Positions 1 through 64,000 of a stretch of 64,000 bases of DNA are shown one piece after another (positions within the stretch are counted from its first letter, which is position 1; each line of letters opens with the position of its first letter). Source of the stretch: Cytophaga aurantiaca DSM 3654 (GTDB lineage Bacteria; Bacteroidota; Bacteroidia; Cytophagales; Cytophagaceae); assembly GCF_000379725.1 (NCBI RefSeq), contig NZ_KB903626.1:106-64105 (forward strand). Direction: 5' to 3'. A program made the translations under genes and the position numbers. The notes beneath the pieces were generated by a model that saw only the letters and a list, made by a program, of their open reading frames with translations, had not been told where the DNA came from and searched no databases.

Positions 1-3000
1 TTCCAAACATAAGAACTTCCTGCACTTGCTGTAAGTGTTACACTTCCGCCTGCGCAGAATGTTGTTGAACCACCTGCTGTAATTGCTGCAGTTGGTAACG
101 CATTAACCGTTACTGCAATTTGTGCTCTTGCACTTTCACAACCGTTTGTTGTTTGGGATACAAAATAGTTTGTTGTACCAACTGCTGAAGTTGAAGGAGT
201 CGGTGCAGATGCTAACGCAGTAGTAGTTGTATTATCTGCGTACCATTTAAGAGCTGTGCCTGTTGCAGTCAATTGTGTTGCTGCTGCATTCTGACAATAA
301 GCAACTGTTGCCGTTACTGTTGGTGCATTTGGTGGGGTACAAGTCAATAGACCTTGTAAGATAGCTGTACCGAATAAAGACGGATCTTCCCAGGCGTCAT
401 CTGCAGCGGCATTCCAGGCAAGCTTACCATCACGTGTTCCATTATCATCATCATCGTTGATCATAAAATCAACACCTACCAATTGTCCGATTGCAGGGCT
501 TCCTTGTAAGGTTGACCATGGAATACGTGCTTCAACTACATATCCACCTGTACGTGCAACTGCAACATATGTAATCCCCGTAGTTGACCGACCTGATGGC
601 AAAACACCTACTGTAGTTCCATCATTCCAGCCAAATGAGTATTGTACATCATTTGCTCCATAAGCAGTGGCTTTATCATTATTAATATCAACATATACTT
701 CAACTGCATCGTCGTCGTATACATTGGCACTTTCATTCTTTAATACATCATCTGAAACATCCGCCAATACATATAAATAGGTATCATCCCAAAGCGCTTT
801 GAAATTACCTGACAAATCAGCGGCGTTTGTTACTGTACCCGATAATAATTTTGCAGCAGCAGCAGGTAATACACTTGCATTGTTCCAAACCGCATCAATT
901 GTGCCATCTACAGTAATTGGAGCTCCTACTTTAAATATTTTATAATTATTGGCCACATTAATAGTCACCGAAGTTCTAGTACCTTCACACCCATTCAATG
1001 TTTGTCCAACATAATAAACGGTCTTTCCAGCTACAGTTGTAGTAGGTGTAGGTGCAGCTGCTAATGCTGTCCCCCCTGTTTCTACCGTATACCATTTTAG
1101 TGCGGTGCCTGTTGCAGTTAATTGTGTGGCAGTTGCATTTATATCGTATGATACAATTGCAGCCGGTACTGTTGGCGCAGGAGTAGTACATGCATTTACA
1201 CAATCACCAAAAGGTGCCGGTGCCGGACAACAGGCTAAACTTGGCCTACCCGACATATATCCTTGCAACCATGTCATCGCAGGACGAGGATTACCATTTG
1301 AATACATGAGTCCCGAATCGGTACCGCCTGCTCCTGCTGTTCCATTTCCATTTATCCACGTTGTACCTTGTATATAACCCCATAGCGTAATACCTGCTAC
1401 GTGCGGGTGTTCCCAGGCTACTGGTATCAATGCAGTATAGACAGCTGTTTGTTTTGCTTCATTCGGATTCGCCGCCTGATCAAATTCAGTGATGTGTATC
1501 GCTACGCCTGTTTTGTTCCAGATCTCATCAATACATGCTTTGAAATTTGCTGCTGTTAAATTGTCAATACCGTGACATTGCAGACCCACACCATCAATTA
1601 GATTTTTCTTTCCGTCTGTTAAGTTTGGTGCATTCTTCACCGCATTCACCATATCAATATAAGGCTGTCTGCAATTGTTCCAGTTCATTTCAACATTGTA
1701 TTCGTTGATCAGTAAAACTGCATCCGGAAAATATTTACGCGCTAATTGAAATGGCCAGATCACCCAACCGTATGGATTATTTTTATCAGCTGCATTCGCC
1801 GGATCAGCCTGATATCCTGCTGTAAGTGCTGCTTTTAAATTGCCAGGCATTGCAGTATTTACAGGCTCGTTCAACACGTCAATCATTTTAAGTCCACCCA
1901 TTGGCGCGTAATGCGTAGAACAGGCTTTGATGTAATTTTCTACTCCTGTCCTGATTGTAGCTGTTGATGTTGATGTATTGGAAACATATCCGGGAGTTTG
2001 TGAACCCCATACAAAATTATGATACTTGAATAAGCCGCCATTATTTTTTGCCCAGTTATAAGATACATCGGATGTTCCAAAATTATAATTACCCTGAGAG
2101 CCTTCTACAGACCCCCATTTAGAACCATTCTCCGAAGTTACCTGGTTCCAGTATGTTGTGTAATTGCCCGGCACAGAACCTGCAATGATGTTCCCGAAAT
2201 ATTTCCCTTTACACTTTCCAAGTACTGTGCTTGTCGTTGTTGTACCAGTTGTTACTGTTACACTCTTAGCAGTAGACGTTGTACTTGTTCCGGAATTGTC
2301 TGTTGCTACTGCGGTGATGCTATATGTGCCTGCTGCTACACTGGCCCATGTATAAGTATATGGAGATGTAGCGACGGTGCTTAATAAATTTGTTCCATTA
2401 TAGAATTTCACATTTGAGATCGTACCATCTGCATCGGTTGCGGTGGCTGTTATGGTAATGCTGGCAGGAGCTGTAAAGCTTGTAGTTGTAGGAGCAGTTA
2501 AACTAACTACCGGGGCAGTACCTGTTGCAAGCGATACTGTTATACTCTTAGCAGCAGATGTTGTGCTTGTTCCTGAATTGTCTGTAGCTACTGCAGTGAT
2601 GCTGTATGTACCGATGGATATATTCGTCCAGGTATACGTATAAGGAGAAGTCGAAACCGTACCTAATAAAGTCGTTCCGTTATAAAATTTAACATTTGAA
2701 ATTGTACCATCTGCATCCGTCGCGGTTGCTGTAATGGTAACGATTGCGGGTGAAGTATAACTTGTAGTAGTTGGTGAAGTTAAGCTCACTACCGGAGCAG
2801 AACCCGTTGGTGCTGCTGGCAATAAGCTTAACATCATCTGTGCGTAACGCTGCCCCAGCGTACGGTAGCTTGCTGTTGTAAAATGTAAATTATCGGATTG
2901 TGCACCTAAACCGTTTGAAGAAATAACATGTGCTGTTGGAATGGTATTCGGTAAACTGTTAATGATTGTATTCATGCTTGCACAAAGCCCGTTGTGCGCG

Positions 3001-3653
3001 GCGTCTACAACTTGTCCTGCCAGTAGCGGAACATTGTTTGCAGTAAGTCCTAAATCTGTCAACAGGTTTGTATACACACCTTTTACTTTTGTGGGCCATG
3101 CCTGATCTCCTGTATTTGATTCACCCTGATGCAGTAGAATTCCTTTAATCACACCATCTTTCTGTGCAAGCTTTGCAAGAGCAACAAGCTTGGCATAAGG
3201 ATTACCCCCATATTCATTTGCAATATTTTTAATGTATTGATCACTTGTTGCAAGTCCATTCAGATAGGCCTGATAATTCGCTTTATCAAATATTTCTATT
3301 TTACTTCCGGCAATAGATACATGTACAATTCCCACTTTTACATTAGCAGGAAGGTTCGCGATCATTTCACGACCGAAATAATCAGACGGACCAATCTTTG
3401 TATTGCATCGTGCAATGGGCGGTGTAGCCGTGCGCCAGGCATTTGCCGGTTGACCGTTACAGGCAACAGCCTGCATCACCTGAAAGCGGCTATTTACCGT
3501 TTGATCCTGTGTTTCAATCGGACCTTGTCCTTCCATATTGGATTGACCAAAACATAGGAAAATATAAAAATTAGGATCTTGTGAAAATGCCTTTGGTACA
3601 AAAGCAAAAGTCAGAAGAAGCCACAAAAAAGCTAATGTAAAAGTACGTTTCAT
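1..3653 (-). CDS. Modular secreted acetyl esterase / GH10 xylanase with CBM9-like domain (3' end beyond the window)
   Basis: About 1217 codons are visible; the C-terminus lies outside. It starts with a signal peptide (MKRTFTLAFLWLLLTFAF). Residues 25-275 form an SGNH esterase of the sialate O-acetylesterase/CE6 type: GQSNMEG with nucleophile S38, HQGESN at 175-180, and the D254-x-x-H257 pair. Two near-identical Ig-like domains (about 280-375 and 380-470) follow. A GH10 domain (about 478-805) has acid/base E596 in DVLNEP and nucleophile E723 in ITEFD. Then come an Ig-like repeat (about 818-897), a CBM9-like domain (about 900-1098, TVDGTIDAVW) and a second copy of that Ig-like repeat. Inferred role: extracellular deacetylation and cleavage of acetylated xylan. 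A T9SS sorting tail is expected in the missing part but is not seen. Confidence 0.9.
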   Translation of the reverse strand, partial: MKRTFTLAFLWLLLTFAFVPKAFSQDPNFYIFLCFGQSNMEGQGPIETQDQTVNSRFQVMQAVACNGQPANAWRTATPPIARCNTKIGPSDYFGREMIANLPANVKVGIVHVSIAGSKIEIFDKANYQAYLNGLATSDQYIKNIANEYGGNPYAKLVALAKLAQKDGVIKGILLHQGESNTGDQAWPTKVKGVYTNLLTDLGLTANNVPLLAGQVVDAAHNGLCASMNTIINSLPNTIPTAHVISSNGLGAQSDNLHFTTASYRTLGQRYAQMMLSLLPAAPTGSAPVVSLTSPTTTSYTSPAIVTITATATDADGTISNVKFYNGTTLLGTVSTSPYTYTWTNISIGTYSITAVATDNSGTSTTSAAKSITVSLATGTAPVVSLTAPTTTSFTAPASITITATATDADGTISNVKFYNGTNLLSTVATSPYTYTWASVAAGTYSITAVATDNSGTSTTSTAKSVTVTTGTTTTSTVLGKCKGKYFGNIIAGSVPGNYTTYWNQVTSENGSKWGSVEGSQGNYNFGTSDVSYNWAKNNGGLFKYHNFVWGSQTPGYVSNTSTSTATIRTGVENYIKACSTHYAPMGGLKMIDVLNEPVNTAMPGNLKAALTAGYQADPANAADKNNPYGWVIWPFQLARKYFPDAVLLINEYNVEMNWNNCRQPYIDMVNAVKNAPNLTDGKKNLIDGVGLQCHGIDNLTAANFKACIDEIWNKTGVAIHITEFDQAANPNEAKQTAVYTALIPVAWEHPHVAGITLWGYIQGTTWINGNGTAGAGGTDSGLMYSNGNPRPAMTWLQGYMSGRPSLACCPAPAPFGDCVNACTTPAPTVPAAIVSYDINATATQLTATGTALKWYTVETGGTALAAAPTPTTTVAGKTVYYVGQTLNGCEGTRTSVTINVANNYKIFKVGAPITVDGTIDAVWNNASVLPAAAAKLLSGTVTNAADLSGNFKALWDDTYLYVLADVSDDVLKNESANVYDDDAVEVYVDINNDKATAYGANDVQYSFGWNDGTTVGVLPSGRSTTGITYVAVARTGGYVVEARIPWSTLQGSPAIGQLVGVDFMINDDDDNGTRDGKLAWNAAADDAWEDPSLFGTAILQGLLTCTPPNAPTVTATVAYCQNAAATQLTATGTALKWYADNTTTTALASAPTPSTSAVGTTNYFVSQTTNGCESARAQIAVTVNALPTAAITAGGSTTFCAGGSVTLTASAGSSYVW

Positions 3654-3942
3654 ATCTTTTTAAGATTTACAGTTCTCACTTGTAATGAACTAAAAACTGT
3701 TTTGTCTCTAGCTACGGATGGCTGAAGGGAATTGTAAACAGTAAAAAAGCTGTTTTTTATATAATATTTTTAAGATAATGGAATTATATCGCTTTGGGAA
3801 GCACTAAGCTGGTATTCTATTTCTAAAATGCTTCTACGTATTTTCCGAAGCAATTCAGGTAATTAATGCTGATAACATACCTCTGAGATAGAGCGTACAT
3901 TATAATAAGTAGAATGTCTTCATTTACATAAATCGCACAATC

Positions 3943-4167
3943 ATGAAAAATACCATCATAAAAAAATTAACCATCATTATTGAAGCTACGAATTGCATTT
4001 CAAACGATGTGATGAAAGCAATATACGATCTGGAAAAATCAATAGCTCCGAATCAAGAGTTAAAACTTTCGTTGGTGGCACTGAAAGAAAATGATTTATT
4101 AGAAGTTATAAAAAATAAACCTTCAGAATCAATTAGTCCAGAGCATTGGGATTACTGGGCTGTATAA
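3943..4167 (+). CDS. Small hypothetical protein, 74 aa
   Basis: I do not recognise a family. The product begins MKNTIIKKLTIIIEATNC and is a mixed, moderately charged soluble protein with no signal peptide or membrane segment. The reading frame stands alone in a roughly 600-base gap between two minus-strand genes, overlaps no other plausible gene, and has AT-rich codon use like the neighbours. An imperfect hairpin (arms 4223-4232 and 4246-4255) follows the stop but has no U-run in the sense direction. It could be a real short gene or a chance ORF. Confidence 0.4.
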   Translation: MKNTIIKKLTIIIEATNCISNDVMKAIYDLEKSIAPNQELKLSLVALKENDLLEVIKNKPSESISPEHWDYWAV

Positions 4168-4269
4168 AATAGTTGTATGCGTTTTGATGCGGATTAAATC
4201 CCACCTTTGATGTTCTTTGCGCTACAGACCACGGTGACGGAGATAGTGATCTGTAACTAAAAAACGATT

Positions 4270-6957
4270 TTAAATTCCTGTTCCTTTTTGTCTTAAAGGA
4301 AGTGTAATGATAAACATTGCTCCTTTGCCTTCGCTGCTGTTTGCTACAATCGTACCGCCATGCCGTTCAACAATTTTTTTGCAAAGAGATAATCCAAGAC
4401 CTGTACCTTCGTATTTATCTTTTGAATTAAGACGGCTGAATGTTTCAAATATGCGTTCAGACAATTCAGATTCAAAACCAATTCCATTGTCTTCAACAGT
4501 AATGCAACAAAAGTTTGTATGGTTTTGAATTTCTGATGTCGCTACCGTTATCTTTGGAGGCACATCTGCTTTAGCAAATTTAATGGAGTTGTTAATGAGA
4601 TTGTAAAAAAGCTGATAAAGCAATACCGGCGCTCCTTCCAGTGCCGGAAGATTACGATATTCAATGGTTCCTCCTGTCTTGTGTAAAGGAATTTCCAAAT
4701 CGGTTTCTATATGTTTAAATACATCATTCAAATCAACCAATTCAGATTTTTGCGTACCTGCATTAATCGTGGAGTATGTCAATACACCCTCAATCATAAC
4801 AGACATACGATTTGCTGCATTATTGATTTTTTCAATGAAACGTATTGCTGATTCATCCAGCTTATCATGAAGCTGCTCTTCCAATCGTCCGGCAAAGGTT
4901 TTTATTTTTCGAACCGGTTCTTTCAAATCGTGTGAAGCAACGTGTGCAAACTGCTGCAGATCTTCGTTGGAGCGCTTTAATTCTTTGGTACGTTCAGCAA
5001 CAAGACTTTCTAATTTTTCTGTTATCGTCTTTTGCTCGTGAATATCGGTACACGTGCCAAACCATTTTGTAATGATTCCTTCCTTGCCTTTTATAGGAAC
5101 AGCCTTACTCAAAAACCAACGGTATTCGCCTGTCTCTGCATTCTTCAATCGGAGTTCCAGTTGATAGGAAGTACCTTTCTGCACACTGCCATACCAGTGT
5201 TCCATTACAAATGCTGCATCATCGGGATGTAAAATCGGAACCCAGCTATGATCGCCGAATTCTCTTCCTTTAAAACCGGTGTATTCATACCAGCGTTTGT
5301 TGTAGTAATCAATAAACCCATCTGCCTTACCTGTCCATATGATCTGTGGTATGAGGTCTGCCATCTGACGGAATTTTTCTTCACTCTCTTGTAATTTTTT
5401 TCGTGCTACCACCTGCTCCGTTACATCCACGGCCACCTGAATCATTCCTGTTATCCGACCTTCTTCTTTCAACGGACGATAGGATATATTGTAATAATAA
5501 TCCTGCAGTTCACCCGTACGTTTATGTGAAACATATACTTCCGATTGATCGAATGGTGTTCCTTCTCTATATACTTTTTGAACCTGTTCCCATACATACT
5601 GCCCTTCCAATTCAGGCATAACGGTAAGCAAAGGTTTGCCGATGACCTCTTCTCCGCGACCCATCATTTGCAGCATAGATTTATTGATTTGTTCAACCAC
5701 CAAATCATCGCCCATCAACACCATTGTAGGAGCCGGTGTTTGATCGATCATGGATTTCAGACGTGCACCGCTCCACTCAAGCTGTTTACGGGCATTCACC
5801 TGTTCTGTAACATCATTTCCGATGCTGAGAATGCCATCCACCTTACCTGCATTATTATACAAGGCTTTAACCGAAAAGCTATAATAGCCTTCTTTCGAGA
5901 CACCATCTTTTATAAAGGTGATGGGAGTTTCTGAAAAATTAGCTGTACCACCATGTTCATATATATCTTTTAACAACGCGATCATCTGCTGCTCTTCCAG
6001 TTCGGGTGCAGCTTCAGCTAGGGTCTTACCGATAATATCTTTGCCTTTCCTCCAATATTGTTGTGTAAGCTCATTTGCAATTTCAATAATCAGATCCGGT
6101 CCTCGAAACAAGGTAGCAGCTACAGGAGCCTCCTGCAGAAGGCTTCGGAAACGGGCTTCACTTTTCTGAAGTTTTTCCTGTGCATGCTTTAACTCCGTGA
6201 TGTCACGGGTTGTTCCTGCAACAACTTCCACTTCACCTTTTTCATTCAGTACAGGTACAAGAATATAATCGTATACCCGACTGCCCAATTCAGCATGCGG
6301 AAAAGATACGGTTCCACGAATCGATTTTTTTGTTGCCGTTACTTCATCAATTTCGCGTTCGTGCATCTGTGCGTGCCACTCTTCATAACCGTTCTCACGT
6401 AAGCCACGGCCAATGGCTTCTTCTGCAGACTTCCCCCACATAGTCAGCAAGGCTTTGTTTGCATACGTAAAACGGTAATCCAAACTAAATACATATACCA
6501 GATCCGGTGTGTTATTTGTAATGGAATCATATAGACGTTCCTGCTTCTCTGCATGATCCAGTGCTTCCTTCAAAGCTGCTTCTGCTACCTTGCGTTTGGT
6601 TATATCTTCCACGGTCACTACTACCAACTCCGATTGTTTTACCGCAGTAAAACAGAACCAATGGTTTATGCCCTCAATTACATACAAGCGTTCAAAGTTC
6701 GTCTTGATGCCTGTTTCAGCTACAGCGATAAATTTTTCCAGGATATCGTTTTCCTTTGCCATCGGGAAAACATCGGTATAGCGTTTGCCTTTGTAACCTT
6801 TATTTTCGATCCAGTTAAGAATGTATTTATTGAAAAGCAGAATTGAAAAATCTTCTACCTTGCCTGCACCATTATATATAGGCTGCATAGCCGCAATGCC
6901 ATTTGCAGCAGAATCAAAAACAACCTGAAAAAGATCTTTATTTTCTGTTAACTCCAT
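4270..6957 (-). CDS. Multi-PAS sensor histidine kinase, 895 aa
   Basis: Soluble sensor kinase with no transmembrane segment. Five PAS/PAC modules can be read at about 1-125, 140-255, 265-390, 395-520 and 530-650. A short coiled linker leads to a HisKA domain with phosphoacceptor H676 in the motif SHDLKEPVRKI. The ATPase domain (about 775-890) has the N box NLINNSIKF, G1 box DNGIGF and G2 box GTGLGLSL. The chain ends just after the ATPase fold, so no receiver is fused. No response regulator or output gene is adjacent, so its partner must be encoded elsewhere. Ligands of the PAS domains cannot be told from sequence; none shows an obvious haem or flavin motif. Confidence 0.92.
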   Translation of the reverse strand: MELTENKDLFQVVFDSAANGIAAMQPIYNGAGKVEDFSILLFNKYILNWIENKGYKGKRYTDVFPMAKENDILEKFIAVAETGIKTNFERLYVIEGINHWFCFTAVKQSELVVVTVEDITKRKVAEAALKEALDHAEKQERLYDSITNNTPDLVYVFSLDYRFTYANKALLTMWGKSAEEAIGRGLRENGYEEWHAQMHEREIDEVTATKKSIRGTVSFPHAELGSRVYDYILVPVLNEKGEVEVVAGTTRDITELKHAQEKLQKSEARFRSLLQEAPVAATLFRGPDLIIEIANELTQQYWRKGKDIIGKTLAEAAPELEEQQMIALLKDIYEHGGTANFSETPITFIKDGVSKEGYYSFSVKALYNNAGKVDGILSIGNDVTEQVNARKQLEWSGARLKSMIDQTPAPTMVLMGDDLVVEQINKSMLQMMGRGEEVIGKPLLTVMPELEGQYVWEQVQKVYREGTPFDQSEVYVSHKRTGELQDYYYNISYRPLKEEGRITGMIQVAVDVTEQVVARKKLQESEEKFRQMADLIPQIIWTGKADGFIDYYNKRWYEYTGFKGREFGDHSWVPILHPDDAAFVMEHWYGSVQKGTSYQLELRLKNAETGEYRWFLSKAVPIKGKEGIITKWFGTCTDIHEQKTITEKLESLVAERTKELKRSNEDLQQFAHVASHDLKEPVRKIKTFAGRLEEQLHDKLDESAIRFIEKINNAANRMSVMIEGVLTYSTINAGTQKSELVDLNDVFKHIETDLEIPLHKTGGTIEYRNLPALEGAPVLLYQLFYNLINNSIKFAKADVPPKITVATSEIQNHTNFCCITVEDNGIGFESELSERIFETFSRLNSKDKYEGTGLGLSLCKKIVERHGGTIVANSSEGKGAMFIITLPLRQKGTGI

Positions 6958-7237
6958 TGGTATATTTTAAACCTGAACAATACACTAGTATCGGTTGATT
7001 TACTCTTATATAATTATAATAAATAACATAGAACAGGAAATTACAACCTGTTCCAAAACCTATTGAAAGTTTCCGTGTGCAAATTATTCAGATGAATAAG
7101 AAATTAATAAGAAGATACAAAAAAATATGCAATTCACATGAAAAATTTGTGGCATTGAAGTACTGAAAAAATAATCAGAATGAAGTTCCTGACGTTTAGA
7201 TTATCCTCTTAGTCTTTCATGTAGTATGACCAAAAAA

Positions 7238-7280
7238 TTTCTGGCACCAGACTCCGCTTCGTAAAGTCTGGTGCCAGAAA
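7238..7280 (-). terminator. Intrinsic terminator of the 1186-aa gene
   Basis: A 16-bp perfect stem (7238-7253 with 7265-7280) around an 11-base loop begins 3 bases after the stop codon of the minus-strand gene. On the minus strand the stem is followed by a T-rich run (ATTTTTTG). The rest of the roughly 320-base gap up to the histidine kinase start is AT-rich, with nothing else I can recognise. Confidence 0.85.
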
Positions 7281-7282
7281 CA

Positions 7283-10200
7283 TTAATGTACAATAACAAT
7301 TTTAATTGTTTTCTGACTTGTTCCGTTATCAATAGACATGTAATAGGTACCTGCTATATACGCTGAAGTGTTCAAGTGATAGTCTGACCCTCCTTCTACT
7401 TTTCTGTTCAGAACTTCGACACTTTGCATATTGTACATTTTTAAATTATATGTACCTGCATCAGGAATATAAATTGTAAGTGCATCATTAGCAGGCACAG
7501 GGTACAGCATTATATCTGATAAATTACTGCGTTGAGAAACACTCGTTGTCACCGGAGGATTACTTCCGCAATCGGTGAAGATCCAACCTGTATTGTTTGC
7601 AACATTTGCTCCGTTAGCTCCGGCATAAAATGTTGCCCCGCCTACTGCATGAATATCTTTTAAATATAAATACTCTGCACACACTATGCCTGAAGCTTTA
7701 GAAATGTCTACCGATGTTCCTACAGATTTAGATAATATCTCTATCGGAAAACCTGGCTGACCTATTGCGTTAAAAACAGACCGAACCGTTTGCGTGCTGC
7801 CGGCTGCAAATATGTAGGTTCTGCCTGGTGTTAATGAAAGCGTGTCATAAGAACATGAATTTGTAATTTCTGCACCACCCTCTGCAAGAAAGTACGTGAA
7901 TGAATGCTGGCCTCTGCTTACAATAAACCGTGCCGCATTATTTCTGCAGATTACACGGCCAAATGACAAACCATCGCTCGTTTCGGAAAATGAAACACTG
8001 GGACTATAATTAATACCTGCAGGATAGAAAACCGGGTCTTGATTCAAAAATTCTATCTCTGATTTAGTTGCCAATAACACGAGGTAAGGTGCCATGCCAA
8101 AAAAACCGCCTTTAGCAATACTCATTTTACTATTTCTTATATCTAATGTAGCATTGCCAATAACATTATAAGAAGTTCCTAAATTTACGGAATAGCCATT
8201 TGTTATAAATGTTCCTTGTATGTGTTTAATTCCTCCTCCAACTTTCAGATTATCTAAAAGTTTCCACGAGCCTGTGCCATCAAACGTTACACTACCGATT
8301 GTTTTTGCAGCGGTTTTAATTGTTTCCGGAGTTGAACTACGGAAAGTAATGCTCATGCTTACTGTTACAGAACTACTTAAAATTAATGAACCGTAACAAT
8401 TAGCGTCGTATGAAGTAAGATTACAAACCTGAATTATTCCTGACCAATCCATATTATGAAACTCAGACGCCACAGTTGACTTAACCATCTTTCCACTATT
8501 TAATCCGGATGATTGCGTAAAATAAACATTGTCAAATCTATTTGGTTCGCATTCTCCTCCTGTACCTCCATCGCTCAGCGACCAATGGCTTGGATCTTTC
8601 CAATCACCTGCCCCTCCGATCCAATATAAATTACGCGGCTTTGAAGGAAGCAAGGTCCAACCTGTGATAGCTGTTAATGCAACACTATTGCTTGCAGAAA
8701 AAGTTGCTCCTCCTGAAGCATCAACATCCGAAAGCATGAGATTCGTACACAAAACAGAGCCTGACGATTTAATAATTTTCGTTTTGTAATAGGAGGATCC
8801 CGTAATGCTTATATAATTACCACAGGTACCTTTAGCAATGAAGTCTTTATTAATCGTATACGTAGCATTCGTAAGCGTGTATTTGTGTCCGGCAGAAAAA
8901 ATTAAACTATCAAAAGATTGATTTCCTTCTAAGGAACCATCAAGAGCAAAATATAATTTTCTGGTATTCGTTGCACTGATTGAAACGTTTAAACCCAGAG
9001 CATTTATATTGTAAAAATTATATAGAGATGCATTCAGTGTCTGACTGCTTGTTGTATTATTTATAATGATTGTAGAAGTTCCACATTGAAAACCTATTCC
9101 TGCCGTCATGTACCATACAGCTCCTGTTAATTTGACAGTAGAATTTTGTAAGACAATCTTTATAGAATTGACCTTATCGGGCATTGCAGAAAATGTAGCC
9201 GTAGTAATTTGTTGATTGTTGCTTATTAGAGAACCATTATAAAAACCAATATCACCAACACTAAATGCATCTACTAACGTCCACTCTCCACCTATTCCAT
9301 CCAGGATTACTTGTCCGGGAATAAGCACTCCTGCAGTTTTAATCGTATTGCCAGTTGACTGAGAATTAAAAATCAATTGACCAGTTGTAACACTAAACTG
9401 TAATTTGGCCGAAAGAGTCAGTGAACCACTTATATATAATTTGTTTCTATTATTGTCTAATGTTACATTATTCGTAATGGCTGACCAATCCATGTTTTTA
9501 CATTGTGCCTTATACAAATCCAGTTTAACAATTGCATTTGTTGCTAGTCCCGAATTTTGATCAAAGAAAACATTGTCTGCATAGGTTGGTACGCATCCTG
9601 AAATAACAGCACCTCCGGAAGTAAGCGACCAATGATTTTGGTCACTCCAATTTCCTCCACCACCAACCCAATATAAATTCTTAGAAGTTGGCAAGGCAAT
9701 ATTCCATCCTGTTACATTGCCCAGGTTATAAGAGTTCGCTGCATCAAAAGATGCTGTACCACTTGTAGCAGCATTCTCTAAATACACATACTCAACATTT
9801 ACAGCACCTGTATTTTTTTTAAGTGTATAAACAGCACTTCTGTTTGCACTTCTGTCTGCCTGAATAAATATGGGCTTTGAACACGTACCCATTGCAATCA
9901 AACTGCCGGAGTCGGGGATCTTGATATCACCCGTAATCGTATAAACATTTCCCTCTGTGAATAATAATTTCTGAAATGTTGAATTGCCTTTGATATTAGC
10001 ACTTGCTTTAAAATTCATTTCTTTAACTGTGCACTCTTTACAATCAAAATCTAACATTCCTTGTCCGGAGTTAATGATGTTATAATTGTACGTTATACTT
10101 GTGAAGCTTAAGTTACCAACGCCAAGAAAATTTATAGTGCTTTGGGATGGATCAAATACAAGGCTGGAATTTAAAATTGACCAGGCTTCGGTTAGCCCAG

Positions 10201-10843
10201 AAAATGAATACGAACCGGGTTCCACGTTTATAGTACTGCTGCCTATATCAAAATTAGAAGCTGCTGTTCCTTCAGCAAAGTACCCTCCAATGTTCATTGT
10301 GAAATCATTGGTATGAATGGTTCCTGCATTATGAAATACTTCGTGCTTCGCAGAAAATGTATCATTCAATGTCCATTCCCCGTTTATCCCATTAAACTGA
10401 ATTTGAATTGCTTTTAATTCCTGCCCCATGCAGCTTATAGTATTACCTGAAGTAGTTGCTTCAAAATAAATATTCGTATCAAAATAAAATTGCATAGTGC
10501 TTGTCAATTTTAACGAACCAAATATTTTTAAGGTATTATTTAAAAACGTAGACTTGAATTGTGTATAATCTCTTACCCCTGTCCAATCCATATTGCGGCA
10601 ATACACAATGGTCTGGTCAACTGAAACAGTATAACTGAACGATGACGTTGTTGAATTCTGATCGAAAAAAACATCATCAAGATTGGTTGGCACTTGCGAA
10701 TGAAAGGTTGTACCTCCGGAAGTAGTTGCCCAGTGATTTGCATAATCAGACCATTTTCCTTCTCCGCCAACCCAATAATAATTTAATGCATAGCTTTGAA
10801 TAGACAGAACTATGAAAAAACAGATACTAAATATTCTTTTCAT
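7283..10843 (-). CDS. Secreted T9SS surface protein with three long repeats, 1186 aa
   Basis: N-terminal signal peptide (MKRIFSICFFIVLSIQSYA). The mature protein consists of three repeats of about 350 residues starting near 22, 388 and 736. Each opens with a block of the type NLYWVGGGGNWSD..HWSLTSGG followed by VFFDQNSG, and each ends in a TGW motif. The body is rich in S, T, N and G and looks like parallel beta structure. The last 80 residues are a type A T9SS sorting domain (LYPVPANDALTIYIP, then an AGTYYMSI block, ending KTIKIVIVH). It is therefore probably exported across the outer membrane and attached to the surface or released. No catalytic motif is seen; an adhesin or substrate-contact role is a guess. 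A strong terminator follows. Confidence 0.85.
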   Translation of the reverse strand: MKRIFSICFFIVLSIQSYALNYYWVGGEGKWSDYANHWATTSGGTTFHSQVPTNLDDVFFDQNSTTSSFSYTVSVDQTIVYCRNMDWTGVRDYTQFKSTFLNNTLKIFGSLKLTSTMQFYFDTNIYFEATTSGNTISCMGQELKAIQIQFNGINGEWTLNDTFSAKHEVFHNAGTIHTNDFTMNIGGYFAEGTAASNFDIGSSTINVEPGSYSFSGLTEAWSILNSSLVFDPSQSTINFLGVGNLSFTSITYNYNIINSGQGMLDFDCKECTVKEMNFKASANIKGNSTFQKLLFTEGNVYTITGDIKIPDSGSLIAMGTCSKPIFIQADRSANRSAVYTLKKNTGAVNVEYVYLENAATSGTASFDAANSYNLGNVTGWNIALPTSKNLYWVGGGGNWSDQNHWSLTSGGAVISGCVPTYADNVFFDQNSGLATNAIVKLDLYKAQCKNMDWSAITNNVTLDNNRNKLYISGSLTLSAKLQFSVTTGQLIFNSQSTGNTIKTAGVLIPGQVILDGIGGEWTLVDAFSVGDIGFYNGSLISNNQQITTATFSAMPDKVNSIKIVLQNSTVKLTGAVWYMTAGIGFQCGTSTIIINNTTSSQTLNASLYNFYNINALGLNVSISATNTRKLYFALDGSLEGNQSFDSLIFSAGHKYTLTNATYTINKDFIAKGTCGNYISITGSSYYKTKIIKSSGSVLCTNLMLSDVDASGGATFSASNSVALTAITGWTLLPSKPRNLYWIGGAGDWKDPSHWSLSDGGTGGECEPNRFDNVYFTQSSGLNSGKMVKSTVASEFHNMDWSGIIQVCNLTSYDANCYGSLILSSSVTVSMSITFRSSTPETIKTAAKTIGSVTFDGTGSWKLLDNLKVGGGIKHIQGTFITNGYSVNLGTSYNVIGNATLDIRNSKMSIAKGGFFGMAPYLVLLATKSEIEFLNQDPVFYPAGINYSPSVSFSETSDGLSFGRVICRNNAARFIVSRGQHSFTYFLAEGGAEITNSCSYDTLSLTPGRTYIFAAGSTQTVRSVFNAIGQPGFPIEILSKSVGTSVDISKASGIVCAEYLYLKDIHAVGGATFYAGANGANVANNTGWIFTDCGSNPPVTTSVSQRSNLSDIMLYPVPANDALTIYIPDAGTYNLKMYNMQSVEVLNRKVEGGSDYHLNTSAYIAGTYYMSIDNGTSQKTIKIVIVH

Positions 10844-11212
10844 GAAAAATATTTTTTATTAAAAATTCAATTAAAAACGTGAAGTTGAATTTACTTATTT
10901 AATCATTTACCTCATATACATTTTAAAAGAATTACGGATTATTCATAAAGTTGTTCTTTATACTGCGAAAAAACAATTTCTTGTCTACAGTTAAATTCAA
11001 CCTTGTGTATTGGATCCGCTATTCTTATCACCAATAGAAAAAAGATGCGGGCTTTGTAGCTTCACTCAGCGTTTCATTGCTTACTTCGTTCCGCTCATTT
11101 TGGTATCCCTACTACATTCATACAGGGCTGTCGGCCCTTGGCACAAATGCAGATTGAGTCGTGGTTTAATGAGAGTAATGATTGCCAACAGCAGAGAAAA
11201 TTCAATTATGTA
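10844..11212. other. Gene-free gap with a GC-richer patch
   Basis: This gap lies between two minus-strand genes. The first 180 bases are AT-rich. About 11030-11170 is clearly richer in G+C, with loosely repeated GCTCA/CTTCGTTC-type words and a small AGGGC..GCCCT hairpin near 11124-11138. A 78-codon plus-strand frame runs through it into the 3' end of the next gene, but it resembles nothing and is not called. The patch may be a dispersed repeat or a decayed gene. Confidence 0.4.
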
Positions 11213-12352
11213 TTACAAACCTGCTGCTGCATATCTCAGTAATTGAATGGGGAATGGATATGTCCAACCAATGTAATAAGTATCTGCTGTATAATAAGCA
11301 GGATATAAAAAGCTTGCGAGCATCGCTATCACAACCAACTTACGGATATATGCTGTAAGTTCTACTTCCTTTATTAAAGCAACTGCTAAAAATAATGCCG
11401 GAAGCAGATATGCCATGCTTCTTGTAATGTCCATTACAGACAATGCAATTAATAACAGTAAAGAAATACCGCCTGTAAAGAAAAAAACCAATGTGTATTT
11501 TTTCTTTTTAAATCCGATCCATAACGCAGCAATTACTAACAACCAATTTCCTTCCAAAGCAGACCATATACCCATTGGCATATTATTGACCTGATTCATT
11601 AAAAGACTTAATCCTACACCACCTGCATTTGTTGAAAAGCCAAAGAACGTTGTCAATATATATCTGGTTGCGAAATAAGCAATCCATGCGCTCATCACAG
11701 CAACTGTATGTGTGTAAAACAACCGGTTTCCGGCTGAATTATTGTAATACATCCAATATAAAAATACAAGAGAAGAAGCTATCAGCGCTCTTTCATCTGT
11801 CCACGATGCCAGAAAAACAGAAATAAAAATAAGAAGTGGATTTTTGAAATACATACTTGTCACTAAAAAAAATAATGCCAATCCATCAAAGATCCCTCTT
11901 ATTTCAGTAAAAGATACACGGCCCGCATAGATGAATGCCAACGATAATGTTAACAACACGGTTGTTACTTTATCTTGTGTAATGCGTTCAAATAGTCGAA
12001 TTGAAAAATAAAATAATAAGGTTCCGAATAGAGCTTGAACAATAAGGATACCTATAATTTCAAGATGAAATACATACGCAATGAATGGCATTGTAATACG
12101 GAACGATAATTTACTTTCATGCATATTAGGATCATATTCATGATATAAAAAAGGGTCTTGAACTTGCGTCAATATTGCCTTCCAAGAACCTGCAAATTCG
12201 CCTTTTAATCCTTCATAAGATGGAAATGCCAATAAAAAAACAATGAATGGCAGTGAAAGTGTAAGTATAAGAATCCAGTTTTTCTTCTGTGTAAATAATT
12301 CACACTTTGTAATAATGGTGTTGTAGGAATTTATTAATATATGTTCAATCAT
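11213..12352 (-). CDS. Polytopic membrane protein of unknown function, 379 aa
   Basis: Strongly hydrophobic, with about nine to ten predicted membrane spans beginning at residue 25 (WILILTLSLPFIVFLLAF). The extracytoplasmic region after the first span is acidic and aromatic. The overall pattern resembles EpsG- or GT-C-type membrane proteins of polysaccharide assembly, but there is no DE motif in the first loop as in the GT39-like protein two genes away. I cannot assign a function. It is an isolated minus-strand gene flanked by gaps of over 250 bases. Confidence 0.7.
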   Translation of the reverse strand: MIEHILINSYNTIITKCELFTQKKNWILILTLSLPFIVFLLAFPSYEGLKGEFAGSWKAILTQVQDPFLYHEYDPNMHESKLSFRITMPFIAYVFHLEIIGILIVQALFGTLLFYFSIRLFERITQDKVTTVLLTLSLAFIYAGRVSFTEIRGIFDGLALFFLVTSMYFKNPLLIFISVFLASWTDERALIASSLVFLYWMYYNNSAGNRLFYTHTVAVMSAWIAYFATRYILTTFFGFSTNAGGVGLSLLMNQVNNMPMGIWSALEGNWLLVIAALWIGFKKKKYTLVFFFTGGISLLLLIALSVMDITRSMAYLLPALFLAVALIKEVELTAYIRKLVVIAMLASFLYPAYYTADTYYIGWTYPFPIQLLRYAAAGL

Positions 12353-12539
12353 AACATCAATAATAAAAGTTTTACGATTTTAATTTTTAATCAACGAACG
12401 AAGATATATAAAAGAACGGACTTTTATTTTCTAAATAGCAGTATACGCAGCATAATAGTTACTATTTCCTTTCAGGCCAACTGCTGCCGTCACAAGAGAG
12501 CACAGGCTAAAATATCAGCTTTTAAGGTATAAGGATTTA

Positions 12540-12589
12540 AAAGAGGAAGCCAGAGCGTGTTAAAATTAACACGCTCCGGCTTCCTCTTT
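12540..12589 (-). terminator. Strong intrinsic terminator of the NHL lipoprotein gene
   Basis: Arms 12540-12563 and 12566-12589 pair over 24 positions with one mismatch, starting about 20 bases beyond the stop codon of the minus-strand gene. The ends are A-rich on one side and T-rich on the other, so it could work in both directions. The stem core is GC-rich (CGCTC, GGCTTCC). Confidence 0.8.
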
Positions 12590-12609
12590 ATCTAATAAAT
12601 AGCACTTGT

Positions 12610-13686
12610 TTATTGCGCAGTGATTTTGCGAATTGTTTGACCGTTATATTCTGCTATATATAAATTTCCATTTATATCAAAAGCAATTCCAGCAGGAGCT
12701 ATAAACAGAGCACTCGTACTAACTCCATTTGTAGTGCCAGGAATACCTGAACCAGCAAAAGTAGAAACGACACCTGCTGAAGTAATTTTGCGAATTGTAT
12801 TATTTGTTTGATCTGCTACATAGAGATTCCCACCGGCATCTATTGAGATTCCAAAAAGAGAACCGAATTTAGCAGCAGTTCCTGTGGCATTAGCATATCC
12901 TTGTATCGAACCTGCTATTGTTGATACTACTCCCAAAGAGGTAACCATACGGATCTTATAATTATATTGGTCAGTCACATAAATATTGCCATGAGCATCT
13001 AAAACCAATGCAACAGGATTTTGAAATTGAGCGCCTGTTCCAGTACCATCCATATAACCTCCAGACGATCCCGCAAGAGTGGAGACTGATCCTGAGGAAG
13101 TAACTATACGAATTCTGTTATTCCCTTGATCGGCTACAAATACATTTCCTGAAGCATCTACTGCAACACCCGTAGGTGCATTAAACTGTGCCAGTGAACC
13201 CATTCCATCAGCTGTTCCGCTTGTACCAGCTTGACCAGCCAAGGTCGATACAGCACCGCCAGAAGTGATTTTCCGTATCAACTGATTCCCCTGATCAGCT
13301 ACATATACATTTCCATCCTTATCTACAGCCACACCGGTTGGAAAATTAAACTGTGCAGCAATTCCAGTTGCATCAGCATATCCAGCTGTACCCGACCCTG
13401 CGAAGGTTGTAACTTCACCTGTAGAAAAAATTTTTCTGATGACATGATTTAATCGATCAGCTATGTATATATTTCCGTCTCCATCAACAGCTATTCCTGA
13501 TGGATGATTGAACTCTGCACTTTGTCCGGTTCCATTAATAAAACCTGCTGTACTGCTACCAGCCAAGGTCGTTACCATATATGTAGACGTAGATGTTTTT
13601 GATGGTGTCGGATCTGAACTGTTTTTACAACTCATTATACATGCACTGAAGCTGAAAATTAAGATTATTAAAAAACGGTACTTCAT
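12610..13686 (-). CDS. NHL-repeat beta-propeller lipoprotein, 358 aa
   Basis: Lipoprotein signal peptide with the cysteine in CIMSC (about residue 20), then a short S/T/P linker. The mature part is six NHL repeats of about 53 residues, each with GIAVDxxGNIYVADxxNxxIRKI followed by VSTxAG, which predicts a six-bladed beta-propeller. It should sit lipid-anchored in the periplasm or on the outer membrane. NHL propellers bind proteins, sugars or nucleic acids and some are hydrolytic; nothing here shows which. The gene stands alone, with its own terminator downstream. Confidence 0.85.
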   Translation of the reverse strand: MKYRFLIILIFSFSACIMSCKNSSDPTPSKTSTSTYMVTTLAGSSTAGFINGTGQSAEFNHPSGIAVDGDGNIYIADRLNHVIRKIFSTGEVTTFAGSGTAGYADATGIAAQFNFPTGVAVDKDGNVYVADQGNQLIRKITSGGAVSTLAGQAGTSGTADGMGSLAQFNAPTGVAVDASGNVFVADQGNNRIRIVTSSGSVSTLAGSSGGYMDGTGTGAQFQNPVALVLDAHGNIYVTDQYNYKIRMVTSLGVVSTIAGSIQGYANATGTAAKFGSLFGISIDAGGNLYVADQTNNTIRKITSAGVVSTFAGSGIPGTTNGVSTSALFIAPAGIAFDINGNLYIAEYNGQTIRKITAQ

Positions 13687-13873
13687 AGAGATATTTTTAA
13701 AAGTGTATACTATTAATACGTAAGAATAAAATAGTATTCTGTAGTTAAACTGTAGAGGAGTGTTGATTAGTAAACTATGTGAAAAATAGAATGAAGGTCG
13801 AACAAATACGGTGAGTTATAAATAGACAATATTCCTGAAGTTTAAATCAAAAATTAAATAGTTGTAAAATAGA

Positions 13874-15436
13874 TCAGAAAGAAAACTGTACAATCTTAAT
13901 GGTTTTATCTTCTAGTATATAAGGTGGCAAATCGTTACGATCTAACACAGCTATTTTATAACCTTTTGATTTTACTTTTTCGATCTGTTCTTTCGAAGGA
14001 ACAAAGCTGTAAGCAATAAAATCTGTGTAGAACATAACATGTACATACCCAAACGGACGAATGCTTGTATTAAAAATTACAGTATTTTTTTCTGCAATAT
14101 TCTTTTTAATGAATTGAATAAATTTCATTTCCTTTAAACTCAGATCTCTTTGATGATTATCTTTTGGATATTTTATTGTATGATTTTTCTCTATTTTAGA
14201 AAAATCCAGAACAAAAAATGCTGTTGTTAAAATCAATATGCATTGAATACTATAAACAATTTTCTTATCTGAAATTTTAGTTTCTATCCAGTCAATACCA
14301 GCTATAATTAATGCTCCCAAGCCTAAGAAAATAATTGGTGAAACGATAACAGGAAATGCGATCATTTTAGTTTTTGCAATTGAATAAAATATATACACTA
14401 TGATCACAACCGTGCTCAATGCTATTTTATATCTTTTTTCTTTAACCTGAACAATCAATAAAATAAACCCTGCCAAATAAAAAAAGGGTGTAATAAAACC
14501 AGCTCCATAGATTTTTTCAAAGCCTTCTGTAAAGTAAAAAAAGGTAGACTCAGTATGACCTTCAAGAGCTTCAAAAAAATGTTTCCCGTTATATAACAAT
14601 TCGTACTGAGCCTCTTTAGGGAAGCTCAGGAAAATATATATTTGCCAGGGTAAAAATATACATGCACTTATGCTGAAAGCTATTATTAATGGTATATAAG
14701 AGTTGATTTTCCATCGTTGTTCTTTTGAAAAGAATATAACAATTGCCCAGACCACATATATCAATAATCCCATGAGCCATTTTACCAACACAGCACATCC
14801 GGAAAATATTGCTATGCAAATCAGCCATCTCATGTTTTTTGATTTTTGATATTCAAACCAGGACCAGATACTTCCTGTAATAAAAAAAAGAAATGCTGCA
14901 TCATTGTGATCCGTTGAATACCTACCTGCTGACAATTCTAACGGAAAGTAAGCTATTGCAAAAAAAAGTGCTCCAACATAACCTACCCTTTCATTTATAC
15001 ATATTGATCCTATTCTATAAATAAACAAAGGAATGATAGCATGCATAATAACACTTGGCATACGCACTGCTAATGCTGTATTGCCTAAATATTTTATACT
15101 AAAAGAAATGAGCCATAAAAATAGTGGCTGCTTGTGCAACCACGTATGATTGGCAGTCCAATTTTTAAAATCATATTCCAGAATTGGAAATTTATAAAGC
15201 GTTGGTTCAAATGGTTGATCGACCATATTTTTTGCAACAAGTGCATGAAATTGTTCATCCCATATAATTAAAAAGGGGTCAAGCATTGCAACAAAAAGCC
15301 CTACCAGAAAGGTACAGATAACTAGAAAAAAAAGACTCACACTTCTTCTGCCTGGAAATAATAATACTGATGCCAGCAAAAGGATTATACTTATGATTAA
15401 TAATATAATCTGTTGCTCAGTAAAGAATGATAACAT
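13874..15436 (-). CDS. GT39/ArnT-like membrane glycosyltransferase, 520 aa
   Basis: Integral membrane protein with about eleven to twelve spans. The first large extracytoplasmic loop has the D60-E61 pair in LDPFLIIWDEQFHALVA, the hallmark of the dolichyl-/undecaprenyl-phosphate-sugar-dependent GT-C fold (PMT/ArnT superfamily). It is followed by the LHKQPLFLWL region typical of ArnT-like enzymes. Expected role: transfer of a sugar from a polyprenyl phosphate donor to lipid A, glycan or protein on the periplasmic face. A second member of the family lies at about 34.4-36.2 kb. Acceptor and sugar cannot be told from sequence. Confidence 0.85.
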   Translation of the reverse strand: MLSFFTEQQIILLIISIILLLASVLLFPGRRSVSLFFLVICTFLVGLFVAMLDPFLIIWDEQFHALVAKNMVDQPFEPTLYKFPILEYDFKNWTANHTWLHKQPLFLWLISFSIKYLGNTALAVRMPSVIMHAIIPLFIYRIGSICINERVGYVGALFFAIAYFPLELSAGRYSTDHNDAAFLFFITGSIWSWFEYQKSKNMRWLICIAIFSGCAVLVKWLMGLLIYVVWAIVIFFSKEQRWKINSYIPLIIAFSISACIFLPWQIYIFLSFPKEAQYELLYNGKHFFEALEGHTESTFFYFTEGFEKIYGAGFITPFFYLAGFILLIVQVKEKRYKIALSTVVIIVYIFYSIAKTKMIAFPVIVSPIIFLGLGALIIAGIDWIETKISDKKIVYSIQCILILTTAFFVLDFSKIEKNHTIKYPKDNHQRDLSLKEMKFIQFIKKNIAEKNTVIFNTSIRPFGYVHVMFYTDFIAYSFVPSKEQIEKVKSKGYKIAVLDRNDLPPYILEDKTIKIVQFSF

Positions 15437-15536
15437 TATGTTGAAGAATTTTAAAAACGAATAAGTATATTTTTTAATTTTTTAAAGACATCTCTTTTAT
15501 CTACACAAGTTTAAAAGCAATTTAGGTAGTAAAAAC

Positions 15537-15570
15537 AAAAACCCTTAGCTTTTTCAAACTAAGGGTTTTT
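15537..15570 (-). terminator. Terminator downstream of the initiator tRNA
   Basis: Arms 15537-15548 and 15559-15570 form a 12-bp stem with CCCTTAG/CTAAGGG as core, starting 6 bases past the CCA end of the tRNA on the minus strand. A-runs and T-runs flank both sides, so it could stop transcription either way, but on the plus strand nothing is arriving. Confidence 0.85.
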
Positions 15571-15576
15571 TTTCAA

Positions 15577-15652
<76 letters not shown>

Positions 15653-15717
15653 GTATATTTTTGGTATTTTTCGTCTTTTGAAGAATAATCAGAGCATCTT
15701 TCTGATTGTTTGGTTTG

Positions 15718-15748
15718 CAAATATAGGACTTTTTCCCTGCATTCAAAA
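15718..15748 (-). promoter_or_regulatory. Promoter of the initiator tRNA (Bacteroidetes type)
   Basis: Read on the minus strand: TTTTG (15748-15744), an 18-base spacer, then TATATTTG (15725-15718). This matches the Bacteroidetes consensus TTTG, about 19 bases, TAnnTTTG. Transcription would start near 15711, about 60 bases before the tRNA. Confidence 0.7.
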
Positions 15749-15868
15749 CATTAAATTGTTTTTAGAACGTAAAAGTTCCCGTTAATGGGCTTTTTAGCTA
15801 ATAACCAGCAGGTAAAAGATTGATTTTTATAGAAATAATTTAATGAATGACTTCGTCATTATACTTTT

Positions 15869-15966
15869 CCTTTGCGGCCTTTGCGAAATCTTAGCGTTCT
15901 TTGCGGTTAAGGAGTTCGGATAAATTTAACCGCAAAGGTCGCAAAGAGGAACGCAAGGAACGCTAA
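15869..15966. repeat. CGCAAAG-type imperfect hairpin repeat
   Basis: The roughly 380-base gap between the tRNA and the RDD gene contains a dyad. Several TTTGCG words run up to CTTTGCGGTTAA (15899-15910), and the opposite arm starts TTAACCGCAAAG (15926-15937) and continues with CGCAAAG and AACGC words. The central 12 bp pair perfectly and the outer parts only partly. A small perfect hairpin AATGA/TCATT (15846-15860) lies just outside. This kind of CGCAAAG-rich sequence occurs as a dispersed repeat in many environmental bacteria, as far as I recall. Confidence 0.6.
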
Positions 15967-15970
15967 TTAA

Positions 15971-16006
15971 AAAGTCTCGTCCCGATATTGATAGGGACGG
16001 GACTTT
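15971..16006 (-). terminator. Terminator of the RDD gene
   Basis: Arms AAAGTCTCGTCCC (15971-15983) and GGGACGGGACTTT (15994-16006) pair over 13 positions including one G:T pair, about 26 bases after the stop codon of the minus-strand gene. The core belongs to the TCCCGATA/TATCGGGA type also seen in two other terminators of this window. Confidence 0.75.
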
Positions 16007-16032
16007 CTCAATCTATCTTCTAACACACAAAA

Positions 16033-16593
16033 TTACAGCGAACTCTTTTTAACCGCCAATGTTTTACCGACAGCGTCGTGTATAGTTTGATTTTTATCGC
16101 TCTTTAACATCAATAGAGCGTCTATACAGAAAAGGGCCGATACGATAAAACTTATAATTTTAATAATTGAAGGTAAATTTGACTGAAGTTGTGATGCTTC
16201 CATGAAGGATGTAACAGATTCCATTTCCGGCATAGAGTACAAAATATAATTGCTATTGATCGCAATGATAAATGCGATAAAATAATAATAGTTTCGAATC
16301 AATACTTGCTTATAGGAAATCGACTGCAGATCTTCTCCAACAATTTGTATCCCCATTATTTTTTTTCCTAACGTAGCTCCATATTCCTTTTCCATATAGC
16401 ACTTATATATAATGCCTATCAAGGAAGGAACCAAGGACAAGACATATGATTTTGCCGACAGTAAAGAATAATACGTTATACCCACACTTAACGGGGATAA
16501 GATGAGACCATCAAGAAGTGATGCAGCTAAACGCGGACCGAATTCGGCATAGGTTACTTGAGGCTCGTCTATATTATGAATTATTTGTTCCAT
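16033..16593 (-). CDS. RDD-family membrane protein, 186 aa
   Basis: Four hydrophobic segments. The N-terminal part has the RDD signature arginine and aspartate in GPRLAASLLDGLIL, and the C-terminus has the usual QTIHDAVGKTLAVKK ending. RDD proteins are small inner-membrane proteins of mostly unknown function; some are linked to ion or osmolyte transport. The DUF5362-like gene 31 bases upstream on the same strand probably shares its transcript, and the pair recurs in Bacteroidetes as far as I recall. Confidence 0.8.
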   Translation of the reverse strand: MEQIIHNIDEPQVTYAEFGPRLAASLLDGLILSPLSVGITYYSLLSAKSYVLSLVPSLIGIIYKCYMEKEYGATLGKKIMGIQIVGEDLQSISYKQVLIRNYYYFIAFIIAINSNYILYSMPEMESVTSFMEASQLQSNLPSIIKIISFIVSALFCIDALLMLKSDKNQTIHDAVGKTLAVKKSSL

Positions 16594-16624
16594 AGTTTTA
16601 TGCTTCGTTTAATGACTGAATTTT

Positions 16625-17086
16625 TTAAAATGTTTTCGTTGTTACCAACACTAAAATCAAGATTCCGTAAATACTAATACCAACAATGATACATATACCA
16701 TAGAATTTAAAAATTGATTTTAAATTCTTTAAAGCAATTTCTATTCCTGTAACATCCAATACAGGAACACTCTTTAATGTCTTAGATGAAAAATTATGCA
16801 TGTACAAAGACGGAATCAAAAGAAGCACTCCATAAACAATCAGCATAATAAACAAGAACACAAATTGAATCTGACCGCCTCCCTGCATATTTGCAATTTC
16901 ATTCGCAAAGAATGTTGCAGCCCCAATAAATATCAAACACCCAAGAGCCATTAAGCCAAATAAGCCAAAGCCAACAATAGACATAAATCTAGTCCACTTT
17001 GCTGCCTCTATTAAATAACCTTTCATTGTTTCTGTTAACTGCACATTGCTTTCAGAATTTATTTCTGAATGGTCTAAAATTTCCAT
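16625..17086 (-). CDS. DUF5362-like membrane protein, 153 aa
   Basis: Hydrophilic N-terminus of about 30 residues, then three to four membrane spans (for example FMSIVGFGLFGLMALGCLIF). The arrangement LIEAAKWTRFMSIVGF followed later by LKNLKSIFKFYGI is typical of DUF5362 proteins. Function unknown. It is the first gene of a probable two-gene unit with the RDD protein and follows the lpd terminator closely. Confidence 0.65.
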   Translation of the reverse strand: MEILDHSEINSESNVQLTETMKGYLIEAAKWTRFMSIVGFGLFGLMALGCLIFIGAATFFANEIANMQGGGQIQFVFLFIMLIVYGVLLLIPSLYMHNFSSKTLKSVPVLDVTGIEIALKNLKSIFKFYGICIIVGISIYGILILVLVTTKTF

Positions 17087-17114
17087 CTGCTAAAATTTAA
17101 ATAAGAAGAAAATA

Positions 17115-17156
17115 AAAAAGCTATCCCGATCACTATCGGGATCGGAACAGCTTTTT
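17115..17156 (-). terminator. Terminator after lpd
   Basis: Outer arms AAAAAGCT (17115-17122) and AGCTTTTT (17149-17156) enclose an 8-bp perfect inner stem ATCCCGAT/ATCGGGAT with a CACT loop; six bases bulge on one side. It sits 18 bases past the lpd stop codon on the minus strand and ends in a T-run, closing the 2-oxoglutarate dehydrogenase gene set. Confidence 0.8.
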
Positions 17157-17173
17157 AAAAAGAATTATAAATA

Positions 17174-18574
17174 TTAAATGTGTAACGCTCTGTTGTCCGT
17201 AGCAGCTAAACACGCTTCTTTGAACGACTCGGTGAACGTTGGGTGTGCATGAGACATTCTGCTCACATCTTCAGCAGATGCTCTGAATTCCATTGCGACT
17301 ACCGCTTCAGCGATCATATCCGCCACACGTGGCCCGATCATATGTACACCTAAAATCTCATCTGTATTTTTATCGGCAAGTACTTTTACAAAACCATCTA
17401 CGTCCATAGATGCTCTCGCTCTACCTGAGGCTTTGAATGGGAAGTTTCCTACTTTGTATTCTTTGCCATCTTTTTTCAATTGTTCTTCGGTATAACCTAC
17501 TGCTGCAACTTCAGGCCATGTATACACAACACCCGGAATTAAGTTGTAATTGATATGCGGTTTTTGTCCGGCGATTGATTCTGCAACAAACACACCTTCT
17601 TCTTCTGCTTTGTGTGCAAGCATCGCGCCTACTACTACGTCACCGATTGCATAAATACCCGGTACGTTTGTCTGTAAGTGACCGTCAACAGCTACTCTGC
17701 CGCGCTCGTCCAGCTTCACACCTGCAGCTTCTAAGCCAAGGCCTTCTGTATACGGACGACGACCTGTTGCTACCAACACGTAATCACCTTTCAATTCAAT
17801 TACTTTACCGTCTTTGTCTTCTGCGGTAACGGTTACTTCTTTGCCTTTCGCAGAAGCACCTGTTACTTTATGACTGAAGTAAAATTCGAAACCTAAATGG
17901 TTTTTAGAAACTTTGATCAATTCTTTACCCAACGCTCTATCCATCGTAGGAATCAATGTATCCATAAATTCTACTACTGAAACTTTAGCGCCCAAACGTG
18001 CATACACCGAACCAAGCTCCATACCAATTACACCGCCGCCAATAACGATCAGGTGTTTCGGTACTTCTGTCAATTCCAATGCTTCCGTAGAAGTGATGAT
18101 GCGTTTTTTATCGATCGCAACATTTGGTAACGACGTAGGCTTAGAACCGGTAGCGATAATTGTTTTCGCTGTTTTCAATTCTTTCACACTACCATCGGCA
18201 GCTGTTACTTTGATGGTGTTTTTATCAACGAACGAACCGATGCCTGTATGCACATCAATCTTATTCTTCTTCATCAGATAATTGATACCATCGCATGTTT
18301 GTTTCACCACACCTGCTTTGCGATCAATCATTTGTTTGATGTTCACTTTTACACTTGCTACATCAATACCATGTTCTTTGAACGTGTGCGTTGCATTGTA
18401 ATAATGCTCTGATGAATCCAATAATGCTTTTGAAGGAATACAACCTACGTTTAAGCAGGTACCGCCCAGGGTACTGTATTTTTCAATCAATGCGGTCTTC
18501 ATACCAAGCTGTGCGCAACGGATTGCTGCTACATACCCACCAGGACCAGAACCGATAACTACTACGTCGTACAT
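17174..18574 (-). CDS. lpd: Dihydrolipoyl dehydrogenase (E3), 466 aa
   Basis: Flavoprotein disulfide reductase that reoxidises dihydrolipoamide with NAD+. FAD-binding GSGPGG is at residues 8-13, the redox disulfide C40-LNVG-C45 follows, an NAD-binding GGGVIGMELGSVYARLG block lies near 175, the second FAD motif AIGDV is near 310, and the catalytic HAHPTFTE block is near the C-terminus. Full family length. It follows sucA and sucB on the same strand, which supports E3 of the 2-oxoglutarate complex, though the same E3 may also serve pyruvate dehydrogenase. The 158-base gap to sucB holds a heptad-repeat hairpin element. Confidence 0.97.
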   Translation of the reverse strand: MYDVVVIGSGPGGYVAAIRCAQLGMKTALIEKYSTLGGTCLNVGCIPSKALLDSSEHYYNATHTFKEHGIDVASVKVNIKQMIDRKAGVVKQTCDGINYLMKKNKIDVHTGIGSFVDKNTIKVTAADGSVKELKTAKTIIATGSKPTSLPNVAIDKKRIITSTEALELTEVPKHLIVIGGGVIGMELGSVYARLGAKVSVVEFMDTLIPTMDRALGKELIKVSKNHLGFEFYFSHKVTGASAKGKEVTVTAEDKDGKVIELKGDYVLVATGRRPYTEGLGLEAAGVKLDERGRVAVDGHLQTNVPGIYAIGDVVVGAMLAHKAEEEGVFVAESIAGQKPHINYNLIPGVVYTWPEVAAVGYTEEQLKKDGKEYKVGNFPFKASGRARASMDVDGFVKVLADKNTDEILGVHMIGPRVADMIAEAVVAMEFRASAEDVSRMSHAHPTFTESFKEACLAATDNRALHI

Positions 18575-18579
18575 GTTTT

Positions 18580-18731
18580 TAGTTGCTAGGTACTAGTTGC
18601 TAGCTACTAGACTTGTAACTAGCAACCAGTACCATTATTTAAAAGTTAAAATTCTATTTAATATTATTAAGTTATCAGGGTTTGTCGCTCTTCTCTCGTC
18701 TGGAAACTAGCAACTAGTACCTAGTAACTAG
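18580..18731. repeat. Intercistronic heptad-repeat hairpin element, copy 1 (CTAG type)
   Basis: The left arm 18580-18610 reads as exact 7-base units TAGTTGC, TAGGTAC, TAGTTGC, TAGCTAC, then TAG. The right arm 18707-18731 reads CTAGCAA, CTAGTAC, CTAGTAA, CTAG. Positions 18580-18603 and 18708-18731 are inverted copies at 23 of 24 positions. A second dyad lies inside the left part (18589-18607 against 18614-18632, 17 of 19). The element fills the space between the sucB stop and the lpd start almost exactly. Confidence 0.85.
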
Positions 18732-18732
18732 A

Positions 18733-20265
18733 TTAAACTCCTAAAAGCAATCTGCTCGGATCTTCCAACAATTGTTTCACACGAACTAAGAAACCTACAG
18801 ACTCACGTCCATCGATGATACGGTGATCGTAAGAAAGTGCTAAGTACATGATCGGACGGATCACAACTTGTCCGCCTATTGCTACCGGACGCTCAACGAT
18901 GTTGTGCATACCTAAAATCGCAGACTGTGGAGAGTTGATGATCGGTGTAGACAACATAGAACCGAAGATACCGCCGTTTGTAATTGTGAATGTACCACCA
19001 GACATTTCATCGATGCTTAATTTACCATCACGTGCGCGTGTTGCCAACCGTACGATCTCTGCTTCGATCTCATTAAAGCTCAATGTTTCCGCATTGCGGA
19101 TAACAGGTACTACCAACCCTTTCGGAGTAGATACCGCAACCGATACATCACAGTAGTTGTGATTGATGATCTCATCGCCATCAATGTATGCATTCACTGC
19201 TGGGAATTCCTTTAAAGCAATACAAACCGCTTTTGTAAAGAACGACATAAAGCCTAAACCAATACCGTATTTTTCTTTGAAGGTGTCTTTGTATTTAGAA
19301 CGCAAGTCCATCACTGGCTTCATGTCTACTTCATTGAATGTAGTAAGCATGGCTGTTTCGTTTTTCACTGCTACCAAACGGCGCGCAATGGTTTTACGAA
19401 GACTTGTCATTTTCACACGTTCGTCTGCACGACCTGCTACCGGCGCTTTTGCTGCCGGAGCAGAAGCTGCTGCCGCTGGTTTAGCTGCTGCTGCCGGAGC
19501 TGCAGATGCTTTTAATGCATCTTCTTTTGTGATGCGGCCGTCTTTGCCTGAACCGGCTACTGCAGAAGCATCAACACCTTTTTCATTTAATATTTTACCT
19601 GCTGCCGGAGAAGCATGTCCTGCTGCATAGTTTCCACCAGAAGCAGAAGCTGCTGCTGTAGCCGCTGGTGCAGAAGCCGGACCTGCTGCTTGCGCTGCAC
19701 CACCTGCGCCCGGAACGATCTTACAAACTACTGTTCCGATTGCTACTGTATCGCCTGATTTAGATATCAATTCGATTGTACCCGTAGTTTCAGCGTGTAA
19801 TTCAAACGTTGCTTTATCTGATTCGATCTCTAACAATAGATCACCAGCTTTTACTGCATCGCCTGATTTAACAGACCATGCACCTAATGTTACTTCAGTA
19901 ATAGATTCACCTACTGTTGGAATTTTAACTTCTACCGGTGCTGCATTTGAAGCTGCTGGTGTTGAAGGAGCCGCTGCTGCTGGAGTAGCGGCTGGTGCTG
20001 CTGCTGCAACTGTCTTAGCTGCAGAACCTGTACCTTCTTCAATAGAACAGATCACAGAGCCAACAGCTACGGTATCGCCCTCTTTTGCGTTCAATTTTAA
20101 TGTACCTGCTTTTTCAGCAATCAATTCAAACGTTGCTTTGTCTGATTCGATCTCACAGATCAAGTCGTTTACATTTACAAACTCTCCATCTTTTTTATTC
20201 CATCTTCCGATGGTTACTTCTGTGATGGATTCACCTACTGTAGGTACTTTTACTTCAAATGCCAT
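18733..20265 (-). CDS. sucB: 2-oxoglutarate dehydrogenase E2, dihydrolipoyl succinyltransferase, 510 aa
   Basis: Two N-terminal lipoyl domains, each with the motif [11 protein letters not shown] (lipoylated K43 and K151), separated and followed by Ala/Pro-rich swinging linkers. A peripheral subunit-binding domain (about 220-255, [17 protein letters not shown]) docks E1/E3. The C-terminal catalytic domain ends with [16 protein letters not shown], carrying the active-site His and Asp. It transfers succinyl to CoA. E. coli SucB has one lipoyl domain, so two is a difference, though two are known in other lineages. It lies 53 bases after sucA on the same strand. Confidence 0.95.
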
Positions 20266-20318
20266 AATTCAATTTTCAATAAAAATTCTTTTAATTATTT
20301 AGTTGGATAAGTTTATAC

Positions 20319-23129
20319 TTATCGGATATTCATTTTTTCGATCTTATCGGCAAACGAACGCTTCACAAGTTCTGCTTGTTTTTCGTTGTGTGCTTTTAAG
20401 TAACCTACCGCAGGAGAAGATGCTTCATCTCGTGAAATAACTTCGATCTGTGTATTGTTCATCAAATACATTCTTCGCAAGATGTAACCCCACGCACCCA
20501 TGTTGTATGGCTCTTCCTGTACCCATACATATTCTGCATTTTTGTATTTCGCAAAAATCGCTTCCATTTGTTTTTCAGGATATGGATACAATTGCTCGAT
20601 ACGAACAATAGCAACATCGTTACGCTTCGTTGTTTTTTGTTCTTCGAATAGATCGTAGTATACTTTACCCGTACAGAACAATACACGTTTCACTTTTTTA
20701 GCATCTACGTTTGCATCGTCGATCACTTCCTGGAATCTTCCGTTTGTAAATTCTTTCAGATCAGAAACTACTAACGGGTGTCTCAATAATGATTTCGGAG
20801 CCATGTTAATCAACGGCTTACGGAATTCCCACTTCAACTGTCTGCGTAATGCGTGGAACATGTTTGCAGGTGTTGTAATGTTTGTAACAACAATGTTGTT
20901 GTTTGCACACAAACCTAAGAAACGCTCTAAACGTGCTGAAGAGTGCTCCGGACCTTGTCCTTCATAACCGTGTGGCAATAACATTACCAAACCGTTCTGA
21001 CGTTGCCATTTTGTTTCACCTGCTGTCACGAACTGATCGATCATAACCTGTGTACCGTTTGCAAAGTCACCAAACTGTGCTTCCCAAATTACAAGAGCAC
21101 TTGGGTTAGCCATTGCATAACCATATTCAAAACCAAGTACACCATATTCAGATAACAAAGAGTTATAGATACGGAAACGTTTTTGGTTATCTGAAATATG
21201 ATTTAAGCTGTAGTATGGTTCGTTCGTTTCAGCATCTTTCAATACCGCATGACGGTGAGAGAACGTACCACGCTGAACATCCTGTCCACTGAAGCGAACA
21301 ATTTTCTTTTCCAATAATAAAGAACCGTAAGCAAGTAATTCAGCTGTTGCCCAGTTTACAATTTTCGTATCCTGGAATTGTTCTTTACGATCTTTTAATA
21401 ATTTTTCAATTTGTTTCAACGGTTTGAAATCCGCCGGAATATCTGTGATCGCTTTTCCTACTTTATCAATTACTTCTTGTGTAATAGATGTATCCGGAGA
21501 TTTGTCGAAATCTTCTTTTGTTGCCTTGCGAAGTTCTGTCCATTCTTTTTCCATTTTCTGTAAAGAATATGGAAGAGGTTTTTGCTTCACCTGATTCAAA
21601 CGATCCTGCAACATGTCTCTGAATTCACGATCCATGTTCTTCGCGATCTCTGCATCTACATCACCACGTTCAATCAATTTCTGATTGTATAATTCGCGTG
21701 GGTTTGCGTGACGGGAAATTACGTTGTATAATTTTGGTTGTGTGAATTTCGGTTCATCACTTTCGTTGTGACCGTGACGACGGTAGCACACCATATCAAT
21801 AAAAATATCTTCGTTGAATTTCTGTCTGTATTCAGCAGCCAAACGCATACAGAATGTTACCGCTTCCGGATCATCCCCATTTACGTGCATTACAGGCGCA
21901 TCAACAATTTTAGCAACGTCTGTACAATAGATCGAAGAACGTGCATCTTCAAAGTCTGTTGTAAAACCAACCTGGTTGTTGATTACAAAGTGAATGGTAC
22001 CGCCCGTCTGGTAACCGTTCAGTTTACTCATCTGTACAATTTCATACACGATACCTTGTGCAGCAACAGCCGCATCACCGTGAATCAATACAGGCAATAC
22101 TTTTTTATAATCGTAGCCATATAAACGATCTCCTTTAGCGCGAACAAATCCAAGAACAACTGGATCTACTGCTTCTAAGTGAGAAGGGTTCGGCATTAAT
22201 TTTAAATTGATCTTCTGACCTTTTGGTGTAACTACTTCGCTTGAATACCCCATGTGGTATTTCACGTCGCCATCACCCATTGTCATATCCGGCTTAATGT
22301 TTCCTTCGAACTCGTTAAAGATCTGTTCGTAGGTTTTGCCCATGATGTTTGCCAATACGTTCAAACGACCACGGTGCGCCATACCGATTACTACTTCTTC
22401 CACACCAAGTTCAGCACTTGCTGTGATCATTTTATCCAATGCAGGAATTGTCGTTTCACCACCTTCTAGTGAGAAACGTTTCTGTCCTACATATTTTGTA
22501 TGAAGGAAGTTTTCGAAAACAACCGCTTCATTCAGTTTAGAAAGAATACGTTTCTTCTCGTCTAATGTCAATGCATGTGCAAGAGATTCTTTTTCGATCT
22601 TGTTACGTAACCAAGCCAATTTCTCTGGCTTACGGATGTACATATATTCAAAACCGATTGCACCTTCGTAGATGAATTTTAATGTCTCTACAATTTTGCG
22701 AAGCGGTGCAGCACCAATACCGATTTCGTTACCTGCTTCAAATACTGCATCTAAATCAGCATCTGAAAGTCCGAAGTCTGAAAGCTCTAACAACGGCTTG
22801 CGGTCTTTACGCTCACGTACCGGGTTGGTCTTAGATCTTAAGTGACCTCTGCTTCTATATGCGTGTATCAAATAGTGTACACGAACTTCTTTTTCTGAAA
22901 CGGTTGTAGCCGGACTTGCAGCAGTAGCTGCTACGCCATTACCGGATGGAGCTGCAGTGCTTCCTCCGTTTGTAGCACCTTTTTCTCCATACTTCTGTAA
23001 AGAGAAATTATAGCCTTCAAAAAATTTCTGCCAGGTTTCATCTACCGATGAAGGATCTTTGCGGTAATTCTGATACATCTCATCAACGTATGAGATTTCT
23101 GCATTTGCTACGTATGAATAATTATCCAT
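20319..23129 (-). CDS. sucA: 2-oxoglutarate dehydrogenase E1, 936 aa
   Basis: Thiamine diphosphate-dependent decarboxylating subunit of the TCA-cycle 2-oxoglutarate dehydrogenase complex. Family-typical length (E. coli 933 aa) and blocks: an N-terminal E2-binding helix region (YVDEMYQNYRKDPSSVDETWQKFF), GMAHRGRLNVLANI, HGDAAVAAQGIVYE, and the ThDP/Mg site GDDPEAV with FVINNQVGFTT. The C-terminal half includes GYEGQGPEHSSARLERFL and VWVQEEPYNMGAW. A Gly/Ala/Ser-rich linker sits at about 55-80. It is the first gene of the sucA-sucB-lpd set; a promoter-like TACCTTTG lies just upstream. Confidence 0.97.
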   Translation of the reverse strand: MDNYSYVANAEISYVDEMYQNYRKDPSSVDETWQKFFEGYNFSLQKYGEKGATNGGSTAAPSGNGVAATAASPATTVSEKEVRVHYLIHAYRSRGHLRSKTNPVRERKDRKPLLELSDFGLSDADLDAVFEAGNEIGIGAAPLRKIVETLKFIYEGAIGFEYMYIRKPEKLAWLRNKIEKESLAHALTLDEKKRILSKLNEAVVFENFLHTKYVGQKRFSLEGGETTIPALDKMITASAELGVEEVVIGMAHRGRLNVLANIMGKTYEQIFNEFEGNIKPDMTMGDGDVKYHMGYSSEVVTPKGQKINLKLMPNPSHLEAVDPVVLGFVRAKGDRLYGYDYKKVLPVLIHGDAAVAAQGIVYEIVQMSKLNGYQTGGTIHFVINNQVGFTTDFEDARSSIYCTDVAKIVDAPVMHVNGDDPEAVTFCMRLAAEYRQKFNEDIFIDMVCYRRHGHNESDEPKFTQPKLYNVISRHANPRELYNQKLIERGDVDAEIAKNMDREFRDMLQDRLNQVKQKPLPYSLQKMEKEWTELRKATKEDFDKSPDTSITQEVIDKVGKAITDIPADFKPLKQIEKLLKDRKEQFQDTKIVNWATAELLAYGSLLLEKKIVRFSGQDVQRGTFSHRHAVLKDAETNEPYYSLNHISDNQKRFRIYNSLLSEYGVLGFEYGYAMANPSALVIWEAQFGDFANGTQVMIDQFVTAGETKWQRQNGLVMLLPHGYEGQGPEHSSARLERFLGLCANNNIVVTNITTPANMFHALRRQLKWEFRKPLINMAPKSLLRHPLVVSDLKEFTNGRFQEVIDDANVDAKKVKRVLFCTGKVYYDLFEEQKTTKRNDVAIVRIEQLYPYPEKQMEAIFAKYKNAEYVWVQEEPYNMGAWGYILRRMYLMNNTQIEVISRDEASSPAVGYLKAHNEKQAELVKRSFADKIEKMNIR

Positions 23130-23155
23130 GGGTTAACTTTTACGATTAGTTGTTA

Positions 23156-23163
23156 CAAAGGTA
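23156..23163 (-). promoter_or_regulatory. Probable -7 element of sucA
   Basis: The minus strand reads TACCTTTG, an exact match to TAnnTTTG, about 27 bases before the sucA start codon. No well-placed TTG at -33 is visible, so this is a partial promoter match. Confidence 0.45.
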
Positions 23164-23437
23164 CTAAAATGGCAAAATGTTCATAACCTTATATTCGAAT
23201 ATTCAAATATATATTGAAAAACAACATTTTAACGATTTTTAAATATATATTTTAATTCTGTTTTAAAACTGTAAGGAGGTGAGTTATTGAAAAAAAGAGC
23301 GTTAACAAAGGTATCCTTAAATTATAGGCTCAAACTTAACTTATTTATTATCAAACATTTAATTTTACACTGAAAAGCATTATTGTTTTCTAATTATATG
23401 TATTATAGAATTAAATCGATAAAATTCTTTCACAAGA

Positions 23438-23594
23438 CGACCCCAGCGGGGTCGCATGTTTATAGCATATAATAATAGTTTTTTTACTACGCACAATACC
23501 GAAGGTATTTATTAGAAAAGAATACCTTCGGTATTGTGCGTAGTACATTTGGAATTCGATATCCTATAAATATATGACCCCAACTGGGGTCATA
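23438..23594. repeat. 157-bp quasi-palindrome with 25-bp perfect stem and two end hairpins
   Basis: The 617-base gap upstream of sucA holds a symmetrical element. At its ends are two short hairpins, CGACCCC/GGGGTCG (23438-23454) and TATGACCCC/GGGGTCATA (23573-23594). Inside them, the left sequence CATGTTTATAGCATAT roughly inverts the right sequence ATATCCTATAAATATATG. At the centre, 23485-23509 pairs perfectly with 23521-23545 (25 bp, 11-base loop, CCGAAGGTATT core). The rest of the gap is AT-rich without recognisable genes. It resembles a REP-like or non-autonomous IS200/IS605-type element, but carries no transposase. Confidence 0.75.
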
Positions 23595-23746
23595 ATGCAG
23601 TATCTAAGATGCGTTTTTATAAAAAGAATTTGTATCAATTTGTTTTGAGCCACTTTTTAAAAAGATAGCATTTACATTTATTCAGTGTATATCTAAAACA
23701 TATTATTACTATTTTAGTATTCTTTATAAACCTAAATCCATCTTAA

Positions 23747-24439
23747 ATGAAATTTAAAGCTGCATTCAAATTTCTTTTGCTCTTCACACTTATGGTGTTG
23801 CTTAACCCTACTTTTGTAAGAGCTGGTCTCCAGGAAACGTGGGTAGATAGCGGAAATCATATGTATACCATAATCTTGGTTCTTGCAGTCGTTGCTTTAG
23901 CTGTTATTTTTGGTGGTATCCCTCTCTTAACAAAATTAAAATCCCGTTCTGCTGCGAAAGTAATGACACACGCTTCAAATAAAGACACTTTTTGGAATAC
24001 GGAGGAATTAAAGAAACATGCTGAAAAAGCATTTTATGAAATTCAGGATGCATGGGAAAACAGAAACATGGATAAGGTAAAAGATAAAGTTGACAAGGAA
24101 CTTTATGTACATTATAAAACCTTACTGACAGAGATGCTAAACCGTCGCGAAAAAAATATACTCACTCAGATTCATATTGACGAGACCCGCATCATTGGTT
24201 GTGAAGATTACATAGATAATTCTAAAGACCGCTATATAGGATACATTCAGGGCAGATTGCTTGATTATTTGATCAATGAAGACACTCAGGAAATCACTAA
24301 AAATTCTTCCAAAACGCTTAGCAACTTTTCAGTTAGTTACCATTTTGTCAGAAATGATAACTCCTGGATACTCGAAAAAATTGATACGGATGTAACGATG
24401 CAGGATCTTATTCAGACAAAAAATTCTTTTGAAGCATAA
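23747..24439 (+). CDS. Tim44-like domain membrane protein, 230 aa
   Basis: N-terminal signal-like hydrophobic segment (FLLLFTLMVLLNPTFVRA), a second membrane span at about 40-60, then a Tim44-like domain (about 85-225) beginning ELKKHAEKAFYEIQDAWENRNMD. The domain is an NTF2-like fold often found in small bacterial membrane proteins; its ligand is unknown. The gene directly downstream is a paralogue (shared AAKVMTHASNKD, RREKNIL and SKDRYIGYI blocks), so the pair arose by tandem duplication. This copy lacks the glycine-rich stretch of its sister. Confidence 0.75.
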   Translation: MKFKAAFKFLLLFTLMVLLNPTFVRAGLQETWVDSGNHMYTIILVLAVVALAVIFGGIPLLTKLKSRSAAKVMTHASNKDTFWNTEELKKHAEKAFYEIQDAWENRNMDKVKDKVDKELYVHYKTLLTEMLNRREKNILTQIHIDETRIIGCEDYIDNSKDRYIGYIQGRLLDYLINEDTQEITKNSSKTLSNFSVSYHFVRNDNSWILEKIDTDVTMQDLIQTKNSFEA

Positions 24440-24446
24440 CAAGATT

Positions 24447-24487
24447 AAATCAGGCTCTATTCCAACTACACGGATAGAGCCTGATTT
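24447..24487 (+). terminator. Terminator between the two Tim44-like genes
   Basis: A 14-bp perfect stem (24447-24460 with 24474-24487, core CAGGCTCTAT) follows the stop codon by 7 bases and ends in a T-rich stretch. It separates the tandem paralogues into two transcription units unless read through. Confidence 0.8.
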
Positions 24488-24531
24488 GTTATTATTCATT
24501 TCTAAATTTTTACATTACTTTAACTGGATCA

Positions 24532-25287
24532 ATGAAATTCAAATCTCTATTCAAACTACTTTTATTCGTCTCATTCCTGCTTCTGCTGAATGATGTTTTA
24601 GCCAGAGCCGGAGGCGGTCATGGTGGTGGTGGTGGCCACAGCAGCGGAGGCGGACGTTCTTATACCAGTCATGGTTACAACAGCTCACAAAATGATTCCT
24701 CCGGTTCCGTAAGCAGTGCTCTACTGATTATTATAATTGTGGTCGTTGGAATTGTTGTGGGTACAATTCCCGCTTTACTAAAATTGAAATCACTTTTTGC
24801 TGCTAAAATCATCACACACGCTTCAAACAAAGATTCGGTATGGAATGCAGATGAATTAAAAAAACATACAGAAAAAATATTTTACGCTATGCAAAAAGCA
24901 TGGGAGAGCAGAAATATGGATCTTGTAAAAAAACAAGTTACTGTAAAATTGTATGAAGATTATAAACTTCTGCTCGCTCAGATGTTGAAAAACCGCGAGA
25001 AAAATATGCTCTCCTTTATTACTATTGATGCCATAACCATCATTGGCAGCGAAGATTTCAAAGACGATTCAAAAGACCGCTTCGTAGCATATATCAAAGG
25101 AACCATGCTCGATTATACAATCAACGAACGCAGCAATGAGATTACTGAAAACCCGAATCGGGATACTGCTCCTTTTTCGGATACCTATCATTTTGTGCGC
25201 AACAACAATACATGGTTGTTAGAAGAAATTAATAATACCGTTCGAATCGAGGATATTGTTCTGACAAAAAATTTTATTGAAAAATAA
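24532..25287 (+). CDS. Tim44-like domain membrane protein with Gly/His-rich loop, 251 aa
   Basis: Paralogue of the gene before it. Signal peptide (LLLFVSFLLLLNDVLARA), then a low-complexity Gly/His/Ser segment at about 27-50 (GGGHGGGGGHSSGGG), a membrane span at about 63-83 (ALLIIIIVVVGIVVGTIPAL) and a C-terminal Tim44-like domain (about 105-248). Gly-rich loops before a span are common in bacterial Tim44-like and TPM-type proteins. The His-rich loop could bind metal, but this is only a suggestion. It converges on the GH44-like gene, with a shared terminator between. Confidence 0.75.
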   Translation: MKFKSLFKLLLFVSFLLLLNDVLARAGGGHGGGGGHSSGGGRSYTSHGYNSSQNDSSGSVSSALLIIIIVVVGIVVGTIPALLKLKSLFAAKIITHASNKDSVWNADELKKHTEKIFYAMQKAWESRNMDLVKKQVTVKLYEDYKLLLAQMLKNREKNMLSFITIDAITIIGSEDFKDDSKDRFVAYIKGTMLDYTINERSNEITENPNRDTAPFSDTYHFVRNNNTWLLEEINNTVRIEDIVLTKNFIEK

Positions 25288-25320
25288 AACAGGTTCTATT
25301 TTTTTAACAGAACCCGTTTT
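25286..25320. terminator. Bidirectional terminator between convergent genes
   Basis: AAAACAGGTTCT (25286-25297) and AGAACCCGTTTT (25309-25320) pair over 12 positions with one mismatch. It overlaps the last base pair of the upstream stop region and precedes the stop of the minus-strand gene, with T-runs on both strands. Confidence 0.7.
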
Positions 25321-25325
25321 ATTTT

Positions 25326-27233
25326 TTATTCTTTTATAAATTTCTTCACCGTAATAGTTTCACCATTGCTGATCTGCAGAATATATTGTCCTGCTGCATA
25401 ACCCGAAAGATCGATCTGACCATCTCCAGTAAACTTTGTCGTTGCTACAGTCTGGCCCAGCATATTCTGAACAAGCACTTCATACGGTAATCCATTATCA
25501 ACGTTGATCTGAAGAATATTTTTAGCCGGATTCGGGTACAGCGTTACATTCCCTTGAATAACCGCAGGTTTCACCGCAGTTGTTATATTGGCATCTATGG
25601 AAACAGGCTGATTGGTCGGGATCTGGATCATCGTAACAGATAAGGCAGGCGCCATAAAAGATACGCTGTTGCTGCTAACTGTGAATGTAAGATTCTGCAA
25701 GGCATTCGTGGTTTTAGAAACAAAGGTTTCCGTACTTGGCAAATCCGATAAACGGTATCCCGAAACAGTACCTGCTGAAGCAACAAAATTCTGAAGGTTC
25801 AATACTACAGGCTGTGTATTTGATTGATCTCTGTTCACAACAACAATGATCAACGAATCGCCATCTGCAGTTAAGGAAGAATAACCTGAAATTGTATTGT
25901 TGTTTGTTGAAGTTGATTTCACTGAAACCTCGCCAAAATATTTACTGAACAAATGAAGTACTTCCCATTGTCCTTTATACCAATCCCAAGGCGTGAACAG
26001 TTCAACCTTGTTCTCTGTAAAAACTCCCAGGTGAGATGCGTACCAGCACGCAATAACATTTGCATCTTCAGAGCCCCCATTCGCAATCGCGCCATATTCA
26101 GACAAACTGAATGTTACATTATGGTTTGCACCTTTGTATTGAGTCAACCATTGATCGCAACGTTTAAAGAAATATTCTTTTGTAATGTTATTGTCCCAGC
26201 CATATTGACCTGTAACTTTTACTCCGTTTGCTTTTGGATATACATACTGGTCATCAAACCAAACTCTGTGCAGCTGCAAGGTTGTTGAAGGATCATTTTC
26301 AGTACCCGGATAAAAATGTACATCCAACACATCCAATAATCGTATACCACTAGCAGCCTCTTCTTCGGCAATACGTTTAATAAAATACTGCATCCATGGA
26401 TATTCATTTCCATCATGCGGATCGGTAACTTTTGAATTGTTCCAGTTGTACCATTGCCATTCATTTGTAGAAACAGGTCCAACCAGTTTTATATTCGGAA
26501 ACTTCGCACGTACTGCTTTTGCCACCGCGAAATATTTTTGCATGTATAATTCTGCAGTAATGGCTGAAGTAGCGATATCATCGTGCGTACCCGACCAAAT
26601 CTCTGGCTCATTATCCATATTCCAGTATGTAAATCTAGATTTATCATATCCAAGGGTATTAAACCAATGATCTAAAATTTTAGCAGTAGAATCTGCGGTC
26701 CAATTTTCTAAATAAAGATTTGGATTGCCGTTACCACCATTGCCTCCATAGGCAACGGGCCCTCCACCTCCGGCCCAATTTGCTGAAGTATTAATAGAAC
26801 CATTTGCTTGCGTATATACCCAATCATTAAAATTATGTTGTTTATTAGATGCTGCCTTACCCAACAATTGAAAAGCAAATAAACCTTGAGTATTTGCTGA
26901 ATTATTTAACAAACTTGTTGCTGTATAATCCCAGTCATGCGCATACACATTATTGTACCAATCGGGGTGACTTGTCAGCTTTGCTTTCCAATTATATTTG
27001 GTAGAATTGTTGCCACCGTTCTCCCGATACATTCTCAAGCCGGCATCTCTGTACAATTGCCATTGCGAAGAAGTTGTCGGGTTTGAAGGATCATCAGAAA
27101 GGTTGTTGTTTCTGCCATAGATCCAGGGAGAAATTTTATGTTGGTTTGCTGTAGGATCGATTGTTATAGTTGTTTGTGCAACAACAAAAAACAGGTTTGC
27201 AAAGAGAAACAGTGAAGTATAAAGTATTTTCAT
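25326..27233 (-). CDS. Secreted GH44-like endoglucanase/xyloglucanase with T9SS tail, 635 aa
   Basis: Signal peptide (MKILYTSLFLFANLFFVVAQ), then a catalytic module of about 500 residues. Proposed acid/base E209 lies in WNMDNEPEIWSGTH, which matches the GH44 DNEPxLWxxTH block. Proposed nucleophile E379 lies in FSLSEYG. DVLDVHFYPG (about 301-310) and FTPWDWYKG also fit a (beta/alpha)8 glycosidase, followed by the beta-sandwich subdomain GH44 enzymes carry. The last 75 residues are a T9SS type A sorting domain (LYPNPAKNILQINVD, AAGQYILQI, VKKFIKE). Role: extracellular cleavage of beta-1,4-glucan or xyloglucan. No carbohydrate-binding module is seen. Related (beta/alpha)8 families cannot be fully excluded. 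Confidence 0.8.
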   Translation of the reverse strand: MKILYTSLFLFANLFFVVAQTTITIDPTANQHKISPWIYGRNNNLSDDPSNPTTSSQWQLYRDAGLRMYRENGGNNSTKYNWKAKLTSHPDWYNNVYAHDWDYTATSLLNNSANTQGLFAFQLLGKAASNKQHNFNDWVYTQANGSINTSANWAGGGGPVAYGGNGGNGNPNLYLENWTADSTAKILDHWFNTLGYDKSRFTYWNMDNEPEIWSGTHDDIATSAITAELYMQKYFAVAKAVRAKFPNIKLVGPVSTNEWQWYNWNNSKVTDPHDGNEYPWMQYFIKRIAEEEAASGIRLLDVLDVHFYPGTENDPSTTLQLHRVWFDDQYVYPKANGVKVTGQYGWDNNITKEYFFKRCDQWLTQYKGANHNVTFSLSEYGAIANGGSEDANVIACWYASHLGVFTENKVELFTPWDWYKGQWEVLHLFSKYFGEVSVKSTSTNNNTISGYSSLTADGDSLIIVVVNRDQSNTQPVVLNLQNFVASAGTVSGYRLSDLPSTETFVSKTTNALQNLTFTVSSNSVSFMAPALSVTMIQIPTNQPVSIDANITTAVKPAVIQGNVTLYPNPAKNILQINVDNGLPYEVLVQNMLGQTVATTKFTGDGQIDLSGYAAGQYILQISNGETITVKKFIKE

Positions 27234-27554
27234 AAATAGCGTGTGCGTAAAAACCGGTTAAGTAAGAATTACACGTTCTTTCCTTCTATAACTTAACATA
27301 TTCTACGTGAATAATTGTTATTGGATGCATGTGAAAAGATCAATTCAGCTGAAAGCAAGCAAAAAATACGATTGCCTGAATGAAAAATATAGAATATTGA
27401 AATTGGGAAAATTGATATGATGTTCTTCAGAATAAAAGAATGCATTGATTTTAATATCTTGTAAAATCATTTTTAGCCTGAGAGATAATTGAAAAATACC
27501 TATTATCTATTGAACAAAATCGCTAAATTGTTTTAACCTATCCCTGATTTTTAT
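27234..27554. other. Divergent intergenic region
   Basis: This gap lies between the start codons of two genes facing away from each other, so it must hold both promoters. It is very AT-rich. I found no exact TAnnTTTG element with a proper -33 box, no strong hairpin and no small ORF worth calling. Confidence 0.4.
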
Positions 27555-29300
27555 ATGGCATTAGTTCAGTTTACAGGTATTCTTGAACGTAAGCGTGCGG
27601 CACATCTACTGCGCCGCATAACGTATGGACCTAACAAAGGAGACATTGATAGCTATGCTTTACTTACACCTGCTGCAGCTCTAAGTCAGCTGTTTACGGA
27701 TACTCCAGAGCCTCAGCCTCCAATTGATCTTAAATCAGGTACTACCTGGGTTAATGCTCCTTCCACCGCTGCAAATAGCTCCGATTCTGTTTTACAGGAA
27801 TATTTTAAAGGCTGGTGGTTGAAACAGATGCTTGCACAGGATGCTGCTACTACAAATAAGCTTCCGGCAATGGTACGGGAGAAAATCATTTTCTTCCTGC
27901 ATACACATATAACAACCATACAGGAAGTTGTCGGCAATAGCAGAGCACTCTATTTTCAAAATGTATTATTCAGAAAATATGCCTTAGATGGTAGTAAAGC
28001 TGCCGACATTAATTTAAAAGAACTAACGAAGAAAGTAAGTATTGATAATGCCATGCTGATCTTATTAGATGGCAAGCTGAATGTAAAGGGAGATCCGAAT
28101 GAAAACTTCGGAAGAGAATTAATTGAATTATTTAGTCTGGGAAAAGGTCTGCAAGGGAGCATTCCCCCAGCAACTTCGCAGGGAGATTATATTTATTATA
28201 CGGAAGAGGATGTTCGCGCTGCAGCTCTGGTGATGTCTGGCTGGGATACAGATACAACCTTCTCAACACTTGATCCGGATACAGGACTTCCAAGAGGAAA
28301 GGCAAAAGTTAATGCAACAAACATTGCCTCACAACACGATAATACAACCAAACAATTCAGCGCACGATTTAATAACGCAACCATTACACCCAACGCTGCT
28401 TTATTAAGCGGCGGACAAGCAACCGAAGCAAGCATGATCGATGAGATCAGCCAGCTTATTGATCTTATTTACTCGCAACCGGAATGTCCGAAAAATATCT
28501 GCAGAAAAATTTACCGCTACTTTGTATACCACGACATTGATGCAAGCCTCGATGCCACTGTCATTACGGATCTCGCTACTACATTTGCTGCAAGTGGATA
28601 TAAAATTGAACCGGTAATAAGAGAACTGCTGGGCAGTCAGCATTTTTATGATCTCATGGATGCGGATGTAAGCAACGATAAATTCGGAGCAATTATTAAA
28701 TCACCGCTTGAACTTATTACAGAGACCCTGCAGTTCTTCGAATATACATTGCCGGATTATACATCGCAATTATCGTCTTATTACAAAACAACAGATAATT
28801 TATTCAGTCAGCTCCGCATCATGGGTATGAATTTCATGAACCCAACAGATGTTTCAGGGTTTGATGCTTATCACCAATATCCCATGTTTAACCGGGCGTG
28901 GATCTCGACCAACGCATTGAACAGAAGATACAATTTTATCTTTTTAAGCATGACCACGGACAACATGATGATGGATGGTGCAATAAACATTGATCTGTAT
29001 GCATATATGAAACTGCGGTTTGCATCTACAGCAGCAGATCCGGATGCACTGATACGGGAATTGATTTCGTATTTATTTCCGCTTGCTGCAGAAACAACCG
29101 AGATAACTACCGAGCGACTAAATTATTTTAAAGTCCAGTTCTTCAAATTAGGAGAAGCATTGCCACAAGGGCCATTAGTATTCTGGCAGTTCAGCTGGAC
29201 CAACGGAGATACGATTCCTGCAAGTAAAACAGATGCCCGCGGCATGTTACAGGATTTGGTAAATGCACTTTTACAATCACCGGAATTTCAACTTCATTAA
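27555..29300 (+). CDS. DUF1800 family protein, 581 aa
   Basis: The N-terminus ERKRAAHLLRRITYGPNKGDID is the typical opening of DUF1800 proteins, and the internal NENFGRELIELFSLG and DVRAAALVMSGW blocks match the family. The biochemical role is unknown. There is no cleavable signal peptide. The gene is almost always followed by a DUF1501 gene, as here (11 bases later), and the two are thought to work together. It leads a tight four-gene operon with spacings of 11, 3 and 1 bases. Confidence 0.88.
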   Translation: MALVQFTGILERKRAAHLLRRITYGPNKGDIDSYALLTPAAALSQLFTDTPEPQPPIDLKSGTTWVNAPSTAANSSDSVLQEYFKGWWLKQMLAQDAATTNKLPAMVREKIIFFLHTHITTIQEVVGNSRALYFQNVLFRKYALDGSKAADINLKELTKKVSIDNAMLILLDGKLNVKGDPNENFGRELIELFSLGKGLQGSIPPATSQGDYIYYTEEDVRAAALVMSGWDTDTTFSTLDPDTGLPRGKAKVNATNIASQHDNTTKQFSARFNNATITPNAALLSGGQATEASMIDEISQLIDLIYSQPECPKNICRKIYRYFVYHDIDASLDATVITDLATTFAASGYKIEPVIRELLGSQHFYDLMDADVSNDKFGAIIKSPLELITETLQFFEYTLPDYTSQLSSYYKTTDNLFSQLRIMGMNFMNPTDVSGFDAYHQYPMFNRAWISTNALNRRYNFIFLSMTTDNMMMDGAINIDLYAYMKLRFASTAADPDALIRELISYLFPLAAETTEITTERLNYFKVQFFKLGEALPQGPLVFWQFSWTNGDTIPASKTDARGMLQDLVNALLQSPEFQLH

Positions 29301-29311
29301 TTCAGCGTGTC

Positions 29312-31012
29312 ATGGATAGAAGAGATTTTTTAACAAAACTACCTGCACTATCGGCATTGCCGTTTGCAATCAATGGTATTTACTTTAACGTACTTGCAGA
29401 TACCTTATCACCGCTGCAACGTCTGGCGGCCAACTGTCCGAATGACCGTGTACTGATCATTTTACAATTGCACGGCGGCAATGACGGAATCAATATGCTG
29501 CTGCCCGTTTCAGACTACGACCGCTACTATAATGTGCGGGCAAACATTGCAATACCCGATAAAGGTTCAAGAGCATTTATCCGTTTGGACAATACACTTG
29601 CAAACGCAGACCAGATTGGTTTACATCCGGATATGGTGGGTGTAAAAAGTATGTACGATGAAGGTATGGTACGTATGATACAAGGTGTATCGTATGAAAA
29701 TCACAATCAATCTCATTTCAGAGGGAGAGATATTTTATTTATGGGCGGCGGTGCATCCGACTATCTGACATCGGGATGGGCTGGCCGTTATTTAAAAAAC
29801 AATTACGCACCTAAGATATATCCAACCGATTTTCCAAATGCAAACATGCCGGATCCATTGGCATTGGAATTCAATGATGATCTGTCTCTTGTCTTCCATC
29901 AGGATGACAACATACCAACGTCAATAGCCATAGATGATCCGGAATCCTTCTTTGATCTGGTTGATACATTACCCGGATATAACGATAAACCCGGAATAGA
30001 TGCACGCGGCATACCACCTGCTGCCTTGGCGAATTCTCCTTATGGAAAAGAAATGGACTGGATCCTTAATCTGGAAGAAAAATCCGATGAATATCACAGC
30101 CGGATTCTTCAAGTCTACAACCAGGGTAAATCAACGGATCCAAATATTTCATATCCTGTTTCGTATCCATTAAATGCGCCAACACAACGTGTTAAAAATC
30201 CGCTTTCTGCAAAATTGAAAATAATTGCAAACCTGATACAAGGTGGATCGAAAACAAAAATATATCTTATCCGCATGGGAGGATTTGATACACATGCGCA
30301 GCAAGTTGAAACAACAAGTGCTACCATGGGTAATCATGCTGCATTGATGTACCACATCTCTTCTGCAATGCGTGCATTCCAGGACGATCTGAAAGCACGC
30401 AGCATTGATGACCGTGTACTAACAATGACAACATCTGAATTCGGAAGAAGAATTTATTCAAACGGCAGTTACGGAACCGATCACGGCATTGGTGCACCAA
30501 TGATGCTGTTTGGTAAAGGCGTTGTACCTGGCTTGTCCGGCACAAATCCGGATCTGACGCAAGACAATGTTGCCATGCAGTTTGATTACAGACAAGTGTA
30601 TGCAAGTATCCTGAAGGACTGGATGTGTGTGGACGCAAGTCTGGTTGATACGGAATTCGGAATTCTATGGGGCGACTACCCTGGAAGAGGAACAACGTTA
30701 CCTATTATAAATAATAATTTAATTACAAGTGTGAATGGTTTTGTAAAAGATCGTTTTTACATGAATAACTGTTACCCGAATCCAGCATCCAATTATACAG
30801 AGATCACATTCCATATCAATACAAGCTGCGTTGTTACAATCACGCTGCACGACAGTACAGGCAAGCTGGTTAAAAATATTGTTTCTGAAACATTTCCTAT
30901 TGGCGAAAGCAGAATATCTGTAGATGTTCGTGAAATAAAACCAGGCACCTATTTCTACCAAATTGAAACATCCTATTTCAAAGACGCTAAAAAAATTATT
31001 ATCCAACGATAA
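29312..31012 (+). CDS. DUF1501 family protein with twin-arginine signal and T9SS tail, 566 aa
   Basis: The N-terminus MDRRDFLTKLPALSALPF is a twin-arginine (Tat) type signal. The body has the DUF1501 hallmarks LQLHGGNDGINMLLP (about 51-65), GVSYENHNQSHFRGRDI, MGGFDTHAQQ and TTSEFGRR, related to the sulfatase/alkaline-phosphatase fold. The last 80 residues (CYPNPASNYTEITFH, PGTYFYQIE, AKKIIIQR) form a T9SS type A sorting domain. It is therefore probably exported folded across the inner membrane and then secreted or surface-attached by T9SS. Its partner DUF1800 is directly upstream. Confidence 0.88.
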   Translation: MDRRDFLTKLPALSALPFAINGIYFNVLADTLSPLQRLAANCPNDRVLIILQLHGGNDGINMLLPVSDYDRYYNVRANIAIPDKGSRAFIRLDNTLANADQIGLHPDMVGVKSMYDEGMVRMIQGVSYENHNQSHFRGRDILFMGGGASDYLTSGWAGRYLKNNYAPKIYPTDFPNANMPDPLALEFNDDLSLVFHQDDNIPTSIAIDDPESFFDLVDTLPGYNDKPGIDARGIPPAALANSPYGKEMDWILNLEEKSDEYHSRILQVYNQGKSTDPNISYPVSYPLNAPTQRVKNPLSAKLKIIANLIQGGSKTKIYLIRMGGFDTHAQQVETTSATMGNHAALMYHISSAMRAFQDDLKARSIDDRVLTMTTSEFGRRIYSNGSYGTDHGIGAPMMLFGKGVVPGLSGTNPDLTQDNVAMQFDYRQVYASILKDWMCVDASLVDTEFGILWGDYPGRGTTLPIINNNLITSVNGFVKDRFYMNNCYPNPASNYTEITFHINTSCVVTITLHDSTGKLVKNIVSETFPIGESRISVDVREIKPGTYFYQIETSYFKDAKKIIIQR

Positions 31013-31015
31013 TGT

Positions 31016-31909
31016 ATGTTAAGTTGTTTACGTAATTCATTTATTTTTATACTATGTTTCTTTTTGCTGATATGTTCCTATCAGGGACAGGCACAGGTAC
31101 ATAAAAAAAAGCAACAGCACACGAGCGGTTCTCCATCAAAATCGTTTGAAAAAACACAGTTTTACATTGGTATACGCGGAGGATTAAATTTCACAAAAGC
31201 CAATGTTCTAAACAGCTACTCTTCATTTGTATCTCCATCCAATCCGGATGAGCATTACACAAAAACATACAAAGACTATGCAACACCCGGAGGTACATTT
31301 GGTTTAGAATTTTCATTCTCTTATGAAAATTTTACAGCAAGTTTTCAGCCAAATTATAGAAGACAGATCTACAGCTATTCCAATACATATGAATGGCAAG
31401 ATGCGAACAGCGCACAAAATTATCTGCAGCTAACGTATACACAGAAAACACATTTAAACTACATTGAACTGCCCTTGTTCATTCGGTACAACATTGTTGC
31501 CGGAGGATTCAAACCTTTTGTTCAGGCGGGTTTTTATTATGCAATTCTCAACGGAGCAACAAAGCAATTGGATATTGAAGGAGTAGATCATTCAGGCGGC
31601 ACGAGTCGCAATTTTTCTCAACCAAGCTCCATCATCGGAGCAGATAATTTATTTATTAAATCATCTATTGGAGCAGCCCTGGGCTTAGGCACAACGTATA
31701 AGGTCGGTAACATACGTCTGATACTGGATGCAACCTACCGCTTAGGCTTAAACAATATTTCCAATGTTCAAAACAGATATTCTGCAAATCCGCTTTCGGG
31801 AGCAGGAGATGTATCTGATGATATAAAATTAAATAACATTACAATTTCATTCGGCTGTTTGTTCCCAATGAAATTCGTAACATCATCGGCACATAAAGCG
31901 GTAGACTAA
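31016..31909 (+). CDS. Outer-membrane beta-barrel protein (PorT-like), 297 aa
   Basis: Signal peptide (FIFILCFFLLICSYQGQAQ), a short basic spacer, then alternating beta strands: FYIGIRGGLNFTKANV at about 51-66, FGLEFSFSYENFTASFQPNYRR, YIELPLFIRYNI, FKPFVQAGFYYAIL, and a C-terminal NITISFGCLFP strand. This is the small porin-like/PorT-type barrel common in Bacteroidetes. Third gene of the DUF1800 operon, 3 bases after DUF1501 and 1 base before the lipoprotein gene, so it may form an outer-membrane site for the complex; this is inference. Confidence 0.8.
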   Translation: MLSCLRNSFIFILCFFLLICSYQGQAQVHKKKQQHTSGSPSKSFEKTQFYIGIRGGLNFTKANVLNSYSSFVSPSNPDEHYTKTYKDYATPGGTFGLEFSFSYENFTASFQPNYRRQIYSYSNTYEWQDANSAQNYLQLTYTQKTHLNYIELPLFIRYNIVAGGFKPFVQAGFYYAILNGATKQLDIEGVDHSGGTSRNFSQPSSIIGADNLFIKSSIGAALGLGTTYKVGNIRLILDATYRLGLNNISNVQNRYSANPLSGAGDVSDDIKLNNITISFGCLFPMKFVTSSAHKAVD

Positions 31910-31910
31910 A

Positions 31911-33113
31911 ATGAAACAAGCAATTATATATCTATTACTTGCTGCAATCGCATTTAGTTGTGATATGAAAAAAAATAAGGAGGCGAAACCATCCGGCTTC
32001 TTAAAAATATATAATGAAAATACCTACTCCAATCAATACACGCCTTTAGACATCGAACAAACATCGGATGGAGGTTTCCTGATTTTAAGTGCTGCTAAAA
32101 TAGAGATTAGCGCGTTCCCGGGTGTATACATCATGAAGATTGATAAAGACGGAGCGGTACAAGCTACAGAACTACTCTCCGATATCTATGTAAGCGCTGC
32201 TCCAAATTTAGTACGCAATGGAAATCAATATTATCTGGTATGTATGGACAGACAAAATCTTGGGACCTATATCCTTGAAGTATCCGAATCGGGAGAATCA
32301 GATCAACACGCATTCATTGATGTGATTCAATATCCATTATCTGTAGAATTAGACGAAGCAAGCGGACAACTCCTTATTCAACATTACAATAAAGACGACT
32401 TGCAAACACTAGTAACACGCGTTTCTACAACTGGATCCGTTAGTGCAAGCCGCGCCTTTGGTATTGGCTCCGGTGGCTTCGATGTGGAGCAACCCATCAT
32501 TGATCACCTTACAGGAAATGGTAAAAAATATCCGTTTTTAAATGGGAAGCTTTCAGGCAATACATATTACTTTAACGGCTTCTACAACTACACACTTTCC
32601 TTATGCATGTTTGATTTCAACTGGGATGCCGAAGATGATCCTGCCGCTGCACAAGGATACAGAGATGAACGTTGCATCAGCAGTGTTGTTTCTATGGGCG
32701 GCAATACCATAGCCACATCACGTTATGCCTATGGTGATAATTTTATTATTCCTTCTGCTACAGTGCCTGTTACTTCCGGTTCTTTTTCTACCAGCAGCGA
32801 CATGCAGGGATTTCTTATTCCTGAATTAATTCGCGATGCACCGATCACGTTAAAATTAATGACATTAAACGGACGTAGTATTCTTGTGTATGCAAGCACA
32901 ACAAAAAGTTCTCAGGTTGTCTTATTTGCATACGACGCTGTTACGAATCAATTAATCGGAACAAAATATCTCGGAGCAACAAATCCGTATGCGATGGCAA
33001 ATATTGTTCAAACTACGGATGACGGTATTGCCGTGCTTGCGACAACACAGGTAGCCGGAAGATTTTCACGAATCGCTGTTTTTAAATTAGGGAAAGATGA
33101 ATTAGGCTGGTAA
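31911..33113 (+). CDS. Lipoprotein with propeller-like repeats, 400 aa
   Basis: Lipoprotein signal (MKQAIIYLLLAAIAFSC, cysteine at 17). The following sequence has the pattern DIEQTSDGGFLILSAAK..GVYIMKIDKDG and, near the end, IVQTTDDGIAVLATTQ. This is the repeat type of Bacteroidetes lipoproteins predicted to form a beta-propeller. No enzyme motif is seen. Last gene of the four-gene operon; it converges on the dehydrogenase-like gene with only 2 bases between stop codons and no terminator. Confidence 0.7.
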   Translation: MKQAIIYLLLAAIAFSCDMKKNKEAKPSGFLKIYNENTYSNQYTPLDIEQTSDGGFLILSAAKIEISAFPGVYIMKIDKDGAVQATELLSDIYVSAAPNLVRNGNQYYLVCMDRQNLGTYILEVSESGESDQHAFIDVIQYPLSVELDEASGQLLIQHYNKDDLQTLVTRVSTTGSVSASRAFGIGSGGFDVEQPIIDHLTGNGKKYPFLNGKLSGNTYYFNGFYNYTLSLCMFDFNWDAEDDPAAAQGYRDERCISSVVSMGGNTIATSRYAYGDNFIIPSATVPVTSGSFSTSSDMQGFLIPELIRDAPITLKLMTLNGRSILVYASTTKSSQVVLFAYDAVTNQLIGTKYLGATNPYAMANIVQTTDDGIAVLATTQVAGRFSRIAVFKLGKDELGW

Positions 33114-33115
33114 AA

Positions 33116-34336
33116 TTACTTGCCCTCTGAATATGCTTTCAGATAATCAAAGCCCGGCCCCAGCTTACCATTTACTGTAAGTGCACAACGCTGTATCAAT
33201 GCACCATACGGCTGTTGCAGCAGATCAGGCAGCACATTTTTGATCAATTGATTTCCAAAATCTTCTGAAGCACTTCTCGGTACTTCACAGGGTAAGTTAT
33301 CAATTGCCATTACCGTAATATTTCCCGGATCTGAAAAGGGTGCTTCAATGTCCTGCGTATGCGGATTGAAGTCGTACGCCGGATCGTAAATGTTTGTTGA
33401 CTTCACCGTTGAAGGAATAGAGCCGTTGATGTCACAAGTGATGTCAGAGATCAACCGAATAGAAAAATCTGTTCGCTTGCTGTCTTCATTCGTAAATAAC
33501 TTAGGTGCACGCTGATCCCAATATGCACCGGCAATTAGAATGTCAGCCACTTTTGCATACCGCATAAATGTTGAATGATAATTTTCAGGATGCTCATGAA
33601 AATCATCTGTATCCCATGCTGCATCTTTGTTATTGGATTGATTGTAATCCGAAGAAACAATCTGCGTATAAACAGAATTGCTGTACGTATTTGTAAGAAA
33701 ATCCTGCGGAGAAACTTTTTCGATCTGCATTTCTTTCAGGATCAATTCGGCTCCGTGCCCTACTCTACCTGCACCCGTCAATACGATCTTGCATGGAGGC
33801 AACGTAACTTTTTTCAGTTCCTCTTTTAATTCATCAATATCAAAACATTTATAAGCAGGTTTCAATCTGAATAGATCGTATTTTTTGCCAAGCAATAAAA
33901 ATGTATTGTACGCACCAACAATCCCTGCGAAGTAACCAAATGCAATCACACGTTTCTCTGACGCATCGCGCAAGGCTTCGTAATCAATCATGGTAATACG
34001 TTTCTCCAAAATACTCTGAAGCAACTTCTGATTGTGCGGCTGCATCTTAATGGTATGTGAAAAGAATAAATATGTTTTACCCGAAATCAATTCATGGATC
34101 GGAACTTCTTTTATACCTAATAAAATATCGCAATGACTTAAATTCTCTCGTAATGGAATGCCAGCAGCAAGATATTCTTTATTCGCAATGCAGCGCACAT
34201 CGCTGGGCTGTACAAAAAATTCAACATGAGGATATTGCTGCATGATCTGGACACATTGCTGAGGCAGCAAGGGAACCCTTCTGTCAGAGGGAACTTTACC
34301 TTCACGAATAATGCCGATCTTTAATTTAGTCATCAT
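33116..34336 (-). CDS. Saccharopine dehydrogenase-like / AlaDH-PNT family oxidoreductase, 406 aa
   Basis: The N-terminal half matches the alanine dehydrogenase/transhydrogenase N-terminal fold (KIGIIREGKVPSDRRVPLLPQQC, then LLGIKEVP, TYLFFSHTIKMQPHN, TMIDYEAL). A nucleotide-binding glycine motif GAGRVGHGAE follows at about 188-197, and the C-terminal part has YDPAYDFN and AIDNLPCEVPRSAS, typical of lysine-forming saccharopine dehydrogenases (EC 1.5.1.7 type). Likely an NAD(P)-dependent amino acid oxidoreductase. No other lysine genes are nearby. A CTAG heptad element separates it from the gene upstream. Confidence 0.78.
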   Translation of the reverse strand: MMTKLKIGIIREGKVPSDRRVPLLPQQCVQIMQQYPHVEFFVQPSDVRCIANKEYLAAGIPLRENLSHCDILLGIKEVPIHELISGKTYLFFSHTIKMQPHNQKLLQSILEKRITMIDYEALRDASEKRVIAFGYFAGIVGAYNTFLLLGKKYDLFRLKPAYKCFDIDELKEELKKVTLPPCKIVLTGAGRVGHGAELILKEMQIEKVSPQDFLTNTYSNSVYTQIVSSDYNQSNNKDAAWDTDDFHEHPENYHSTFMRYAKVADILIAGAYWDQRAPKLFTNEDSKRTDFSIRLISDITCDINGSIPSTVKSTNIYDPAYDFNPHTQDIEAPFSDPGNITVMAIDNLPCEVPRSASEDFGNQLIKNVLPDLLQQPYGALIQRCALTVNGKLGPGFDYLKAYSEGK

Positions 34337-34337
34337 T

Positions 34338-34420
34338 TAGGTACTAGTTGCTGGTTGCTAGCTTCTAGATAAAAGTTCTTTATACATCTGTCTCGTAACT
34401 GGAACCTAGTAACTGGAAGC
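34338..34420. repeat. Intercistronic heptad-repeat hairpin element, copy 2 (CTAG type)
   Basis: The left arm 34338-34368 reads TAGGTAC, TAGTTGC, TGGTTGC, TAGCTTC, TAG. The right arm 34395-34420 reads GTAA, CTGGAAC, CTAGTAA, CTGGAAG, C. Both keep an exact 7-base period, but the arms match each other less well than in the other two copies (about 13 of 19 in the best alignment). It sits between the start of the dehydrogenase-like gene and the stop of the transferase gene. Confidence 0.75.
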
Positions 34421-34427
34421 TTTTTAC

Positions 34428-36158
34428 TTAATACGTACTTGCCTGCAAAGAGTCTGAAGTTGGCAGCTGCTTTTTCTTTTTTCCGAAATTGTCGATCTTT
34501 TTATAAAACAAATAGCCATACTGACCTCCAACTTTTTTAAAGTTCGGATGCACTTCTAAAGTTTCTTCTCTACCAACCTTGGTAACTAAATACACATCCC
34601 GATCGGTATTGCCTTCCATCAGCCAATGTAGTTTTTTCGCTTTCGGATTTGTAATAGGGGCCTTATTTGTATAATACAAATGCGCATAGCTTTTGAAATT
34701 ATACACTTCAACATAAGCTGGCTTTGCATCGCGGTCTGTAAAACTTTCGTAAAAGTTAATTACTTCTCCCTGAATATAGGTTTCAATTTTAGGTAAGAAC
34801 AATGGCAACACGGTTTCATGAAAAAGAATCGTTGAAAAGAAAATCAATACAACACCTTTTACAATTTCTTTTTTCAAATAGTAAATAGCCGTAAGGAATA
34901 CGATCAAGTAAGCCAGTCCTGCCAGGCTTTCCCATCCGCTCCAGATAACCGGTGCAAGGAAATTTTTTGCTGCAAACGGATCTTTGATCAACGGTGTGAT
35001 CTCAAACATTCTTCCTTCAAAATGTTTCACCAATAAGGGAAAGCCTGTTAATGCAAGTCCAATGATAATACCCGTTAAAAGCAATGCAATAAATAAAAAC
35101 CGATTAATCGATTTGCTGCCGTTCAATACACGTTCAACACCTGTTGCCGCTAAATACGATAAGGGGAAATAACAAAAAGAAGAGTAATGAACAATTTTCG
35201 TTTTAACAATGCTGAACAAAACCAATACAACAGCAAATGCGATGATAGACCACAGACGCATCTGCTTTCGTGCTTCAGCATCGTCTGCATTATTTTTAAT
35301 ACCCAAGAATGCAAAATACGACATCGGGAAACAACCGAACAAAATTACCAGTGCATGATAATAAAACGGACCGCCGTGGCCTGCATCCTGTGTCTTAAAC
35401 AAACGAATCTGATAGATGATAAATTCCTGTAAGAAGAACGGACCATTCGTTACAAGCTCGTATCCGAACCAGGCAACAGAGACAGTTCCTACCAATAGAA
35501 AGAAGAAGAACCATTCTTTAATGGTAAGCGCCCAGAATTTACGGGCAACGATCATATACACACCAACCGTAAGCAATACAACCAGCAAACCCACAGGACC
35601 TTTTGTAAGCACCGCCATACCAGCGAAGAAGCCAGCAAGTGCTGCAAATTTTAAACGCCCTTTTGACTGATCCGGACCAAGCTGTGCAAGTCGATATACA
35701 AACCACACAGAAACAAAAATGAATAAATTAAATACCGGATCAATGATGCCTGTTCTGAAATAGAAATGTGGAAGTACAGAACCTGCGTACGTCAACATCC
35801 AGATCCACGCAAATTTTCTGTTCTCTAACTTTCTGCCCATTGCATACAAGGCAAGCATGGTTGCAATACCTGTCAGTGCATTTGGAAGACGTGCAGCAAA
35901 TTCATTTACACCGAATAGTTTCATGCAGATCACCTGCAACCAGAAAAAAAACGGCGGCTTCTCCCAGAAGGTTTCGTAATTGATCTGTACGTGTGTGTAA
36001 TCGCCCGACATAATCATTTCACGGGAAGCTTCTGCAAAATTAATTTCATCCCAGTCAAATAAATGCACAGATCCAATAAAGGGAATAAAGAGCAGAGCCG
36101 ATACGAGTATGATTATAATTCTATCGGTGCGAAAAGATGTATCGGTTAATACATTCAT
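34428..36158 (-). CDS. ArnT-like GT-C membrane glycosyltransferase, 576 aa
   Basis: About twelve membrane spans. The catalytic D37-E38 pair lies in LFDWDEINFAEASREM, followed by a YETFWEKPPFFFWLQ block characteristic of ArnT/GT39-GT83 enzymes that use polyprenyl-phosphate sugars to modify lipid A or glycans on the periplasmic side. Its start codon overlaps the stop of the PAP2 phosphatase gene by one base (TAATG), which suggests coupled translation. A job in lipid A or undecaprenyl-lipid remodelling follows from that pairing (inference). Confidence 0.87.
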   Translation of the reverse strand: MNVLTDTSFRTDRIIIILVSALLFIPFIGSVHLFDWDEINFAEASREMIMSGDYTHVQINYETFWEKPPFFFWLQVICMKLFGVNEFAARLPNALTGIATMLALYAMGRKLENRKFAWIWMLTYAGSVLPHFYFRTGIIDPVFNLFIFVSVWFVYRLAQLGPDQSKGRLKFAALAGFFAGMAVLTKGPVGLLVVLLTVGVYMIVARKFWALTIKEWFFFFLLVGTVSVAWFGYELVTNGPFFLQEFIIYQIRLFKTQDAGHGGPFYYHALVILFGCFPMSYFAFLGIKNNADDAEARKQMRLWSIIAFAVVLVLFSIVKTKIVHYSSFCYFPLSYLAATGVERVLNGSKSINRFLFIALLLTGIIIGLALTGFPLLVKHFEGRMFEITPLIKDPFAAKNFLAPVIWSGWESLAGLAYLIVFLTAIYYLKKEIVKGVVLIFFSTILFHETVLPLFLPKIETYIQGEVINFYESFTDRDAKPAYVEVYNFKSYAHLYYTNKAPITNPKAKKLHWLMEGNTDRDVYLVTKVGREETLEVHPNFKKVGGQYGYLFYKKIDNFGKKKKQLPTSDSLQASTY

Positions 36159-36811
36159 TATCGTATGTTGATTAATGGTTTATTTAAGGCCTGGTTAGAG
36201 AGCAGATTTTTTTGTTCAGCAATGTACAAACAGATGAACGATCCGATGGTGCCAATAATTGCGCCTACATAGATGTCCATTAGAAAATGTTGTAATAGGT
36301 ATGTGCGTGATACAGCAGCTAAACATGCTATAACAAAGAACAGATATTGGTACGATTTATTCTTTACAAAAAACGAAAACAGAAAGAACATACAGAATGC
36401 CTGGGTAGTATGGCCGGAAGGGAAACTGTTGGATGAATGAATTTCCAGATCGGGAACAAAATGCAGTTCGATGGTATCTTTAAAATATGCTAAAGGACGT
36501 TCCGAACGTTGGAAAACAAACAGTTTCAGTATTTGTGTTACTGTTGAAACAGTTAATAAAATAATTGTAATTAAGAGGCCCTGACGGATGTTCACAAACA
36601 GTACAATGCATACTAATACAAGTGCTGCAAAGATGCCGTCGCCAAAATAGGTAACCCAATAAAAAAAATTATCGAAAGAAGTTGTGTGAAAGGAATTCAA
36701 CCAGATTTCAAAATCACCTTTTGCAGTCAGTAATAAAGCAATGCCGGGAATAAGTAAATAAAATACAAACAGTATTAAGAAGATACGCGTTTGCTGAAGA
36801 ATTTCTTTCAC
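36158..36811 (-). CDS. PAP2-type membrane phosphatase, 217 aa
   Basis: Five to six membrane spans with all three motifs of the lipid phosphatase/phosphotransferase family: KLFVFQRSERPLAY (K-x6-RP type), SFPSGHTTQAF (PSGH), and SRTYLLQHFLMDIYVG (SR-x5-H-x3-D). Possible substrates are undecaprenyl diphosphate or lipid A phosphates in the periplasmic leaflet. The downstream ArnT-like transferase overlaps it by one base, so the two are made together; removing a phosphate and adding a sugar would fit lipid A modification. Confidence 0.87.
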   Translation of the reverse strand: MKEILQQTRIFLILFVFYLLIPGIALLLTAKGDFEIWLNSFHTTSFDNFFYWVTYFGDGIFAALVLVCIVLFVNIRQGLLITIILLTVSTVTQILKLFVFQRSERPLAYFKDTIELHFVPDLEIHSSNSFPSGHTTQAFCMFFLFSFFVKNKSYQYLFFVIACLAAVSRTYLLQHFLMDIYVGAIIGTIGSFICLYIAEQKNLLSNQALNKPLINIR

Positions 36812-36842
36812 ACGAACTAATTTAAATTAACGAAGTATCAAA

Positions 36843-37046
36843 TCAAGTATCGGAATTTTCAGATAGATCGTCTCTGTCCCGCAGCTTTTTATCGTCTACA
36901 GATTTATTCAGAAATTCATTTATCTTATCGATATCGTAATTTGTTTTAATTTCCCCGAAAGAATTTACCTTAATATTCAAACCCTCCAGTTCTTTAGATA
37001 CTTTCGGTTTAGCGGTTTCCGCATCAGTTTTTTTCTTTCTAGGCAT
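36843..37046 (-). CDS. Small charged hypothetical protein, 67 aa
   Basis: Lys/Asp/Glu-rich soluble protein starting MPRKKKTDAETAKPKV, with a conserved-looking core LNIKVNSFGEIKTNYDIDKINEFLNK. No signal peptide or membrane segment. It lies 11 bases after gltX on the same strand, so it is probably co-transcribed with it. I recall similar small proteins next to Bacteroidetes genes but have no function to offer. Confidence 0.65.
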   Translation of the reverse strand: MPRKKKTDAETAKPKVSKELEGLNIKVNSFGEIKTNYDIDKINEFLNKSVDDKKLRDRDDLSENSDT

Positions 37047-37057
37047 ATGAATATGTG

Positions 37058-38605
37058 TTACGAATTTACTTTTTCACCTAAGGTTGCAAGAGCAAATTCC
37101 ATTCTTTTAACCGCTTCTTCTTTACCAACAATCTCTATAAGCTGCATCAGGTCAGGACCAGCACCAACACCTGTCAGAGCAAGTCTCAACGCTTGCATGA
37201 TCTTACCGATCTTGATATCTGCTTTCTCCAATACTTCGTGCAATACGTGCTTTACATTTTCTGCGTTAAATACTCCTGTATAAACTGTCAATGCATCTTT
37301 GTATGCAACGATCACTGTAACCGCTTCTGCATTCCATTTTGCAGCTGCAACTTTTTCGTCAAATGTTTTAGGAGACTCAAAGAAGAATTGTCCTTCGATC
37401 CAGAAATCTTTTGCAAAAGTCAAACGTTCTTTCAGCATCTGAGCAATCAACGGAAGTTTCGCAACATCGTATGTTGCCTGATGCTTGTCTGCCTCTTCTT
37501 TCAACAATTGTGTTAACGTAGCATCCGGTAATTGACGCATGTATTGCTGGTTATACCATTTTGCTTTATTGATATCGAACTTCGTTCCGGATTTACCGAT
37601 GCGTTCTACTGTAAATGCTTCGATCAACTCATCCATCGTAAACAACTCTTGCTGCGTGCCCGGATTCCAGCCTAAGAACGCTAAGAAATTTGTTGTTGCT
37701 TCCTGTAAATATCCTTGTTCTCTGAAACCCATCCAGGTATCGCCCGATGCAGGATCTTTCCAATCCAGCGGGAATACAGGAAAACCTGCAGCATCTGCAT
37801 CACGTTTACTTAGTTTACCATTACCATCCGGCTTCAGCAATAAAGGCAAGTGTGCAAATTGTGGCATCGTATCTTCCCAGCCTAAGAAACGGTAAAGCAA
37901 TACGTGTAACGGCGCAGACGGCAACCACTCTTCACCACGGATCACGTGTGTGATCTCCATTAAGTGGTCGTCTACAATATTTGCTAAATGGTATGTCGGC
38001 ATACCATCTGATTTCAATAATACTTTATCATCAATGGTTGAAGAGTGTACTACTACCCAACCACGGATCATATCGTTCAAACGGATCTCTTCTTTACGAG
38101 GTACCTTCAAACGAATAACATATTCATCCCCTCTTTCAAGACGTTTTTTCACTTCGTCTTCAGGCAAGGTTAATGAGTTGTTCATCTGCATGCGCGTTAC
38201 CATGTTGTACGAAGGCGAAGCTACTTTCGCAGCTTTCAATCGTTCTTTCATGGCATCTAATTCTTCGGATGTATCAAATGCATAATACGCATTTCCTTCT
38301 GCAATAAGTTTATCTGCATAGGCACGATACATCGGCTTACGCTCTGATTGCTTATAGGGTGCATGCGGACCGCCAACTCCTGCTCCTTCATCAATTACAA
38401 TTCCTACCCATGCAAGGGCTTCCTGTATGTATGCTTCAGCACCAGGTACAAAACGGTTTTGATCTGTATCTTCAATACGTAACAACATTTTGCCACCCAT
38501 TTTGCGGGCAAACAAATAATTGTATAAAGCAGTACGAACACCACCAATGTGCAAAGGCCCCGTAGGAGATGGAGCAAAGCGAACACGAACTTGTTTAGTA
38601 GACAT
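37058..38605 (-). CDS. gltX: Glutamyl-tRNA synthetase, 515 aa
   Basis: Class I synthetase that charges tRNA-Glu. The HIGH-type motif is PSPTGPLHIGGVRTA (H19-IGG) and the KMSKS-type motif is KLSKRDADAAG at about 268. The C-terminal anticodon-binding part is present, ending MEFALATLGEKVNS. Length is slightly above the usual 470-510 of the family. The minus-strand gene starts 25 bases from a CTAG heptad element that fills the gap to ridA upstream. Confidence 0.96.
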   Translation of the reverse strand: MSTKQVRVRFAPSPTGPLHIGGVRTALYNYLFARKMGGKMLLRIEDTDQNRFVPGAEAYIQEALAWVGIVIDEGAGVGGPHAPYKQSERKPMYRAYADKLIAEGNAYYAFDTSEELDAMKERLKAAKVASPSYNMVTRMQMNNSLTLPEDEVKKRLERGDEYVIRLKVPRKEEIRLNDMIRGWVVVHSSTIDDKVLLKSDGMPTYHLANIVDDHLMEITHVIRGEEWLPSAPLHVLLYRFLGWEDTMPQFAHLPLLLKPDGNGKLSKRDADAAGFPVFPLDWKDPASGDTWMGFREQGYLQEATTNFLAFLGWNPGTQQELFTMDELIEAFTVERIGKSGTKFDINKAKWYNQQYMRQLPDATLTQLLKEEADKHQATYDVAKLPLIAQMLKERLTFAKDFWIEGQFFFESPKTFDEKVAAAKWNAEAVTVIVAYKDALTVYTGVFNAENVKHVLHEVLEKADIKIGKIMQALRLALTGVGAGPDLMQLIEIVGKEEAVKRMEFALATLGEKVNS

Positions 38606-38630
38606 CTTATTTTAGTTTCCAGTTTTTATT

Positions 38631-38743
38631 TAGTTACCAGGTGCTAGTTTCTAGGTACTAGACAAAAGAATAACAAAACTGTATTTTATATTTTATTTTA
38701 ATTTATAATCTTTCCAAGTCTAGAAGCTAGTACCTAGAAACTA
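38631..38743. repeat. Intercistronic heptad-repeat hairpin element, copy 3 (CTAG type)
   Basis: The left arm 38631-38663 reads TAGTTAC, CAGGTGC, TAGTTTC, TAGGTAC, TAGAC. The right arm 38718-38743 reads GT, CTAGAAG, CTAGTAC, CTAGAAA, CTA. Positions 38645-38661 and 38727-38743 are perfect 17-bp inverted copies around a very AT-rich spacer. The last three bases of the right arm are the TAG stop codon of ridA, read on the minus strand. Confidence 0.85.
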
Positions 38744-39121
38744 TTTAACAGCTATACAACTTATTTCAACATTGACATCTCTCGGCAAACGGGCAACTTC
38801 AACTGTTTCACGTGCAGGTTTTGCATCACCAACATAACTGCCATATACTTCATTGATGGCTGCAAAATTATTCAGGTCTTTAACAAAGATGGTACACTTT
38901 ACAATATCTGAAAAACCATATCCTGCTTCGATTAAGATCGCTTCCATGTTTTTCATCACCCGATGTGTTTCATTTTGAATCGAATCGGTAATTAAATTTC
39001 CTGATTCCGGATCAAATGCAACCTGTCCTGAAACATATAATGTAGTTCCTGCTAATATAGCCTGACTGTATGGCCCGATCGGTTCCGGAGCTTTCGTGGT
39101 ATTAATTATTTTCTTTGTCAT
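38741..39121 (-). CDS. ridA: RidA family enamine/imine deaminase, 126 aa
   Basis: Small trimeric protein that hydrolyses reactive 2-aminoacrylate and similar enamines to keto acids. Family blocks: NTTKAPEPIGPYSQAI at the start, LYVSGQVAFDP, VKCTIFVKDLNNFAAINEVY, and ARETVEVARLPRDVNVEISCIA near the end, with the substrate-binding Arg in ARLPRD. Full family length. The stop codon lies within a repeat element, so its 3' end was reshaped by, or coincides with, the insertion. Confidence 0.92.
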   Translation of the reverse strand: MTKKIINTTKAPEPIGPYSQAILAGTTLYVSGQVAFDPESGNLITDSIQNETHRVMKNMEAILIEAGYGFSDIVKCTIFVKDLNNFAAINEVYGSYVGDAKPARETVEVARLPRDVNVEISCIAVK

Positions 39122-39362
39122 GCGAATTCATATCTGAACAACAAAAATACGAAAAAAGTAGCGAAAAACAGGATATAAGTCCGTGGGAATATACCGTGAA
39201 TTACCATCTAAATATGAACTCTTTAAGAAAAAAGAGTTATATTATGTATAGTAGTGTCAGATGGCTGATACAGCATTTTACAGTTTGTAGTTTGTCTTTT
39301 CTACACCAGACTGAAAAGCTTGATATATGCCAGCTATCATACATCTTTAATCTCCATTTAAG

Positions 39363-39370
39363 TATATTTG
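39363..39370 (+). promoter_or_regulatory. Probable -7 element of the DUF4421 gene
   Basis: TATATTTG matches TAnnTTTG exactly and lies 32 bases before the GTG start codon. No TTG at the expected -33 distance is visible. The divergent gap upstream, up to ridA, holds nothing else recognisable. Confidence 0.45.
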
Positions 39371-39402
39371 GGTCATTCGATTTATTTTAATACAGTTCCT
39401 TT

Positions 39403-40500
39403 GTGAAAATAGTTTTCAGCATTAGTTTATATATATTTTTATGCGTTCAGTTTGGTTTCCAAGCGTATGCTCAAAAGGATTCTAAGCGGTTTGACGAGCA
39501 GGATAGCATGTATGCAAAAAGAGAAAATTATGTGCTTAGTGCACGATCCAAGCTAACCATATTTATTTTTTCTACCCGCTACCTAAACGGAAAACTGTTT
39601 ACCAACCCGGGTATCAATAATTACTACTTTCCTATTACTCCGTTAAACATTGGTTTGGGTTTTAGTCACAAATGGCTTGCTGTAAATATTGCTATTTTAT
39701 CTCCCAAGATTGGCAAAAACAATTACGACAACGATCAGGCAAAATACCAGAATTTTAATTTGCAGGCTCTTGCTTATACACCAAAATATGGTTTGGATAT
39801 TCTATACAGTAAAAACAAAGGATACTTTCTGGGCAACTACAACGGATACGTGGATGTAACCGGAGCGCCTGACAAAACACCCTATTTTGACATGAAGACC
39901 AATCGTTTTACAATCAATCTTCTCCGTATCTTCAATCCAATTAAGTATTCTATGAATGCTACCATGATTGGAGGCGAAATGCAAAAGAAAAGTTCCTCTT
40001 CGTTTATTATTAACTCCAGCTTTTCATTAAGTACATTTAAGATGAGCGATTCCATTCCTCAATTTATATTAGACCAGATGAATCAGGATGCCATTTTTAA
40101 AGCCGGTGATTTCTATAGTATTTCAATTCTTCCGGGATATGGATTTACCTGGATCATCAATAAGAGATTCTATTTTGGAATTATACCTGCAGTAGGTCCG
40201 AGTCTTCAATATAAATCCATGACATTCGAACATGATCACGAAAACAAATTTGCTCTCTCTTATAGAGTTTTAGCAAAGGCCGGTGCTGGCTTTCATGCAA
40301 AAAGATGGACGGCAGGTTTAAGCGTTTTATATGATAATGAAATGTATCATTTGGCTTCAAAGACGAACATCTTCAATAACAATGGCAAAATAATTTTTAA
40401 GGTGGGCTACAAAATCAATGTGCCTAAATGGGGCAAGGGAATTTCTAAAAAAATGACTGACGTGCAAAAAAGAGCGGAACACACGTTACACAACTTTTAA
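39403..40500 (+). CDS. DUF4421 family outer-membrane protein, 365 aa
   Basis: Starts with GTG; the choice is supported by the signal peptide that begins there (MKIVFSISLYIFLCVQFGFQAYAQ). The mature protein has the DUF4421 pattern: an N-terminal YVLSARSKLTIFIFSTRY block, NIGLGFSHKWLAVNIAI, then many amphipathic strands (for example YSISILPGYGFTWIINKRFYFGI), and a C-terminal KVGYKINVPKWGKG. It is probably a beta-barrel in the outer membrane. No function is known for the family. Confidence 0.8.
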   Translation: MKIVFSISLYIFLCVQFGFQAYAQKDSKRFDEQDSMYAKRENYVLSARSKLTIFIFSTRYLNGKLFTNPGINNYYFPITPLNIGLGFSHKWLAVNIAILSPKIGKNNYDNDQAKYQNFNLQALAYTPKYGLDILYSKNKGYFLGNYNGYVDVTGAPDKTPYFDMKTNRFTINLLRIFNPIKYSMNATMIGGEMQKKSSSSFIINSSFSLSTFKMSDSIPQFILDQMNQDAIFKAGDFYSISILPGYGFTWIINKRFYFGIIPAVGPSLQYKSMTFEHDHENKFALSYRVLAKAGAGFHAKRWTAGLSVLYDNEMYHLASKTNIFNNNGKIIFKVGYKINVPKWGKGISKKMTDVQKRAEHTLHNF

Positions 40501-40503
40501 AGA

Positions 40504-40532
40504 GCAGGCACATCGTGAAACAATGTGCCTGC
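40504..40532 (+). terminator. Terminator of the DUF4421 gene
   Basis: A 10-bp perfect stem GCAGGCACAT/ATGTGCCTGC starts 4 bases after the stop codon and is followed by a long T-run (ATTACTATTTTTTTT). The convergent lipoprotein gene ends just beyond, so it may also act on that strand. Confidence 0.8.
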
Positions 40533-40549
40533 ATTACTATTTTTTTTAA

Positions 40550-41188
40550 TTAGTTCAGTGACGCATCCACTGCTACTACCGGTGGATTTGGCACTGCTAC
40601 ACGATTCAATATAACATCTATTCTACCTGTAACAGTAGCAGTTGTTGTCTCATCATATTTTCCTTCAAAATTAATGTTTGAAGGGTCAAAGGTAAGTACA
40701 AAATCATAGATCGTTCTGCCCGTTGTTGGATCAAAAACAAAGTTGGTAATTGTATAAGATGAAGTGGTATTGGATGCATCAAAACTACCATAGAATTCAA
40801 ACAAATCATCACCCTGCACTTTCAACAAAGAAAATTCAAAATAACCGCTGGTAGGTGCAGTAAACTGTCCATTCGCTTTTCCTCCCACTACATTCGAAAA
40901 AGAAACATAATTTTTATAATCCTTCAGATCTCTTCTAAAAGCATTCAATCCATAGACTGTGTTTGCCTCATCATAATAAAATTTATTATCCGATAAGGTT
41001 TCATAATAATCATATTCAAAAGGTATACTAACTGCCTGACCACTATGATCTACGTAGGCCAGGGTTCCTGATACTTTTCCCTGCTGAGCCAAGCCATTTT
41101 GTCCGGATGGACCGGGTGCTCCTTCTTTGGTTCCGCACGATGTTGCACCTACAACAAGTGCTACTAATACTATATATAATGATTTCAT
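40550..41188 (-). CDS. Tandem lipoprotein 3 with collagen-like motif, 212 aa
   Basis: Lipoprotein signal (MKSLYIVLVALVVGATSC, cysteine at 18) followed by KEGAPGPSGQNG, a short Gly-Pro-rich collagen-like stretch. The rest is beta-rich (GTLAYVDHSG, PFEYDYYETLSDNKFYY, ITNFVFDPTTGRTIYDFVLTF, TVTGRIDVILNRV). It is the third of three paralogues in a row on the same strand, and the longest. Function unknown; lipid-anchored in the periplasm or on the outer membrane. Confidence 0.75.
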   Translation of the reverse strand: MKSLYIVLVALVVGATSCGTKEGAPGPSGQNGLAQQGKVSGTLAYVDHSGQAVSIPFEYDYYETLSDNKFYYDEANTVYGLNAFRRDLKDYKNYVSFSNVVGGKANGQFTAPTSGYFEFSLLKVQGDDLFEFYGSFDASNTTSSYTITNFVFDPTTGRTIYDFVLTFDPSNINFEGKYDETTTATVTGRIDVILNRVAVPNPPVVAVDASLN

Positions 41189-41279
41189 AAGTTAATGTTT
41201 TAAATAAAATTCAGTCTTTTAATGTTAAAAACACCTACATCGTATTGGTTTGTGCACGTGCTGTAAATTTTAATCCAGA

Positions 41280-41849
41280 TTATTCTACGATTATGCTATG
41301 GTATACGCGATACACCGTCACATCTGCTGTTCCGGAAACAGTAGCTGTACCGTTGGAATAATTCATATCGCTTGTGAAATTAAATGTCAGTCTTCCTGTA
41401 GTAGGATCAAGCTGTAAATTTGTAATAGCTGTGTTAGTCTCGTTAAACTCATACAATGTTCCATTTGCAATCGTAACAAACTTAAAATCAGCAGTTGTAG
41501 AGTACGGATCATTTTCTATTCCAGTAGTCAAATCGGTAAATCCGGCTACACTAAAGTTAAAATAATTATTAACGTCATCAGCAGCACGTCTATTAAGCGT
41601 TATTTCATAATCTGAATCCGCGCCCTGATCAAGTATATAAAATCTATTATCAGTCAGAGTTTCATAATATTCATACTTAAATGTTGAGTTAACTGTTTTT
41701 CCGCTATCATCCACAAAAGTAACTTTGCCCGATACAGAACCGTTCTGCGTTAATGTATTTTCACCGGCAGGACCCGGTGCACCGTCTTTTGTTCTGCAGG
41801 ATACTGCAGCTATAGCCATTGCTATTAGGAGTATATATAATGATTTCAT
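41280..41849 (-). CDS. Tandem lipoprotein 2 with collagen-like motif, 189 aa
   Basis: Paralogue of its two neighbours. Signal MKSLYILLIAMAIAAVSC, then KDGAPGPAGENT, and the shared blocks FKYEYYETLTDNRFYI, ITNLQLDPTTGRLTFNF and TVSGTADVTVYRV. The DNA around the start codon (GATTTCAT on the plus strand) is the same in all three genes. Likely produced by recent tandem duplication followed by divergence. Confidence 0.75.
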   Translation of the reverse strand: MKSLYILLIAMAIAAVSCRTKDGAPGPAGENTLTQNGSVSGKVTFVDDSGKTVNSTFKYEYYETLTDNRFYILDQGADSDYEITLNRRAADDVNNYFNFSVAGFTDLTTGIENDPYSTTADFKFVTIANGTLYEFNETNTAITNLQLDPTTGRLTFNFTSDMNYSNGTATVSGTADVTVYRVYHSIIVE

Positions 41850-41943
41850 TGTTCTGATTAATTATTTTAAAATGAGTTCGTTTAAATTAAAATGCATTCT
41901 GAATATTTTTAACAAACACGAATACAAGGTCTGTTTTTTATTT

Positions 41944-42507
41944 CTAGCCCTTACTGCCTCCACGATTTAATGTAACGTCTACTTTACCTGTAACAGTAGC
42001 TTCGTCGTCGTTTGGACCATAATAAACCGTTCCGGAAAAATCATAGGTTAATCTGCCTGTTGCGGGATCAAGAGTTACATTCGTAACCGTAATAGATGTA
42101 TTGCGGCTAAATTCATATAAATCGCCATTGATTACTTTAAGGAAAGAAAATTCCATATAAGAATAGTCCGGATCACTTTCTGTATCGTTCACACCATATC
42201 CATAACCATTCAGATTGATGTAACAGTTTTGATCCTGTAAATCTCTTCTTTTAAAATCAAATCCATAATTCGTGTAAGTGCCATTTTGTTGGTAAGAAAA
42301 CGTGTTCTCTTTTATACTCGAAAAATACTTAAAGCTAAACGGAACGCTTGTATCCTTACCTGCAATAGTAGTAAATGCGATTGTGCCTGATATTTCGCCT
42401 TGCTGCTTTAACGCCGATTGTCCGGCAGGGCCAGGTTCGCCTTCTTTCGCGCGGCACGATGCAGCACACAAAGCAACTGCGAGTACAAGTAGGTAAAATG
42501 ATTTCAT
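41944..42507 (-). CDS. Tandem lipoprotein 1 with collagen-like motif, 187 aa
   Basis: First gene of the tandem set in transcription order. Signal MKSFYLLVLAVALCAASC, then KEGEPGPAGQSA, and the shared blocks FSFKYFSSIKENTFSYQ, VTNVTLDPATGRLTYDF and TVTGKVDVTLNRG. Gaps of about 90 bases separate the three genes; I saw no strong terminator in them, so they could form one transcript. Function unknown. Confidence 0.75.
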   Translation of the reverse strand: MKSFYLLVLAVALCAASCRAKEGEPGPAGQSALKQQGEISGTIAFTTIAGKDTSVPFSFKYFSSIKENTFSYQQNGTYTNYGFDFKRRDLQDQNCYINLNGYGYGVNDTESDPDYSYMEFSFLKVINGDLYEFSRNTSITVTNVTLDPATGRLTYDFSGTVYYGPNDDEATVTGKVDVTLNRGGSKG

Positions 42508-42765
42508 AGTTTATCTGTGTTAAAATTTTTAGGTTGTTATAATTGTTTTTAAGTACAAATATTACCTGCTAAAGTACATATTCATTTTTACACTTCAAAC
42601 TACTAAAATATTGCAAATCAAATATTTAATAAAAAAATTGCAAATAATTAAGTATTAACAAAATAACATATTTTATATTTGTCCGTAAGATTATAATAAA
42701 TAGAATTTAGAGTAGTTTTAGTTGAATAATAGATAGAATACCGTAAAGTTAAAGAGGGTAAGAGT

Positions 42766-43548
42766 ATGCTGGGTTTAAAAACAAAAGTCGATAATAGAAA
42801 CGTGTTGGATAAGAATCCAAACGTAATGCCGGAGGAACAAAACGAAGAGCGCTTTTTCTTAGAAGGACCAAAATCACGTTGGAAAGAATTTAAATTCTTA
42901 CTGCATATCATCTGGGATTTTCTTGTCGGATTCAGAATTCTGCACTTTGCAGGACCATGCGTAACCGTATTCGGATCTGCCAGATTTAAAGAAGATCACC
43001 CGTTCTACAAAAAGTCTTTTGAAGTAGGTAAAGCCGTTGCAGGCCTTGGCTTCACGGTTATGACAGGCGGAGGACCAGGGGTTATGGAAGCTGCAAATAA
43101 AGGTGCTAAAAGCGGCGGTGGTAAATCTGTAGGCTGCAACATTATTTTACCGATGGAGCAGTATGCAAATCCGTGGCTTGATCTGAGCGTGAACATCAAA
43201 TACTTCTTTGTTCGAAAAGTATTGTTGTGTAAATATTCGTACGCCTTTGTATGTATGCCTGGCGGTATGGGTACACTGGATGAATTCTTCGAAGCGGTAA
43301 CACTGGTTCAGACAAACAAGATCAAACGTTTCCCGATCGTATTGTTCGGTACAGAATATCACAAGCACCTGTACAAACACATCCAATACATGGCGGATGC
43401 AGGTACCATCTCTCCGAAAGATATGGAACTGTTCTTATTCACGGATGATATTGAAGAAATGGAAGAGCATTTGATCAAATATGCGGTGGATGGCTTTGGA
43501 TTGAAAAAAGTGAAAAAGATGAAACGCTGGATGATTTTCGGCGAATAA
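42766..43548 (+). CDS. LOG family protein, 260 aa
   Basis: Rossmann-fold protein of the LOG (cytokinin riboside 5'-monophosphate phosphoribohydrolase) family, often misnamed lysine decarboxylase. Blocks: VTVFGSARF at about 66, MTGGGPGVMEAANKGAK (about 99-115), and the signature PGGMGTLDEFFEA (about 165-177) with the catalytic Arg/Glu region. It would release a base from a nucleoside monophosphate. A TATATTTG -7-like element lies at 42674-42681, giving a leader of about 80 bases. A strong terminator follows. Confidence 0.88.
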   Translation: MLGLKTKVDNRNVLDKNPNVMPEEQNEERFFLEGPKSRWKEFKFLLHIIWDFLVGFRILHFAGPCVTVFGSARFKEDHPFYKKSFEVGKAVAGLGFTVMTGGGPGVMEAANKGAKSGGGKSVGCNIILPMEQYANPWLDLSVNIKYFFVRKVLLCKYSYAFVCMPGGMGTLDEFFEAVTLVQTNKIKRFPIVLFGTEYHKHLYKHIQYMADAGTISPKDMELFLFTDDIEEMEEHLIKYAVDGFGLKKVKKMKRWMIFGE

Positions 43549-43560
43549 ATTTCTCCTTAT

Positions 43561-43612
43561 AATAAAATAGAGTGGTGGTATACAAATTTGTGTAGCACCA
43601 CTCTATTTTATT
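43561..43612 (+). terminator. Terminator of the LOG gene
   Basis: AATAAAATAGAGTGGTG (43561-43577) pairs perfectly with CACCACTCTATTTTATT (43596-43612), 17 bp, starting 12 bases after the stop codon. The T-rich right end favours termination on the plus strand. Confidence 0.8.
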
Positions 43613-43660
43613 ATTCGATTGATGCACATCTAAAGCTTGCGAAGAATATCTAACGGCCTC

Positions 43661-43780
43661 ATTTCAAATTGCGTTAAGAAATTTTGGTTCATGGAGCTTT
43701 TTGAACGCTACAACTAGTCCTTTTCCAGGACGATTTTGTAGCGTTCGCGGAATGAACCAAAATTTTAGCTTATTTGAAAT
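43661..43780. repeat. 120-bp nested hairpin with four stacked stems
   Basis: Between convergent genes. From outside in: ATTTCAAAT/ATTTGAAAT (43661-43669, 43772-43780); AAATTTTGGTTCAT/ATGAACCAAAATTT (43679-43692, 43752-43765); GAACGCTACAA/TTGTAGCGTTC (43703-43713, 43736-43746); GTCC/GGAC (43717-43720, 43728-43731). Each pairs perfectly and the unpaired bulges are 5 to 10 bases. It is far longer than a normal terminator and contains no ORF. With the hairpin just after it, it accounts for most of the gap. Confidence 0.8.
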
Positions 43781-43796
43781 CAGCCTTGATTTTTTG

Positions 43797-43822
43797 GTTC
43801 TTTTGTATCAAGACAAAAGAAC
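43797..43822. repeat. 10-bp perfect hairpin GTTCTTTTGT/ACAAAAGAAC
   Basis: It lies 16 bases after the nested hairpin, with a 6-base loop ATCAAG. It may belong to the same composite element or act as the terminator of the minus-strand kynurenine genes, whose stop is about 60 bases away. Confidence 0.55.
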
Positions 43823-43882
43823 AGAAGAATAAAAAAAGTAAGATAAATGGATTTAAGAAAGAAAAACTGTTTAGACTAGATA

Positions 43883-45238
43883 CTAACTAATGATATGTGG
43901 CTCAGCAATTTTTATTACTTTCTTTTCCAGCTCTTCCGAAGGCCACAACACTTCAATACCAGGCAATGCCATTATTTCATCTAATATACCTGCATGCAAT
44001 ACTCCCACATCTTTCGCATTAGAATACGGCGTATCTGAAAATGAAACCAACGTATATTGAGGAACAAACCGTTCCTGCAATTGCTGATGCAAAAATTTTT
44101 CGATTTTTTTCCGAACTAAAAAAGAGGCATCGGCCACATGATCCCGCATCTCAACAAAATTCTGTAAAGCCAGATCCGAAATGGCATCTGTGTTTTTTTT
44201 GCGCTGAGTGAAAAATTCTGCAAATACCTGCTCCCAATTCGTTGCTCCTTTCTTATCAATAATCTCAGATAAAATTCTGCAATCTTCAAACCCAGCATTC
44301 ATGCCTTGTCCGTAAAACGGAACCAATGCATGCGCCGCATCACCAATCAGTAAGGTATGATCGTTATACCATGTTGCAGTATGGATCGTTGCCAAACGCG
44401 ATGTGGGATGTTGTTCAAATTGTTTTTCCAGATCCGGAATCAATTCAAGTGTGTCTGAAAAATAGGTATTGAAGAACGATCGTATTTTTTCATTTGTACT
44501 CAATGCCTTAAATGAAAGTTCTCCTTCCATAGGTAAAAACAACGTTGCCGTATAACTGCCGTCTTTATTGGGAAGTGCAATCAACATGAAGCGTTCTCTA
44601 GGCCATATATGCAAGGCTTCCTTCGTTGCAATTTTATTTGAAAAAGGAACTTTTATCTCTAACTCTTTATATCCATAATCCAATGTATCTATCTGAGCCT
44701 GCTTCTGCACCGTATCCAGCAATTGCTTACGCACTACAGAAAATGCACCGTCGGCACCGATAACTATTTCACCGCTTTGTGTTGTTGTCGCATTCCCTAG
44801 GGCATCATTAAAAGTCCATTGCTTATTTGTTGCATCGTATTCGGTGCTTGTATGCGCAAATAAAAATTCCACACCCAGCGATGCTGCTTTTGAGATCAAT
44901 AAGATATTCAATTCACTTCTGCCGATTGAATTGATGTGCTGCGATGCTTCGCCGTATGCCTGAAACACAACTGCCCCTGCTTCATCGTGTATGGCTCTGC
45001 CAAACATGGGTACTGCCAGATCAAGCGCACGCAGATCCAGTTCGGGTAAGGCATCTTTTAATGCGTGTAAACCTCTATGACTGATTGCCAGATTGATGGA
45101 TCTGCCTGCATCGTCGCTAGTGATACGCGGGTCTTTTCTTTTTTCAAATACACGGACACGATAGCCTTTTTGTATTAAAAAAATCGCTAATAAGCTTCCC
45201 ACTAAGCCTGCGCCGCAAATATTGATCTGCTCTTTCAT
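43883..45238 (-). CDS. kmo: Kynurenine 3-monooxygenase, 451 aa
   Basis: FAD- and NADPH-dependent aromatic hydroxylase converting kynurenine to 3-hydroxykynurenine. FAD-binding GAGLVGSLLAIFLIQKG at the N-terminus with FEKRKDPR after it, the RSINLAISHRGLHALK block typical of kmo, and the second FAD motif LIGDAAHALVPFYGQGMNAGFEDC at about 296-318. Family-typical length. Its ATG overlaps the kynU stop by 4 bases (ATGA), so translation is probably coupled. Last gene of the dioxygenase-kynU-kmo operon for NAD synthesis from tryptophan. Confidence 0.93.
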   Translation of the reverse strand: MKEQINICGAGLVGSLLAIFLIQKGYRVRVFEKRKDPRITSDDAGRSINLAISHRGLHALKDALPELDLRALDLAVPMFGRAIHDEAGAVVFQAYGEASQHINSIGRSELNILLISKAASLGVEFLFAHTSTEYDATNKQWTFNDALGNATTTQSGEIVIGADGAFSVVRKQLLDTVQKQAQIDTLDYGYKELEIKVPFSNKIATKEALHIWPRERFMLIALPNKDGSYTATLFLPMEGELSFKALSTNEKIRSFFNTYFSDTLELIPDLEKQFEQHPTSRLATIHTATWYNDHTLLIGDAAHALVPFYGQGMNAGFEDCRILSEIIDKKGATNWEQVFAEFFTQRKKNTDAISDLALQNFVEMRDHVADASFLVRKKIEKFLHQQLQERFVPQYTLVSFSDTPYSNAKDVGVLHAGILDEIMALPGIEVLWPSEELEKKVIKIAEPHIIS

Positions 45239-46533
45239 TTTTCTACCAACACTGCATGTTTAGATAACTCCAATACAAATGAATATACTTCCTGATAGGT
45301 ATTATATAGCGGCACCGGCGCAATACGAATAACATCGGGCTCCCGCCAGTCGAGCATAAATCCTTTCTTCAACAAAACGTCAAATAATTCTTTGCCCTTT
45401 TGCTGATGCACACGGATCGAAAGCATACAGCCATGTGTATTCGCCAGTGTCGGAGTTATGATTTGAATGGAGAATTGTTTTTTATGATCGTTGGTGCATA
45501 ATGCTTTTATCAAAAACAGCATATACCCAAACATAGTATTTCTCTTTTTAGAAATTGCCGGCCAGCCGGCTTCCATAAAAAGATCCAATGATGCTTTCAG
45601 ACCAACCATATTCATTATAGGTGCATTGCTCACCTGAAAGCCTGCAGCTCCGGACAAAGGTTTGAATCCGCCTTCTAAATTGAAACGTGTATTCTGATCG
45701 TGGCCCCACCATCCTGCCATACGAGGAGTTGTTTTATCATGTCCGTGCTGCTGATGCACAAACGCACCACCAACCGCACCCGGACCGCCATTCAAATATT
45801 TATAACTGCACCACACTGCAAAGTCAACTTTCCAGTCGTGCAGATGTAGATTGATGTTCCCGATCGCATGCGCCAGATCAAAGCCGGCAAAGGCTCCGGC
45901 AAGGTGCGCCGCTTGTGTGATAGCTGCCATATCAAATGCCTGACCGGAATAATAATTCACTCCGTTGAAAAACACCAGCGCAACCGTTGATTTATTTTTT
46001 TCAATACAGGCACAGATTTCTTCCGTTGAAAGCTGGGTATTTTTTTTAGCTGGCTTCAGTTCAATAATTACTTTTTTAGGATCATACCCATAAAGCTTAA
46101 CAAGGCTTTCGAGTGCATATCGATCCGAAGGGAAATTCCAGGCTTCTGTAATAATTTTTATTTTTTTACCAGCAGGTCTGTAAAAAGACGCAAACATAAA
46201 ATGCAGATTCGCTGTAAGACTGTTCATTGCCACAACTTCATCCGGATATGCTCCCGTTAATACAGATAAGGGTTTCGCAAACGATTGATGATAGGTTAGC
46301 CAGGGATTGGTTGCTTTCCAATGACCTTCAACTGCCCAGGTAGACCAATCATTTAATTCCGTTAACATGAGTTCTTTGGTTTTCTTAGGCTGCAAGCCTA
46401 ATGAATGCCCGCAAAAATACGTGGTACGTTTCCCGAACGTAGGAAATAAAAACTCTTTTCGAAAGGAAGCCAATGCATCTTCTTTATCTAGCTGAACAGA
46501 AAATGCACGTGTTATGAGAAATTTTGTAGACAC
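45235..46533 (-). CDS. kynU: Kynureninase, 432 aa
   Basis: PLP enzyme cleaving (3-hydroxy)kynurenine to (3-hydroxy)anthranilate and alanine. Family blocks: YFCGHSLGLQPKKT, AFAGFDLAHAIGNINLHLHDW, and the PLP-lysine motif WCSYKYLNGGPGAVGG. I place the start at the GTG giving VSTKFLITRAFSVQLDKED, which resembles kynureninase N-termini. The longer frame to 46584 adds 17 residues encoded partly inside an inverted repeat and is unlikely to be translated. It overlaps kmo by 4 bases and follows the dioxygenase gene. Confidence 0.9.
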   Translation of the reverse strand: MSTKFLITRAFSVQLDKEDALASFRKEFLFPTFGKRTTYFCGHSLGLQPKKTKELMLTELNDWSTWAVEGHWKATNPWLTYHQSFAKPLSVLTGAYPDEVVAMNSLTANLHFMFASFYRPAGKKIKIITEAWNFPSDRYALESLVKLYGYDPKKVIIELKPAKKNTQLSTEEICACIEKNKSTVALVFFNGVNYYSGQAFDMAAITQAAHLAGAFAGFDLAHAIGNINLHLHDWKVDFAVWCSYKYLNGGPGAVGGAFVHQQHGHDKTTPRMAGWWGHDQNTRFNLEGGFKPLSGAAGFQVSNAPIMNMVGLKASLDLFMEAGWPAISKKRNTMFGYMLFLIKALCTNDHKKQFSIQIITPTLANTHGCMLSIRVHQQKGKELFDVLLKKGFMLDWREPDVIRIAPVPLYNTYQEVYSFVLELSKHAVLVEK

Positions 46534-46561
46534 TGTTATAAATAGATTTAGTCTTGATTCG

Positions 46562-46626
46562 AAACCTCCAAGGATTAAATGCAATTGATATTAATAACTC
46601 TAACTATTTTAAATCCCTGGAGGTTT
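46562..46626. repeat. Intercistronic inverted repeat between the dioxygenase gene and kynU
   Basis: AAACCTCCAAGGATTA (46562-46577) is inverted at 46611-46626 with 14 of 16 matches, around an AT-rich 33-base spacer. A second small dyad, GTTTAG/CTAAAC (46623-46628 and 46637-46642), overlaps the right arm, so the two could form only alternately in RNA. The element ends 29 bases before the proposed kynU GTG. Confidence 0.65.
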
Positions 46627-46662
46627 AGCCTAAACGCTAAACTCCGATCAAAGTCATCAATT

Positions 46663-47181
46663 TTATCGTTTAACAGGCGCTTGCATTACGGTACCGCAAT
46701 TTGAACAGGTACATAATTCAGGCGAAGTATAAAATTTATTCATTACGATCGGCAATTGCGTAACAATATCTTTTACCATTACAAATTCTTCATACAATTT
46801 ATGATTACACGCTTCGCAATACCAACTAAAACCATCCAGTTCTTCTTCGCTTCTGTAACGCTCTATTACTAAGCCAACGGTATTTTCACCCCGTTGCGGA
46901 GAGTGCGGTACACGTGGAGGCAACAAAAATATGTCGCCTTCATTGATCGGCACATCAATAATTTTTCCGTCTTCAATGATCTTTAATAGGATGTTGCCTT
47001 CAACCTGATAAAAAAATTCTTCGCCTTCATTGTAATGAAAATCTTTACGCGCATTGGGTCCGCCAACAACCATTACAATAAAATCATCGTTGCCAACATA
47101 CACTTGCTTATTCCCAACCGGAGGCTTTAACAAATGTCTGTTTTCTTCTATCCAAAGCTTGAAATTAAATGGCTTAAGCAT
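46663..47181 (-). CDS. 3-hydroxyanthranilate 3,4-dioxygenase, 172 aa
   Basis: Fe(II) cupin dioxygenase that opens 3-hydroxyanthranilate to the precursor of quinolinate. Iron ligands by family comparison: H49 and E55 in DFHYNEGEEFFYQ and H93 in PPRVPHSPQRG. The bacterial-type C-terminal rubredoxin-like metal site is present: C122/C125 in YCEACNHK and C159/C162 in CTCSNCGT. Family-typical length (about 175). First gene of the operon with kynU and kmo. Tryptophan dioxygenase and kynurenine formamidase are not in the window. Confidence 0.93.
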   Translation of the reverse strand: MLKPFNFKLWIEENRHLLKPPVGNKQVYVGNDDFIVMVVGGPNARKDFHYNEGEEFFYQVEGNILLKIIEDGKIIDVPINEGDIFLLPPRVPHSPQRGENTVGLVIERYRSEEELDGFSWYCEACNHKLYEEFVMVKDIVTQLPIVMNKFYTSPELCTCSNCGTVMQAPVKR

Positions 47182-47376
47182 ATTTATGATTGGTTAATGA
47201 ATAATTCCGGATACCATATTTTATAAATAAATCCCTTTTATAAAATTTTCTGATATAAAGTACGTTAATTTTAAATATAGACACCACAAATCATGGATAT
47301 TTCATTCCTAAGGTGTAATTTTATTAAGATTATTCAATACCGCGTACCTTAACCGGCTACACATACCCCCTAATTT

Positions 47377-48336
47377 ATGCGCAATACATTCACATTCGTT
47401 TTATCTGCTTTATGTATTTTCTTACTAATTACTTCTTGTAAAAAAGGGGACAATCCTACACTTAATATATATACGGTAGATAAAGGCATCTACTTATCAA
47501 GTGTTCAGACATCCGCAAAAGATACACTATATGTATTGAGAACGAAGACAAGTGCAAACCTCCGGGTTTCAGCAAATACAAAGAATATGGGTGTTGAGCT
47601 GAAGCGTTTGTATGTATTCACGCGCAAGATCGATAACATCAGCTCTCCCGGTGCATACGAAACATATCAGGGAAGTGGATATGCAAAGGATGCAAACAAC
47701 AATTATTACTACAAAATCTCAAGTGAGAACAAGGACAGCATCACAAATGATATAACCGTTGCATTGAGAACTAACACAATCACGGCAGCAATAGATGAGT
47801 ATTATTTTGTTTATACAGATGATGCGGACTATGCAGGACCTGCATCTACAACTGGTGTTGTAATAGGACCGGCACAGATTTTTGTGCTTTATGGAAAATT
47901 AACGGAATATACCGGTATTAAATTATATAATTATGCAACACTCCGAACTGGTGTGTATCCGGCATCTGATATGATAAACCAGATTTATAAATATGATACG
48001 GATGCTGCGGCCGATATTGATATTACTGAGAATACAGATGATGCACCTAAATTTCTCGGAAAATTTAAAGCACGCAACAGTACAACATTTGTAAAAGCAC
48101 CTGCTAATTTTCCGTATGCAAATGCAACAGACTCGGAAGTTGCCTATTATTATTCACAGGGAACACCTTTTACTGAAACACCCGATTCAATTAAAATAAA
48201 TGAAGTGTATTTAGTAAAATTGCGTGGCAATGCGAATACGTATGCTGCCATGAAGATCATGTATATCGTTCCGGAAAATGGCAAAGTAGGTGATGGCTTT
48301 GACAATGAATATTTCATATTCAATCTGAAAAAATAA
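47377..48336 (+). CDS. Lipoprotein of a tandem paralogue pair, 319 aa
   Basis: Lipoprotein signal MRNTFTFVLSALCIFLLITSC, then a beta-rich mature part. It shares with the next gene the blocks DTLYVLRTKTSAN, KRLYVFTRK, DANNNYYYKIS, DEYYFVYTDDADYAGPAS and GPAQIFVLYGKL, at the same spacing, so the two are paralogues. Function unknown; likely anchored in the outer membrane or periplasm. It is divergent from the kynurenine operon. Confidence 0.7.
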   Translation: MRNTFTFVLSALCIFLLITSCKKGDNPTLNIYTVDKGIYLSSVQTSAKDTLYVLRTKTSANLRVSANTKNMGVELKRLYVFTRKIDNISSPGAYETYQGSGYAKDANNNYYYKISSENKDSITNDITVALRTNTITAAIDEYYFVYTDDADYAGPASTTGVVIGPAQIFVLYGKLTEYTGIKLYNYATLRTGVYPASDMINQIYKYDTDAAADIDITENTDDAPKFLGKFKARNSTTFVKAPANFPYANATDSEVAYYYSQGTPFTETPDSIKINEVYLVKLRGNANTYAAMKIMYIVPENGKVGDGFDNEYFIFNLKK

Positions 48337-48429
48337 AATCTTTTTATGTAACAGGAATAGATTTTCATGTAACAGTTATCGTTTTTTTGATCAGTAGATT
48401 TAAAAAATATTTTAAAAATAACTGTAAGC

Positions 48430-49398
48430 ATGAAAAAAATCTATTCAACAATTGCCGTATTGGCAATCAGCTCTTTATCATTATTAAGCTCTTGCTCAAA
48501 AGATGATAGCGATGGACCCATTAATCCAGCTAGTCCGGAATCTACTGTTTCGTTAAACGAAAACACGAACACAAGCGGATCAGATACCTTATATGTTAAG
48601 CGTGATAAAATGAATGCTGTCATTCAGGTTAATGGTGTTTCTAAATCAACCACTGACATGAAAAGAATTTACGTATATAAAAAATCATCAACGGTTTCTG
48701 GTGCAGTAGTTACGCCCGGATCTTATGCGACCTATAATGGTGGTTCAGGATTCTCACAGGATGCAAACAACAACTATTATTATGACATTCCTGCAGATCA
48801 AAAAAACAATGCAAGTTTAACATTAACTGTACCATTGGCTGCAAATAATGCTGCGGCTTTTGATGAGTATTATTTTGCATTTACTGATGGAACATCATTT
48901 GATGGACCTTCAAATACGAGTGGTTTGTTATTAGGACCAGCTAAAATATACATTGCATATGGTGTATTAAGTGAAGCGAATGGTTATAGAGTGAATAACA
49001 TCTATGGACCAAATTCCGGTGCATTTGATCTTGCTACTTTGACTAATAAATCTGCTTCAGATCCTGTAAGTGATAAAGATATGGTTGATGCTGATCCTAT
49101 AACTCAAACTGCCGTTTGGTCACAATCATTTGAAGCTGCTAATTCAACTTTATTTGCAAAAATACCTTCATCTTTTGATTATGCTAATGCTACAGATATT
49201 TCTATAAAAGCAGCTTATGCTTTAGCGGCTAATGCGACAGGAACGCAATCAGCAGTTACTGCTGGGAATTTGTATGTTGCGAAACTTAGAAATTTAGATC
49301 AATATGTTTTAATTAAAATAACATATATGTCTACAGAATCAGGATCAGTTGGTACTGGAAATAACGGTGAATTCATGGAGTTTTCTGTCAAAAAATAA
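48430..49398 (+). CDS. Lipoprotein of a tandem paralogue pair, 322 aa
   Basis: Signal MKKIYSTIAVLAISSLSLLSSC, an Asp/Ser/Pro-rich linker, then the shared blocks DTLYVKRDKMNAV, KRIYVYKKS, DANNNYYYDIP, DEYYFAFTDGTSFDGPSN and GPAKIYIAYGVL. It lies 93 bases after its paralogue; in between, the word ATGTAACAG occurs twice. A strong terminator closes the unit. Function unknown. Confidence 0.7.
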   Translation: MKKIYSTIAVLAISSLSLLSSCSKDDSDGPINPASPESTVSLNENTNTSGSDTLYVKRDKMNAVIQVNGVSKSTTDMKRIYVYKKSSTVSGAVVTPGSYATYNGGSGFSQDANNNYYYDIPADQKNNASLTLTVPLAANNAAAFDEYYFAFTDGTSFDGPSNTSGLLLGPAKIYIAYGVLSEANGYRVNNIYGPNSGAFDLATLTNKSASDPVSDKDMVDADPITQTAVWSQSFEAANSTLFAKIPSSFDYANATDISIKAAYALAANATGTQSAVTAGNLYVAKLRNLDQYVLIKITYMSTESGSVGTGNNGEFMEFSVKK

Positions 49399-49417
49399 TT
49401 TGATTAAAATTCTTATT

Positions 49418-49454
49418 AAAAAAGCTCTCTTATGTAAAATAAGAGAGCTTTTTT
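49418..49454 (+). terminator. Terminator after the lipoprotein pair
   Basis: A 16-bp perfect stem (49418-49433 with 49439-49454) with loop GTAAA, core GCTCTCTTAT, ending in six T. It lies 20 bases after the stop codon and 14 bases before the next start codon. Confidence 0.9.
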
Positions 49455-49467
49455 AATATATTTAGGA

Positions 49468-50403
49468 ATGCAACTATCTGTTTTAAAGCACGTCCATCTA
49501 ACTACCATCCCTTCTGCATCTGCAGTTGAAGTGATCAATGGGAACATATATATTGTCGGCGACGATTCCAGTTTTTTATATGCATTAAAATACGATCTTA
49601 CGGTACTTGCTGAAGTTCCTTTATACAAAGCAAAATCAGATGACATCGTTGATAACCGGATTTTAAAAAAGAAAAAGGCAGATTTAGAATGTATCACCAA
49701 ACTTACTATTAATGGCTATCCGCATTTGTTGATCTTAGGTTCGGGATCAAAATCGCCGCGAAGAGATGTGGCTTTTTTAGTGAAATTACCTACGCCATAC
49801 AATCGCAAACATTTGGTTTGGGAAGTACCGCTTGTTAAATGGTATAGCTTTCTTCGAATGAATGAAGAGGCAACAGGTCCAAGCGGTGTACTTAATTTTG
49901 AAGCAGCCGCAAGCACCGATGCATATCTATATATTTTCAATCGTGAAAATAATGCAACTCTGAGATTTGATATGCCGGAGTTTATTGAATTTATTCAGGG
50001 ACATACAGACAGCGTTCCTTTCCCTACTATTATACATACTACACTTCCGGAGATCGACGGTATCCGTGCAGGATTTTCTGGTGCAGACTATTTTGATCAA
50101 AAATTATTTTTTACTGCTGCTGCAGAAAATACATCGAATGCCATTGACGATGGAGAAATAATGGGGAGTGCTGTCGGAATTGTTTCTTTCACAGGTGAAG
50201 AAAAAACAAGAGGCAAACTTACCGATGGATTTACCGGAGAAGTTTCTCATTTCACATTAATCCCTGCAATTGAAGATCGTTTGTTAAAGATCGAATCCAT
50301 TTCGGTTTACGAAAAAGAAAACGATAACACCTATATAGCTATTGCTGTAAGCGACGATGATAAAGGTGGTTCGGATATTCTGATGCTGCAACTTGATCTT
50401 TAA
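49468..50403 (+). CDS. Conserved hypothetical, propeller-like protein, 311 aa
   Basis: No signal peptide. Many short beta repeats (VEVINGNIYIVGDDSSFLYAL, HLLILGSGSKSPRRDVAFLVK, AASTDAYLYIFNRENNATLRF, GADYFDQKLFFTAAAENT, DDKGGSDILMLQL) suggest a beta-propeller, perhaps the DUF6929 group. The segment IDGIRAGFSGADYF recalls phytase-like or esterase-like propellers, but no catalytic set is clear. The stop codon is 4 bases before the start of the PhoX-like gene, so the two are probably co-transcribed. Confidence 0.65.
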   Translation: MQLSVLKHVHLTTIPSASAVEVINGNIYIVGDDSSFLYALKYDLTVLAEVPLYKAKSDDIVDNRILKKKKADLECITKLTINGYPHLLILGSGSKSPRRDVAFLVKLPTPYNRKHLVWEVPLVKWYSFLRMNEEATGPSGVLNFEAAASTDAYLYIFNRENNATLRFDMPEFIEFIQGHTDSVPFPTIIHTTLPEIDGIRAGFSGADYFDQKLFFTAAAENTSNAIDDGEIMGSAVGIVSFTGEEKTRGKLTDGFTGEVSHFTLIPAIEDRLLKIESISVYEKENDNTYIAIAVSDDDKGGSDILMLQLDL

Positions 50404-50407
50404 TTTT

Positions 50408-51844
50408 ATGAAAATTCGAATTATACTACACTTATTTTTTTTCATCAGTATACCTCTGCTAGCACAAAAATCTTTTAAAGAAGTTCCATTTCAGGAAAAA
50501 ACAAATACGCTGCTGCTGAATAAAAAATATACCTATCAAGTCTTATTCAAAACCGGAGATACGGTTTATACTGAAAACGGAAAACGTGGATTTGCAAAAG
50601 GCTCACACGATATGATCCTTGGCATACGAACCGATCGTTTAAACAACCTTCTTCTGGCAGTATCACATGAATGCAATGATTCTTCATCCGCGTTGGGTGA
50701 TGGCGGTGGCGTGAGCCTAATCCCCATTCAATTTCAAAACGACAATACATGGAAAGTTTCAGACAGCATCAGAAACGTTGACTTTACTAACGTTGGCGGC
50801 ACGTACAACAATTGCAGTGGAACCTATGTGGAAGAAGTTGAGAAATTTCTGACAGCAGAAGAAGGTACACCGTTAAATAACGAAGTTCTCTATAAAAAAG
50901 GAAAAGGCTATACCGATACCAGTGATTTCAATGGGTTAAAACGATTTGAAAATACCGGATGGATGGTTGAAGCGGATGTATACTATAGCAAGGCTTTGCG
51001 AAAACTTTACAGCATGGGACGCTTTGTGCATGAAAGCGCTCTTGTATTAATGGATCGAAAAACTGTTTACCTTACCGATGATTTTGCACCAAGCGTATTC
51101 TTTAAGTTTGTTGGAAACGAAGCATTTGATTTTGAAAACGGTCAATTGTATGCGTACAGAGAAGCTACAGCAAGTGATACCAGCCATTGGATTAAATTAC
51201 CCATGCACATGGATTCGCTTATAGATATACGGAATGTAGCACTGCGTATGGGAGCAAGTTATTTTTTACGCATGGAATGGATGACCTAGGTAGGAACAAA
51301 GATGTACATCACCGCTACAGGATACGATAATTTTGTAATGGAGAATGTATACAATGGCAAACCTGCATCTCATTTATTACCATTCATTAAAAACAATGTG
51401 ATCGATCAGCCATATGGAAGTGTATTAGAATTTGACCTGATAACAAATAAATTTTCCGTCCTCATAGATGGAGGCGCAGGAAAAAAACATCCCGATAAAC
51501 ATTTTTCAAATCCGGATGCAATCACAGCTGTTGTGAGAAATGGAAAAACGTATTTGGTCATTGAGGAAGACATCATACACAACACGCGCGGACGGGTTAG
51601 TGCATCTGCGCTTGCAGAAAATTTATTTGTAAACGAAATTTACTGGCTTGACCTGAGTATCAAAAATCCTACAGTAGATGATTTAAAGCGTCTTGCAATT
51701 GCACCCAATGGTTCTGAAACAACTGGCGGAATGTTTCTTACAAACGATTCCAGATTTTATTTTGTAAATATTCAGCATCCGGATCCAAACAATCTGGCGC
51801 CGTTTAATAAATCCTGTACACTAGTAATTGATCTAGGTAAATAA
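50408..51844 (+). pseudogene. PhoX/DUF839-like secreted phosphatase gene interrupted by an in-frame TAG
   Basis: The N-terminal part (294 codons) starts with a signal peptide (MKIRIILHLFFFISIPLLAQ) and has the PhoX-like blocks GSHDMILGIRTDRLNNLLLAVSHECN, ENTGWMVEADVYY and ALVLMDRKTVYLTDD. It ends at a TAG (51287-51289). The same frame continues VGTKMYITATGYDNF, LEFDLITNKFSVLIDGG, HFSNPDAI and GGMFLTNDSRFYFVNIQHP, the expected C-terminal half. Nothing is shifted or missing around the stop, so a single base change explains it. It could be a pseudogene, a sequencing error or a readthrough site. Family assignment rests on motif layout only. Confidence 0.7.
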
Positions 51845-51852
51845 AAAGAAAA

Positions 51853-52416
51853 ATGAGCAACGAAATAGTAACAAACGACTCTGAAGATATTATTGACAAT
51901 CGACTTGAATCTTATGATTTTTTTCCGGTACGGTTTATTTGTTTTATAATATCCTTTGCTGCTTCATATTTAATCGTTATGGGCAATAGTATTGGTGTTG
52001 TTATTGGATTGATTTTTCTTTTCATGACCTTTCCGATCGCTATCATGCAAAAAAGAATAACAGTTGATTTAACGAACAATAGATACCGTGAATACCACAC
52101 ATTTCTTGGAATTAAAATAGGTAAATGGTATTCCTTCAAAGGGTTCAAAATTATAACCATTACACATTCGGATAAAGCTCAAAGAATGAATGCCGTAGCT
52201 GGAGGTGCAGAGGCTTATAGTAATAGTACAGAGTTTTATCTCAATCTTAAGAAAGACAATTACAATAAAATTAATATTGCATCCGGAGGATATAAATCCA
52301 TGCTAAAAAAAGCAATCATGCTAGCGCACCGCTATCAGATTGGAATTTTGGATTGCAGTGAAAAACCAAATAAGAAATATTCGTACGAAGAAGTCGTTCA
52401 ACATTTTTCAAAGTAA
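51853..52416 (+). CDS. Hypothetical membrane protein, 187 aa
   Basis: Acidic N-terminus, two adjacent membrane spans at about 27-65 (FICFIISFAASYLIVMG and GVVIGLIFLFMTFPIAIM), then a soluble domain with a PH-like beta pattern (ITVDLTNNRYREYHTFLGIKIGKWYSFKGF). I do not recognise the family. It follows the PhoX-like gene by 8 bases and converges on rsmI with 6 bases between stops. Confidence 0.65.
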   Translation: MSNEIVTNDSEDIIDNRLESYDFFPVRFICFIISFAASYLIVMGNSIGVVIGLIFLFMTFPIAIMQKRITVDLTNNRYREYHTFLGIKIGKWYSFKGFKIITITHSDKAQRMNAVAGGAEAYSNSTEFYLNLKKDNYNKINIASGGYKSMLKKAIMLAHRYQIGILDCSEKPNKKYSYEEVVQHFSK

Positions 52417-52422
52417 GGTAAA

Positions 52423-53181
52423 CTAGTCTTCATCTTCGTCAGCTATTTCCATATCCTCTTCACCTAATTCGCCTAGCGTATCTGTTTTGCTATTAAAGCC
52501 CGCCACAATCAGTACGATCTCACCTTTAGGTGGATGCTTTGTATAATGTGCTGCTAATTCAGTAAGCGTTCCGTTACGTGTCTCTTCAAACATTTTTGTT
52601 AATTCACGTGACACCGATGCTTGTCGATCTGCACCAAACGCTTCTTTCAATTGTTCCAGCGTTTTTACCAAACGATACGGCGACTCATAAAAAATAATCG
52701 TACGATCTTCATCCATCAATTTTTCAATACGTGTTTTACGTCCTTTCTTGTGGGGCAAAAATCCTTCAAACACAAACTTGTCGCTTGGTAAACCAGACTT
52801 TACAATGGCAGGTACAAATGCTGTTGGGCCAGGTAAACATTCAACAGGTATACTGTACACATAACACTCACGTACCAATAAAAATCCTGGATCAGAAATG
52901 CCTGGAGTACCGGCATCTGAGATCAATGCAAGGTTTTTCCCTTGTTGTAATAATTGTATTACACCCTGCAACGCCTTGTGTTCGTTGTGTGCATGAAATG
53001 CCTGAAGCTTTGTTTTAACTTCGAGGTGCTTTAATAAATTTCCGCTTGTGCGGGTATCTTCAGCCAATACAATATCAACTTCCTTTAAGATCCGGATAGC
53101 TCTCAACGTAATGTCTTCAAGATTCCCGATTGGTGTTGGTACTAAATATAATTTTCCGAATGCTTTATCCGATTGACTCAT
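52423..53181 (-). CDS. rsmI: 16S rRNA (cytidine1402-2'-O)-methyltransferase, 252 aa
   Basis: SAM-dependent methyltransferase of the tetrapyrrole-methylase fold that modifies C1402 of 16S rRNA. Motifs [18 protein letters not shown] at the start, [29 protein letters not shown] and [10 protein letters not shown] use the ATG of [15 protein letters not shown]; a longer frame adds 21 residues that overlap the pterin dehydratase further and look non-native. With this start the two genes overlap by 17 bases. The C-terminus is a short acidic tail. Confidence 0.93.
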
Positions 53182-53416
53182 GAGCAATAGTATCAATGGC
53201 CTTCGCCAGTATGTTGTCTTTTTCTGTAACAATGCCCCCCGCACTGTGTGTGTTCAATTCAATATAAACCTTGTTGTAACAATTTGTCCAGTATGGATGA
53301 TGATCCATTTGATCTGCAACAGCTGCTACCTGTTTCATAAATTCAAATGCTTTAAGAAAGTCTTTGAATTGAAACAGTTTAATTAATCTATTGTTTTGTT
53401 CTGTCCACTTGTCCAT
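53165..53416 (-). CDS. Pterin-4a-carbinolamine dehydratase, 83 aa
   Basis: Small enzyme that dehydrates 4a-hydroxytetrahydropterin after aromatic amino acid hydroxylation. The signature DQMDHHPYW is present (His pair of the active site), followed by [21 protein letters not shown] and a C-terminal AKAIDTIA helix. The length is slightly short for the family (usually 95-105), mainly at the N-terminus. It overlaps rsmI on the same strand. No phenylalanine hydroxylase gene is in the window. Confidence 0.88.
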
Positions 53417-53561
53417 AATGAATAGAATTAGTTGATTGAAGAAAGAGCCAATTGCTTTTTTAACTCTTACTACAAATTACTTCTTTAAAAAAGGATAACA
53501 AAGAAGCCTACGCATTAAATTTCAATAATGTGAGATTAAGCGATTAATAGTATCTTTGAAT

Positions 53562-54755
53562 ATGGTTCCTATCAATATTTTATTGTCGCCTGAGGTAACA
53601 ACATTTATTCAGAAAAACAAAAATGCATCTGTTGCTGAATTGATGTTAAAAATGCCATCTTTTGCTATTGATGCAAAATGGGTTGCTGCACAAATTGAAG
53701 GGCTTCAAAAAGCTACAAACAAGTTACCTTTATGGGCAGCAACAACGAACATCATCTACCCAATCCGTTTAAGCATGGAGCAGTGCTCCTCTGAACGTAC
53801 AGGTCAATATAAGGCTTCGTTGATACAAGGGAACTGTGTGGTTGATTTAACAGGGGGCTTTGGTGTAGACAGCTTCTATCTTTCAAAATCATTTAAGAAA
53901 GCATTTTATATTGAACAGCAAGAAGATCTTGCTCAAATAGCGGAGCATAATTTTCACGTACTAAATCAGTCAACTATTTCTGTACTGACGGGAAATTCAG
54001 ATGAAGTATTAAAATCAATAACAGATCCCATCGATTGGATCTATCTGGATCCGGCAAGAAGAAAAGAAACCCAAAAAGTATTCAAACTCAGCGATTGCGA
54101 ACCCAACATAGCAGCACTGCAGGATTTTTATTTTGGAATCAGTACAAATATTCTAGTTAAAACATCCCCAATGCTGGATATTGCTGAAGCATTGAGACAA
54201 CTTAAATCCGTTAAAGAAATACATATCGTCAGTGTAGACAATGAATGCAAAGAAGTATTGTATGTGCTGGATAAGAATTTTTCAGGAGAAGCTGAGTATG
54301 TATGCGTGCACGATTATAAAAAAGTATTGCATTCTTTTTCATTTAAGACTTCCTTCGAAAATTCTTTCAAAGCAGACTTATCCATGCCGCTTACGTATTT
54401 GTATGAACCGAATCCATCTATTCTGAAAGCAGGCGGATTTAACAGCATTGCTGATGCATACAAGCTTTCAAAGCTTCATGCATCGTCACATCTCTATACT
54501 TCAGAAACACATATAAAAGATTTTCCGGGAAGAATTTTTAAAATAAAAACGCGTGCAGGATACAGCAAAAAAGAAATTCAGGCATGTGTACCAACAGGTA
54601 AGGCAAATATTCAAACCAGAAATTTTCCCGATTCAGTAGAAACAATTCGTAAAAAAACGGGATTAAAAGATGGTGGTAACATTTTTATATTTGCTACCAC
54701 CCTAAAAGATTCTTCCAAAACGCTGCTTGTGTGTGAAAAATACAGCGAAGTTTAA
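53562..54755 (+). CDS. Class I methyltransferase with THUMP-like domain, 397 aa
   Basis: A SAM-binding motif VVDLTGGFGVDSFYLSKSF at about 105, acidic IEQQE after beta 2, and WIYLDPARRKETQKVF at about 165, a DPAR variant of motif IV. The C-terminal third (about 320-395) resembles the THUMP-like domain seen behind such methyltransferases. This suggests an RNA substrate, but none is known. I use the ATG, two codons inside a possible TTG start. A TATCTTTG promoter-like word at 53551-53558 lies so close that a leaderless mRNA or a later start is possible. Confidence 0.8.
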   Translation: MVPINILLSPEVTTFIQKNKNASVAELMLKMPSFAIDAKWVAAQIEGLQKATNKLPLWAATTNIIYPIRLSMEQCSSERTGQYKASLIQGNCVVDLTGGFGVDSFYLSKSFKKAFYIEQQEDLAQIAEHNFHVLNQSTISVLTGNSDEVLKSITDPIDWIYLDPARRKETQKVFKLSDCEPNIAALQDFYFGISTNILVKTSPMLDIAEALRQLKSVKEIHIVSVDNECKEVLYVLDKNFSGEAEYVCVHDYKKVLHSFSFKTSFENSFKADLSMPLTYLYEPNPSILKAGGFNSIADAYKLSKLHASSHLYTSETHIKDFPGRIFKIKTRAGYSKKEIQACVPTGKANIQTRNFPDSVETIRKKTGLKDGGNIFIFATTLKDSSKTLLVCEKYSEV

Positions 54756-54757
54756 TT

Positions 54758-55624
54758 TTATTTCGACCGCGTTAAGCCCAGTAAATACTGGCCATATCCG
54801 CTTTTCATTAATGGCTTAGCCAAGGCTTCTAACTGTTCTTTATTTATGAACTTCATGGTGTAAGCAACTTCTTCGATACAGCCAACTTTTAATCCCTGAC
54901 GTTCTTCGATCACTCGAACAAATTCTCCTGCCTGCATTAACGATGCAAATGTACCGGTATCCAACCAGGCTGTACCTCTGTTCAATACGGCAACTTTAAG
55001 TCTTTTCTGTTCTAAATAAATTTTATTCACATCGGTGATTTCAAGCTCACCTCTTGGACTTGGCTTTAAATTTTTAGCAATTTCAACAACGCTGTTGTCA
55101 TAAAAATAAACGCCCGGAACTGCGTAATTTGATTTTGGGTTCACTGGTTTTTCTTCGATCGATAAAGCATTCATGTTGTCATCAAAATCAACAACTCCGT
55201 AACGTTCCGGATCTGTAACGTGATATGCAAAGATCACAGCGCCATCCGGATCATTATGTGAATGCAGCAAACGTCCCAAACCTGAACCATAAAATATATT
55301 GTCTCCTAAGATCAACGCGACTTTATCGTTACCAATAAATTTTTCTCCAATGATAAATGCTTGCGCCAGTCCGTCCGGAGAGGGCTGTACAGCATATTCA
55401 AATTTGCAACCCAACGCACTGCCGTCGCCAAGCAACTTTTGAAAGTTTGGTAAATCCTGTGGAGTAGATATGATTAAAATTTCTTTGATACCTGCCAACA
55501 TCAAACAAGATAGTGGGTAATAGATCATTGGTTTATCATAAACAGGCATCATTTGCTTGCTCATTGCCAATGTTAATGGGTGCAAACGAGATCCTGTTCC
55601 ACCCGCTAATAAAATACCTTTCAT
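54758..55624 (-). CDS. rmlA: Glucose-1-phosphate thymidylyltransferase, 288 aa
   Basis: Makes dTDP-glucose from glucose-1-phosphate and dTTP. Nucleotidyltransferase signature [22 protein letters not shown] at the start, then [23 protein letters not shown], and the late blocks [14 protein letters not shown] and VGCIEEVAY. Full family length. It follows rmlB by 30 bases on the same strand; rmlC and rmlD are not adjacent, so the final dTDP-sugar is unclear. Confidence 0.95.
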
Positions 55625-55654
55625 ATTTCTTTCTACTTTATTAAAATGAAAAAA

Positions 55655-56719
55655 TTACTTATTCAAATATTGTTGTGCATAGTACGATTCGTATGCACCG
55701 GAAGTGATCTTATCCATCCATACCTGATTCGCCAGGTACCAATCAATTGTTAGACTTAAGCCTTGTTCAAATGTTACTGATGGAACCCAGCCTAATTCAT
55801 TTTTAATTTTAGTTGCATCAATCGCATATCTAAAATCATGACCTGCTCTATCTGTAACGTATGTAATCAGTTTTTCACTTGTGCCTGCAGCTCTTCCTAA
55901 TTTTTGATCCATTTGCTTACACAACAAACGAATCAGATCAATATTTGTCCATTCGTTATGGCCGCCGATGTTGTAGGTTTCACCAACCTTTCCTTCGTGG
56001 TAGACCGTATCAATTGCTCTGGCATGATCAATAACAAACAACCAATCTCTGATATTTTCGCCTTTCCCATAAACAGGTAAAGCTTTATTTGTTTGAATGT
56101 TATTTATAAATAACGGAAGTAGTTTTTCAGGAAATTGATTCGGACCATAGTTGTTCGAACAATTCGTAAGCACAACCGGAAGTTTATAGGTATTGTGATA
56201 TGCCCGTACAAAGTGATCTGAAGAAGCCTTGGATGCTGAATACGGAGATTGCGGATCGTAAGAAGTGTCTTCTAAAAAGAAGCTGCCATCATGCAGCGAT
56301 CCATAGACTTCATCTGTAGAAACATGGTAAAAACGTTTTCCTTCATACTTCGATTCTTTCCATGCATCTTTTGCAGCATTCAATAAATTAACTGTACCAA
56401 TAACATTTGTAATAACAAATTCCATTGGCGCAACAATTGAACGATCTACATGTGACTCTGCAGCCAAATGAATAACACCGTCAAAATTATATTTTTTAAA
56501 TAAGCCTTGAATATAAGCAGTATCAGCAATATCTCCTTTTTCAAATATATAATTTGAAGCTTTTTCTATATCCGTTAAATTCTCAAGATTGCCTGCATAG
56601 GTAAGCTTATCGAGATTCACAATCTGGCAATCCGGATATTTATTTACAAACAAACGTACAACATGAGAGCCAATAAAACCGGCACCTCCCGTGATCAATA
56701 TGGTTTTTTTAAAACTCAT
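55655..56719 (-). CDS. rmlB: dTDP-glucose 4,6-dehydratase, 354 aa
   Basis: Short-chain dehydrogenase-type enzyme converting dTDP-glucose to dTDP-4-keto-6-deoxyglucose. NAD motif TGGAGFIGSHVV, HLAAESHVDRSI, STDEVYG, catalytic YSASK in PYSASKASSDHFVRAYHNTY, and NCSNNYGPNQFPEKLLPL. I use the start MSFKKTILITGG, 5 bases after the upstream stop; the longer frame (17 more residues) would overlap the previous gene by 47 bases. Confidence 0.95.
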   Translation of the reverse strand: MSFKKTILITGGAGFIGSHVVRLFVNKYPDCQIVNLDKLTYAGNLENLTDIEKASNYIFEKGDIADTAYIQGLFKKYNFDGVIHLAAESHVDRSIVAPMEFVITNVIGTVNLLNAAKDAWKESKYEGKRFYHVSTDEVYGSLHDGSFFLEDTSYDPQSPYSASKASSDHFVRAYHNTYKLPVVLTNCSNNYGPNQFPEKLLPLFINNIQTNKALPVYGKGENIRDWLFVIDHARAIDTVYHEGKVGETYNIGGHNEWTNIDLIRLLCKQMDQKLGRAAGTSEKLITYVTDRAGHDFRYAIDATKIKNELGWVPSVTFEQGLSLTIDWYLANQVWMDKITSGAYESYYAQQYLNK

Positions 56720-56723
56720 AATT

Positions 56724-58022
56724 CTATAATGTCCAATAAGATTTTTTGTGTTCGGACTTTCTGTAAACACCTTTAATATCTACAAACAATCCCTTTTCAT
56801 TTATCATTTTCTCAAAGAAAACGATGTCTTTCGTTAAATATTCTTTATGTGGTACAGCTAAAATAGCTACATCATACATTCCGGATATTTCAGTTTCAAA
56901 TTCAAGATTATACTCGTGCTTGAATTCTGCGAAAGATGCGTATGGATCCACCGCATCAATATTTAAACTATACGATTGAAGTTCTTTTATCAGTTCAGCA
57001 ACTTTTGAATTCCGGATGTCTTCAACATTCTCTTTGAACGTAACTCCCAATACCAGCACACGTGATTTAGAAATATCTTTGCCCGATTTAATCAAGGAAG
57101 TAACGATCTTCTTTGCAATGTTCATCGGCATCTGATCGTTAATCAATCTGCCGCTTAAGATAACATTTGGATTTAAGCCCAGCTTGCGTGCTTTGTAGGT
57201 AAGATAATAGGGGTCAACACCGATGCAATGACCACCAACCAAGCCTGGAGTAAAAGGTAAAAAATTCCATTTTGTACGTGCGGCTTCCAATACTTCGTAA
57301 GTATTGATATCCAGCTTATCACAAATGATGGATAGTTCATTCATCAGCGCGATGTTAACATCGCGTTGCGTATTTTCAATGATCTTAGCTGCTTCAGCAA
57401 CTTTTATTGAGGATGCTTTGTGTATACCTGCATCTACAACAAGTTCATATACATCAGCAATAGCGTTTAAGCTTTCCTGGTCGCAGCCTGCAACAACTTT
57501 AATAATTTTAGAGAGCGTATGTTCTTTGTCGCCCGGATTAATTCGTTCCGGAGAATACCCTACTTTAAAATCTTTCCCGAACGTTAAGCCTGAAAGCTCC
57601 TCCAACAAAGGTACACATTCTTCTTCTGTACAACCCGGATAAACCGTAGATTCATATACTACATAGTCTCCTTTTTTTAAAACCTTACCGATTGTCTTCG
57701 TTGCAGAGATCAATGGCGTTAGATCCGGATGATTGAATGTATCAATGGGTGTTGGGACAGTAACAATATAAAAAGATGCTTCTTTTAGAACAGTGAGATC
57801 ATTTGTAAAAACAATCTCACTGTTTTGAAAATCGGTTGCATTTAACTCGCCGCTCGGATCGACATCTTTTTTCATTAATTCAATTCTGCTTGAATTAATA
57901 TCGAAACCGATAACTTTTATTTTTTTTGCAAACGCTAATGCAATAGGCAAGCCAACATATCCTAAGCCTATAACTGCTAATGATTGTTTCTTTTCTACAA
58001 ACTGCTTACTGAACGCGTTCAT
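56724..58022 (-). CDS. UDP-N-acetylhexosamine 6-dehydrogenase (TviB/WbpA/WecC type), 432 aa
   Basis: NAD-dependent four-electron oxidation of a UDP-HexNAc to the uronic acid. Rossmann motif VIGLGYVGLPIALAFAKK, VPTPID, the catalytic cysteine block GGHCIGVDPYYLTYKA, and C-terminal VLGVTFKENVEDIRNSK. The VDPSGEL insert near residue 55 is like TviB (UDP-GalNAcA-forming) enzymes, but substrate choice is inference. It lies 8 bases after the UDP-xylose synthase gene, in the nucleotide-sugar operon. Confidence 0.88.
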   Translation of the reverse strand: MNAFSKQFVEKKQSLAVIGLGYVGLPIALAFAKKIKVIGFDINSSRIELMKKDVDPSGELNATDFQNSEIVFTNDLTVLKEASFYIVTVPTPIDTFNHPDLTPLISATKTIGKVLKKGDYVVYESTVYPGCTEEECVPLLEELSGLTFGKDFKVGYSPERINPGDKEHTLSKIIKVVAGCDQESLNAIADVYELVVDAGIHKASSIKVAEAAKIIENTQRDVNIALMNELSIICDKLDINTYEVLEAARTKWNFLPFTPGLVGGHCIGVDPYYLTYKARKLGLNPNVILSGRLINDQMPMNIAKKIVTSLIKSGKDISKSRVLVLGVTFKENVEDIRNSKVAELIKELQSYSLNIDAVDPYASFAEFKHEYNLEFETEISGMYDVAILAVPHKEYLTKDIVFFEKMINEKGLFVDIKGVYRKSEHKKSYWTL

Positions 58023-58030
58023 TACAAAAT

Positions 58031-59011
58031 TTAATTCTTTTTAAATTCTTTAGGCAACACATCCCAGTCTTCTTTAGGAAGCGATTTGAAATATTCATAC
58101 GTGATTTTCAAACCTTCTTCTCTGGATACTTTTGGTTCCCAACCTAAAATTTCTTTCGCCTTTGTAATGTCCGGCTTACGTTGCTTCGGATCATCTGTTG
58201 GCAATGGCTTAAATGTAATTTTTACATTTGAACCTGTAAGTTTAATAATCTCCTGAGCGAAATCATTGATTGTGATCTCTACCGGATTCCCAATGTTTAC
58301 AGGGTATGCATAATCACTCATCAACAACCGATAAATACCTTCAACCAAATCGCTCACATAACAGAACGAACGCGTTTGAGTACCGTCACCAAAAGAAGTA
58401 AGATCTTCACCTCTTAATGCCTGACCAATGAATGCAGGCAATACACGGCCATCATTTAAACGCATACGTGGACCATAGGTATTGAAGATACGAACGATAC
58501 GTGTTTCCACTTCATGGTATGTATGATACGCCATTGTGATTGCTTCCTGAAAACGTTTTGCTTCATCGTATACACCACGTGGACCAATCGGGTTTACATT
58601 GCCCCAGTAATCTTCCGTTTGTGGATGCACCAATGGATCGCCGTATACTTCAGAAGTAGAAGCAATCAGCATACGTGCTTTTTTAGCACGAGCCAGACCT
58701 AATAAATTATGTGTTCCTAAAGAACCTACTTTCAATGTCTGGATCGGAATTTTTAAATAATCAATCGGACTTGCCGGCGATGCAAAATGAAGTATGTAAT
58801 CCAGATCACCTGCAACGTGAACAAATTTCGAAACATCATGATTGTAAAATTCGAAATTTTCTAACGGAAACAGATGTTCAATATTTTTAAGATTGCCTGT
58901 AATCAGGTTGTCCATCCCGATTACATGATATCCTTCTTTAATAAAACGATCACATAAATGCGATCCTAAAAAACCAGCTGCGCCAGTGATTAATACTCTC
59001 TTCTTAGCCAT
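58031..59011 (-). CDS. UDP-glucuronate decarboxylase (UDP-xylose synthase), 326 aa
   Basis: Converts UDP-glucuronate to UDP-xylose with tightly bound NAD. Motifs [18 protein letters not shown], the family block [38 protein letters not shown], catalytic YDEAK and [11 protein letters not shown] start at [10 protein letters not shown]; the frame extends 9 codons further, but those residues come from the arm of an inverted repeat in the gap. The enzyme directly uses the product of Ugd, encoded just upstream. Confidence 0.93.
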
Positions 59012-59029
59012 TTTTGTTGTCTTTATGAC

Positions 59030-59136
59030 AAATTCCAAATTTTAAAAAAACAAATTTAAAACGACTGATATTACTTTCCGGTTTAAATCTATTTTCCTCT
59101 GTTTGGGATTTGTTTTTTGTTATTTGGAATTTAACC
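59030..59136. repeat. Intercistronic heptad-repeat hairpin element (TTTG type)
   Basis: The right arm reads as exact 7-base units TTTGGGA, TTTGTTT, TTTGTTA, TTTGGAA, TTTAACC (59102-59136). The left arm from 59030 (AAATTCCAAAT, then an A-run and ACAAAT) is its approximate inverse: the outer 11 bases pair perfectly with 59122-59132 and an inner 11-base A/T-rich block also matches. It lies between the ugd stop and the UDP-xylose synthase start, the same setting as the three CTAG-type elements. Confidence 0.75.
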
Positions 59137-59162
59137 TGCTGTATTAAACTTAACATTCAATG

Positions 59163-60485
59163 TTAATCATTCTTTAGTCCGATACAATAGTAATCGAATC
59201 CAAGTGTTTTCATTTCTTTCGGATCAAATATATTTCGTCCATCAAAAATTACTTTACCTTTCATTTTACTTTTAACTACATCAAAATCCGGTGAACGGAA
59301 CTCTGACCATTCAGTAACAATCAATAATCCATCAACACCTTCTAATGCTTCTAACGGATCTTGCGCATACGTTATCGTATCTTTAAGTGTGTGTGATGCT
59401 TCATGCATCGCAACAGGATCATAGGCAACAACTGTAGCTCCTGCTTTTAATAGTTCAGGGATGATAACCAATGAAGGTGCTTCACGCATATCATCTGTTT
59501 TCGGTTTAAAGGATAAGCCCCAAACACCAAACTTTTTGCCTTTTAAATCGTTGTTAAAGTACTTGTTTACTTTTTTAACCAACACATATTTTTGGTCATC
59601 GTTCACATCTTCAACAGCACTTAATACGCGCATGTCGTAACCATGTTGTTTTGCCGTTTTAATCAATGCTTTCACATCTTTTGGAAAACAAGAACCGCCA
59701 TAACCAACACCCGGATATATAAATTTATTTCCGATACGCGCATCCGACCCAATTCCTTTGCGAACCAAATTAACATCAGCACCTACGATCTCACATAGGT
59801 TTGCAATATCGTTCATAAAACTGATCTTCGTTGCAAGCATCGAGTTTGCTGCATACTTGGTCATTTCTGCAGAAGGGATATCCATGAAAAATATTGGATG
59901 ACCGTTCAACAAAAACGGTTTGTATAATTTGCGCATTGTTTCTTCAGCTTCAGGAGCATCAACACCAACAACAATACGATCGGGCTTCATGAAGTCATCA
60001 ATCGCAGCGCCTTCTTTCAAAAACTCAGGATTTGAAGATACATATACAGGTAAAGAAGAATTTCTTTTAGCTAATTCATCTGCCAATGCTTTCTTCACTT
60101 TCAATGATGTACCAACCGGCACCGTACTCTTCGTAACAACAACGATTGCCTGTTGCATGGATTTACCAATGTCAGAAGCTACAGCTAATACATATTTCAG
60201 ATCTGCACTGCCATCTTCACCCGGAGGAGTACCAACAGCAATGAATGCTACCTCTGCGCCAATAATACTTTCGGCAAGATTTGTTGAGAATTTTAAACGC
60301 CCCTTTTTAGAGTTACGTTCAACCATTTCTTCCAAACCTGGTTCATATATTGGTAATATGCCTTTGTTCAGATTTTCGATTTTAGTTTTATCAATATCAA
60401 CACATACTACATCGATACCAACTTCTGCAAAACACGTTCCTGTTACAAGGCCAACGTATCCAGTTCCAACTATTACTATTTTCAT
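59163..60485 (-). CDS. ugd: UDP-glucose 6-dehydrogenase, 440 aa
   Basis: NAD-dependent oxidation of UDP-glucose to UDP-glucuronate. Rossmann motif [19 protein letters not shown] at the chosen start, [13 protein letters not shown], the catalytic cysteine block [16 protein letters not shown], and C-terminal [17 protein letters not shown] frame 31 codons longer exists, but it does not resemble the family. A TATTTTTG promoter-like word lies at 60551-60558 on the minus strand, about 65 bases upstream. First gene of the nucleotide-sugar cluster. Confidence 0.95.
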
Positions 60486-60613
60486 TGTTTTAAAAAGAGA
60501 TTTAATGGCAAGATATAAAAATATAGACTGATATTTCCCTTCTGAGGTAGCAAAAATAACTATATATATCATTTTCACGTATTGAATTGAAACACCATTA
60601 ACCGTGATGTATT

Positions 60614-60832
60614 ATGACAGACAGTAAACTTTTTAAAGTTTTCGTTCTCGAAGACGATATAAATAACCGCAAAACGATAGCGAATGAACTTCGCTCAAAA
60701 AATTACGCACTGCATTTCTTTTCTAAAGACAACAGTGTATTTGATTTATTGACATTTAACCCCGATATTATAATTCATGATTATTTTGCAAATAAAATAA
60801 CGCATTGTCATGAATGGGATATGGCCTATTAG
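60614..60832 (+). CDS. Truncated response-regulator receiver-like protein, 72 aa
   Basis: The sequence KVFVLEDDINNRKTIANEL (beta 1, acidic pair, helix 1) and FNPDIIIHDYFAN (beta 3 with the likely phosphoacceptor Asp) follow the receiver-domain plan. The protein then stops after about 15 residues, before the conserved Thr and Lys of a complete receiver (about 120 residues). The next 36 bases lead straight into the acyl-CoA dehydrogenase gene, with no remaining half in another frame. Either a degraded gene or a small stand-alone protein. Confidence 0.55.
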   Translation: MTDSKLFKVFVLEDDINNRKTIANELRSKNYALHFFSKDNSVFDLLTFNPDIIIHDYFANKITHCHEWDMAY

Positions 60833-60868
60833 CCGGAATTGCTTTTACATCTTTTAAATGGATCGATC

Positions 60869-62008
60869 ATGAATTTTGAACCAACTGAAAATCAACTATT
60901 AATTGCCAAGATGGCAAAAGATGTGGCTGAAAAATACATTCGTCCAAATATCATGACCTGGGATGAAGCGCAGGAATTTCCGGTAGATCTGTTTCACAAA
61001 ATGGGTGAATTTGGTTTGTTGGGCGTGCTAGTTCCCGAGCAATATGGCGGAGCCGGAATGGGCTATTTCGAGTATATCACCGCCTTAGAAGAAATTTCCA
61101 AAGTATGCGGTTCCATAGGTTTATCTATGGCTGCACATAATTCATTATGCACGGGGCATATTCTGGCTTTTGGGAATGAAGAACAAAAAGCTAAATATTT
61201 ACCTCTGTTGGCAACAGGAAAGTGGATTGGAGCCTGGGCGCTTACAGAAGCCAACACCGGATCTGATTCGGGTAACATGAAAACAGTCGCTAAACAAGAC
61301 GGTGACTACTGGATCTTAAACGGCAGCAAGAATTTTATTACACACGCTAAATCCTCGAATGTAGTTGTTGTATTGGCGCGCCACGCAGACAGTGAAGATA
61401 AAAAATTCTCCTCCGCATTTATAATTGAAAAAGGTACGGAAGGGCTTACACATGGCCGCAAAGAAAATAAACTTGGTATGCGTGCATCCGAAACCTGTGA
61501 GCTGTTATTGGATAACGTACGCGTTCATAAAAGCCAGCTTTTAGGGAATGTTGGAGACGGTTTCAAACAAGCTATGAAAGTATTGGATGGCGGAAGAATC
61601 TCTATTGCAGCATTGAGTTTGGGAATTGCACAGGGAGCCTATGAAGCAGCCCTTCAATACTCAAAAGAAAGACAACAGTTTAATCAGCCAATAGGTAATT
61701 TTCAGGGTATATCGTTCAAGTTAGTGGACATGGCTACAGAAATCGAAGCTGCACGATTGTTAACGTATAAAGCAGCAGACATGAAAATGAAAGGGATGCC
61801 TATGACGCGCGAAGCCGCCATGGCTAAATTATATGCTTCAGAAGTATGTGTCCGTGTTGCAAATGAAGCGGTTCAGGTTTTTGGAGGGTATGGATATACA
61901 AAAGATTACCCGGTTGAGAAGTTTTATCGCGACGCAAAACTCTGTACAATCGGGGAAGGCACCTCTGAAATACAGAAAATTGTGATTGCCAAGTCATTGC
62001 AAAAATAA
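60869..62008 (+). CDS. Acyl-CoA dehydrogenase, 379 aa
   Basis: FAD enzyme introducing the alpha-beta double bond into acyl-CoA. Blocks [40 protein letters not shown] (FAD-binding), [18 protein letters not shown], and the C-terminal [21 protein letters not shown] and [15 protein letters not shown] with the catalytic Glu region. The start [15 protein letters not shown] gives the standard length; a 10-codon extension with TTG is possible but not needed. Short-chain or branched-chain acyl-CoA is a likely substrate type. Confidence 0.93.
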
Positions 62009-62025
62009 AATTATTCACATTCTGC

Positions 62026-62057
62026 TTTGTTTATTTAATAATGAATGCGTAAATTTG
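62026..62057 (+). promoter_or_regulatory. Promoter of rpsU (Bacteroidetes type)
   Basis: TTTG (62026-62029), a 20-base spacer, then TAAATTTG (62050-62057), an exact TAnnTTTG. The start of transcription would fall near 62063, leaving a leader of about 20 bases before the rpsU ATG. Well-spaced and the best promoter match in the window along with that of the tRNA. Confidence 0.7.
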
Positions 62058-62084
62058 CAGTCCTTATTAAATAAAAGAATTGTT

Positions 62085-62282
62085 ATGATCGTAATCAACA
62101 TCAAAGAAAACGAGCCGATAGATAAAGCTTTAAAGCGTTTCAAAAAGAAATTTGAAAAAACAGGTGTTTTAAAGGCACTTCGTGCACGTTCTTACTACGA
62201 GAAAAAATCAGTACGTTTAAGAAAAGAAGTAATTCGTGCTTCTTACCGTCTTAAATTACAGGAAGCTGCTTCAAACGACTAG
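62085..62282 (+). CDS. rpsU: Ribosomal protein bS21, 65 aa
   Basis: Small basic protein of the 30S subunit: [19 protein letters not shown], then [27 protein letters not shown]. The start codon follows a good promoter by about 28 bases; a frame reaching 33 codons upstream into the end of the dehydrogenase gene is not natural. In Bacteroidetes bS21 availability has been linked to translation initiation without Shine-Dalgarno pairing. xerC and hpf follow on the same strand. Confidence 0.95.
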
Positions 62283-62346
62283 TTTCGTTTATTTAAAATA
62301 TTTTATCTATATTGTTTTACAGGAGTACTAATTCCTGTGAAACAAT

Positions 62347-63252
62347 ATGGTAAATGAATTTTTAACATATTTATCTGTCGAAAAGAGGTATTCCAAACAT
62401 ACCACTGTTTCCTATAGAAACGACCTTTCGAATCTTTCCGAATACCTTCTTACCTCATACGAATTTTCTACACCTGAATTTGCAACCTACCCGATGCTTC
62501 GGAGTTGGATTGTAACATTGGTTGATCAGGAAATGCAACCCAAAACAATCAATCGCAAGATTGCATGTCTACGATCTTTTTATCATTTCCTTCAAAAGAA
62601 AGAATGCATTACAAAAGATCCTACGCTTAAAATCCGTGCACTGAAAGTTAAAAAGTCTCTTCCTGTTTTTGTTGAAGAAGACAACATGATCAACTTGTTA
62701 GATGAAATAAAAGATCTACTTGGTAATGACATAAAATTTGAAAATTCTTTTGAGGGTCTTCGCGATAAACTTGTTCTTGAATTGCTGTATGGCACTGGAA
62801 TTCGACTCTCTGAGCTGATTGGATTAAAAACATCTGACCTGAATCTTTATCAAAAAACAATTAAAGTATTGGGGAAAGGAAATAAAGAACGCATCATTCC
62901 GATTCACGATACATTCATCGCCTTATCTAAAGAATATACGAACAAAAAGAAATCTGAATCTTTCAGTAACAATAATGATTTTTTTGTCGTTACTGATACT
63001 GGGGAGCAAACGTATCCGATGTTCATTTATAGGTTGGTAAAAAAATATTTAGATCTGATCACAACCGTAGATAAAAGAAGTCCGCACGTGTTACGTCATA
63101 CATTTGCAACACATCTTTTAAATAAGGGTGCCGATCTAAATGCGATCAAAGATTTGTTAGGTCATACAAGTCTTGCTGCTACGCAAGTATATACGCACAA
63201 CAGCATCGATAAATTAAAAGCAATATTTGACCAGGCCCACCCCAAATCGTAG
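62347..63252 (+). CDS. xerC: Tyrosine recombinase XerC/XerD, 301 aa
   Basis: Site-specific recombinase for chromosome dimer resolution. N-terminal SAM-like core-binding domain (FLTYLSVEKRYSKHTTVSYRNDL), then the catalytic set R153 (GTGIRLSEL), K177 (GKGNKERIIPI), H247/R250 (SPHVLRHTFATHLL), H273 (LLGHTSLAATQ) and nucleophile Y282. Length and gene context (rpsU before, hpf after) fit the housekeeping recombinase rather than a phage or transposon integrase. XerC versus XerD cannot be settled from one gene. Confidence 0.93.
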   Translation: MVNEFLTYLSVEKRYSKHTTVSYRNDLSNLSEYLLTSYEFSTPEFATYPMLRSWIVTLVDQEMQPKTINRKIACLRSFYHFLQKKECITKDPTLKIRALKVKKSLPVFVEEDNMINLLDEIKDLLGNDIKFENSFEGLRDKLVLELLYGTGIRLSELIGLKTSDLNLYQKTIKVLGKGNKERIIPIHDTFIALSKEYTNKKKSESFSNNNDFFVVTDTGEQTYPMFIYRLVKKYLDLITTVDKRSPHVLRHTFATHLLNKGADLNAIKDLLGHTSLAATQVYTHNSIDKLKAIFDQAHPKS

Positions 63253-63278
63253 TATTTACAATTTAAATTTTAGAACCT

Positions 63279-63578
63279 ATGAAACTGCAAGTACAATCCA
63301 TCCATTTCACAGCAGATGTGAAACTCCTAGATTTCCTTCAAAAGAAATTAGACAAGCTTGAGACTTTCAATGATTCAATTATTGATGGAGAAGTATTCCT
63401 GAAGCTGGATACCAATGATGCTAAAGGGAATAAAGTAGTAAACATAAAACTGAACATACCTGGCAACTCCATCGTTGTTAAGGAGCAGCGCAGCACCTTT
63501 GAAGAGGCGATTGATGCTTCGTATGATATATTAAAAAATCAATTGTCGAAACTGAAAGAAAAATCAGTAGCTCATTAA
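63279..63578 (+). CDS. hpf: Ribosome hibernation promoting factor (short form), 99 aa
   Basis: Binds the 30S decoding region in slow growth and helps inactivate ribosomes. The pattern MKLQVQSIHFTADVKLLDFLQKK, then VFLKLDTNDAKGNKVVNIKLNIPGN and FEEAIDASYDILKNQL is that of the HPF/RaiA fold; no C-terminal dimerisation domain is present, so this is the short form. It is directly behind xerC and ends at a strong terminator. Confidence 0.9.
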   Translation: MKLQVQSIHFTADVKLLDFLQKKLDKLETFNDSIIDGEVFLKLDTNDAKGNKVVNIKLNIPGNSIVVKEQRSTFEEAIDASYDILKNQLSKLKEKSVAH

Positions 63579-63581
63579 AAT

Positions 63582-63627
63582 AAAAAATCCTCCCGTCCCG
63601 ATAGATATCGAGACGGGAGGATTTTTT
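63582..63627. terminator. Bidirectional terminator between hpf and metK
   Basis: AAAAAATCCTCCCGTC (63582-63597) pairs perfectly with GACGGGAGGATTTTTT (63612-63627), 16 bp, and an inner CGAT/ATCG stem adds to it. It has A/T runs on both sides and lies between convergent genes. Its core is of the TCCCGATA/TATCGGGA kind. Confidence 0.92.
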
Positions 63628-63648
63628 ATTGAATCTATTTTTTTGATA

Positions 63649-64000
63649 TTACTTGATACCAAATGCTTTTCTTACTTTATCTACATAGTCTAATTTTTCC
63701 CATGTAAATAATTCTACCTTCTTCTTGATGATCTTGCCATCATTGCTTTTGAATGATTTTGTTACGATCTCAGGCTTACGTCCCATGTGGCCGTATGCAG
63801 CAGTTTCGCTATAGATCGGGTTACGTAATTGCAAACGTTGTTCGATTGCGTAAGGACGCATATCAAATAATTTCTCAACGATCTTAGCAATCTCACCGTC
63901 GTTCTTTTTGATTTTTGCAGTACCGTATGTATTTACATAAATACCCATTGGTTTTGCAACACCAATTGCATAAGAAACCTGTACCAAAATCTCGTCGCAC
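63649..64000 (-). CDS. metK: S-adenosylmethionine synthetase, C-terminal part (cut by the window end)
   Basis: The visible 117 codons read CDEILVQVSYAIGVAKPMGI onwards, then VEKLFDMRPYAIEQRLQLRNPIYSETAAYGHMGRK, the typical end of MetK with the conserved AYGHFGR-type block. The reading frame stays open to the last base, so the N-terminal two thirds are beyond the window. The enzyme makes SAM from methionine and ATP. The C-terminal segment FTWEKLDYVDKVRKAFGIK is the usual Bacteroidetes ending. Confidence 0.93.
   Translation of the reverse strand, partial: CDEILVQVSYAIGVAKPMGIYVNTYGTAKIKKNDGEIAKIVEKLFDMRPYAIEQRLQLRNPIYSETAAYGHMGRKPEIVTKSFKSNDGKIIKKKVELFTWEKLDYVDKVRKAFGIK

Follow-up and report, generated by a model that had tools for sequence, protein, structure and literature searches.

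What occupies the gap between sucB and lpd in Cytophaga aurantiaca, and why do two arms of seven-base units face each other across it? We examined this locus within a 64-kb window, the whole stretch of 64,000 nucleotides that was analysed. The gap (18575–18732) separates the upstream gene sucB, encoding dihydrolipoyl succinyltransferase (18733–20265, minus strand; TIGR01347), from the downstream gene lpd, encoding dihydrolipoyl dehydrogenase (17174–18574, minus strand; TIGR01350). The left arm (18579–18613, plus strand) consists of the five heptads TTAGTTG CTAGGTA CTAGTTG CTAGCTA CTAGACT, and its outermost TAG lies 5 nt from the lpd start codon. The right arm (18697–18731, minus strand) is the inverted 35-nt repeat that it has in common with the left; it reads CTAGTTA CTAGGTA CTAGTTG CTAGTTT CCAGACG on the minus strand, and at its outer end it comes to within 1 nt of the stop codon of sucB. 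The spacer interior (18614–18696, no strand assigned) is AT-rich and absent from the other elements examined. A repeat search paired 18580–18612 with 18698–18730 (33-nt arms, 88% complementary, 85 nt between). An earlier, sequence-only reading had described arms of CTAGnnn units that are inverse copies at 23 of 24 positions, and we obtained the same figures for the outer 24 nt (23/24 complementary, 103 nt between). The heptads of that description stand, but the left-hand unit is more exactly CTAGKTN and the right-hand unit its reverse complement, with CCAG often in second place. The second dyad it had placed within the element was also recovered, as an inner inverted copy (18612–18633, no strand assigned) that pairs with 18589–18610 at 86%.

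The sucB-lpd gap is not the only one of its kind in the window. With at most one mismatch, CTAGNNNCTAGNNNCTAG has 12 matches there, all within three elements near 18.6, 34.3 and 38.7 kb (mean 0.05 in shuffled sequence), two of them being the further elements that had been pointed out before. CTAG is scarce in the window: base composition predicts ~221 occurrences but 51 were found, 19 of them within the three elements. The left arm of the second element (34337–34371, plus strand; TTAGGTA CTAGTTG CTGGTTG CTAGCTT CTAGATA) directly adjoins the minus-strand start codon of a 406-aa gene for which a profile search gave no family match, and its degenerate right arm (34389–34420, minus strand) lies near the stop of a 576-aa gene with a PRK13279 match below its cut-off. 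The third element has its left arm (38630–38664, plus strand) upstream of gltX and its right arm (38717–38744, minus strand) near a 126-aa Rid-family gene, whose stop codon is the outermost TAG of that arm (complement of 38741–38743). NCBIfam profiles confirmed lpd, sucB, gltX and the Rid-family gene. As had been stated, all three elements lie between co-directional genes (sucB/lpd, PRK13279-like/406-aa ORF and Rid-family/gltX). Another heptad core is present in the window at 59038–59162 (no strand assigned), a spacer that holds TTTGNNN heptads in a period-7 array (TTTGGGA TTTGTTT TTTGTTA TTTGGAA TTT).

The C. aurantiaca assembly (4,423,500 bp in 46 contigs) holds exact CTAGNNNCTAGNNNCTAG at 93 sites per strand, versus 0 for the reversed control, and for the directional pattern CTAGKTNCTAGKTN there are 42 matches on one strand and 48 on the other (control, 2 + 2). 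The sequence-only reading had proposed a dispersed family and had named a lack of further copies, or loss of the seven-base period, as what would count against it; copies are abundant genome-wide and the period is kept. Among 59 related genomes, the three-unit pattern is frequent in the same genus only, with 43 matches in relative G001 (a MAG), 11 in relative G002 (one contig of 4,433,218 bp) and few elsewhere. Contigs 30, 47, 73, 76, 87 and 98 of G001 have CTAG heptad arms no more than ~170 bp from an end, which suggests that heptad arms break assemblies.

We surveyed arms by scoring chains of CTAGKTN units in 42 stretches from the window's genome and in 5 and 13 stretches from two relatives. 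The usual arm has five units (35 bp) and the consensus, outward from the gene, N-TAG-TTN-CYAG-KTN-CTAG-KTN-CTAG-TTN-CTAG-AC, in which the N that closes each triplet is A, G or T and rarely C. Counting bases position by position in 49 elements separates fixed from free positions and gives the unit CTAG[GT]T[AGT]. Both arms follow this one consensus in inverted orientation, pointing outward from the flanking genes. The interiors differ between elements, with 10 to about 600 nt enclosed; several contain a clear intrinsic terminator (strict criteria overlook long-loop terminators, so no terminator rate is claimed), and some gaps are armed on one side only. The element is two 35-bp gene-edge repeats with an unrelated spacer, at times including a native terminator, between them. 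Its earlier description as one hairpin unit is not upheld, since each interior is independent and variation in one arm does not follow that in the other. Gaps in three genomes also hold near-perfect heptad tandems, of CTACTGT (about 9 copies), ATTATGA (about 12) and AATTATG (about 14), at L190:4310–4372, L297:16945–17045 and L287.

The outer edges of the arms coincide with gene edges. Arms are anchored at stop codons, where they often begin exactly, or shortly before start codons, in agreement with the gene-edge location read earlier, and their exact anchoring at the stop codon is a point beyond that reading. In the surveyed stretches, with CDS edges taken from ORF calls rather than annotation, 55 genes have an outward arm within 60 nt of the stop. 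These genes end in TAG (48), TAA (6) or TGA (1), compared with 23, 145 and 23, respectively, among the 191 other genes. In 40 of the 55 the stop codon is itself one of the arm's first three TAGs, at offsets of −4 (31 genes), −11 (4) and −18 (5) for the first, second and third TAG. That stops fall in an arm merely through readthrough into it was rejected, because protein ends are unchanged: the C-terminus is the same as that of the orthologue in 39 of 49 comparisons, and the orthologous stops at these unchanged ends are TAG in 19, TAA in 18 and TGA in 2. On the start side, 17 gaps were examined; 8 have their outermost TAG 1–7 nt from the ATG, and in the others the distance is 23–204 nt. By orientation of the flanking genes, armed gaps are -- (16), +- (11), ++ (8) and -+ (2), compared with 56, 27, 33 and 30 for all gaps in the same stretches; convergent gaps are over-represented among armed gaps and divergent ones are rare.

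Orthologues of 49 gaps were located in relatives by one chimeric protein query, and the sequences of most of them were retrieved. Period 7 is present at one or both edges in 31 of 46 orthologous gaps in G002 and in 29 of 30 in G001, against 20 of 161 random G002 gaps drawn from 20 evenly spaced 20-kb stretches. Lags 6 and 8 gave counts of 0–2 in the orthologous sets and 4–7 in the random set. At a score of at least 24, the random sample has period 7 in 15 gaps and the other lags tested between 5 and 12 in 0–2 each. The core at a given gap often differs between species: at sucB-lpd it is CTAG in the window's genome and in G002, and AGTACNN in G001. Further cores are GCTTAAN, GAATTAT, AAGTTTT, TAAGTAA and CAAATNN. 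Nested sets recur, for example CTAG outside AGTAC. Where both sides could be classified they carry the same core in 27 cases and different cores in 2; with the sides nearly always of one core, the arms are able to pair. This whole-core exchange between species at one gap is likewise new relative to the earlier reading. It also bears on the idea of an all-frame stop guard, in which CTAGNNN puts TAG in all three frames of both strands and so prevents readthrough into the next gene. Such a guard would follow directly from the CTAG core sequence and would suit the usual identity of the stop codon with the arm's first TAG, but AGTACNN, GCTTAAN and CAAATNN occupy the same gaps and give no such guarantee, and we regard it as very improbable.

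Alignment of orthologous gaps indicates vertical inheritance of arms at several junctions (39, 20, 28 and 37). At junction 20 the window's genome has a 42-bp whole-arm block exactly at the stop codon; the corresponding second arm is present in G001 and there is none in G002. This presence and absence implies that whole arms are gained or lost at the gene edge. The unit of gain or loss is the whole arm (35–42 bp), and the native spacer stays inside; interiors are orthologous between species at several gaps. Arms are anchored at existing stops or shortly before starts, and come and go whole. Shortening of arm-less orthologous gaps is weak (median difference +10 versus −5, P = 0.08). Independent insertion at each edge is unlikely, because single-sided cases are too few for the genome-wide density by our estimate. 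Other palindromes occur in the same spacers. A CCGCCGCGGCGG-type palindrome interrupts heptad arms in G002 spacers at junctions 2, 6, 21 and 34 (L216, L220, L234 and L246), and G001 does not have it at junctions 2, 6 and 34, as if it had been inserted in G002. The intergenic palindrome GGTCTGTGTGCCACAGACC and its variants are found at G002 junctions 7, 25, 30 and 46 (L221, L238, L242 and L258), gaps that carry heptad arms in the window's genome.

We then asked how closely the two arms of an element fit each other. The sucB-lpd spacer has a strong predicted fold (RNA, −51.9 kcal/mol, z = −5.95; DNA, z = −4.36). Over the 49 elements, however, the mean match of an arm to its own partner is 15.98 versus 17.12 for permuted partners (z = −2.4), and the free N position is matched in 28% of cases versus 33% expected. 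Differences that an mRNA stem would tolerate as G-U pairs are rarer than those of the opposite kind (57 versus 86), and in co-directional gaps the duplex energy of own arms is slightly weaker than that of permuted arms (z = +2.4), with other gaps unchanged. These effects are small and come from related tests on one set of 49 elements; in co-directional gaps their sign is weakly opposite to fine stem selection. Partner shuffling, G-U asymmetry and duplex energy therefore lend no support to a finely selected RNA stem with compensatory change, and a stem kept perfect by strand-switch repair is not supported either, since own arms fit no better than those of other elements. The coarse relation is strong, with one core mirrored on both sides even after a change of core. 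Selection, if any, would act on a moderate stem or on symmetry rather than on exact pairs.

The explanation that we consider best, with a likelihood a little short of even, is that heptad arms are copied from gap to gap, reach no farther than the coding sequence and persist as a mirror-paired, imperfect clamp. Arms would spread by copying from other gaps, and purifying selection on coding sequence would fix their outer edge. Pairs would be kept because an imperfect stem of both arms closes the spacer, which in co-directional genes would bring the stop next to the start; in convergent genes the arm pair would bound the terminator region. What would then count is that the arms pair coarsely and keep the seven-base rhythm, not which sequence they have, and a mismatch about every seven bases would keep the stem moderate. 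Dispersal, stop anchoring, conserved presence, core exchange, a core shared by both sides, vertically inherited arms, the gain or loss of entire arms at the stop codon and strong predicted folding all argue for this explanation. Against it stand the own arms that are no better matched than random ones, the rarity of G-U-compatible differences, the slightly weaker own duplex and the existence of one-sided gaps, and also the terminators inside several convergent pairs, on account of which one transcript may not hold both arms.

The main rival is that the heptad arrays are a mutational or selfish by-product of seven-base slippage and copying between gaps, tiling non-coding stretches up to the coding edge and yielding a functionless hairpin. 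We think this possible, though rather doubtful. The independent variation of arms at free positions and the gains or losses of whole arms favour it, and polymerase slippage has been proposed to explain why heptanucleotide repeats are so abundant (Mrazek et al. 2007, cited in PMC4679880). Slippage alone, however, should give perfect local tandems, whereas the arms follow one 35-nt consensus in which the second unit is frequently CCAG. Arms are also present at the same gaps in different species much more often than the background rate would give, and the core changes on both sides at once. In a third reading a DNA- or RNA-binding protein marks gene edges and leaves one footprint per heptad, its preferred core shifting between species. 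The rhythm is indeed better conserved than the sequence, and weakly specific binding of heptamers by the cold-shock protein CspB is discussed in PMC4679880, but an RNA-binding array has no need of the inverted arrangement, and we consider this reading improbable. Paired arms that clamp the spacer remain our preferred explanation.

Among known systems, the heptameric-repeat parallel drawn earlier is apt. Cyanobacterial STRR are degenerate seven-base repeats in intergenic DNA, and in this description they resemble the arms; we know of no paired gene-edge arms among them. The nearest known system is the P6b stem-loop of the Nostoc tRNA-Leu(UAA) group I intron, which is built of degenerate heptanucleotide repeats with Class 1 and Class 2 motifs (PMC3488679). 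Common to both are degenerate seven-base repeats that pair (in Nostoc) or are predicted to pair (here) as a hairpin, variation in copy number and different motifs at one site in relatives, in Nostoc two motif classes in related strains. The Nostoc repeats occupy one intron site, whereas the arms described here, including those between sucB and lpd, lie in many protein-gene gaps, are anchored at stops or starts, hold a spacer inside and use at least five cores. The TAACTGA heptamer direct repeats of Beggiatoaceae, cyanobacteria and some Bacteroidetes also lie in gaps near start codons and sometimes overlap a stop codon, but they have a single core and are perfect direct repeats, with only one indirect repeat reported and no paired arms (PMC4679880); the cores here are CTAGKTN, AGTACNN and others. 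In Geobacter metallireducens, putative regulator sites include a class 3 of five MTYCTGA heptads, the classes occurring mostly in pairs, and 49 elements with four GGGACCG-type heptads; tandem heptads, paired sites and many copies are points of likeness, but the sequence is another, and the excerpts of that source make no mention of stop-codon anchoring or core exchange (PMC2700814).

More familiar intergenic elements fit less well. The interiors here differ between elements and are orthologous between species at several gaps, unlike the conserved interior of a MITE. The arms enclose 10 to about 600 nt, unlike the G+C-rich short-loop stem and T run of an intrinsic terminator, and separate terminators distinct from the arms lie inside some elements. 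REPs are 20–40-bp palindromes, mostly with a GTAG or CGTC tag (PMC3733652, PMC2817692), and REP/BIME elements share with ours an intergenic position near gene ends, inversion and high copy number. REPs have no seven-base period, however, and the arms are 35-nt heptad arrays running from TAG to CTAGAC in place of the tag (PMC3733652). An element of this type moved by a RAYT transposase was entertained because RAYT-like Y1_Tnp genes occur in the genus (the three genomes have 8, 4 and 6 matches), but these are mostly flanked by other palindromes (CTAGGGGC..GCCCCTAG, GACCCC..GGGGTC and AGTCTTTGACTG), and no CTAG or AGTAC heptad arm was found in the Y1_Tnp flanks inspected. RAYT-driven mobility was accordingly rejected as exceedingly unlikely, and the earlier REP/BIME parallel falls for want of heptads beside RAYT-type genes. 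The Y1_Tnp genes with their own nearby palindromes (L022–L036) are candidate REP/RAYT systems of the genus. In Rfam, no family matched at gathering score, and sub-threshold miRNA-like stem matches alone were returned, which we took as chance. The open-access literature, the scope of our search (subscription papers lie mostly outside it), contained no description of heptad arms in Cytophaga that are stop-anchored, mirror-paired and core-exchanging, and the framed-gap pattern, with period and mirror kept and core replaced, looks undescribed so far.

Within the order Cytophagales, AGTACNNAGTACNNAGTAC is found in 31 of 292 genomes and 18 of 109 genera, across several families (control, two genomes). 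One genome of another family (G033) has several loci of the same architecture; at L315 and L323, for example, the order runs from a stop codon through an AGTACNN arm, a short interior and the inverted arm to an ATG. The patchiness of this distribution speaks for arrays that arise as a by-product. We tentatively put forward a broader possibility, as somewhat less than probable: a class of gene-edge structure in which rhythm, mirror arrangement and stop/start anchoring are inherited and sequence is exchanged wholesale between species. If so, something in the cell would read or build period and symmetry, not sequence, and would be in use throughout Cytophagales and perhaps beyond. To our knowledge, the over-abundance of heptanucleotide repeats in bacteria has no accepted reason. 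Here mirror pairs of heptad arms sit at gene edges, often with single-base precision, and relatives have the core replaced; this replacement at the same gap is a natural experiment that separates period, pairing and sequence. The role of bacterial seven-base repeats thereby becomes directly testable, in a genus with culturable members.

Among the matches listed from unrelated bacteria, CTAG heptads that lie no more than 30 nt from a gene edge are oriented outward, with KT, in at least 58 cases and in the opposite sense in at least 24. These loci were selected by pattern, and by our arithmetic hundreds of three-unit chance matches are expected in 257 Gb, so that single matches outside the order prove little; heptad arms in unrelated bacteria are a lead only. 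Their occurrence near gene edges there would also suit functionless arrays. Runs of CTAG heptads with variable triplets, some mirror-paired near gene edges, were seen at L051, L054 and L100, whose hosts are an uncultured bacterium, Aestuariicella and another uncultured bin.
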